Part shown: piece by piece, positions 1 through 34,839 of the stretch
How positions within the stretch are numbered: position 1 is the stretch's first letter
Layout: every line of letters begins with the position of its first letter
IMG/VR virus record: IMGVR_UViG_3300031840_000012
Coordinates: 1-34,839 of that record
Direction: 5' to 3' (one strand)
DNA length: 34,839 nt
Origin: a virus
Notes under the pieces: generated by a model
Databases searched by the model: none
Told to the model about the DNA's origin: nothing
What the model saw: only the letters and a program-made list of their open reading frames with translations
Made by a program: the position numbers and the translations under genes

Positions 1-2
1 TG

Positions 3-251
3 TTGAATGAATATACCCACAGGTATGGTAAGAATCATGGTGCAGGTAAGCACGCCCTTGCTTTGTTCAAAGGTACAAAGTATATACCAGAAGGTGGTAT
101 GACACCACACCCTCAGTGTTTCAGTGGGCATGATGACTGCAAGACAGAGGAGAACTATCCTGTTGAAGCCTATCGTGCATTCTACAAGCGTGACAAGATG
201 GGCTTTGCTAGATGGAACAAGAACAGAGCCATGCCTGAATGGTTAAACTAA
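3..251 (+). CDS. C-terminal part of a phage protein of unknown function (5' truncated)
   Basis: This is the 3' end of a gene that begins outside the window. The frame is open from the first bases and the first possible start (TTG at 3) is probably an internal leucine. The 82 visible residues contain NEYTHRYGK, an HPQCF segment, AYRAFY and a closing ARWNKNRAMPEWLN. I know this pattern from a widespread tailed-phage family in which a YRYGK-like motif is followed by a W(T/N)KR-MPxW tail. Members are mostly of unknown function and sometimes carry the label pyrimidine dimer DNA glycosylase. I cannot confirm any enzymatic role from this fragment. It precedes a run of small genes on the same strand, so it likely belongs to the early module. 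Confidence 0.7.
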   Translation: MNEYTHRYGKNHGAGKHALALFKGTKYIPEGGMTPHPQCFSGHDDCKTEENYPVEAYRAFYKRDKMGFARWNKNRAMPEWLN

Positions 252-280
252 ACGCCTTGACATAGGTAGAAAGGAGGTAT

Positions 281-400
281 ATGGATACAAATACTACTGA
301 ACGTCTTACTGTTTATACACAGATAAGACATCTTGAAACCAAGATTCAATGGCTTGAGCAAAGACTTGAGCATTTAGAATCTATTATCAATGGAAAATAA
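281..400 (+). CDS. 39-aa coiled-coil peptide, unknown function
   Basis: An ATG at 281 is preceded by a near-perfect Shine-Dalgarno sequence, AAGGAGGT at 271-278. The frame runs 39 codons to TAA at 398-400. The product is mostly one amphipathic helix with a leucine/isoleucine heptad pattern (HLETKIQWLEQRLEHLES), so it probably forms a short coiled coil and may oligomerise or bind a partner. It sits 30 bases after the previous stop and 5 bases before the next ATG, which fits the tight packing of the module. No function can be assigned. The strong ribosome binding site and lack of a competing frame are the reasons to call it. Confidence 0.65.
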   Translation: MDTNTTERLTVYTQIRHLETKIQWLEQRLEHLESIINGK

Positions 401-405
401 AATAT

Positions 406-924
406 ATGTTTAATAATACACTTAATAAAAATCTTGGGCCTACACGAAAGTTTAGACCTGAGTCATATAAAGCCAATGACCAGAAAGCAAAGGATATTAT
501 TATTCCTTATCTTGAAAGTAATGGGCATACAATCATTGATTCCAAAGAAGATTTTGGTGTCGATATAAAAAGTGAGAAGGGTGGAAATCTTTATTACACT
601 GAAGTTGAAATGAAAAACCAGTGGTACGCTGGATCTAACTTTAATAATGAAGCTAATTGGAATCCACGATGGACTGATCTCAGAATACCTTATAGAAAAG
701 ATAAACTTCTACAGGTAGAAAGAGAGAAGAACTCCTTCTTAAATTTCTATGTCATTAACAGAGAGGGTACTATGGCATGGAGAGTAAAGGACTCCGCTTT
801 AAAAGATGCGGATGTAAAAGAACCTAATAATAAAAGTAGATTCTCTGGTATACGAGAGGGAGAATTGTTCTTTCACATTCCTTGGCAAGAGGCTGAGTTA
901 GTATTGTTTAGTAAGGATATATAA
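406..924 (+). CDS. PD-(D/E)XK nuclease-like protein
   Basis: The 172-aa protein has the layout of a PD-(D/E)XK nuclease core. A helix-rich N-terminus (KANDQKAKDIIIPYLESNGH) leads to a strand with FGVDI (Asp53) and, 15 residues later, EVEMK (Glu68, Lys70), giving a D-x14-ExK motif. The C-terminal half has FYVINREG and a GELFFHIPWQEAELV tail like those I recall in marine phage proteins annotated only as hypothetical. Possible roles are an endonuclease in host DNA degradation, recombination or repair; the substrate is unknown. The ATG at 406 has only a weak ribosome binding site, and translation may be coupled to the 39-codon gene ending at 400. The stop overlaps the possible ATT start of the next frame. 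Confidence 0.6.
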   Translation: MFNNTLNKNLGPTRKFRPESYKANDQKAKDIIIPYLESNGHTIIDSKEDFGVDIKSEKGGNLYYTEVEMKNQWYAGSNFNNEANWNPRWTDLRIPYRKDKLLQVEREKNSFLNFYVINREGTMAWRVKDSALKDADVKEPNNKSRFSGIREGELFFHIPWQEAELVLFSKDI

Positions 925-1136
925 TTCCTAAGTACAATATAACTTTTAAAAATTATGGTGTGCTAGTTGATTCTGGCTCACCATATGAAATCTACAGGCA
1001 CATTTCTAACATGGCAGCATATCACGCATCACAGTATTGTGAGTTTGGTAAGTTGTCTGATAATATAACTATAGAAAGGATAGAAGAAGATGACAGGAAA
1101 TTATTACATAGTAATACAAGGGTTAGAAAACCCTAA
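924..1136 (+). CDS. Cryptic small gene without a usual start (up to 70 aa)
   Basis: The 165-base gap after the nuclease-like gene holds an open frame that reads like protein: PKYNITFKNYGVLVDSG, then SPYEIYRHISNMAAYHASQY, then DNITIERIEED, a plausible strand-helix-strand fold. It has no upstream ATG. The best-placed start is ATT at 924, which overlaps the previous stop as TAATT and has AAGGA at 913-917 six bases upstream. Other candidates are GTG at 960 (no ribosome binding site) and an in-frame ATG at 1011, which would lose the first strand. The frame ends at TAA 1134-1136 and overlaps the next gene by 47 bases, an unusually long overlap here. It could instead be reached by frameshifting from the upstream gene, or be a decayed gene. 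Confidence 0.45.
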   Translation: MPKYNITFKNYGVLVDSGSPYEIYRHISNMAAYHASQYCEFGKLSDNITIERIEEDDRKLLHSNTRVRKP

Positions 1137-1404
1137 TCAAGAAGACACAAATGAGTTTTTGTTTATGACATTTAAATCATATGAGTTTGCAGAGAAAGTA
1201 GCAGAAGATCTCGTGCAAACATTCTCAGATAAGTATTTCTTTTATGTTACTGATGAGAAACCAGATGACTACTTAGAAGATTCTTACTCAAGTATATATA
1301 CAATGTTAATAACAAAGGTATACTCTACTGTAATGCAAGCAGTAGATGCCGCTGACGAACAGTTGTCTAAGAGTAAGAGGCCTCATCTACGAGTTGTAAA
1401 ATGA
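1090..1404 (+). CDS. Small protein of unknown function
   Basis: This 104-aa acidic protein starts at an ATG with GAAAGGA at 1074-1080, nine bases upstream. The sequence alternates strands and helices (NYYIVIQGL, EFLFMTFKSYEFAEKVAEDLV, KYFFYVTDE, SSIYTMLITKVYSTVMQAVDAADEQL) and has no cysteine pair, signal peptide or membrane segment. I do not recognise the family. Its stop overlaps the integrase start as ATGA (1401-1404), so the two are probably translated together. That coupling could hint at a partner or accessory role for the recombinase, but nothing in the protein resembles an excisionase or a helix-turn-helix domain. Confidence 0.75.
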   Translation: MTGNYYIVIQGLENPNQEDTNEFLFMTFKSYEFAEKVAEDLVQTFSDKYFFYVTDEKPDDYLEDSYSSIYTMLITKVYSTVMQAVDAADEQLSKSKRPHLRVVK

Positions 1405-2321
1405 AACAAATAGTTAGTCCTGCTTCTAAACTATCAGAAGCATGTAAGTACTACATGTCTAGCCCTAGTTACTGTTCTTTAAAAAGTAACACACAAAAAG
1501 ATTATAGTATTAATCTAATTAAAGCGTGTGATACTAAAGTAGATGGTAACAAACAACTTGGAAATATAAAACTTAAAGATCTAAGATATAAGCATATGAG
1601 TATTGCGTATGAACAGTGGGAAAAGAAAGGCATACGACTAGCTAATTATATATCTACTTGTACTAGTATAGTATTAAACTATTGTATAAAGTTTGAGGCC
1701 TTAACACATAACCCAATGTCTCTAGTAAAGAAGTCAAAGACTAAGCCTAGAAAAGTAATGTGGCAACCAGATCAAGTACAATCATTTTTAGATAAGGCTT
1801 ACTCTGACTTTAAGTGGAGAAGCATTGGTCTTATAGTTCATATGGCATACCAGTGGGGACAACGTATAGGAGATATGCGTACATTAACTTGGGAGTCTAT
1901 CGACTTTAAAAATAGAAGACTAGACTATGAACAAAGTAAACGAGGTGCAGATGTACACTTACCAATAGGTGAGAAGCTACTACAAATGCTAAGACAGCAG
2001 AAGGAAGACTATGACTTTCAAGAATATGTTGCACCTCGAACTGAAGTAAAAGCAGGTGTATACTCTCCTTATACTATTGATGAAATACATATACTTATCA
2101 ATGAGGTAAAGGAGGAAGCTAATCTACCTAAAGAACTACAAGCAAGAGATCTTAGGCGTACAGCTATAACTGAAATGGTTGAAGCAGGGGTTGACTTAGC
2201 AGGTATCATGCAAGTATCAGGGCATCAGTCACCTCAGAGTGTGAAGCCTTATCTTGTCAATACATTTAGTGGTGCAAGTAATGCACTAGAAAGGAGATTT
2301 AAAAATGACGATAAATATTAA
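1401..2321 (+). CDS. int: Tyrosine recombinase / phage integrase
   Basis: The 306-aa length is typical of compact tyrosine recombinases. An N-terminal core-binding helical domain (about 1-110) precedes the catalytic domain. Catalytic residues can be read by eye: Arg155 in WGQRIGDMRTLTW, Lys180 in the beta-hairpin EQSKRGADVHLP, Arg253 in ARDLRRTAITEM (Asp250 takes the usual HxxR histidine position), His275 in SGHQS, and the nucleophile Tyr284 in KPYL. The family cuts and rejoins DNA through a covalent 3'-phosphotyrosine and in phages normally drives integration and excision. The gene overlaps the preceding one by ATGA and the primase by 17 bases. No repressor, excisionase or convincing att site lies nearby, so a temperate lifestyle is possible but not shown. 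Confidence 0.92.
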   Translation: MKQIVSPASKLSEACKYYMSSPSYCSLKSNTQKDYSINLIKACDTKVDGNKQLGNIKLKDLRYKHMSIAYEQWEKKGIRLANYISTCTSIVLNYCIKFEALTHNPMSLVKKSKTKPRKVMWQPDQVQSFLDKAYSDFKWRSIGLIVHMAYQWGQRIGDMRTLTWESIDFKNRRLDYEQSKRGADVHLPIGEKLLQMLRQQKEDYDFQEYVAPRTEVKAGVYSPYTIDEIHILINEVKEEANLPKELQARDLRRTAITEMVEAGVDLAGIMQVSGHQSPQSVKPYLVNTFSGASNALERRFKNDDKY

Positions 2322-3111
2322 AGACTACGTTAGAGACTTGGACTTATCTGATGGTGCGTCTATAAGATCTGACTGCCCTATATGTAATAGTAGAAATACA
2401 TTTACTGCATCAAAAAATGATGGCACTGTGTTATATAACTGTTACAAGTTAAGTTGCTCTTTAACTCCGGGTATCGTAACTATAAACTTAACGGCTGATG
2501 AGGTAGCTCTTCGATTAACTGAGTTAAAAGAGACTAGAAAAGAAGTGATACCGACATTTAATATACCTGAGTACATTACCTTTCCTGATTCATCACAGAC
2601 AAACTACCATAGATTTGTATCTAGGTGGGGTTTACAGAGTGAATATAAAGATGTTATGTACGATGTAAAAGATAGACGTGCTGTGTTTCTAATACGAGAC
2701 AAGCACAGAAAGTTAATAGATGCTATTGGTAGAGCATTAGATGGTGCTGTACCTAAGTGGTATAGGTACACAGGTAATGCAGATGTATATACTAGATGTA
2801 TGGGTCAGCCTAACGGTGTAGTAGTTATTGTTGAGGATATAATAAGTGCTATAACTATCGCAAAGATGCGACCTAATGTCACAGGTATGGCTGTTCTTGG
2901 TACAAATATTAATCACACCCATATGGCATATTTAGAAGACTATAGTAAAATTATAGTAGCACTTGATCCTGATGCTACTAATAAAAGTATTGAATATAGA
3001 AAGGAGATACAATCGTGGACAGGCATTCGCACTATGGCAATGATGCTACAAGACGACATAAAATATAAAACAGAAGAGGACTTAATAAAATTGAAGGAGT
3101 ACACACAATGA
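2305..3111 (+). CDS. DNA primase (zinc-binding plus TOPRIM)
   Basis: This 268-aa protein corresponds to the primase half of T7 gp4 or to a short DnaG. An N-terminal zinc-binding module has Cys24-x2-Cys27 (CPIC) and Cys46-x4-Cys51 (CYKLSC). A TOPRIM domain follows, with the conserved glutamate in VVIVEDIISA (Glu177) and the metal-binding DPD in IIVALDPDATN (Asp221, Asp223). It should synthesise RNA primers for the polymerase encoded just downstream. The start lies inside the last 17 bases of the integrase gene, preceded by GAAAGGAG. The stop overlaps the helicase start (ATGATG), implying coupled translation of primase and helicase, which here are separate polypeptides. Confidence 0.88.
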   Translation: MTINIKDYVRDLDLSDGASIRSDCPICNSRNTFTASKNDGTVLYNCYKLSCSLTPGIVTINLTADEVALRLTELKETRKEVIPTFNIPEYITFPDSSQTNYHRFVSRWGLQSEYKDVMYDVKDRRAVFLIRDKHRKLIDAIGRALDGAVPKWYRYTGNADVYTRCMGQPNGVVVIVEDIISAITIAKMRPNVTGMAVLGTNINHTHMAYLEDYSKIIVALDPDATNKSIEYRKEIQSWTGIRTMAMMLQDDIKYKTEEDLIKLKEYTQ

Positions 3112-4334
3112 TGCACGAACTGGCATTAATAAAAACCATGATGAACAAAGAAGTTTATGAAGAGAATAAAGGCATAAGGTTTCCCGATAAGTTATTTGGA
3201 AAAGACTTATGTAAAATCAAACAGACACTAGAGTATGCAATGGAGACTTATGATAAGTCTTTGACTACAGCTACACTTGAGGCTTTGTTCTTTGCTAACA
3301 ACGGAACCATGACTACAGCTAACAAAGAAGTATTTAAAGATCTCTTTAAGAAGATAGAAAGAGAACAACCTTTAAGTAAGGAGATTGCTTCTGATGTATT
3401 GTCTAAACTATTCCAACGAGTAGTAGGAGAAGAGGTAGCTAACATAGGATTAGACTATGTAAATGGTAAGATGCACAGCATGGAACCCTTACGTAAACTA
3501 ATTGATGACTATCAAGATGACTTCATGCCTAACTTAACTGTAGAATGGGATGACATTAGTTTAGAAACATTACTGAAGTTGAATAAGACTCAAGCCCAAT
3601 GGAAGTTTAATATACCTAGTCTAGCACGTAGGGTAGAGGGTATCAGTGGTGGTCACCTAGTTATGGTGGGTGCAAGATCTAATACAGGTAAGACGAGCTT
3701 CCACGCTTCTCTTATAGCTTCTCCTAATGGGTTCCTCAATCAAGGTGCTAAAGTTATGGTGCTAGTAAACGAAGAGTCCTATAACAGGGTGGCTATGCGT
3801 TATGTAAATGCATCTACAGGTATGAGTGAAGATCAGATAGTTGCTAACCCTGTACTCACTGCACAGAAATATAATAAGGTTACACCTAACCTCTACATAA
3901 AAGATGTTACTGGTGTCACAATGGATAGAGTAGAAGGGTACGTAAAAGGTTATAGACCAGACATAGTTGTACTAGACATAGGAGATAAGTTTGCTGCAAA
4001 GGGAGACAGATCAGATATAGTCTTAAAAGATAACGCTATTCATGCACGTAACATAGCTAAACATTATGACTGTGCTATCATTTATATGTCTCAGTTATCT
4101 GCAGCAGCAGAGAATGTAGTTAATGTAGATATGTCTATGCTTGAAGGTAGTAAAACAGGTAAAGCAGCAGAGACAGATCTTATGATCTTGATATCGTCAA
4201 ACAGAAAAGACTACGACAACGATGAGAAAGATCCAGAAAGGCACTTGATTATTGCAAAGAATAAGTTAAAAGGTGGATGGCATGGCAGAGTAACAGTTGA
4301 GTTAGATGGAGATACAGCTAGATACTCAGCATAG
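3108..4334 (+). CDS. Replicative DNA helicase (DnaB/T7 gp4 C-terminal type)
   Basis: The 408-aa protein has a RecA-like ATPase core. The Walker A motif is GARSNTGKTS with Lys195 as the phosphate-binding lysine. Walker B is DIVVLDIGDKF near Asp290. A following segment, CAIIYMSQLSAAAENV, resembles the DnaB H3/H4 region with its sensor glutamine. The C-terminal HLIIAKNKLKGGWHGRV resembles the DnaB arginine-finger and nucleotide-contact region. It should form a hexameric ring that unwinds DNA at the fork using nucleoside triphosphates, working with the adjacent primase. The N-terminal 140 residues are helical and unlike the primase domain. Start at 3108 or the next codon, 3111: both are ATG. The stop is 13 bases before the polymerase start. 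Confidence 0.92.
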   Translation: MMHELALIKTMMNKEVYEENKGIRFPDKLFGKDLCKIKQTLEYAMETYDKSLTTATLEALFFANNGTMTTANKEVFKDLFKKIEREQPLSKEIASDVLSKLFQRVVGEEVANIGLDYVNGKMHSMEPLRKLIDDYQDDFMPNLTVEWDDISLETLLKLNKTQAQWKFNIPSLARRVEGISGGHLVMVGARSNTGKTSFHASLIASPNGFLNQGAKVMVLVNEESYNRVAMRYVNASTGMSEDQIVANPVLTAQKYNKVTPNLYIKDVTGVTMDRVEGYVKGYRPDIVVLDIGDKFAAKGDRSDIVLKDNAIHARNIAKHYDCAIIYMSQLSAAAENVVNVDMSMLEGSKTGKAAETDLMILISSNRKDYDNDEKDPERHLIIAKNKLKGGWHGRVTVELDGDTARYSA

Positions 4335-4347
4335 AAAGGAAATAGTA

Positions 4348-6396
4348 ATGAGACTAGTATTAGATGTAGAGAATACAACAACTAAGAGAGATGGTAAGTT
4401 ACATCTTGATCCCTTTGAGCCTACCAATACACTGACACAGGTAGGCATACAAAACCTAGACAATCCTGATGAGCAGTACGTTATGACGTTTGATCACGTT
4501 GACTACCAAGACATATCAGGTGACCGTGCTAGGCAACTACAAGCTGTATTAGATAGAGCTACACTATTAGTTATGCACAACGCACAGCACGATTTGATGT
4601 GGTTGTGGGCTAGTGGTTTTAAGTATGATGGTGACATATATGACACAATGTTAGCTGAATATGTACTACTTAGGGGTCAAAAACGTCCTCTCAGTCTTGA
4701 AGCGTGTGCAGAGTATCGTGAATTAGATCATCAGAAGGACGACACACTCAAGAAATATTACAAAGAAGGATACAATACGAATGAGATACCTATAAAAGAG
4801 CTAGATTACTATCTAAGATGTGACTTAAATGCCACTGCGTCATTATACCACAGCATAGAAAGAGACTATGATACTGCTGAGAGTCAGTCATTACACAACG
4901 TAAGAGACATAACATTTAAGGTGTGTAAGACACTCACTCGTATGTATATGAATGGTATCAAGATAGACACAGATGTCTTACATAGTGTACGCAAAGAGTT
5001 TGAAGACGAGAAGGTAGCAATAGAAGACAGACTTAATTTTACTATACGTAAATACATGGGAGATACACCTATCAATCTCAACAGTGGAGAACAAATGTCA
5101 AAGGTGTTATTTAGTCGCACCCCTCTTGATAAAAAAACATGGGTAGATACATTTGAAGACGTACCACCTGAAGAGTTTAAAGATACACTTAATACTTATA
5201 GTAATATATTAAAGAGAACTAAAGCTAGTATGTGTTTTAAATGTAAGGGTAAGGGTAAGGTATTTAAAATAAAGAAAGATGGTAATAACTTTAAAAAGCC
5301 TACTGCTTGTTTAACTTGTAATGGAAAGGGTTACATACTTACTGACACTGGGGTCGTGGCAGGTTTTAAACTACATCCTAGAGATAAGTCTTGGATAAAT
5401 GCTAATGGTTTTAAAACAGGTAAGGATAGTCTTGATGTTCTTATCAGTACAGCACGTAACAATAATATGAATGAGGCTGTATTGTTTATACAGGACGTTA
5501 AGAGATTATCTGCACTGACATCGTACTTATCTACATTTGTAGAGGGTATCAGTATCTTCACTAAGCCTGATGGTTTACTCCACGTTGGACTTACACAACA
5601 CATATCAGCTACAGGCAGGTTCAGTGGACGTAATCCTAATATGCAGAATATGCCTCGTGGTGGTACGTTTCCTGTAAAGAAAGTATTTGTATCACGATGG
5701 GAAGGTGGACACATCTTAGAGGCTGACTTTGCACAGCTAGAGTTTCGTGTAGCTGCACACCTATCTGAAGATAAGACAGCTATTGAAGAGATCAACACAG
5801 GGTTTGATGTACATAGTTATACAGCTAAAGTTATTACTGATGCAGGTCAGAAGACATCACGCCAAGAAGCGAAGGCTCATACATTTGCTCCTCTCTTTGG
5901 GGCAAGTGGTTGGGGTAGGAGTAGAGCAGAAGCTGCATACTATACACACTTCAATGAGAAGTATGAAGGTATATCTACATGGCACAAGTCTTTAGCTAAA
6001 GAAGCATTAGCTACCAAGAAGATAACTAATGTATCTGGTAGGCAGTATGCTTTTCCTTATGTAGAGAGAAGACCAAAGGGTAAGGTTACTCACTTTACTA
6101 TGATTAAGAACTACCCAGTACAAGGACTAGCTACAGCAGACATTGTGCCTGTAGTAGTAATGGAACTAGAAGAAAGACTAAGACCTTTGCAGTCTTGTCT
6201 TGTTAACACAGTACACGACTCAGCCGTAGTTGATGTACACCCAAACGAGAAGGAGTATGTACTACAAATTATAAATGATTTAAATAAAGATCTTGACAGT
6301 ATTATACACGAAGCATATAACATTAAGTTATGTGTGCCTATGCTATTAGAAGCAAAGATAGGTGATAATTGGCTTGACACAGTAGACGTAATATAG
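4348..6396 (+). CDS. polA: Family A DNA polymerase with 3'-5' exonuclease and DnaJ-like zinc insertion
   Basis: A longer in-frame start at 4306 lies inside the helicase gene; ATG 4348 with AAAGGA at 4335-4340 is the better choice (682 aa). The exonuclease domain shows Asp6-x-Glu8 (LVLDVEN), Asp82 (MHNAQHDLMW) and Tyr155xxxAsp159 (YLRCD). The polymerase shows TGRFSGRNPNMQN, motif A DFAQLEFR (Asp460), motif B RQEAKAHTF (Arg505, Lys509, Phe513) and motif C VHDS (His623, Asp624). Between INLNSGEQMSKVLF (242-255) and GFKTGKDSLDVL (from 354) is an insertion of roughly 100 residues where E. coli Pol I has a short loop. It holds two half zinc fingers, CFKCKGKGK (Cys296, Cys299) and CLTCNGKG (Cys321, Cys324), as in DnaJ. 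This architecture is reported for HMO-2011-type phages. It should replicate the genome with the upstream primase and helicase. Confidence 0.95.
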   Translation: MRLVLDVENTTTKRDGKLHLDPFEPTNTLTQVGIQNLDNPDEQYVMTFDHVDYQDISGDRARQLQAVLDRATLLVMHNAQHDLMWLWASGFKYDGDIYDTMLAEYVLLRGQKRPLSLEACAEYRELDHQKDDTLKKYYKEGYNTNEIPIKELDYYLRCDLNATASLYHSIERDYDTAESQSLHNVRDITFKVCKTLTRMYMNGIKIDTDVLHSVRKEFEDEKVAIEDRLNFTIRKYMGDTPINLNSGEQMSKVLFSRTPLDKKTWVDTFEDVPPEEFKDTLNTYSNILKRTKASMCFKCKGKGKVFKIKKDGNNFKKPTACLTCNGKGYILTDTGVVAGFKLHPRDKSWINANGFKTGKDSLDVLISTARNNNMNEAVLFIQDVKRLSALTSYLSTFVEGISIFTKPDGLLHVGLTQHISATGRFSGRNPNMQNMPRGGTFPVKKVFVSRWEGGHILEADFAQLEFRVAAHLSEDKTAIEEINTGFDVHSYTAKVITDAGQKTSRQEAKAHTFAPLFGASGWGRSRAEAAYYTHFNEKYEGISTWHKSLAKEALATKKITNVSGRQYAFPYVERRPKGKVTHFTMIKNYPVQGLATADIVPVVVMELEERLRPLQSCLVNTVHDSAVVDVHPNEKEYVLQIINDLNKDLDSIIHEAYNIKLCVPMLLEAKIGDNWLDTVDVI

Positions 6397-6403
6397 TAAA
6401 ACT

Positions 6404-6422
6404 ATAAGTTCTTATAACTTAT
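6404..6422 (+). promoter_or_regulatory. AT-rich inverted repeat between polA and the next gene
   Basis: A perfect 7-base inverted repeat (ATAAGTT, loop CTTAT, AACTTAT) fills the 41-base gap between polA and the next gene. No T-run follows, so it is not a standard terminator; it could be a protein-binding site, an RNA processing site or a weak structure affecting initiation at 6438. A TTGACA at 6374-6379 lies 17 bases upstream of TAAAAC (6397-6402), a possible weak sigma70 promoter for the genes downstream. Both readings are tentative because AT-rich sequence gives such matches by chance. Confidence 0.3.
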
Positions 6423-6437
6423 GAAAGGTAAGATAAC

Positions 6438-7343
6438 ATGACTACAGAAATAACAGTACCCACCGAAAATGGTATGTCCATCAGTCAAATGATGGGTATA
6501 TCTGTAGGGGAAGGTGGTAAAAAATCCTCTAGTCTAGCTCGACTAACTCAGATACACTCAGCTATCATGGGTTCTAAAGACTTAGATGGTAAGTCTATGA
6601 AGATAGAAGTAATACCTTCTGGATCATACAAACTAGATTTAGGTGACGGAACAGTTGCTTACAGTATTAATCCTACTATAAGAGTGTTTGCTATGCGGCA
6701 GCAGTGGACACGTTGGGATAGTGAATCTAGTCAGATGCAAAAGACTGTACTTTCTATTGATCTAAAAGGTGATCTCAAAGATAATATAGGTGGCTTCAAT
6801 ATTGGAAGACCAACTGGTTATGTACAGGATTGGGAAGGGCTACCTCAAGCTACTAAAGAACTAATGAGACAAGTAAAGAGAACTAAGGTTGTCTTTGGTA
6901 CAGTTAATCTAACTGATCCAGTAGATGCAGAAGGTAATGCTCTGTCAGATGTAGGTAAGGATATACCATTCATCTTAGATATTAAAAACAGAGACAGTAT
7001 CAAAGCACTAGATGCCTCTGTAAAAGCAGTGCAAAGATTAAATGCTCTGCCTATACAGTACAGCCTGTCTCTAGGAGCAGAAGAACATACGTTACCAACA
7101 GGTAATACTTATGCTTCAATGGTTATTGGTGTCGGAGATAAGATATCTATATCTGATTCTGATAATGATGTTTTGAAAGGTTTCTTTGACTGGATCACAT
7201 GGGCTAACGGCTATGTATTAGATCAATGGTCTGACCTAAACAAAGAAGGAGTGAGTCCTGAGATGTCAGATATCATAGCTAAGACTGTGAAGAATAAAGT
7301 AGATGACTCAGACTTCGTAGATGTGGAAGGAGCAGCAGTATAA
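6438..7343 (+). CDS. Replication-associated protein, possible ssDNA-binding protein
   Basis: This 301-aa protein is not one I can assign with certainty. Its start has GAAAGG upstream, and its stop overlaps the next start (TAATGG around 7343). It is rich in beta-type segments (MKIEVIPSGSYKLDLG, TIRVFAMRQQWTRWD, KTVLSIDLKGD, KVVFGTVNLTD) and ends in an acidic tail, DDSDFVDVEGAAV. An acidic C-terminus after a beta-rich domain, in the slot between polymerase and recombination nucleases, is what a T7 gp2.5-like or SSB-like protein would look like. No OB-fold signature is certain by eye. The inference rests on position and composition only. Confidence 0.5.
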   Translation: MTTEITVPTENGMSISQMMGISVGEGGKKSSSLARLTQIHSAIMGSKDLDGKSMKIEVIPSGSYKLDLGDGTVAYSINPTIRVFAMRQQWTRWDSESSQMQKTVLSIDLKGDLKDNIGGFNIGRPTGYVQDWEGLPQATKELMRQVKRTKVVFGTVNLTDPVDAEGNALSDVGKDIPFILDIKNRDSIKALDASVKAVQRLNALPIQYSLSLGAEEHTLPTGNTYASMVIGVGDKISISDSDNDVLKGFFDWITWANGYVLDQWSDLNKEGVSPEMSDIIAKTVKNKVDDSDFVDVEGAAV

Positions 7344-8203
7344 TGGAACATCCTGCTGAACTATCTGTCTATTCTTTCTTAGCAAAGGCTATGGCTGGAG
7401 AAGCTTCTGTATCCAAAGATATTATGGATCAGGTAGCAACAGATGTATCTAATGCACTAGACAAACAGTTCAACGGGAAGCCTAGAGATGAGTTTAAACT
7501 TAGGATGTCTAACGTAGGGCGTCCTAAGTGCCAACTCTGGTTCGAGAAGAATGACCCTAAAGATAAGACTCCATTTCCACCTCACTTCCTAATGAATATG
7601 TTGTTAGGTGATATAGTGGAGGCTGTCTTTAAGGGTTTACTTCGGGCTTCTGGTGTCCAGTTTGAAGACAACAATAACGTCACCTTAAAGCTAGGTGATG
7701 ATAAAGAGATACAAGGAGAGTACGACCTAATCTTAGATGGTAAGGTTGATGACATAAAGTCTGCATCTCCTTGGTCATACAACAATAAGTTTGTGAACTT
7801 AGAAACACTACAGCAAGGAGATAGCTTCGGCTATATACCTCAACTTGTAGGGTATGCTGAAGGAGCAGACAAAGATGTAGGTGGTTGGTGGGTAGTCAAT
7901 AAAGGTACTGGTCAGTTCAAGTATGTTAATGCTTCATCTGTAAATACTAAAGAAGTTCTTGATAACATTGAAGAAACTTATGACTACATAAATAATGATG
8001 AGCCTTTTGAGCGTTGCTTTAATGCAATAGAGGAAACATTCTACAAGAAACCTACAGGTAACAAGAAGCTTACAACTGAGTGTGGCTTCTGTTCATATAA
8101 ACATAAGTGTTGGCCTACTTTACAAACACGACCATCATTAGTATCACAGGCCAGAGAAAAACCAATGATAGATTATGTACAAATAGAAAAGGAAATAATA
8201 TGA
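7343..8203 (+). CDS. Cas4/AddB-like PD-(D/E)XK nuclease with probable 4Fe-4S cluster
   Basis: The 286-aa protein shows the RecB/Cas4-family nuclease motifs: Glu93 in LLGDIVEAVFKG, Asp128 in GEYDLILDG, Asp137-x-Lys139 in VDDIKSAS, and the QxxxY motif Gln167-x3-Tyr171. It also has one cysteine before the nuclease core (Cys63, GRPKCQLW) and three after it (Cys247, Cys250, Cys256, CGFCSYKHKC). This one-plus-three spacing is the arrangement that binds an iron-sulfur cluster in AddB and Cas4. It probably acts as an exonuclease in phage recombination or host DNA breakdown, paired with the Holliday junction resolvase two genes on. It overlaps the next small gene by ATGA at 8200-8203. Confidence 0.82.
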   Translation: MEHPAELSVYSFLAKAMAGEASVSKDIMDQVATDVSNALDKQFNGKPRDEFKLRMSNVGRPKCQLWFEKNDPKDKTPFPPHFLMNMLLGDIVEAVFKGLLRASGVQFEDNNNVTLKLGDDKEIQGEYDLILDGKVDDIKSASPWSYNNKFVNLETLQQGDSFGYIPQLVGYAEGADKDVGGWWVVNKGTGQFKYVNASSVNTKEVLDNIEETYDYINNDEPFERCFNAIEETFYKKPTGNKKLTTECGFCSYKHKCWPTLQTRPSLVSQAREKPMIDYVQIEKEII

Positions 8204-8415
8204 CAAAATTTACACTAGATAATGTAGAACATGATGAAGATAGTTTAACTGACGAACAAAAGAAGTTAGTGAACGGGGTATCCATTAATCAGAACGCTGT
8301 AAAACTGTTTGATGAAGTACTATCGGCTCTACAAAAACAAGGAGCAGTAAAGTTAGGTGATTTAAGAGATGCTCTAGCTTCAGTCACTGAGAAGTCTGAT
8401 GGTAAAAACACGTAG
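8200..8415 (+). CDS. 71-aa acidic protein of unknown function
   Basis: ATG 8200 overlaps the previous stop (ATGA) and has AAAGGA upstream, so I prefer it to the longer in-frame start at 8107, which would lie deep in the nuclease gene. The product is small, acidic and mainly helical (SLTDEQKKLVNGVSI, AVKLFDEVLSALQKQG, VKLGDLRDALASVTEK), without cysteines or membrane segments. Its end overlaps the resolvase gene by 17 bases. Coupling to two DNA-processing nucleases suggests a role in the same step, but nothing in the sequence defines it. Confidence 0.7.
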   Translation: MTKFTLDNVEHDEDSLTDEQKKLVNGVSINQNAVKLFDEVLSALQKQGAVKLGDLRDALASVTEKSDGKNT

Positions 8416-8842
8416 GCATATTGCATACAGGTATCGTAGCGGTCTTGAGAAACAGATCGCTGCGTTCTTACAAGAGGTACAAACTGAAGTAAGGTACGAG
8501 CAACTTAAAGTAGAGTGGGAAGACTTGAGGTATCGTACCTACACACCAGACTTTTTGTTAGACAACGGAATCATAATAGAAAGTAAAGGGATCTTCGACT
8601 CTGAAGATAGACACAAGCATAATTGTATAAGACAACAGCATCCAGAGTTAGACATTAGATTTATATTTAGTAATGCTAAAGCAAAGCTTTACAAAGGATC
8701 TAAAAGTACGTATACAGATTGGTGTGAGAAGAATAACTTTAAGTATGCTCACAGGGTTATACCTGAAGCATGGTTAAAAGAAACAGGTAAACTAATTAAA
8801 CATAAACGAATAATACTAAAGACTGAAAGGAAAGATAAATGA
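8399..8842 (+). CDS. T7 endonuclease I-type Holliday junction resolvase
   Basis: The 147-aa protein aligns by eye along most of its length with T7 gp3. It has YRSGLEKQIAAFL, YTPDFLLDNGIIIESKG, QQHPELDIRFIFSNAKAKL, and YKGSKSTY followed by WCEKNNFKYAHRVIPEAWL. Catalytic residues equivalent to T7 Glu20, Asp55, Glu65 and Lys67 are Glu17, Asp51, Glu61 and Lys63. The enzyme is a domain-swapped dimer that cuts four-way junctions and branched DNA. In T7 it also contributes to host DNA degradation and debranching before packaging. It sits in an overlapping cluster with a Cas4-like nuclease (upstream) and DUF3310 (4-base overlap downstream). Confidence 0.95.
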   Translation: MVKTRRHIAYRYRSGLEKQIAAFLQEVQTEVRYEQLKVEWEDLRYRTYTPDFLLDNGIIIESKGIFDSEDRHKHNCIRQQHPELDIRFIFSNAKAKLYKGSKSTYTDWCEKNNFKYAHRVIPEAWLKETGKLIKHKRIILKTERKDK

Positions 8843-9120
8843 GTATAGATGTACCTAAATATCTATCAGGAAAGAAAAAAGAAGAGGACATAATAAAAGA
8901 ACCCTCTCACTATACTCGTTACGCTATAGAGCCAGTAACATTTATAATGCAGAATGGCTTTACCTTTGAGATAGGTAATATAATTAAGTATGCAAGCAGA
9001 GCAGGACACAAATTATATGAAGGTATGGATGCAGTAGAGTCAGAGATCACAGACTTAGAAAAGATTAGACGCTACGCAGAGATGCGTATAAATGTGTTAG
9101 AAGGTAAGGATGTGCTATGA
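8839..9120 (+). CDS. DUF3310 (SaV-like) protein
   Basis: The 93-aa protein carries the family signature: PSHYTRYAIEPVTFI, then GFTFEIGNIIKYASRAGHK, then a helix EITDLEKIRRYAEMRINVL. DUF3310 proteins are common in phages and are sometimes annotated as nucleotide kinase-like, but the biochemical function is not settled. Its place between the resolvase and MazG/ribonucleotide reductase genes fits a role in nucleotide metabolism or DNA modification during infection. Start and stop both overlap neighbours (ATGA type). Confidence 0.85.
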   Translation: MSIDVPKYLSGKKKEEDIIKEPSHYTRYAIEPVTFIMQNGFTFEIGNIIKYASRAGHKLYEGMDAVESEITDLEKIRRYAEMRINVLEGKDVL

Positions 9121-9281
9121 AATCCTTTAGTGTCACATTCAGAATAGAAGTAGACGAAGAAGCTAACATACTCTCTATGTATGAAGGTGGTCACGAACAA
9201 GATGTAAGAGAACTCGTAGAGGATGTATTCTACGATATAGATGATGTACATATAAACAGTATAAAGATACAAGAAAGGTAA
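9117..9281 (+). CDS. 54-aa small protein, strand-helix-strand
   Basis: The ATG at 9117 overlaps the previous stop as ATGA, and the frame runs to TAA at 9279-9281, five bases before the MazG start. The product begins with an edge-strand pattern (KSFSVTFRIEVDEEANIL), continues with an acidic helix (QDVRELVEDVFYDI) and ends with a strand (VHINSIKIQER). I recall similar short acidic proteins in other marine phages but know no function. An opposite-strand frame over the same bases is longer but reads as low-complexity tyrosine-rich sequence and is clearly a shadow. Confidence 0.7.
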   Translation: MKSFSVTFRIEVDEEANILSMYEGGHEQDVRELVEDVFYDIDDVHINSIKIQER

Positions 9282-9285
9282 AGAT

Positions 9286-9669
9286 ATGGTAACACACGAG
9301 GAGCTACAAAAGATGGGGTACTTTGATAGTAAGTTAGATGTAAACGATACATTAGATCAGTTCACTGCGTACAGTGAGTGGGTAGAGAACATGATTATTA
9401 CACCGCCTGAGAAGAGACTCTTTGAAAATCTATTTGGTTTGATGAGTGAAGCAGGTGAAGTTGCAGGTAAGATGCAGAAGACTATACGTGATGCTAAGTC
9501 TGTGTCAAAAGCTGACATGGTTAAAGAGTTAGGTGACGTAGTGTTCTACGCTACAGCTATAGCTAATGCATATAAGAGTTCACTCAAAGAAGTTATAGAA
9601 GTAAACATGGACAAGCTAAACAATCGTAAGAGACAAGGTAAAATTAAAGGAAGCGGAGACAACAGATAA
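9286..9669 (+). CDS. mazG: MazG-like nucleotide pyrophosphohydrolase
   Basis: The 127-aa protein has the all-alpha MazG core with metal-binding pairs Glu55xxGlu58 (SEAGEVAGKM) and Glu81xxAsp84 (KELGDVVFYATAIA), and the conserved tail NMDKLNNRKRQGKIKGSG. The family hydrolyses (d)NTPs to monophosphate and pyrophosphate. Marine phage versions are proposed to act on dNTPs or on (p)ppGpp to shift host metabolism. It has AAAGGTAAAGAT just upstream of ATG 9286, and its stop overlaps the ribonucleotide reductase start (TAATG), which supports a shared role in dNTP pool control. Confidence 0.9.
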   Translation: MVTHEELQKMGYFDSKLDVNDTLDQFTAYSEWVENMIITPPEKRLFENLFGLMSEAGEVAGKMQKTIRDAKSVSKADMVKELGDVVFYATAIANAYKSSLKEVIEVNMDKLNNRKRQGKIKGSGDNR

Positions 9670-11378
9670 TGCAATACAGATCTAACTTAAACCCTATGCT
9701 GAGATCTAAATTCTCAGAAGACATATTCAATCACAAGTACAGACATGATGGAGCAGAAACGTGGGCTGCATTAGCTCACACTCTTGTAGAAGATGTGTGT
9801 AAATCTCCTGACGCAACAGGTAGCCAAGATGCTTACCTATCGAAAGAAGAGAGACAACAGCTAGAAGAATACATACGAGACATGAAGTTTATACCCGGTG
9901 GTCGTTACTTGTACTACGCAGGTAGACTCAACAAGTTCTTCAACAACTGTTACCTACTCAAAGCTGAAGAAGATACACGAGAAGACTGGGCTAACCTATC
10001 ATGGAAGTCAGAGAGTTGTTTGATGACAGGTGGTGGTATAGGTGTAGACTACTCTATCTACAGAGGAGAAGGCGCACCAATACAAAGGACAGGTGGCGAA
10101 GCATCTGGTCCTATACCTAAGATGAATATGATAAATGAGATTGGGAGAAGGGTGATGCAAGGTGGCAGTAGAAGATCAGCTATCTACGCTAGTCTTAACT
10201 GGCGACATCCTGACATAAATAAGTTCTTGGTAGCAAAAGATTGGGCATCAATGCCTGTAGGTAGTACAGGTAAAACTCTCTGGGATATAAAGCAAGAAGA
10301 TTTTAACTTCCCTGCACCCCTTGACATGACTAATGTCTCAGTTAACTACGATACGGATTGGCTACTTAACTACTACGAAACTGGTGCAGTTGGCCTTACG
10401 TTTGAGGCTAATGTTAAACAAGCTATGAAGACAGCCGAACCCGGATTCTCGTTTAACTTCTTTGATAAAGAAAATGAGACACTACGTAATGCTTGTACTG
10501 AAGTAACAAGTGCAGACGATAGTGATGTATGTAACTTGGGTTCACTGAACTTTGGACGCATCGAAACTCTTACTGAGCTAAAGGATGTTGTACGTCTAGC
10601 CACTATGTTCCTTATCTGTGGGACATTAAAGGCACAGCTACCTTACGATAAAGTGTATAAAGTTAGAGCTAAGAATAGAAGATTAGGTCTAGGCTTTATG
10701 GGTGTACACGAGTGGCTCATAAAAAAAGGATACAAATATGAGGTCACTCCTGAGTTACACCAGTGGCTTTCAGTATATAGGGGAGAGTCTGATAAAGTCT
10801 CTAAGGAGTTCTCAGAGAAGTTATCTATTACCAAACCAGTAGCGAATAGAGCTATAGCACCTACAGGATCTATCGGCATACTAGCTGGTACATCAACAGG
10901 CATTGAGCCTATCTTTGCTGTGGCATATAAGAGGAGATATCTTAAAGGGAATACACGATGGGTATATCAATATGTAGTCGATAGTGCTGCACAAGAACTC
11001 ATTGATCTGTACGGTACAGACCCAGAACAAGTAGAGAGTGCGTTAGACTTAGCTTCAGACTACGAAAGAAGAATAAAGTTTCAAGCTGACGTACAAGACT
11101 ATGTAGACATGAGTATTAGTTCTACAATTAATCTTCCTGCTTGGGGTAGTAAACTCAACAACGAAGATACTGTACGTGACTTTGCTTATACATTAGCAAG
11201 CTACGCTCACAGGCTACGTGGGTTTACGTGCTACCCTGATGGCAGTCGTGGTGGTCAGCCGCTTACATCTGTACCTTACAGTGAAGCAGTTGAGAAACTA
11301 GGGGAAGAGTTTGATGAACACGTAGAGACTCACGATATATGTGACATCAGTGGTCAAGGAGGTTCATGCGGAGTATGA
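9669..11378 (+). CDS. nrdJ: Class II (B12-dependent) ribonucleotide reductase
   Basis: The 569-aa protein has the reductase barrel signatures: FNNCYLL (Cys94), MTGGGIGVDYS, GEASGPIPKM, RNACTEV (Cys276, the thiyl radical position, and Glu278), DVCNLGSLN (Cys288, redox partner of Cys94), the loop APTGSIGILAGTSTGIEP, and a C-terminal CDISGQGGSC whose cysteines can re-reduce the active site. It makes deoxyribonucleotides for phage DNA synthesis. I call class II because the motifs resemble NrdJ, there is no N-terminal ATP cone, and no small radical subunit gene lies beside it; it would then need adenosylcobalamin from the host. It overlaps MazG and the next small gene by one and four bases. Confidence 0.92.
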   Translation: MQYRSNLNPMLRSKFSEDIFNHKYRHDGAETWAALAHTLVEDVCKSPDATGSQDAYLSKEERQQLEEYIRDMKFIPGGRYLYYAGRLNKFFNNCYLLKAEEDTREDWANLSWKSESCLMTGGGIGVDYSIYRGEGAPIQRTGGEASGPIPKMNMINEIGRRVMQGGSRRSAIYASLNWRHPDINKFLVAKDWASMPVGSTGKTLWDIKQEDFNFPAPLDMTNVSVNYDTDWLLNYYETGAVGLTFEANVKQAMKTAEPGFSFNFFDKENETLRNACTEVTSADDSDVCNLGSLNFGRIETLTELKDVVRLATMFLICGTLKAQLPYDKVYKVRAKNRRLGLGFMGVHEWLIKKGYKYEVTPELHQWLSVYRGESDKVSKEFSEKLSITKPVANRAIAPTGSIGILAGTSTGIEPIFAVAYKRRYLKGNTRWVYQYVVDSAAQELIDLYGTDPEQVESALDLASDYERRIKFQADVQDYVDMSISSTINLPAWGSKLNNEDTVRDFAYTLASYAHRLRGFTCYPDGSRGGQPLTSVPYSEAVEKLGEEFDEHVETHDICDISGQGGSCGV

Positions 11379-11572
11379 GTATTATCAAAGAGGCAGAACA
11401 ATACATCAAGAATAAAAAGTATCATCTAATAAAAGGGGTAGCACAAAAGGTAGACCCTTTAGAGGAGTATATACAAAGGAACATGGATGAGTCTGTAGAG
11501 AAAGAAAAAGCTATTGAACGCTTGACAGAGGTATTTATGTGGTGTAAAAGATATACAGATCTTCGTGGTTGA
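11375..11572 (+). CDS. 65-aa protein of unknown function, last gene of the left arm
   Basis: I choose ATG 11375, which overlaps the reductase stop as ATGA. An in-frame ATG at 11366 sits only two bases after the strong AAGGAGGT at 11356-11363, too close for normal use. The basic and acidic helices (IIKEAEQYIKNKKYHLIKG, EKEKAIERLTEVFMWCKRY) give no recognisable domain. Coupling to ribonucleotide reductase suggests but does not prove an accessory role. A terminator follows 17 bases after the stop. Confidence 0.65.
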   Translation: MSIIKEAEQYIKNKKYHLIKGVAQKVDPLEEYIQRNMDESVEKEKAIERLTEVFMWCKRYTDLRG

Positions 11573-11589
11573 AGTTGGTGTGGGTGAAG

Positions 11590-11615
11590 AGGGGTTTAAT
11601 TACCCCTTTTTGCTT
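11590..11615 (+). terminator. Intrinsic terminator between the convergent arms
   Basis: A six-pair stem (AGGGGT 11590-11595 with ACCCCT 11602-11607, loop TTAATT) is followed by a T-run on the plus strand, so it should end transcription of the replication arm. On the minus strand the same stem has only a weak pyrimidine-rich tail (CTCTTC), so termination of the virion arm here would be less efficient or need help. The loop contains the stop codon of the 1356-aa minus-strand gene, so the terminator overlaps coding sequence. Confidence 0.75.
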
Positions 11616-14600
11616 TTTCGTAATCTCGTTGTGCTTTAGATTCATTAATATCCATAAGTACATCAAGAGTTTTTAATTGCTCTGAGCTTAACTCTCTTAC
11701 ATCCGTTGCTTTTCTCATTACATCTGGAGTCGATGGGTCGTTGTCATCATCTACAGGTACCATAAAATCATATTTTAAAAACTCAGACTCTATTTCATTT
11801 AGAGTTCTAGATTTTTCTAGCTCTTTAAGCTGATCTACTTTTTTAACAAATTCAAAGTGTACGCTTTTACCACTCATTTTTGATTCTACTTTTAATCTAT
11901 CTATTACTGCTGCTCTCACTTCTCTTTTCATTATTTTAAACAAATTTAAACGTGACTCTGAGTCGCCATTTCTCCATTCTTTACTTTGTAAAATTTTCTG
12001 CGATCTAAAACTAAACTCTAGTGCCATTAGTCTATTCATGTAATTAGATACTTCAGGAAACTTACTTCGTGTTCCAATTTGGAAAGGAGGAAGACCTATC
12101 TGTGCAAGCATTATTTCAAGGTGACTTTTTGGACTACCTGTTTTACCTATTAAATTTAAATTTATACGTTTAGGATTTACATTAGTAGGAGAATACTTTT
12201 CTTTTTGATTTACGGGAACACCAAAAGCTTTCATAAACTCGTCTACATATACTAAACCTTTATTTAAATTTGGCATACCTTGTTTCTTATCAGGTACAAA
12301 TAAATTTTTTCCTCTTGCAATTTTAAAAGCATTATTAAGAGGGTCTAAACCTCTTGATCCTTGTGCTAAGTTAGCTCCAGTGCCTTTTAAAAAATCACTA
12401 ATAGCTTTAAGCTTTTGAGGTTCTCTTTCTAAAGTACCATCATGTAAAAAATTAAACACATCCTTAAAGTTTCTGTCTAATTGTCTTTCTAGTTGAGCAG
12501 GACCAAATACAACAGCATATTCTTTTATTAATGCAGGTGGAATCTTTAAACCTTCTTGATGATAAGCCATTAATCTAGCGGTAGCTTTGAATACATTATA
12601 TGGAAAGTTATACTGATGACGGATTATACTACCATCGGCTGCTCGTGTTTCATCCCACCGCAATCCTTCTTTTAAATATTCTCGTTCTGATTCAGACATA
12701 GCATAGCTTGCAGTAAAACCTACTGAAGCCTTAACAGCAAGTCTACCAAGATCTCTATCTGGAGTGCCTTTTGCTGCACCTTTAACTAAATTATAAGCTA
12801 AACTTACCCCAGAATAATCTGTCATAAATGCTATAGAGTTATTAAAGAATCTTCCAAAAGGAATAGCTGTACCTATGAGAGGTATTTTTCTTATATCTTG
12901 TATTAGTCCTGCCATTATAGGTATAGGATCATAAAAATCTACGGTATCAGATTTAGTAGATCTCCAATTTATGTCACCGTTAGCATCTCTCTTTACTGTG
13001 TTAGTAAAGTTTAAATACTTATTACCTTTAGCTCCAGCTTTAGAGTAGTCATACGAAAAAGATTCTTTAAGAGCTTCTTCTGTAGCTGGTGCTATAACTC
13101 TTGCAATAAAAGATTTATCATTTAAAATTTTATATGCACCTTCACTTTCTAAAAGTTCTGCATATGTCATACCATAATTTCTACGAACTTGTCTTTCAAG
13201 ATGGTAGTAAAAAGATTGAGACTTAGTAAAGGTGTCAATAATTTTAACTCCATAAGCTGTCTGCAATTTGTCTATAGTAAATTCTATTGCTTTTTTTCCA
13301 TAATTTTTTTTAGTTGTGTCTAACTCAGGATATCCTAATCTTTTATTTACATCTCCGGGTGTATCAATAGTGTTTACCATGCTCAGAAGTTCATCCATAT
13401 CTTCTCTATATAAAACAAACGTATCTAAAAACTTCTCTTCTGTCATATCAGGATCTAGTAAATTTTTTACTTTGTCCCTTTGTAAATCTGCTAAAAGTCT
13501 AGTTTGTTTCCACCATTTAGAATCATAAAAACTATAGTCTCCACCTCCAGTAACAGTACGTTCCCACCTGCCTTCGAACAGATGTCTAAGTGCTGCCCTA
13601 CCTCCATACAATGCCGTGTATGTCATATCAGTGGTACTGTTAGCTGCAGATGCAACACTCCAACCTTTTACGTTTAGCCACGTAGTATCTGGATGACTAA
13701 CAAGACCTTTTATGTATTGTCTTTGAAACCAACCAAATTCATCCCAGATCTTTTTTGGTATTTCCCATTTACTAGCACTACCACTATTATCTAATATGTC
13801 ATCCATTACATCGTCATAAAAGTTTCTATTATTCTTAAAACCTTTTGACATGTGACTCATTAACCATCCTTCAGCCATGCCTTCAGACACATCTGCTGCC
13901 ATCATTTGCATTGCAGATCTTAATGTTTTGTTTTTGTAGTTAGGATGATAAGCTTTTATTGTATCTCTGTATGCAGCAGACACTTCTTTTTTTGCTTCTT
14001 CAGGTAGTTGTTCTATTGTATCAAGTAACCAGTTGGTAAAGTTGTCATCTTTAGGTTTACCACTTTTTGTCTTTAAGTTTTTACGTTTTACTCCGGGCCA
14101 GAACACACCTCTGTCGAGTAGTATTTTATAGACACCTTTGATGTCACCTTCAGTATCACCTAACCAAAATAATCTCTTTAAGTTAGAATTAAATTGGTTG
14201 TCTGTACCTTCTTCTCTTGATAACTTTACGGAACCTTTCTGTACTTTCTCTACCCAAGATAGAAGCTTTCTTTTATTTCGTTTAAACTCTTCACCTAAAC
14301 CTTTTAAGTTTACATCCTTGGGATCAAAGGCTTTGGTTCCTGATTCGTATGCTTCCTTTGCTAGTGCTGCATCCGTTATAATTTTGTCGTACATAAAGTT
14401 TTCAGCAGAATCAATACCCCTTATATTATTCGTATTTATGCTTTCTTTAAGTTTTAAAAAAGAATAACCTATAGCAGAAAAAACAGGACTTGCTGCAGTT
14501 TGTATCCAGTTCCATTCATATTCTTCGTCAGTTAAGTTGTATGCTTGTTGGTATATTGTATCTACTGCAACTGCAGCAGCCGCATCAAAGATCATTCCTC

Positions 14601-15666
14601 CTTTTATACCTTTATCTTTTGCTATCTGTGCTACCATTTTGCCATAAAAAGTTTTAGGCAAATTTAGTTGTGCGAGTGCAGTCGAATCAAGTTTTGACGT
14701 AGACAAAGATTTAGAAATAGACCTAGCAAAAATACCTATCTCTTTGTCTATTGCTTTTTTAGTTAAGCCTTTTGCTGTAAGTTGTTGTACTTTTGCATCA
14801 ATTATTTTATTGAGTGCAGGAGTTATCATCTTTTTAGTAGCACCTTTTTTTACTGCACTAGATACAAACATAGTAGCTAAATTAGTTAAATCCCAAATAG
14901 CTCCTCCTGCATAGTCGGTAATCATATCCCCAGTTTCCCACCACTCTTGTACTCTTTCACGTTCAGCAGCATTCATTTCAGCTATAGTTCTAGCTTCTGG
15001 TTTATAATTATTCTTTAGTGGTCCACCATAGTTCTCCCACAAAATGTGATTGTTTTTTATTTTAGATGCACCTTCTGGGGTTGTTGAAAGAACATGCTGT
15101 ATTTTTTTCAGTGTTGCGTGAGTATTACCTCCATCTAAATATCTGTTGTGGTATATCCATTTCTCAACCAACTGAGGCTTAGTTAAATTTTCATAATACC
15201 CATACCCATCTCTGTCTAATAGATACTCATATATAATTCTAGTAAATGCGTTAGGGTCTGAAGGAGTACCCTCTATTAAATCTTTTCTTTTTAACATGTA
15301 AGTAAAAGGAGCTTCTTCTTTTTTATCTTCAATAACTTCTTTTGTTTCACTAGTAGATGAATCTTTTTCACCCAACAAATTAGCTCTACCTGATTCAAGT
15401 GTACTAAAAACTTCTTCTTGTTTACTAACAAGTTCTTTAATATTAGGGTCAACTGTTACTTCAGGTTTTATTCCGTACCCTTGTTTTTCTCTTAGTTCTC
15501 TTAGTTCAACTAACGGCCCTTCAACTACAGAGTCATTTCCGTAACTATCTGTAGGAAAAGTAAAATCAATTAATGGAGACTCTTTAGTTTCATCAGTTAC
15601 TATATTAAAGAATCTATTATACTCTTCTTCTGCTGATGATAAAGAATTAGCTACATTATCCGCCAT
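11596..15666 (-). CDS. Large internal virion (ejected) protein, T7 gp16-like by position
   Basis: This is the last gene of the virion arm. At 1356 aa it has the size of the T7 gp16-type core protein. It is mostly helical and charged, with several hydrophobic or glycine/alanine stretches that could insert in membrane (IWDLTNLATMFVSSAV, GGMIFDAAAAVAVDTIYQQ, AASPVFSAIGYSFL, IPLIGTAIPFGRFFN, LAVKASVGFTASYAM). I see no transglycosylase motif in it; that function is in the 335-aa protein three genes upstream. In T7-like phages such proteins form an internal core and are ejected into the cell envelope as a DNA conduit. The assignment rests on size, position after the other core genes, and composition. 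The start overlaps the previous gene by 11 bases. Confidence 0.65.
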   Translation of the reverse strand: MADNVANSLSSAEEEYNRFFNIVTDETKESPLIDFTFPTDSYGNDSVVEGPLVELRELREKQGYGIKPEVTVDPNIKELVSKQEEVFSTLESGRANLLGEKDSSTSETKEVIEDKKEEAPFTYMLKRKDLIEGTPSDPNAFTRIIYEYLLDRDGYGYYENLTKPQLVEKWIYHNRYLDGGNTHATLKKIQHVLSTTPEGASKIKNNHILWENYGGPLKNNYKPEARTIAEMNAAERERVQEWWETGDMITDYAGGAIWDLTNLATMFVSSAVKKGATKKMITPALNKIIDAKVQQLTAKGLTKKAIDKEIGIFARSISKSLSTSKLDSTALAQLNLPKTFYGKMVAQIAKDKGIKGGMIFDAAAAVAVDTIYQQAYNLTDEEYEWNWIQTAASPVFSAIGYSFLKLKESINTNNIRGIDSAENFMYDKIITDAALAKEAYESGTKAFDPKDVNLKGLGEEFKRNKRKLLSWVEKVQKGSVKLSREEGTDNQFNSNLKRLFWLGDTEGDIKGVYKILLDRGVFWPGVKRKNLKTKSGKPKDDNFTNWLLDTIEQLPEEAKKEVSAAYRDTIKAYHPNYKNKTLRSAMQMMAADVSEGMAEGWLMSHMSKGFKNNRNFYDDVMDDILDNSGSASKWEIPKKIWDEFGWFQRQYIKGLVSHPDTTWLNVKGWSVASAANSTTDMTYTALYGGRAALRHLFEGRWERTVTGGGDYSFYDSKWWKQTRLLADLQRDKVKNLLDPDMTEEKFLDTFVLYREDMDELLSMVNTIDTPGDVNKRLGYPELDTTKKNYGKKAIEFTIDKLQTAYGVKIIDTFTKSQSFYYHLERQVRRNYGMTYAELLESEGAYKILNDKSFIARVIAPATEEALKESFSYDYSKAGAKGNKYLNFTNTVKRDANGDINWRSTKSDTVDFYDPIPIMAGLIQDIRKIPLIGTAIPFGRFFNNSIAFMTDYSGVSLAYNLVKGAAKGTPDRDLGRLAVKASVGFTASYAMSESEREYLKEGLRWDETRAADGSIIRHQYNFPYNVFKATARLMAYHQEGLKIPPALIKEYAVVFGPAQLERQLDRNFKDVFNFLHDGTLEREPQKLKAISDFLKGTGANLAQGSRGLDPLNNAFKIARGKNLFVPDKKQGMPNLNKGLVYVDEFMKAFGVPVNQKEKYSPTNVNPKRINLNLIGKTGSPKSHLEIMLAQIGLPPFQIGTRSKFPEVSNYMNRLMALEFSFRSQKILQSKEWRNGDSESRLNLFKIMKREVRAAVIDRLKVESKMSGKSVHFEFVKKVDQLKELEKSRTLNEIESEFLKYDFMVPVDDDNDPSTPDVMRKATDVRELSSEQLKTLDVLMDINESKAQRDYEKAKRGN

Positions 15667-16780
15667 GATAAACTATTTTTCCTGCAATCATTACTGGACC
15701 AGAGCTAAGAGTTCCTGTAGCTCTCGCTTCATTATAGTCTTCTACAGTCTCGTAAGACCTGTCGGTATTTTTTATTAAGTCTTGTGCATTTCTTAAATAC
15801 TTAGATACATTAGGTAGATATATGTTATTTAATATTCCACCACCAGCAAGTCCTTGATCAAAACTTTGAAGCTGTTCAAAAAAGTACATGTCTTTTGCAA
15901 ACTTAGTATTGTTTATTATTACATTGCCAACTTTTTCTCCACCTACTTGATTATATTTCATCATTTGTTCAACAGGATTTGAGTATCCTTTTAAGGTTTC
16001 TAAATCTGCTACTTGTTTACCTAGTGATAATATAAGGTTAGCGTTTTGTTTCTGCTCCTCTTCTGATTTATTTGTTTCTATAGAAATTTGTCTATTTATA
16101 ATATCTATTTCTGTATTTATTTTATTAGGTATTACATTATTAATAAGAGAATTTTTTATTTCTCTTTGATCTCTAGTATCAGGTGGAGCATCTCTAAAGC
16201 TAGTAAACTTTCTAGCTCCAGTACCACCATATGTAGGATCAGATACAGATAGTGTTCTTAAATCTTCATAGCTATAACCACCTATATTAATATCCGTATA
16301 CTCTGATTTAGCATCATATCCTAGAATAGCAGCAAGCATATTACTTTGTCTGTCAATAGTTCCTCTATTCTCTAGTGATGGCTTGTAAAGATTTAAAGCG
16401 TTGTTTACTTTATCTACAAGAGACATGCTATTTACTTCACCGTCTTCTTCAGTAGACCAAGACTCTGCTTCTTTTATGATAGCTTGAATCTCGTCTTTTC
16501 TTAAATGATCAGACTTCTCTAGTTTCTTAGCTATCTGTTTTAATTTATTTAAACCGCCTGTCTCTAGTAAACCACTCTGTGCTTTTGCTGACCAACCATA
16601 ATCATCTAGTACACCTAAGTAACCTTGATATTCATTTGATAGTTTTTTTAAATCATCTAGTGCTTTTTTACCATAAGAGTTTGCCCAAGTGTATCTTTTT
16701 TCTGCTTGGTCATTCAAGGCTTTGACACGCCTAGCGTGAATGTCAGCCCACTCTTCACCAAATCCTGCCCACATTCCCAT
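15656..16780 (-). CDS. Probable internal virion protein of unknown function
   Basis: This 374-aa helical, hydrophilic protein starts with MGMWAGFGEEWADIHARRVK and has long charged helices (KKALDDLKKLSNEYQGYLG, LNKLKQIAKKLEKSDHLRK). A region around 225-275 (TEIDIINRQISIETNKSEEE) has coiled-coil character. No enzyme motif, signal peptide or membrane segment is visible. Its single-base overlap with the upstream gene and 11-base overlap with the 1356-aa core protein place it in the ejection-protein cluster, so a role in the internal core or in chaperoning core proteins is the reasonable inference. Confidence 0.6.
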   Translation of the reverse strand: MGMWAGFGEEWADIHARRVKALNDQAEKRYTWANSYGKKALDDLKKLSNEYQGYLGVLDDYGWSAKAQSGLLETGGLNKLKQIAKKLEKSDHLRKDEIQAIIKEAESWSTEEDGEVNSMSLVDKVNNALNLYKPSLENRGTIDRQSNMLAAILGYDAKSEYTDINIGGYSYEDLRTLSVSDPTYGGTGARKFTSFRDAPPDTRDQREIKNSLINNVIPNKINTEIDIINRQISIETNKSEEEQKQNANLILSLGKQVADLETLKGYSNPVEQMMKYNQVGGEKVGNVIINNTKFAKDMYFFEQLQSFDQGLAGGGILNNIYLPNVSKYLRNAQDLIKNTDRSYETVEDYNEARATGTLSSGPVMIAGKIVYHGG

Positions 16781-17595
16781 TAGACTGTTCTCCTACTCAT
16801 TCTACTCATTAGACCTTTATCTTCTGTCATTATTCCTCTAGGATCTTTTGTACCAAAGGGTCCATCATCAGGTGGTGCATCTTCAAATTCAAATTGTTCG
16901 TCTGGTAGTACTCGTTCAGGTCTATCTCCCATGTTAGTATTGTCTTGCATACTTGGGTCATCTAAAAGATTAAAGGGTTCTCCCCCTAAGTCTTCTATTT
17001 GATCTGCATCAGAACTATACTCAGGAAGATCTTCCATCACAGAATCATCAAAACCTAAAGGGTTATCAGAAAAACCTTCTGCATTTAATTCTGATGTAGG
17101 ATCTTTTTCTAAATCACTTTGAATGTTTTCTAATAGTTCAGTACCCTCATCAGAAGTTTTAGTTTTTTTAGACATTTTAATTCGTCTTTTTAAGATAGCT
17201 AATATTTTACTTTCTTCTTCTTCTTGTCGTTGTTCATCAGATACTTCATCACCTATTACATAATCTATGTCTAGCTCGTCACCTATAGTTTTTAATTGTT
17301 GTAACAATATATCAGATATAATAAGAGAAACGTCTAAAGAATATCTACCTTCCATTACATTCATGGTGTTCAATGTATCTCTTAACGCCATAAGAGGAAA
17401 GCCTATCTCCATTAAAACAGACAAATCATCTAGTACTTCTGGTTTATTTATACCATCAAGAACTTTTTGAAGAGCTATCTCAGGATCAGTATCCTCTGGT
17501 GGATTTTCCCATCTAGCATTCTTTGGTCTATCTGTCCATGACGATCCTGCAATAGGACCGTTTAAAAGATAATTGTCTAGTTCACTTTTTCTCAT
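16780..17595 (-). CDS. Acidic virion-associated protein of unknown function
   Basis: The 271-aa protein has a helical first half (LSVLMEIGFPLMALRDTLN, LIISDILLQQLKTIGDELD) and an acidic, apparently disordered second half rich in D, E, P and S. It ends in a basic KGLMSRMSRRTV tail. That tail resembles the KGLMSRPDYKRK near the end of the partial gene at the window's right edge. The ribosome binding site is weak (AGAGAG), so translation may depend on the gene upstream, six bases away. Its position within the ejection cluster suggests a virion or assembly role; nothing identifies it further. Confidence 0.6.
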   Translation of the reverse strand: MRKSELDNYLLNGPIAGSSWTDRPKNARWENPPEDTDPEIALQKVLDGINKPEVLDDLSVLMEIGFPLMALRDTLNTMNVMEGRYSLDVSLIISDILLQQLKTIGDELDIDYVIGDEVSDEQRQEEEESKILAILKRRIKMSKKTKTSDEGTELLENIQSDLEKDPTSELNAEGFSDNPLGFDDSVMEDLPEYSSDADQIEDLGGEPFNLLDDPSMQDNTNMGDRPERVLPDEQFEFEDAPPDDGPFGTKDPRGIMTEDKGLMSRMSRRTV

Positions 17596-17601
17596 TAGTC
17601 A

Positions 17602-18609
17602 TTACTCTCTTTTTTTTGTAGTAGGTCGTAGTATAGGTTTTATCATTCGTTCTGTTTTTACTTTAGGTCTTATTCTAGGAACTAAAGGTTTACTGTTATA
17701 AATGTTAGCGAATGTCTCTGCAGATGTAACTTTAAGACCCAGCTCTTTAGCTAATGCATCTACATATTTAGTTCCCTTTACACCATTACCGTCTACACTA
17801 ACTATGCCTTTTTCTATATAATTTTTAGTATTACCGTATCCTTGTTGGGCAAACCCTAAAGCTGCTATTTTGTCATCACTACTTAATTTTTTATATGCAT
17901 CTAACTTCATTAATCTTTTGTGGTTAGATTGTACAAAAGCTGCATAATATTTTTCTTGTAAGTTAGGATCATCTTTAAACATTTGTCGAGATGTTTTATC
18001 TTTGCCTACTGAAGGTAAGGTACTGTCATACTCTCTAGCATCGCTAAGTGCAGATGGACCCATCATAAATCTACCTGTATACTTACCTTTTTCAGCATCA
18101 TAATCTTTTACATTAGATTCAATACCATGTATAGTTTCTTTAAAAGTATTCCATTGATCTTTATCTTTAAATATTCCTCGTAAGTCTTTAGGTACATCTA
18201 ATTTTAAATCTCCTAATCTGTCCTCACTGCCACCATAAAAATTAGTATCTCTATATTTACTATATTTATTCTCTGTTTCAGAAGTATCTTCAGGTTGAAA
18301 ACTTTTACCTGCACTCTTTATTAAATCACTGTACGAATCAAAATACTTTTTAACATACTTTTTTTCTAGTACAGCAGATCTATCTAGATCTACAGCAACA
18401 TTTTCTGCTTCTTTTAGTCTTTCTGTTGAAGATAAAGGTCGAGTAACAATACCTCTAGAGGAATCTACTTTTACAGGCTCTCCTTTTTTTGTAACTATGG
18501 CATCAGGTCTAGTCATGTCACCAAAAAAACTCTCTATATACTCATCAGTTTCAGTTCTTACACTATCAAAAACATTCTTAAACCAACTTGTTACACTTTT
18601 ATCTGCCAT
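17602..18609 (-). CDS. Virion lytic transglycosylase-like protein
   Basis: The 335-aa protein has a C-terminal region resembling the lysozyme-like (SLT) domains of phage virions. FKETIHGIES gives the candidate catalytic Glu164, then GRFMMGPSALSDA (179-191) matches the usual G-(K/R)-(Y/F)-Q-M-x-P-x-T/A-L block, then FKDDPNLQEKYYAAFVQSNH (211-230), and AALGFAQQGYGNTKNYIEKG with VDGNGVKGTKYVDAL (249-286). Such domains cut peptidoglycan locally so the tail or ejected proteins can cross the wall. The N-terminal 150 residues are charged and may anchor it in the virion. The C-terminal tail is proline- and lysine-rich. It sits between the 860-aa repeat protein and the other core genes, the expected place. 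Confidence 0.72.
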   Translation of the reverse strand: MADKSVTSWFKNVFDSVRTETDEYIESFFGDMTRPDAIVTKKGEPVKVDSSRGIVTRPLSSTERLKEAENVAVDLDRSAVLEKKYVKKYFDSYSDLIKSAGKSFQPEDTSETENKYSKYRDTNFYGGSEDRLGDLKLDVPKDLRGIFKDKDQWNTFKETIHGIESNVKDYDAEKGKYTGRFMMGPSALSDAREYDSTLPSVGKDKTSRQMFKDDPNLQEKYYAAFVQSNHKRLMKLDAYKKLSSDDKIAALGFAQQGYGNTKNYIEKGIVSVDGNGVKGTKYVDALAKELGLKVTSAETFANIYNSKPLVPRIRPKVKTERMIKPILRPTTKKRE

Positions 18610-18618
18610 TATTACTTC

Positions 18619-21201
18619 CTACCCAAAAATATTACCTACAAAACCGTCTAGTATTGTAGCTAAAAATTTACCTTTTCCTACACTGTCTGCTAATGCTTCT
18701 GCTTGTTCACCTGTTAATTTTGCAACAGCAACTTGAACTGCACGATCTGCTGCTTTCTCAGAACTATTAAAAGCAAAAGACATTAGATCTCTTTCTCTTT
18801 GCCATAGTTGATCTAGTGCTGTACCAGTTAAGCCATTAACAGTTTTAGCGTACTCCATGTTAGCCTCATTAGCTGCGGCAGTATTAAGAGTAGTAGCATT
18901 TTGTCTCCACTGTACATTAGCTTGAGCAATCTCTAAAGCATTCTTTGCATTAAATTGATCTCTTTGATTTTCTAGTTCAGCATTAAATCTATTAATTGTA
19001 TTTACACTTTCAGCATCAAACTGTGACATTGCATTTGTTTGTGCAGAATTAAATTGATTTGTTTGGTTTGCAAGAGACGCAAAGTATTGTTGTGTTTGAT
19101 TTTCAGATGTAGCATTAAACTGACTAGCTGCATTTTCCGCAGCTTGATCTGTAAATAGTGAAGCCATAATTTGTTGATTCTTAAACATAGTAGTTTGCTG
19201 CTCATTACTTAGGTTTTGCATATCCATCTGCATAAAGTTCTGAGCATTCTGGACTGCAGCTTGTTGTCTATTGTTTAAGTTTGATATGTCTAGCTGTGAT
19301 AGTGCAGCAGCTTCAGCCATAACCATAGCTTGTGAGTTAGTTAAGTTAGCCATGTTCATTGTGTTAGCTGCTCGTCCATTCTCTAGAGCTATCTGTTGCT
19401 CTGCAGTAAAGTTCATGTTAGCTATATCACCTATACGTGCAGAGTTAGCTACTCGTGCTTGGAACTCTTGGTCAAACTCTTGACCTATAAATGTAGCACG
19501 TTGCTGTGCTGCAAGCATAGCACGTTGTTGTCTGTTTGATAAGTTCTGTGCTTCAAATTGTGCAGTCGTTGCAGCATCAGCTTGAGCTATAGGTAGTGCA
19601 GACTCCATAGCTGCTTGTACAAGAGCTTGTCCTGCCATGCTTGATGCACCTAATCCTCGTGCTGCCATAGCTGCTGTAGCTGCTCTCATTGCTCCTGCTG
19701 CCCATACTGGTGTTTCACCACCCTCAAAGTCATCCATGAGTGTGTCAAGTTGACCTTTAACTGTAGCTTTCTTTGAAGGTGTTGCAGTAGCAGCTTCTAC
19801 TTGCTCTGTAAACGCAGCGGCTGTAGCTGCATTAGCAGCCCCACTTACTATTTCGCCATCTTCTATCTTACGAGTAACAGGGTTCTGCATTACATTTGCT
19901 GTACCTTGTGCAGCTTGTAAGTCAGATACTGCAGACTTATCTTCTGTTGCAGCAGTTACTTGAGCGTCATCACTTACTGCACCTGTAGCCCCAGTCATTC
20001 CTTCCGTTGCAGTCTTAACGTCACCTGCTACTTTTGTAGTTGTTGCTACACCTGCAGGGTCTTGTGCTGTTGGAACTGCGACAGAAGACACATCAGTTGC
20101 AGTAGGAACAGCAGCAGAAGGATCACCTGTAACTTGACCTGTACCTTCAGCTATTTCAGTATAGGCAGACGGTACTATGTTCTCAGTTACACCAGCAGTA
20201 ATAACACTGCCCGGATCAGTGTACGTTTTAGTCATCATGTCTTTTTGTGCGTCAGCTAACTTGTTTAAGTCAGATGGGGGTAACGATGGTCTTGGCATTG
20301 TTGAATCAGGACCAACTTGATAAGCTTTATACATTTCAAGTTGTGCTTTTTTCAATCCTTCTGGGTCATTTTGAAACCCTCTACCAATCCCTAACGGTCC
20401 TGCATCCATAGTACCTAGCTTTTTATTTTCAGGACTATTCATCCACTCTTCAAAACTTAATCCTGCTTTTATAGGAGTTTGTGGAGATGTAGGTTGAGCA
20501 AATAATTGTGCTGGAGGAAGTTGCCCACCCGGTCTTCCAAAAGGCATAGGCATTGGTCGATTTATATTACTTAGATCTGGTTGTTGACCAAACCGTCTAG
20601 TATCTGCTCGTGCTATTTTGCTATCTGGTTGATAGGGTCTTAATTCACCACCCGGCCTTGGCATTACGTCTGGTCTTGTTGGAAAATAAGACGGTGGTAT
20701 CTGGCCTTCTTCAAATATTCCCGTCCCAGCCGGAATTTGACTTGGCATTACATCTGGTCTATTATCACCGGGTCGCCTACGGCTTACTATAGGTAAGGGT
20801 GGTTGTTGTTGCATTCCACCGTGCTGGTAACCTCTAGCTGGCCTCATTCTATCTTGCGGTTGAGCAAACCTTTGTTGCATCTTATTAGCTACAGCATCTT
20901 GTTGATCTATAGCAAACTCAGAGAACTCAGGGTTATCCTTCATTTCTTCTTTGACTCGTGGGTCACCTAGTTCATCAGGAGCAAATATATAGCCACCTTT
21001 AGCTGCCATTACAGGTCTACCTTCAAGTATTTGATTATACATTCCAACTCTAGCAGCTATAGCAGGATTAGAAGCCATGAGTTGATCAATAGCTTTTTGA
21101 TTAAAAGGCTTATCACTTTTAATACCAACCATAGGAAGTACACGCTCATTCATGTCTTTGAGTGAAATCTTTTGCCTATTAGGGTTCTGTTCCTTCGCCA
21201 T
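18619..21201 (-). CDS. Repeat-rich virion protein, probable internal/ejection protein
   Basis: The 860-aa protein has three zones. Residues 1-250 are proline-, glutamine- and glycine-rich and include AAKGGYIFAPDELGD. Residues 250-540 are alanine/threonine/valine-rich low complexity. From about 550 to 690 there are repeated N-L-x-N-x-Q-Q units (NLSNRQQRAM, NLTNSQAMVM, NLNNRQQAAV, NLSNEQQTTM), followed to about 760 by QFNA/RFNA units. The last 17 residues are hydrophobic (KFLATILDGFVGNIFG). I recall similar N-L-x-N-x-Q-Q proteins in marine podoviruses annotated only as structural. A long flexible or helical repeat protein with a membrane-active end next to core and transglycosylase genes fits an ejected protein, by inference. 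The start has AAGGA eleven bases upstream. Confidence 0.65.
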   Translation of the reverse strand: MAKEQNPNRQKISLKDMNERVLPMVGIKSDKPFNQKAIDQLMASNPAIAARVGMYNQILEGRPVMAAKGGYIFAPDELGDPRVKEEMKDNPEFSEFAIDQQDAVANKMQQRFAQPQDRMRPARGYQHGGMQQQPPLPIVSRRRPGDNRPDVMPSQIPAGTGIFEEGQIPPSYFPTRPDVMPRPGGELRPYQPDSKIARADTRRFGQQPDLSNINRPMPMPFGRPGGQLPPAQLFAQPTSPQTPIKAGLSFEEWMNSPENKKLGTMDAGPLGIGRGFQNDPEGLKKAQLEMYKAYQVGPDSTMPRPSLPPSDLNKLADAQKDMMTKTYTDPGSVITAGVTENIVPSAYTEIAEGTGQVTGDPSAAVPTATDVSSVAVPTAQDPAGVATTTKVAGDVKTATEGMTGATGAVSDDAQVTAATEDKSAVSDLQAAQGTANVMQNPVTRKIEDGEIVSGAANAATAAAFTEQVEAATATPSKKATVKGQLDTLMDDFEGGETPVWAAGAMRAATAAMAARGLGASSMAGQALVQAAMESALPIAQADAATTAQFEAQNLSNRQQRAMLAAQQRATFIGQEFDQEFQARVANSARIGDIANMNFTAEQQIALENGRAANTMNMANLTNSQAMVMAEAAALSQLDISNLNNRQQAAVQNAQNFMQMDMQNLSNEQQTTMFKNQQIMASLFTDQAAENAASQFNATSENQTQQYFASLANQTNQFNSAQTNAMSQFDAESVNTINRFNAELENQRDQFNAKNALEIAQANVQWRQNATTLNTAAANEANMEYAKTVNGLTGTALDQLWQRERDLMSFAFNSSEKAADRAVQVAVAKLTGEQAEALADSVGKGKFLATILDGFVGNIFG

Positions 21202-21216
21202 TTGTTTTTATCCTTA

Positions 21217-21492
21217 CTAATCCTTAGATGCTATACGTTCTACGTGAGTTCGTATTGCTTTTATGTTCTCATCTATTCGTGCTAGAGCTACAGCTTGGCC
21301 TTGCACTGCCATCTCTAGCTTCTCTGTTCGTGTTTCTAATCTGATGAGGTTTGTTGCATTAGCTTCAATGCTAGATTGCATTTGTGATACAGTCCACACG
21401 ATGGCGGCTGCTTGTAGTACAAGTGCTACTATAAGTGTTACAGGTACAGACTTGCTAAGATGCCAACTGTTGTTTTGTTCTGCAGTAGTCAT
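21217..21492 (-). CDS. Small membrane protein, candidate holin or spanin-like
   Basis: ATG 21492 has AAGGA eight bases upstream and gives 91 aa; a longer in-frame start at 21543 would run into the neighbouring gene and lacks this site. A short N-terminus ending WHLSKSV leads to one transmembrane helix (PVTLIVALVLQAAAIVWTV). A heptad-patterned coiled coil follows (ATNLIRLETRTEKLEMAVQ, IDENIKAIRTHVERI). One membrane helix plus a coiled coil is seen in phage lysis-cassette proteins of the holin or Rz type, and similar proteins often sit near tail fibre or lysis genes. No endolysin gene is adjacent, so the lysis role is inferred. Confidence 0.6.
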   Translation of the reverse strand: MTTAEQNNSWHLSKSVPVTLIVALVLQAAAIVWTVSQMQSSIEANATNLIRLETRTEKLEMAVQGQAVALARIDENIKAIRTHVERIASKD

Positions 21493-21505
21493 AAGGTTAT
21501 TCCTT

Positions 21506-21748
21506 TTAAGAAGCAGTGTACCCTTTACCTGCTGTAATAGCATTGGTTGTAGCCGTCATTGACTCACTACCCCAATCAGATTTAGCTTTCATTAGCTCAA
21601 GATGCTCAACATTTCTGTCTACTGCTGATTGCCTATATGCGGCTGATCTATCAGCCATGCTGTTGCCAGCTATCACAGCATTAATAAGGTCTATTGAGTG
21701 ACCCATTGCTGTGTAATCTTTTGCTTTTTCTTCTGTAGTTCTAGCCAT
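21506..21748 (-). CDS. 80-aa protein of unknown function
   Basis: The protein is small, mainly helical and alanine/serine-rich (EEKAKDYTAMGHSIDLINAV, RSAAYRQSAVDRNVEHLEL). It has no membrane segment or known motif. It has AAGGA about nine bases before its ATG. It follows the fibre gene by five bases and precedes the membrane protein by thirteen, so it is likely co-expressed with both; a minor virion or lysis accessory role is possible. Confidence 0.65.
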   Translation of the reverse strand: MARTTEEKAKDYTAMGHSIDLINAVIAGNSMADRSAAYRQSAVDRNVEHLELMKAKSDWGSESMTATTNAITAGKGYTAS

Positions 21749-21753
21749 TTTAT

Positions 21754-24700
21754 TTATCCTTCTAGTTCTTCAATACGATCTAGTGCCGCATCTAGTTTGG
21801 TTGATAGTTCTTGTATTGATTTAACGAGGATAGGTACAAATTTGCTGTACTGGATGCCATACTGTTTACCATCCTCTGTAATACTTGTTGTTAAATTAGT
21901 TTTATCAGCTATTTTATGTCCATATTTTTCTTCAAGAACTTCTACGTCTTGTGCCAAGAAACCTATGTCAGACCAATCTTCTTTATGTGTTCCGTCATGT
22001 ACAACGTCATCTAAGTCTATAGTATCATCTGATAAATCTACATACTTACTTCTTTTATCCCAACGATATGTAACAGGCTCTAGTTCTTTAACAAAGTCTA
22101 AACCCATCTTAACTGGCTCTACATCTGTCTTATCTCGTTTGTCTGAAGCTACTGTCCAATCTACTTGGATGTGTGCGTTCTGTATGTTTTCATCGCCTAA
22201 ACAAATGTTATTATCCGCTGTTGTTATATTTCCTCCGGGACTTCCTGTAATCCCTGCATTAAAACCAAGTATTAAACAGTTTGCGGAACTAGTCATATTT
22301 CCACCAGCTTGTCCACCAACAATAGTTACACTAGAAACACTGCCAGTAAGATTATATCCTGAGTTGTCTCCCACCACCACACAGTTATTGCCTGTCATTG
22401 CACCACCTGCAGCCGCATTATCTCCGATAATAATACATTGCTGAGCTGTTGTTAAAGCGGCTGCTACATTATTACCAACAAATACATTTTCAGTTCCTGT
22501 TGTACAATTTACACCTGCGGCTTGACCAAGAGCAACATTACTAACGGCTGTAGTTAGATTGGCTAATGCACTTCTACCAACCGCTGTGTTCTGCGCTCCT
22601 GTAGTGTTGTCTAACAATGCCCCAGCACCAACTGCTGTGTTGTTATTTGCTGTAGTGTTAGCACCTAAAGCACCATTACCTAGTGCTGTGTTGTCTGAAC
22701 CTGTAGTGTTTGCATCTAATGCAGTATCGCCTAGTGCAGCATTTCTGTTTCCTGTTGTGTTTGCTACCATAGATGAATAACCTACGGCTACATTTTCTGC
22801 ACCTGTTGTTGATACTCTCATAGCCAAACCACCCACCGCAGTATTACGGGTTGCCGTTGTGCTAGTTGTTAATGCATCATATCCCATTGCTACGTTATAA
22901 CCATCTTGAGCACCACTTGGATTATGCGCTCCTAATGCGGCTCTACCAACAGCCACGTTTCTACTACCTGTGTCACTAGTTCCTAAAGCATTTATTCCAA
23001 CTGCTACATTATCTGAACCTGTAGTGTTTGCGTCTAAAGAATTTGTACCAACAGCTGTATTCTGAGCCCCTGTAGTGTTAGCCCCTAATGCTAAATCTCC
23101 AACGGCTACGTTGTTAGCTGCGGTAGTGTTGGACTGCAAAGTTCGTGTCCCCAACGCAGTGTTGTTTGTTCCTGTAGTGTTAGCTAACATCGAATCTTTT
23201 CCAAAAGCAGAGTTGGTATCGCCTGTAGTGTTTACTGCTAAAGCTTGAAAACCAACCGCAGTATTATTACCTGCTGTAGTATTAAGCTGTAAAGCATTTC
23301 TACCTATACCAACATTATTATCTGCTGTTGTGTTGTTTTGTAATGCAGCTTGTCCCATAGCAGTATTACTACTTCCTGAGGTATTGCTAGTTAAAGAATT
23401 ATCACCAACTCCAACATTATAATTACCATTTGTTTGAGCATCTAATGCATTTTGGCCAACTGCAACATTTTGAGTTCCAGTAGTGTTGGCTCCTAAAGCG
23501 TTGTAACCAACAGCCGTATTGCCAGCCGCTGTAGTATTAGCATCTAGTGCTTGCGCTCCAACTGCCGTATTCTGACCCCCTGTAGTAGTCGCCAACATAG
23601 AAGCATAACCAATAGCTGTGTTGTTACCTGATGTAGTAGCACTTGTTAAAGAATTTTGCCCAACAGCTACATTTTGCCCTCCTGTAGTTAGTGCATCACC
23701 AGACACAGCACCAATAAGAGTGTTAAGTGAGCCTGTAGTTATTAATTTACCTGCGTTAAGCCCTACTGCTGTGTTGTAAACATCTGTAGATGAACCATTA
23801 CTTTGAGTCATCAAAGCATTATTACCAATAGCAACTGAAAACTGTCCTGCAACTTCTGCTCCTAAAGCACCATTACCTACAGCAGTATTATTTGTACCTG
23901 TAGTATTAGCATCTAAAGCACTTTCACCTATTGCTACATTGGAAGAACCTGTTGTGTTTGCTCCTAAAGAAGATTTACCAACTGCTGTGTTGTTAGATGC
24001 TGTAGTGTTTGCGTCTAAAGCTCCATACCCAACTGCTGTGTTGTTATCTCCAGTCGTAATTGCAGTACCAGCTTCGTCACCCACAACAGTATTGTAGTTA
24101 CCGCCAGATTGTATTGAATTACCAGCATTTACCCCTGCTCTGAAGTTAGATGTTCCTGCTGAAGCAGTAATAATATCTGCACCATCTGCAAAGGTAACGT
24201 CTGCCGCAAAATTAGCCGCACCATCTACATCTATTGCATCAAGGTTTGATGTACCGTCTACATCTAAGTCACCATTGAAGTCTGCATTTCCTGCAAGAGT
24301 TAGAGTAGATGCCATATCTACTGCACCGTCAATGTCTACAACGTCTAAGTTAGTTGTACCGTCTACATCTATGTTGCCAGATATGTCTAATTCTGTGCCT
24401 ATTAATTTTTGTGTAAGTGTTACTACACCGTCACTTGCAATGGCGATTGCATCTGCATCTCCAACTGAACCAATTTGTCCAGCATTAGCAATAGTAATAC
24501 CACCACTATGAATGTCTCTACCAGTAAAGGTTGCAACACCATCAACTTGTAGTGTTGATGCCATATCTACAGCACCGTCTATATCAACTATATCTAAGTT
24601 GGCTGTACCATCTATATCTATGTTACCAGAAATATCAAGAGAACCAGCTTGTAGTGCGCCATCAGTAACAGTAAGATTTCCTGTTGAAGATCCTGTAGCT

Positions 24701-26478
24701 GTTGTTGTACCTACTACAAATGTATCTGCACTTTCATCCCACATAAAGATAGCGTTGTCGCCTGTTGAACCTCGTTCAATAACAATACCGCTGTCGTTAG
24801 CGTTAGATGTTGCACCGTTGTTAAGTTCAATAAGGTTATCTGCCACTACCATATTAGTTGTAGAAACTGTAGTAGTTGTGCCGTTGACAGTAAAATCACC
24901 TGTTACTGTAACATTGTCTCCAAAAGTAACTTCAGATGTACCGTGTCCTATAGTAATAGCTGTACCAGATATACCTGTACCAATAGATACAGACTCACTG
25001 CTGTTACCAGTATCAATTATAAGATAAGCATCTGACCCTTGTTTAATTGTAAGGGCTGTAGCTGAGTTATCAGATACTGCTACATTAATGTCTGTGCCGT
25101 CAGCACTTATTGAATCAAGGGCAATATCTCCAACATTTGTTATAGCATTATCACCAAAAGATGTAGCCCCTAGTGTAACAGAACCTGTTGTTGATAAGGC
25201 ACTAGATCCTATATCTATAGACCCAAACCCAGATGTAATAGATCCTGAGTTTAATGCACCTGTTGTAACAATATTACCGCCACCAACATTGTGACTAGAG
25301 AAGTATGTAGACACAGTATCTACGTTAGTCATACGCATTGTGCCAGCGTCATTGATGAGGATACCGTCACCTGAAGCTACGGCAGTTGTGCCTCTTGATG
25401 TACCGCCATCAATTAAGTTAATCTCTGCTGCAGTTGCGGATACTGCTGTACTACCTAAAGTAAGCTGTCCATCAGGAACAATAAGTCCTGCTGCACCGTT
25501 GAAGATCAAGTCATCTGCTGATGTATCCCAAGTTAGGTTGGCTGATGCTGTATCACCGTAAAGTATTACATCGTAGCCTTGGTCATTAGCACCTACAGTA
25601 AGTGTAGAATCTAGCTGTACGGCTCCGTCAATGTCTACTGCGTCAAGGTTTGTTGTTCCATCTACATCAAGGTCACCATTAAAATCTACGTTACCTGCAA
25701 CAGCCAGTGTTGTAGCCATATCAACTGCGCCATCAATATCTACAACATCTAAGTTTGTAGTACCATCAACGTCTATGTCTCCTGAGATGTCTAAGGAAGC
25801 TGCAGCTATTTCACCACTAACATCTACTGCACCATTTATATCTATGGTTGTAGCGTTTATTTCAATCTCTGTGTCAGATACTAAGTCAAGTACACCATCT
25901 GCAGATTGATGTATGTATGTACCACTGTCACCAAATTGTAATTGTCTAGTGCTATTTAATAATATACCTGTGTCAGCAACGTGGGTTAAAGTAACATCAT
26001 TGTCAACACCCATACCTAATACAGCCGCATCACTATCTAATTTTAAATCATTGCTAACAAGCACGGCTGTAGATGCGTTAATATCTACTGTTGCTTCACC
26101 ATCTATTCTAAGAACACCATCAGAACTTTGGTGTATAAAACTAGCAGTATCACCAAATTGTATTTTTTCAGTAGAAGCAATAAGTATATCATCAGAAAAC
26201 TCAAAGTAGTCTTCGTCTTCCATCCATTTAAGTACACCATCATTAGTTTCACCGTCAAAGGTAATCGTAATGTCTGTACCTGCAGTAGCGGCCCCAAAGG
26301 TAAGCGTGTTACCTAATAATGATGTAATAGGTCCACCTTCTGCTGCTGTACCATCGTGAGTGTGTCCTGAACTTGATGCAAAAGCAGCTAAGAGTTGGTC
26401 AAACTCATTATTTGTATGTGCCGCAGTTATGGTATCTCCATCTGCGTAAGTTGATTGTCTTGTATAGGTTGCACCCAT
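21754..26478 (-). CDS. Tail fibre with beta-roll repeats and S74 self-cleaving chaperone
   Basis: This is the 1574-aa host-contact protein. A short N-terminal domain (ATYTRQSTYADGDTITAAHT to GHTHDG, about 1-50) resembles marine podovirus fibre heads and likely attaches to the tail. A glycine/aspartate-rich shaft (50-790) contains internal duplications. About 37 units of roughly 17 residues follow (about 793-1435), with an N-T-A-V-G-x-x-A-L-x-A-N-T-T-G consensus like YadA-type head repeats. The C-terminal 130 residues from Ser1445 (SDKRDKTDVEPV, PVTYRWD, DIGFLAQDVE, QYSKFVPILVKSIQEL) are a Peptidase S74 intramolecular chaperone. Members trimerise the fibre and then cut themselves off just before the Ser-Asp, here predicted after Ala1444. 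The start overlaps the preceding gene by one base. Confidence 0.9.
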   Translation of the reverse strand: MGATYTRQSTYADGDTITAAHTNNEFDQLLAAFASSSGHTHDGTAAEGGPITSLLGNTLTFGAATAGTDITITFDGETNDGVLKWMEDEDYFEFSDDILIASTEKIQFGDTASFIHQSSDGVLRIDGEATVDINASTAVLVSNDLKLDSDAAVLGMGVDNDVTLTHVADTGILLNSTRQLQFGDSGTYIHQSADGVLDLVSDTEIEINATTIDINGAVDVSGEIAAASLDISGDIDVDGTTNLDVVDIDGAVDMATTLAVAGNVDFNGDLDVDGTTNLDAVDIDGAVQLDSTLTVGANDQGYDVILYGDTASANLTWDTSADDLIFNGAAGLIVPDGQLTLGSTAVSATAAEINLIDGGTSRGTTAVASGDGILINDAGTMRMTNVDTVSTYFSSHNVGGGNIVTTGALNSGSITSGFGSIDIGSSALSTTGSVTLGATSFGDNAITNVGDIALDSISADGTDINVAVSDNSATALTIKQGSDAYLIIDTGNSSESVSIGTGISGTAITIGHGTSEVTFGDNVTVTGDFTVNGTTTTVSTTNMVVADNLIELNNGATSNANDSGIVIERGSTGDNAIFMWDESADTFVVGTTTATGSSTGNLTVTDGALQAGSLDISGNIDIDGTANLDIVDIDGAVDMASTLQVDGVATFTGRDIHSGGITIANAGQIGSVGDADAIAIASDGVVTLTQKLIGTELDISGNIDVDGTTNLDVVDIDGAVDMASTLTLAGNADFNGDLDVDGTSNLDAIDVDGAANFAADVTFADGADIITASAGTSNFRAGVNAGNSIQSGGNYNTVVGDEAGTAITTGDNNTAVGYGALDANTTASNNTAVGKSSLGANTTGSSNVAIGESALDANTTGTNNTAVGNGALGAEVAGQFSVAIGNNALMTQSNGSSTDVYNTAVGLNAGKLITTGSLNTLIGAVSGDALTTGGQNVAVGQNSLTSATTSGNNTAIGYASMLATTTGGQNTAVGAQALDANTTAAGNTAVGYNALGANTTGTQNVAVGQNALDAQTNGNYNVGVGDNSLTSNTSGSSNTAMGQAALQNNTTADNNVGIGRNALQLNTTAGNNTAVGFQALAVNTTGDTNSAFGKDSMLANTTGTNNTALGTRTLQSNTTAANNVAVGDLALGANTTGAQNTAVGTNSLDANTTGSDNVAVGINALGTSDTGSRNVAVGRAALGAHNPSGAQDGYNVAMGYDALTTSTTATRNTAVGGLAMRVSTTGAENVAVGYSSMVANTTGNRNAALGDTALDANTTGSDNTALGNGALGANTTANNNTAVGAGALLDNTTGAQNTAVGRSALANLTTAVSNVALGQAAGVNCTTGTENVFVGNNVAAALTTAQQCIIIGDNAAAGGAMTGNNCVVVGDNSGYNLTGSVSSVTIVGGQAGGNMTSSANCLILGFNAGITGSPGGNITTADNNICLGDENIQNAHIQVDWTVASDKRDKTDVEPVKMGLDFVKELEPVTYRWDKRSKYVDLSDDTIDLDDVVHDGTHKEDWSDIGFLAQDVEVLEEKYGHKIADKTNLTTSITEDGKQYGIQYSKFVPILVKSIQELSTKLDAALDRIEELEG
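22170..24100 (-). repeat. About 37 coding repeats of ~51 bp (17 aa) in the tail fibre
   Basis: The fibre's distal part is a tandem array in which nearly every 17 residues repeat an NxAxG...L.ANTTG pattern. Examples are NNTAVGYGALDANTTAS, NNTAVGKSSLGANTTGS and SNVAIGESALDANTTGT. Units degenerate toward the C-terminus (CIIIGDNAAAGGAMTG, CVVVGDNSGYNLTG), and a few are lengthened by 4 to 6 residues. In YadA-like heads such units form left-handed beta-rolls. The array ends just before the S74 chaperone. My count is by eye and may be off by one or two units. Confidence 0.8.
24180..25795 (-). repeat. Duplicated DISGxIDVDGTxNLDxVDIDGAVDM modules in the fibre shaft
   Basis: A module encoding DISG(D/N)ID(V/I)DGT, then (T/A)NLDxVDIDGAVDM, occurs at about 25725-25795, 24560-24640 and 24320-24385. 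A related DVDGTxNLDAxDxDGA unit follows two of them, at about 25625-25680 and 24215-24265. Each is followed by a short variable strand segment. Copies are similar at the base level, which points to internal duplication or recombination between them. They probably form repeated beta strands of the fibre shaft. Boundaries are approximate. Confidence 0.6.
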
Positions 26479-28208
26479 TATCTTCTAGCCCCTAATTGAA
26501 ACTCCATTTGAAATCCTTTTAATGAATATGGACCAGTTGAATTGGCCCCATCTTCTACTCTTAATGCTACAGCAAAGCCTGAACCCTCTACTGACTTTCT
26601 AACGATTGGTGATGAAGGACCACCGTATGCTGCTACGCCATACGTGGTAGCTGATGCTCCATATACACCACCAACATTTAAACTATCTAACGCATACGCT
26701 GCAGGTCGTGTGGAGTTTGCATCTTCGTAATCATAGCGTACAAACATATCTGCGTCAATAGTTGATTCAGGTGCGTAGTTAATATTTACCCTTTGCATGT
26801 GTTTTCTAATGCCCGGATCTCCAAAGGTAAGATCAGGACTACGATACTTAGCTTGAACTAAAGCACCATTAAATGTATCACCTTGGTCTTGTCTATATAC
26901 GTACCCATCAAAACCACCATGTACAGGTATAACATTTCCTGCTTCTACAACACTGTCTGTACAATTAGGACGTATACCTTTTATTTGTGAAAACTCAAAG
27001 TTCTGTCCTTTTAGTACACATATAACTCCTAATGTAGCAGCTTGTGCGCCACCATCTTTAGAGAAAAATATTCTGTATTGTGTCTTGTCAGGTATAACTA
27101 ATGATGTAAAGTTTACTGAGTCACTAAGGTTTTCTCTAAATATAGATTGAACATTAGAACTAATTGTACCTAACTCAACGTCACCAATTCTTGCAGTACC
27201 AGCAATAGTACGTAGTCCATCTGGACCTAAGAATATTAAGTCACCAGCAAATTCCTGTATTGTATCTCCATTTACACAACCAATGTTACGAGTAACAGGT
27301 GTAACTGCAAAGTTAGTACTGGAAGTTCCTGACAGTTTAAATATTCTGTTTTCACAAAAGATAAATAAATCCTCACGGAAAACTTTAATTCCTACAATCG
27401 TATCGTCAACTTTAATACTACCTGCACCATCAGCAGAAGTAAAATCATCTTCATCAAAAGGTTTACTAAAGACAATCTCTTGAGGAGTACTCGACATTCC
27501 AGAGTAAAACATATGATTTTTAAATGCAGCTACGTTTTTAGCACCTGATACAGAAGAAGTAGAAACATCAGTTGCAGAAAGAGATGCATTAAATACAGTT
27601 GGTGCATTAACTTGATCTACTAAAATAAACTTATCGTTGCCATCAAAGTTAAATCTTTCAAATCTGTATCTAGAAGCAGATGTTCTTCCTGTATCTCTTA
27701 CTGTCCAACTTTCGGATACAGTATCTGACGCTGCGTGTGCAGCAGCAGTTGTACTACTAGTAGCCCGTGTAACACCAGTAAGAGTTGTAGCTGTCTTACC
27801 TGTATATGTAAATATTTCTGAGTTAATACCTACAGTACCACTAGAACTAAATGAAGTAGTAGAACTTACATTAATAGTTCCAGATCCTGTCATAGCAGTA
27901 GATGCAGTAATCTTTTGCCTTAGCGTTGTACTAGCTGAACTATATATCTTCTCACCTCTAGCAGAAAGAATATAGTTATTAAACAACGCAGACATTAAAA
28001 TTGGTTCACTGCTTAGTGTAGTCTCAGGAACTTGTTGATACACGTAAGGTTTAAAACCATTAATACGTCTGTATCCACCTTCAACGTCTGGCTCAAAGTT
28101 AGTTAACTCTAGTGCCTGTCCGGGTTCCATAATAAACGTAGACTTGTTTAAAACTAAACCGCCTTCACAGTTAAAAGAAAACGGTTGTACTTGTGACTGA
28201 TCAGGCAT
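26478..28208 (-). CDS. Tail tube B-like / stabilization protein
   Basis: The 576-aa beta-rich protein lies directly after the tail tube A-like gene, the slot of T7 gp12. The N-terminus (FSFNCEGGLVLNKSTFIM, ALELTNFEPDVEGGYRRING) resembles the tail and stabilization proteins of podoviruses. The body has repeated four-strand segments (IVFSKPFDEDDFTSADG, DLFIFCENRIFKLSG, DLIFLGPDGLRTIAG), suggesting a beta-propeller. Residues 101-168 look like an inserted Ig-like or beta domain (TSFSSSGTVGINSEIFTYTG, TLTGVTRATSS) that also occurs in the upstream gene product. Together these proteins should form the tail tube and nozzle to which fibres attach. Start and stop overlap neighbours by one base. Confidence 0.72.
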   Translation of the reverse strand: MPDQSQVQPFSFNCEGGLVLNKSTFIMEPGQALELTNFEPDVEGGYRRINGFKPYVYQQVPETTLSSEPILMSALFNNYILSARGEKIYSSASTTLRQKITASTAMTGSGTINVSSTTSFSSSGTVGINSEIFTYTGKTATTLTGVTRATSSTTAAAHAASDTVSESWTVRDTGRTSASRYRFERFNFDGNDKFILVDQVNAPTVFNASLSATDVSTSSVSGAKNVAAFKNHMFYSGMSSTPQEIVFSKPFDEDDFTSADGAGSIKVDDTIVGIKVFREDLFIFCENRIFKLSGTSSTNFAVTPVTRNIGCVNGDTIQEFAGDLIFLGPDGLRTIAGTARIGDVELGTISSNVQSIFRENLSDSVNFTSLVIPDKTQYRIFFSKDGGAQAATLGVICVLKGQNFEFSQIKGIRPNCTDSVVEAGNVIPVHGGFDGYVYRQDQGDTFNGALVQAKYRSPDLTFGDPGIRKHMQRVNINYAPESTIDADMFVRYDYEDANSTRPAAYALDSLNVGGVYGASATTYGVAAYGGPSSPIVRKSVEGSGFAVALRVEDGANSTGPYSLKGFQMEFQLGARR

Positions 28209-29146
28209 TAATTAACTCGTAATACTGTTTTTGAATTTCCTACATAACCTTTTGAAGGTATATATGTAGACCTTAAATACTCATATCTATTAACTAATAA
28301 ACTTTGCATATTTTTTATACCTTGTTCAAATCTTTCAAAGTTTATGCCATACTGTTGTAGCTCACCTCTATATTGATAAATAAATGCAGTTGCACCATCT
28401 ACTATAACTGCAGCAAATCTGTCAGGTATAGTTGTTGTGTCTCCATATGCAGCCATGTCTGTAGGATACGTAAAGTAATCAAACTTTATTACATATGATT
28501 TATCAGGATAAGGATACATTAAATAGTTATTGTCGGGTGTTCTTACTACGTGAGTAGGTACACTTCCTTTATCAAACTGTGCAACTGTAACTCCACTAGC
28601 GTGAGCAGATGCAGTACTAGAGCTTGCACCTCGTGTTACACCTGTAAGATCGTTACCTAATGTTCCTGTATAAGATATAATTTCGTTACCTATATGGGCA
28701 GTACCTGAAGAGTCAAATCCTGTAGTTGATGTAAGTGTTAGTGTAGTTACTGAGTCAGAGTGTGATCCATTTAATGTTGTAGTTGTTATTTCATCTTCTT
28801 GTTCTATGGCTCTACTTACGTAGTCATTATAATTTAAGATAGAAAGTTGGCCTCCACTAACTGCCAAGTCACTATCTTTAACTATTCTAAATGTGTTGTA
28901 ATCTACAACTTTAGTGGTTGTAGGTAATGAGTATCTAACTACTCCTGCCGTAAGTGTTTGTGATTTTGTTTCGTGATTAAAAGGGTAGTTGTATTCTCTT
29001 TGATTTATATATCTTACAGCTTCATTGATAGCAGTTTTAGCTTGTGTTTGAATACCTCTAGACGATGAAAAAGTCGAACTAGTTAATTCAACTTCGTTTA
29101 GTCTTGCAAGTACTTTATTAGTTAAAGTTAGATATGTTTCTGCCAT
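28208..29146 (-). CDS. Tail tube A-like adaptor (T7 gp11 type)
   Basis: The 312-aa protein starts with the helical pattern of short-tail adaptor proteins: TLTNKVLARLNEVEL, then QTQAKTAINEAVRYINQREYNYPFNHE, then TAGVVRYSLPTTTKVVDYNTF. It ends with FIYQYRGELQQYGINFERFEQGIKNMQSLL. This matches the gp11/gp4-like adaptor fold that joins portal to tail tube. Residues 120-191 (TTLTLTSTTGFDSSGTAHIG, EIISYTGTLGNDLTGVTRG) look inserted and match a segment of the next gene product. The gene is separated from the head genes by a 69-base gap with a GC-rich hairpin. Confidence 0.78.
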   Translation of the reverse strand: MAETYLTLTNKVLARLNEVELTSSTFSSSRGIQTQAKTAINEAVRYINQREYNYPFNHETKSQTLTAGVVRYSLPTTTKVVDYNTFRIVKDSDLAVSGGQLSILNYNDYVSRAIEQEDEITTTTLNGSHSDSVTTLTLTSTTGFDSSGTAHIGNEIISYTGTLGNDLTGVTRGASSSTASAHASGVTVAQFDKGSVPTHVVRTPDNNYLMYPYPDKSYVIKFDYFTYPTDMAAYGDTTTIPDRFAAVIVDGATAFIYQYRGELQQYGINFERFEQGIKNMQSLLVNRYEYLRSTYIPSKGYVGNSKTVLRVN

Positions 29147-29178
29147 CTAAATATCTTTCATAGTTTAAAATAAGCGTA

Positions 29179-29203
29179 GGGGGCCAAGTTAGACCCAGCC
29201 CCC
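29179..29203 (-). terminator. GC-rich hairpin, possible partial terminator after the head genes
   Basis: A perfect 6-bp stem (GGGGGC/GCCCCC) with a 13-base loop lies in the gap between the small head protein and tail tube A genes. On the minus strand it is followed by TACGCTTATTTT, an imperfect T-rich tract. The setting suggests partial termination or a transcript-end stabiliser that keeps capsid mRNA more abundant than tail mRNA. On the plus strand it is followed by a similarly imperfect AT-rich tract, but no plus-strand gene ends here. Confidence 0.5.
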
Positions 29204-29215
29204 AATATGCTTTTA

Positions 29216-29695
29216 TTATGCCAATGTGTCTCTATCGACTTCATTAGCTGATGAGCTTCCTTGTTCGGAAACGTCCATCAATAGAGCGTAAACTCTAAGT
29301 TTACCTGCTGAGAAGGTAGCACCGTCACCTGCAAAAGTTAGGTCTAGTGTGTCTGCTGAAGACAGAACAACTTCTGCTGAAGGTGTAACACTTGGAGCAT
29401 ATGCCAAGTCTGACGCACCATCAATATCAAATGCTGTAACATATTCGTCAGCGTCTGCTGCACCCAATGTTATAGTAGCATTTGTACCTGTGTCCATTGT
29501 TGCAGATTCTACAACTTGAACACCAGCATGAAGGATATGAGTATTCGCTGGTAGTGTAATACATTGTACTACGTCACCAGAAGAACAATCAATAGCCTGT
29601 GCAGTCAGGTCAATACTTAACTCAACTTGATAAGGCATACGGCCTCTGTTGGAGTTACCTGTTGCAGGAAGTAAAAGTGATGTTATAGTAGCCAT
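29216..29695 (-). CDS. Small beta-rich head protein, possible capsid decoration
   Basis: The 159-aa protein follows the major capsid gene by 14 bases and is beta-rich and acidic (YQVELSIDLTAQAIDCSSGD, HILHAGVQVVESATM, NATITLGAADADEYVTAF, KLRVYALLMDVSEQ). Proteins of this size and position in marine podoviruses are often capsid decoration or fibre proteins. No family-specific motif is visible, so decoration is an inference from gene order and beta content. It has GGGGAG upstream of its ATG. Confidence 0.6.
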   Translation of the reverse strand: MATITSLLLPATGNSNRGRMPYQVELSIDLTAQAIDCSSGDVVQCITLPANTHILHAGVQVVESATMDTGTNATITLGAADADEYVTAFDIDGASDLAYAPSVTPSAEVVLSSADTLDLTFAGDGATFSAGKLRVYALLMDVSEQGSSSANEVDRDTLA

Positions 29696-29709
29696 TTTTT
29701 AATCTCCCC

Positions 29710-30783
29710 TTATGCTGCGTTATATTTGGCAGTAACGATAGCTTCAGGACGAAGTATCTTTCTACCATATAAGTGCATACCACGAACAATGTCAGCAAAG
29801 CTGTCAGGATCACGATATGATTCGGTTTTGTTGATCTGCTCTGCAGTAGCAACAGCAGAATCATGTCCAGCTACAATTACACCGTAGTTAGCAATTTGGT
29901 TCGCTGTACCAGAAGTACCCGGACCTGTACCAACTGCAGGTAAGTTGCTTGAACTGTATACTCTGAAACCGCCTAAGTTGTTAACAACTAGACCATTACG
30001 TATACTTCCTGATGCTCCGAAGTCTGCATTGTGAAGACGAGAATCTTCATCACGCAACATCTCCATGAACACTGGATCTACAACTAACCAACGTCCACCT
30101 GAATCAACTTGCTGTTGATCAAGTAGTCTAGCCATACGAGACACAACCATCATTGGTGAGGCTGTAGCTGTTGGCAAGGATGTTGCACCCGGCATACGTG
30201 GAGTCAGAGGAATCGAGTGAGTCCCTGCTGAACTAGTAGTAATGTTACCGAAGTCACCTTTTACTAGTTTCATGCTGGAAAGAAGTTCATCTGTTCCTGC
30301 AGTTGAAACTGCCACAGTACCATTTACAGTTGCGTTAACTGTGTCTGGTGATCCGTGAATTGATGATTGTTTAAAACCTGACAAGTATCCCAATACATCT
30401 TGGTCGTACTGGTCAGCCAAACGATATGCTGCTCTATCAGAAGCAAGTTGCATAAAGTTTACGTGGCTGTGTGCCTCTTCAATGTCGTCAATCTTAAAAG
30501 CAAAGTAGTTTGATTTGTCGATTGTCAACGAGAAGTCCTCATCGTCAAGGTCTTGTGGTAGAATAGTTGTACCACGAGCATATGCCTTAACTGAGATTTC
30601 AGGTTCTTTTATTATTTTAACAGTATCGCCTTGTGACGCAATTTCACCGAAGTAATCAGAGTTAGTAATATCTCCAACTACGGTAGACTTGCGAAAAGCA
30701 ACCTGTACTTTCTTCGAGTAGATAATCGAAGAAAAGTTTCCGTTTGGCAGGTTACCATAACCTGCTGCTGTTGAAAAAGCCAT
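29710..30783 (-). CDS. Major capsid protein (HK97-fold coat)
   Basis: The 357-aa protein sits between scaffold and tail genes and has a typical coat composition. The N-terminal part (SSIIYSKKVQVAFRKSTVVG, then GEIASQGDTVKIIKEPEISV) and the segment LTIDKSNYFAFKIDDIEEAH followed by ASDRAAYRLADQYDQDVLGYL are the usual N-arm/E-loop and spine-helix region of podovirus coats. WLVVDPVFMEMLRDEDSRLH, then GFRVYSSSNLP and ATAEQINKTESYRDPDSFAD are the A-domain and C-terminal features. The ATG has a strong AGGAGG nine bases upstream and is served by the promoter at about 31006-31034, as expected for the most abundant virion protein. Confidence 0.92.
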   Translation of the reverse strand: MAFSTAAGYGNLPNGNFSSIIYSKKVQVAFRKSTVVGDITNSDYFGEIASQGDTVKIIKEPEISVKAYARGTTILPQDLDDEDFSLTIDKSNYFAFKIDDIEEAHSHVNFMQLASDRAAYRLADQYDQDVLGYLSGFKQSSIHGSPDTVNATVNGTVAVSTAGTDELLSSMKLVKGDFGNITTSSAGTHSIPLTPRMPGATSLPTATASPMMVVSRMARLLDQQQVDSGGRWLVVDPVFMEMLRDEDSRLHNADFGASGSIRNGLVVNNLGGFRVYSSSNLPAVGTGPGTSGTANQIANYGVIVAGHDSAVATAEQINKTESYRDPDSFADIVRGMHLYGRKILRPEAIVTAKYNAA

Positions 30784-30999
30784 GTTAAATTCCTCCTATG
30801 GATGTTTGGCTTACGAATTAAGCTAAACGGTAGTAATAAGAGGCTGAACGGTCAGGGTGCAATTCAAGCAAGACTAGCTATTCTTAACTTTTATTGGGCC
30901 TTTGGTATCAGGTAGGTCTTATTGATTAGTTTAGACTTTGTGTTTAAAATATAAAACTGTGGGTAGCTTATTTAAAAGGGCCACTAATTTTTATAGGTA
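30784..30999 (-). other. Leader of the capsid transcript
   Basis: No gene is evident in this stretch. If the promoter at 31006-31034 is used, this is a 5' leader of roughly 215 bases on the capsid mRNA. It contains a near-palindrome at 30870-30885 (AAGACTAGCTATTCTT, one mismatched pair) and the capsid ribosome binding site AGGAGG. A long leader with a strong ribosome binding site suggests RNA-level control or stabilisation of capsid mRNA; no known riboswitch class is recognised. Confidence 0.45.
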
Positions 31000-31005
31000 G
31001 TACTA

Positions 31006-31034
31006 GTTATATCAAAGTGCGACAATTTTGTCAA
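31006..31034 (-). promoter_or_regulatory. Sigma70-type promoter for the capsid gene
   Basis: Read on the minus strand, TTGACA (complement of 31029-31034) is separated by exactly 17 bases from TATAAC (complement of 31006-31011). This is a perfect -35 and a 5/6 match to the -10 with ideal spacing, in the largest non-coding gap of the window and pointing at the major capsid gene. Initiation would be near 30999. Because the left edge of the element is just after the scaffold stop codon, it should boost capsid and tail genes independently of read-through from scaffold. Confidence 0.75.
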
Positions 31035-31040
31035 CACTTT
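31014..31040 (-). promoter_or_regulatory. Interrupted palindrome overlapping the capsid promoter -35 box
   Basis: On the plus strand AAAGTG (31014-31019), C, GACAA, TT, TTGTC, AA, CACTTT (31035-31040) forms an 11-pair inverted repeat with a small asymmetric bulge and a two-base centre. It covers the -35 box and spacer of the capsid promoter, so it could be an operator for a phage or host regulator. As RNA on the plus strand it would be an AT-rich hairpin followed by a T-run, so it could also act as a terminator against antisense transcription. Confidence 0.5.
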
Positions 31041-31042
31041 TT

Positions 31043-31942
31043 TTATCGGGCTGCACCTGTCATATCGTAGACAAATCGCCCTGTACGCATCGCTTCCATT
31101 ATTTCATCGGAACGATCTTCGTATTCTTTAGCTGACATTCTATTTACGTCAGACTCTGTAATTTTACCACTAACATCATCTGCATCTACAGAGGTACGTC
31201 CTTTTTTAGTGACAATAGCTGTAGCTGCTTTTTTAGCTGATGCTTTTTTTGTTTTGTTAACTATGTTGTTGTCTGCTTTGTAAAGATCAATTACTCGTGC
31301 TACAGAAGCAGGATCGTCTTCATTTACATATAAGGCATCTTTAACCCATTTAGGTTGTACATCTACCCAATCATGGAATGCATCACTCTCTTTTAACTCA
31401 TCAAAGTCAGAATGTATAGCTCGTATTTCTGCTTCAGCCTTAGATCTATTAGCATTTGCTGCAATTTCATCTAGACGAGTAAGCCTTTCATCGGCTGCAT
31501 CATACATAGCTTTAGCTTCTTTTTTAGCTAGAGCAGCTACAATGTTAGCTACATCAGGATATTTTTCTTTCCATGCTTCTAGCTCAGCTTCAGTTGTAGG
31601 AGCAGTAAAGTTTGAAGAGTCAGATAGTTTAGCTTCTAAAGTTTTAACTTGTTCAACCAATTTGTTCTGGTGTCTACGAAGATCATCATACCGCTTCTTG
31701 TACGTTTTTTCTTCTCGTGTTAACTCTGTATCGTCATCTGTTTTAGCTTCTACTTTTTCTGCTTCTTTAGTAGCTTCTACTTTTTCTTCGACTTCTACTT
31801 CTTCTGTTTGTTCTTTACGAGAGTTAAGAAGTTCTTCTATTTCTTTTTCTTCTTTTTCTGCTCTGCGTCTATTTGCATTAGAGTGTTTGCTGTCAACAAA
31901 GCCAGCAGTCTTAGGTGTTTCCATAGTTGATAGTTCGGGCAT
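31043..31942 (-). CDS. Scaffolding protein
   Basis: The 299-aa protein precedes the major capsid gene and has the composition expected of a scaffold: highly charged, almost free of cysteine, and strongly helical. A long E/K-rich stretch (about 20-75) leads into a coiled coil (KRYDDLRRHQNKLVEQVKTL, then EAKLSDS). The middle part (PTTEAELEAWKEKYPDVANI, then VAALAKKEAKAMYDAADERL) and the end (DRSDEIMEAMRTGRFVYDMT) resemble scaffolds of other marine podoviruses. It would direct procapsid assembly through its C-terminus and then leave. The ATG has AAAGGA upstream. Confidence 0.82.
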   Translation of the reverse strand: MPELSTMETPKTAGFVDSKHSNANRRRAEKEEKEIEELLNSRKEQTEEVEVEEKVEATKEAEKVEAKTDDDTELTREEKTYKKRYDDLRRHQNKLVEQVKTLEAKLSDSSNFTAPTTEAELEAWKEKYPDVANIVAALAKKEAKAMYDAADERLTRLDEIAANANRSKAEAEIRAIHSDFDELKESDAFHDWVDVQPKWVKDALYVNEDDPASVARVIDLYKADNNIVNKTKKASAKKAATAIVTKKGRTSVDADDVSGKITESDVNRMSAKEYEDRSDEIMEAMRTGRFVYDMTGAAR

Positions 31943-32006
31943 ATTATATTCCTTTTATGTTGGGGCCAGCATCACCGGGTAGCCTTATAGTTGTTTTGCC
32001 TTGTAG

Positions 32007-33500
32007 TTATTTTTTAGTTTTCTTTTTAGTTCGTTTTTTTATTAGTCCACCTTTATTCATTCCAAATTCTTTACCTTGCACACTACCACTATAAGCAGAG
32101 GCACTATTATCAGGTCTAGAATCTGAGCCAGAAGATTTATTAGCTTGTTCTTCTTGTCGTTCTGCTTCTTGTCTATTTTCTTCTGCTTCATCTCTTTGTT
32201 TTTGTTTTTCTTTTTTATCTTGTTGATAAGTTTCTGCTACAGTTTGATTGTTATCTTCTGCTTCTTTTTTTATTTTATCTATTCTAGCTTGATTTGCATC
32301 TTTAATTGTGCTTCTTTCACTCTCTAATACTTTTTCAAGATCGTCTGAAGTTCCAAACATTTTATCTATTTCGTCTTGAGGAGTTAATCCATACCAATTC
32401 TCACTTCCGAACTTACCTGCTTTTACACCAAGTGCATTTTTCATAGATGGTCCAGTGTACAGACCTGCTTTAGATATAGCTTCTTTTCTATCTTTAGCTG
32501 TTAAATCTGCGTTAGTCCATATATCTTTCATAACTTGTGCTGCTCTTTTATTAGCTACACTTGTAGATTGTCCTATAAATGTATCTAGTGCTTTAGTAAT
32601 ATCATCACGATGATCTTGAGCTAATTTACCTGTAACTGCACCTGTAATACCGGGAATCATTTCAAGTAAACTTCCTCCCCCTTTACTAGACTCAGCTATT
32701 AATTGTCCTAACTCACTTATAGTTGCATCACTAGGATGAGGACGAGTAGTTGTATCAACTTCGTTATCATCGCTATCTTGTTGTTGTTTATATGCATCTA
32801 ACTCAGGACTTCCTTGTATAAAAAATCCATTACTTAATAGTGCATTATACGCATTAGGATCTACAGGATTACCACCCATGAACTGCACTACTTGTATTTC
32901 ATTAGTAGCAGGATTAACCATAGTTACAAAACTAATACCTGACTCAGGGTCTGGTTCTGGCGTTGTAGTAGGAGGAGGTGGTGCATTAGGATCAGGTGTA
33001 AGATTAGGGTTAGTCATATAACTACCACCCGGTGTCAAAAACCCTGAAGGATCAAAAGGATAATTAGATGGGTTTTCAAAATCTATTGTGCCACCTGTTT
33101 GATAACCTTGTATGTAACCGCCTTTGTTCATCATACTTTGTAACATTTCCATTTCGCCCTCAGAAATAGGAGGTTGTCCTTGTGCCATTTGATTTTGCAT
33201 AGGCATATCTGCAGGTACAGGTTGACCACCTATTCTGCCATTAGCTTCCATATCGGCCAAGCCTTGCATAGCTTGTGTACGTAAATCTTCAAAGAATTTA
33301 ACACCAAAAAATCTAACTACGTTAGCTGGAACTACATACTCACCATCCCTAAGTCTCGCTTCTACATCATCTCGTACTTCGTTAGCCATACTACCGGGTG
33401 GTATTGGATTACCGCTTACAGGATCTTTAGTCATTCCATCATCGTCTAACCTTCCCATATCACCTGCACCAAACATTTCCATTTGTTGTTCAATAGCCAT
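32007..33500 (-). CDS. Virion-associated protein with VVPANVVRFFG motif
   Basis: The 497-aa protein begins with ANEVRDDVEARLRDGEYVVP, then ANVVRFFGVKFFEDLRTQAM. I recall this block from marine phage proteins encoded near the portal, function unknown. It is followed by a glycine/proline-rich linker (MNKGGYIQGYQTGGTIDF, then a PPPPTTTPEPDPE run), a helical domain with a hydrophobic glycine-rich segment (SLLEMIPGITGAVTGKLA), a long charged coiled coil (about 395-455), and a basic end, GMNKGGLIKKRTKKKTKK. The basic tail could bind DNA or the capsid interior. It lies between a 71-aa protein (one-base overlap) and scaffold, so it is probably a head or head-tail protein. Confidence 0.62.
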   Translation of the reverse strand: MAIEQQMEMFGAGDMGRLDDDGMTKDPVSGNPIPPGSMANEVRDDVEARLRDGEYVVPANVVRFFGVKFFEDLRTQAMQGLADMEANGRIGGQPVPADMPMQNQMAQGQPPISEGEMEMLQSMMNKGGYIQGYQTGGTIDFENPSNYPFDPSGFLTPGGSYMTNPNLTPDPNAPPPPTTTPEPDPESGISFVTMVNPATNEIQVVQFMGGNPVDPNAYNALLSNGFFIQGSPELDAYKQQQDSDDNEVDTTTRPHPSDATISELGQLIAESSKGGGSLLEMIPGITGAVTGKLAQDHRDDITKALDTFIGQSTSVANKRAAQVMKDIWTNADLTAKDRKEAISKAGLYTGPSMKNALGVKAGKFGSENWYGLTPQDEIDKMFGTSDDLEKVLESERSTIKDANQARIDKIKKEAEDNNQTVAETYQQDKKEKQKQRDEAEENRQEAERQEEQANKSSGSDSRPDNSASAYSGSVQGKEFGMNKGGLIKKRTKKKTKK

Positions 33501-33715
33501 TAGTAAAATCCTTTTGTTTTATCGTCATTGTTAAATTCATCTCTCATATATTTTAAACGTCTAAGTGCAGCTATCTCACCTTGCGCTCTGTATATCTTTT
33601 CGACATCTACTTCTTGTTCTAGTCGTTTATGTACTAATGTAATTGTTTCATCTAAGTACTCTAAGAAAGAATCCCATACAGGTTTAGTGTTTACTATTTG
33701 TTTTAATTCTCTCAT
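33500..33715 (-). CDS. 71-aa helical protein near the head genes
   Basis: This small charged helical protein (VWDSFLEYLDETITLVHKRL, then RAQGEIAALRRLKYMRDEFN) resembles short phage proteins found beside portal or scaffold genes in other tailed phages. Those have a W-x-x-F-x-x-x-L-D-E motif and an arginine/leucine-rich end, and their function is not known to me. It overlaps both neighbours by one and four bases, so it is translated as part of the head operon. Confidence 0.7.
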   Translation of the reverse strand: MRELKQIVNTKPVWDSFLEYLDETITLVHKRLEQEVDVEKIYRAQGEIAALRRLKYMRDEFNNDDKTKGFY

Positions 33716-34839
33716 ACAACTGTTCCGCTTTTTCTTTTGTAGTCAGGCCTAGACATTAAACCTTTACTAACTAAACCACCTTCAGCAAACCCTCTTGCTT
33801 GAAGATAACGCTCTGTATCAAGGTCAAAATCAAGTTTAGATATGTCAAGAAAGTTTCCTTCTTGTGTCATAGTTTTTTGTTTATCTAGTTGTTTTTGTAA
33901 TTTTGTTACTCGTTCTGCTGCTAAAATTATTTCTTTATAAAAATCTGTATCCCGTTTGGGAATTGGAGCCATTAAATCAGGTAGTTCTGTTTTTTGTACT
34001 ATTTTGTTAGATTCAAGACGTTCAATAGATACTAATCCTCCTTCATCAGATACAACTTTTTTAAGTTGTTCTCCTAGTTTTGTTATATTTGTATTATAAA
34101 AACCATCATAAGTACTATATAAAGGTCTGTATGGATCTGCCATTCTTTTTAAATATGTATTTACATTAAAGAATCTTTTTATTAAATAAGCAGATTGATT
34201 TAAACTATCGTTTGCAGCCTGTAATGGTTGGTTTTGAGAACCAAATCCTCTGTCAAATTGATAATAAGGAGAAGTAATATGGTGTTCATCTCCTATTCTA
34301 CCTCCATAAAAAGGATTATTAACATCTTTTTCTACTCCTAGAGATTCCCAATCTTTACCCCAAAAAGTTCTCAATTTATCTATGTGATCTAATTTCATAG
34401 TTGTTAATTCTTTTGTTTGATTAAGAACTAAGTAGTTTATAAATGAAGGCTCAGTTTCTAATAATAATAAAACATGATCTAAGTTTATGTTTACATCTTC
34501 TGGTCCAGCGTTAGTACCCTGCATTGAGACTTTGTCTATGTAACCATGCGCTTCATTATATGAACGATTAATATCTGCTGCTACATCTTGTGCATCTAAT
34601 ACATCATCTATAGCAGGTAAAATTCCTGCCTTAACACCTTGTTCTCTATTCTCACGAGCTTTATGCACCTTCATAAATAATATATCTACATCCTCTAAAG
34701 TCATATTTTGATATCTTAACATACGCAGTCGTTCTTTACCAGATAACTTTCCTATATCTCCGTCAACTACTTTTCCATTACTAACTATGTTTATTATGCG
34801 ATCATCTATAGATTCTAATTTGTCAATAGATATAAAATT
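33712..34839 (-). CDS. Virion-region protein, start beyond the window edge
   Basis: The frame is open to the last base of the window, so the ATG at 34722 is probably internal: the upstream codons read naturally (RIINIVSNGKVVDGDIGKL, then SGKERLRMLRYQNMTLEDVD). At least 375 residues are visible. The protein is mixed helical and charged, with DVAADINRSYNEAHGYIDKV, LLETEPSFINYLVLNQTKEL and a coiled-coil-like ILAAERVTKLQKQLDKQKTM. It ends in FAEGGLVSKGLMSRPDYKRK. I do not recognise the family. Its place just upstream of the head genes suggests a portal-adjacent structural or assembly protein. It overlaps the 71-aa gene by four bases. Confidence 0.65.
   Translation of the reverse strand, partial: NFISIDKLESIDDRIINIVSNGKVVDGDIGKLSGKERLRMLRYQNMTLEDVDILFMKVHKARENREQGVKAGILPAIDDVLDAQDVAADINRSYNEAHGYIDKVSMQGTNAGPEDVNINLDHVLLLLETEPSFINYLVLNQTKELTTMKLDHIDKLRTFWGKDWESLGVEKDVNNPFYGGRIGDEHHITSPYYQFDRGFGSQNQPLQAANDSLNQSAYLIKRFFNVNTYLKRMADPYRPLYSTYDGFYNTNITKLGEQLKKVVSDEGGLVSIERLESNKIVQKTELPDLMAPIPKRDTDFYKEIILAAERVTKLQKQLDKQKTMTQEGNFLDISKLDFDLDTERYLQARGFAEGGLVSKGLMSRPDYKRKSGTVV

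Follow-up and report, generated by a model that had tools for sequence, protein, structure and literature searches.

A conserved promoter and a structured leader RNA upstream of the coat gene in HMO-2011-like phages

HMO-2011-like phages are widespread in marine metagenomes, and one of them raises the question of how its coat gene is expressed: the gene is preceded by a 259-nt gap containing a near-consensus promoter, a palindrome, and a long leader. In the open-access literature, we found nothing on late-gene control in these phages and no paper on HMO-2011-type promoters or leader RNAs. To our knowledge, structured RNA control of a capsid gene is rare among tailed dsDNA phages. The window analyzed here is a whole 34.8-kb virus record (34,839 nt) belonging to an HMO-2011-like podovirus. 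Replication genes lie on its plus strand, which encodes integrase, helicase, DNA polymerase, endonuclease I, and ribonucleotide reductase. Its minus strand carries the head and tail genes as a block. The major capsid (coat) protein gene is at 29710-30783 on the minus strand and matches PHROG 267. Its product is of the HMO-2011 type, being about 76% identical to the HMO-2011 coat protein and within the 74-77% identity range found for Puniceispirillum phage HMO-2011 and the Roseobacter phages CRP-1, CRP-9, CRP-13, and CRP-345. The gene on the other side of the gap (31043-31942, minus strand) is labeled scaffold-like from its position alone, as its match, PHROG 13678, is of unknown function. About 18 kb of same-strand genes for tail and internal proteins follow downstream. 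This block includes a 1574-aa protein (21754-26478, minus strand), probably a tail fiber, that contains long TAVG/NNTA-type repeats and carries a Peptidase_S74 chaperone domain at its C terminus.

The coat promoter and its likely sigma factor

On the minus strand, the gap opens with the promoter straight after the stop codon of the scaffold-like gene, 3 nt from the outer end of the palindrome. TTGACA-17-TATAAC is present at 31034-31006, 222 nt upstream of the coat gene, as the sequence-only reading had stated. The -35 hexamer TTGACA occupies 31029-31034 and the -10 hexamer TATAAC occupies 31006-31011, placing the predicted transcription start, judged only from the -10 position, at 30999. We found three TTGACA-N15-18-TANAAC sites in the window, where 0.23 would be expected by chance. 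The earlier claim that the coat site is the only one in a non-coding gap is nearly right, the complication being a second consensus site, TTGACA-N17-TAAAAC at 6374-6402 on the plus strand, which runs across the end of the DNA polymerase gene. One further consensus site lies inside that gene. Relatives carry TTGACACAAAAGACGTAGC..TATAAC on the plus strand in sequence similar to that at 6374-6402 of the window. An intrinsic terminator (a G+C-rich stem and T run behind a gene on the same strand) was also considered for the coat site and rejected: the T run is on the plus strand, where the region codes no gene, and a scan of the window found no such terminator there.

To place the promoter among relatives, we first retrieved 80 virus contigs that code for close coat relatives, and four further scans brought the comparison to about 400 loci. 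The motif TTGACA-N16/17-TATAAC occurred in 74 of the first 80 relatives. Most of the remainder were truncated upstream and, where the upstream DNA was complete, the site was found in all but one. Across the clades of the window and HMO-2011, 200 of the 210 loci with enough upstream DNA have the site right after the scaffold-like gene, which strongly supports reading it as the capsid promoter. Conservation to this extent makes a chance origin of the site untenable. The -35 hexamer is invariant in relatives. The spacer is nearly always 16 nt, with 17 nt in the window's own clade (L001-L004). The -10 hexamer reads TATAAC in 202 of 206 promoter-bearing loci of these two clades, and its last base is C at every one of the 288 promoter-bearing loci; the E. 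coli -10 consensus ends in T. Cultured isolates fit the same picture, with TTGACA-N16/17-TATAAC in HMO-2011, CRP-1, CRP-9, CRP-13, and CRP-345, and a -10 of TACAAC or TAAAAC in CRP-207, CRP-2, and CRP-603. The CRP-207 clade has TTGACA-N16 followed by TAAAAC or TACAAC, in the CRP-235 clade the site reads TGnTATAAT and its -35 is poorer, and the coat locus of the soil phiM6 clade has no recognisable promoter site.

The cultured hosts of coat relatives are largely Alphaproteobacteria. In Caulobacter, the RpoD consensus is TTGaCgS / GCtANAWC (PMC8144410), and the -10 element GCTANAWC is fitted by TATAAC, TAAAAC, and TACAAC alike. The phage sites have the attributes of an alphaproteobacterial RpoD (sigma-70-type) promoter, namely a -35 of TTGAC, a spacer of 16-18 nt, and a -10 of TATAAT or TANAWC. 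They resemble published promoters of this kind (PMC8144410) in the TTGAC core and the terminal C of TANAWC, and differ from those of Caulobacter in having a full TTGACA that is near-invariant over the whole phage group and a spacing fixed at 16 nt (17 nt in the window clade). Promoters of the same kind occur 1 to 6 times per genome, while a reversed control pattern gave none. Given this recurrence and the fit to the RpoD -10 element, the coat promoter is most likely one of a small set read by host RpoD.

The palindrome over the -35

The sequence-only reading had proposed that a 27-base palindrome over the -35 and spacer is an operator, where a repressor or activator of phage or host origin would switch coat transcription. 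The palindrome (31014-31040) exists, yet it is imperfect: its letters, AAAGTG-TT-GACA-AAAT-TGTC-G-CACTTT at 31040-31014, leave an asymmetric 2x1 interior loop. In favor of an operator, the dyad as single-stranded DNA has a folding energy of -5.8 kcal/mol (z -2.9), which 98% of shuffles fail to reach (4 of 200 were as good). Its conservation in relatives with the same promoter had been set beforehand as the refuting test, and this conservation is absent. Identical AAAGTG/CACTTT arms are shared by the window with L001-L004, its nearest relatives, and with no other relative. In other relatives having the same promoter, the spacer varies freely and any dyads differ in sequence and register. Moreover, the window holds no further copy of the palindrome within 3 mismatches.

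In relatives, dyads of other sequence were mildly over-represented around the -35, with a mean best stem of 5.17 compared to 4.85 +/- 0.09 when spacers were swapped. DNA folding of this region in relatives averaged z -0.73 +/- 0.20 versus +0.33 for upstream coding DNA, and the swap control for energy was borderline. The dyads behind this weak excess change in sequence and register, one example being CTGTTGA..TCAACAG in L029. The trend does not support one conserved operator, and we rejected that reading because dyad sequence is unconserved among relatives with the same promoter. That the palindrome nevertheless acts as an operator in the window appears highly improbable.

A structured RNA leader

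Side-by-side comparison of the leaders revealed conserved blocks separated by variable stems. The 222-nt leader of the window can be drawn as hairpin P1, a nested P2-P3-P4 arm, hairpin P5, and then the ribosome-binding site, all on the minus strand. P1 (30959-30984; GUGG-CC-CUU..AAG-CUAC-CCAC) consists of an outer stem of 4-9 pairs that covaries, an internal loop CC/CUAC, and a short inner hairpin. The core P2-P3-P4 (30834-30923) was captured in two covariance models, R1 and R2, and scores 61.6 bits in the window (E 3.6e-15). Within the core, P2 (AAGA/UCUU) is followed by an internal loop (A)CUAC/CC and then P2b (C-U-G/C-A-G). P3 (UAGG/CCUA) is followed by an internal loop CC/CAC, which is CC/ACUAC in the CRP-207 clade, and then by P4, whose length varies. 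An internal loop of the CC/CUAC type thus recurs in the leader. The apical part of P4 (30870-30885) is AAGA-AUAGCUAG-UCUU, and its loop contains the palindrome UAGCUA. This is the second near-palindrome reported earlier at 30885-30870, which is present but is the apical hairpin of a covarying RNA structure rather than an operator. P5 (30804-30828; GUUU-A-GCUU / AAGC-C-AAAC) is predicted from a single-sequence fold and conserved letters. The ribosome-binding site AUAGGAGG lies at 30792-30799.

Support for this structure comes from covariation. Folded by itself, the window leader shows no unusual stability (z -1.24). We scored the structural plan against a MAFFT alignment of 46 sequences that used no structural information. 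In the core, 81.9% of cells were paired versus 67.1 +/- 1.0 in shuffled alignments, and 193 double-sided changes, seen in 21 of 24 pairs, compared with 78.6 +/- 6.5. The covariation score was 0.405 versus 0.175 shuffled, and fell to 0.045-0.111 when partners were slid by one to three columns. Pair types were varied, including G-C, A-U, and C-G at one P2b pair. P1, picked by motif letters alone, was 66.7% paired versus 44.4 +/- 1.8 shuffled, with 150 double-sided changes versus 70 +/- 6. These covariation figures are not probabilities, since some of the aligned sequences had served to draw up the plan and the shuffles ignore relatedness. The effect size and the variety of pair types nonetheless leave little doubt that the leaders share a conserved RNA structure. 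G-U pairs outnumbered A-C mismatches by 70:37, and by 118:48 on the fitted alignment. This bias implies that the structure exists on the coat-coding strand, as RNA. The leader therefore shows compensatory pairing, on the coding strand, before one gene, as would a structured cis-acting leader.

The RNA is tightly linked to the coat gene. In the window, model R1 matched the leader alone. Among 93 varied loci it hit 78, and every hit lay immediately ahead of the coat gene and on its strand. One clear copy each was found in 14 phage records and contigs. A core motif scan of all virus contigs identified 118, with the coat gene 81-166 nt downstream in 117 of them; the last contig ends 76 nt after the motif. 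The promoter was present in 114 of the 118. Model R2 picked up 52 of the 80 CRP-235-clade loci, as well as most of those in the Rhizobium phage clade, including phiM6 and RHph_N3_13. The weakest matches in these two clades had E near 0.01, and all were at the expected place. From these comparisons, almost every related ocean virus keeps the leader ahead of the coat gene, and soil relatives keep it in part. The soil phages retain the core RNA and have no recognisable promoter, so the two do not form a strict unit. The element is absent from the pelagiphages HTVC033P and HTVC115P, which have 16-58 nt between the two genes. Coat relatives from Vibrio, Aeromonas, and Pseudoalteromonas (gammaproteobacterial hosts) lack the whole insert, with gaps of 16-58 nt as well. 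Phage isolate ctYwJ313 has an insertion in its coat leader, between the promoter and the RNA core: a gene (L086:1815-2384) whose annotation is HNH-motif endonuclease and which has no Pfam match at E 0.001.

We considered whether the RNA belongs to a known family or occurs elsewhere. Leaders from the window's relatives and from cultured and soil phages had no match in Rfam 15 at gathering score, and the sub-threshold hits, Ref66 and ACEA_U3, were attributed to chance. Weak secondary hits (E 0.01-0.3) were rejected as extra copies elsewhere in the genomes, the one inspected (G007:50455) being a gene end with an ordinary terminator. Four exact motif hits in bacterial genomes were likewise rejected; none was near a coat gene, and the two that were G+C-rich lay in near-identical coding-like sequence. 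As far as these tools show, the leader represents a new family within a known general kind of structured RNA.

Candidate functions of the leader

Several roles could be imagined for such a leader. A leader peptide or attenuator was rejected, since no leader ORF is conserved, and ATG is under-represented in leaders (86 versus 124). A translational switch would have the core segment CCUCUUAU at 30843-30836 act as an anti-Shine-Dalgarno sequence for AUAGGAGG, the two forming 8 pairs in the window fold. This complementarity did not exceed that of swapped pairs in the window or HMO clades, and did so only in the CRP-207 clade. Core and ribosome-binding site covary in that clade alone, so a switch lacks covariation support in most clades; the fold of the window would permit one.

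The main rival to cis control of the coat level is that the leader is a nascent antitermination RNA that binds RNA polymerase and permits read-through of the roughly 18 kb downstream, in the manner of HK022 put. The put RNAs are about 70 nt with two bulged stem-loops, occur in early operons in two copies (putL just behind its promoter, and putR), and confer factor-independent antitermination via the beta-prime zinc-binding domain (PMC9378689). Like put, the leader is a structured RNA with bulged stems at a phage transcript start, in cis; it begins within about 15-25 nt of the predicted start, with a long same-strand gene block behind it. Unlike put, it is larger, exists as a single copy before a late structural gene, and follows the coat gene rather than an early promoter. 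Soil phages with the core and no recognisable promoter count against antitermination, as does ctYwJ313, where the HNH-annotated gene parts promoter from core and the core stays beside the coat gene. We consider antitermination unlikely.

The loops of P4 point in another direction. Across relatives, they are often self-complementary tetramers, mostly GGCC but also GCGC, AGCT, GTAC, and GATC. Such a tetramer was found in 29 of 33 distinct hexaloop hairpins versus 13.4 +/- 2.1 by column shuffle, which hints at pairing between two RNA molecules in many, although not all, members. On this basis, the leader might mainly be a stand-alone processed non-coding RNA that works in trans or in multimeric form, its P4 loops kissing between molecules, with packaging or assembly as possible settings. 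The ornate RNAs GOLLD, ROOL, and OLE, which form homo-oligomers in solved structures and are partly phage-borne (PMC12286853), offer a parallel. The leader differs from them in being much smaller, forming the 5' end of the coat transcript, and having no Rfam match, with oligomers hinted at only by its loops. However, about one third of distinct P4 loops are not self-complementary (short loops, GGCA, and GGCG), and in some marine and several soil members only a few pairs of P4 are left, so loop-loop pairing is not the general function. Action in trans also requires no fixed place beside the coat gene. We therefore regard a mainly stand-alone RNA as very unlikely.

The reading we prefer, and judge probable, is that an RpoD-type coat promoter feeds a cis-acting 5' leader RNA that sets coat expression, with the -35 palindrome not being a control element. 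Across the loci compared, the promoter is conserved, the RNA structure covaries, and the element is single-copy and linked exclusively to the coat gene. The structured leader itself is well supported by these alignments; its function is what we infer from them. Under this model, the promoter after the scaffold-like gene would give the coat gene its own strong transcript, which host RNA polymerase, presumably with RpoD, would start near 30999. The 222-nt untranslated leader would be made first, folding into P1, the P2-P3-P4 arm, and P5 ahead of the ribosome-binding site. Most likely, it would set the amount of coat protein by controlling how well the coat mRNA is translated or how stable it is, perhaps with the help of a protein recognizing the repeated CC/CUAC internal loop. 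Together, promoter and leader would uncouple coat expression from the scaffold-like gene. A more specific version is rather unlikely: a new RNA family of HMO-2011-like and some Rhizobium phages, whose CC/CUAC loops are bound by the coat or scaffold protein and whose P4 copies pair in many members, coupling coat synthesis to head assembly.

Autoregulated genes are known to carry structured 5' leaders, as in ribosomal-protein operons and T4 gene 32. Like these, the coat leader is single, conserved, and structured, and it precedes one highly expressed gene; unlike them, it has no known ligand, no Rfam match, and a phage coat gene downstream. For HMO-2011-like phages, the results supply a defined coat promoter and a strongly covarying leader missing from Rfam 15. 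The leader could serve as an annotation marker for the group, and is a candidate RNA module in ocean and soil phages. Because members such as HMO-2011, the CRP phages, and Sinorhizobium phage phiM6 are cultured, these proposals are directly testable. Finally, one locus (L062) encodes a coat protein 81% identical to that of the window, without the consensus promoter and with a leader resembling the CRP-738 type, a combination that points to recombination between leader and coat gene.
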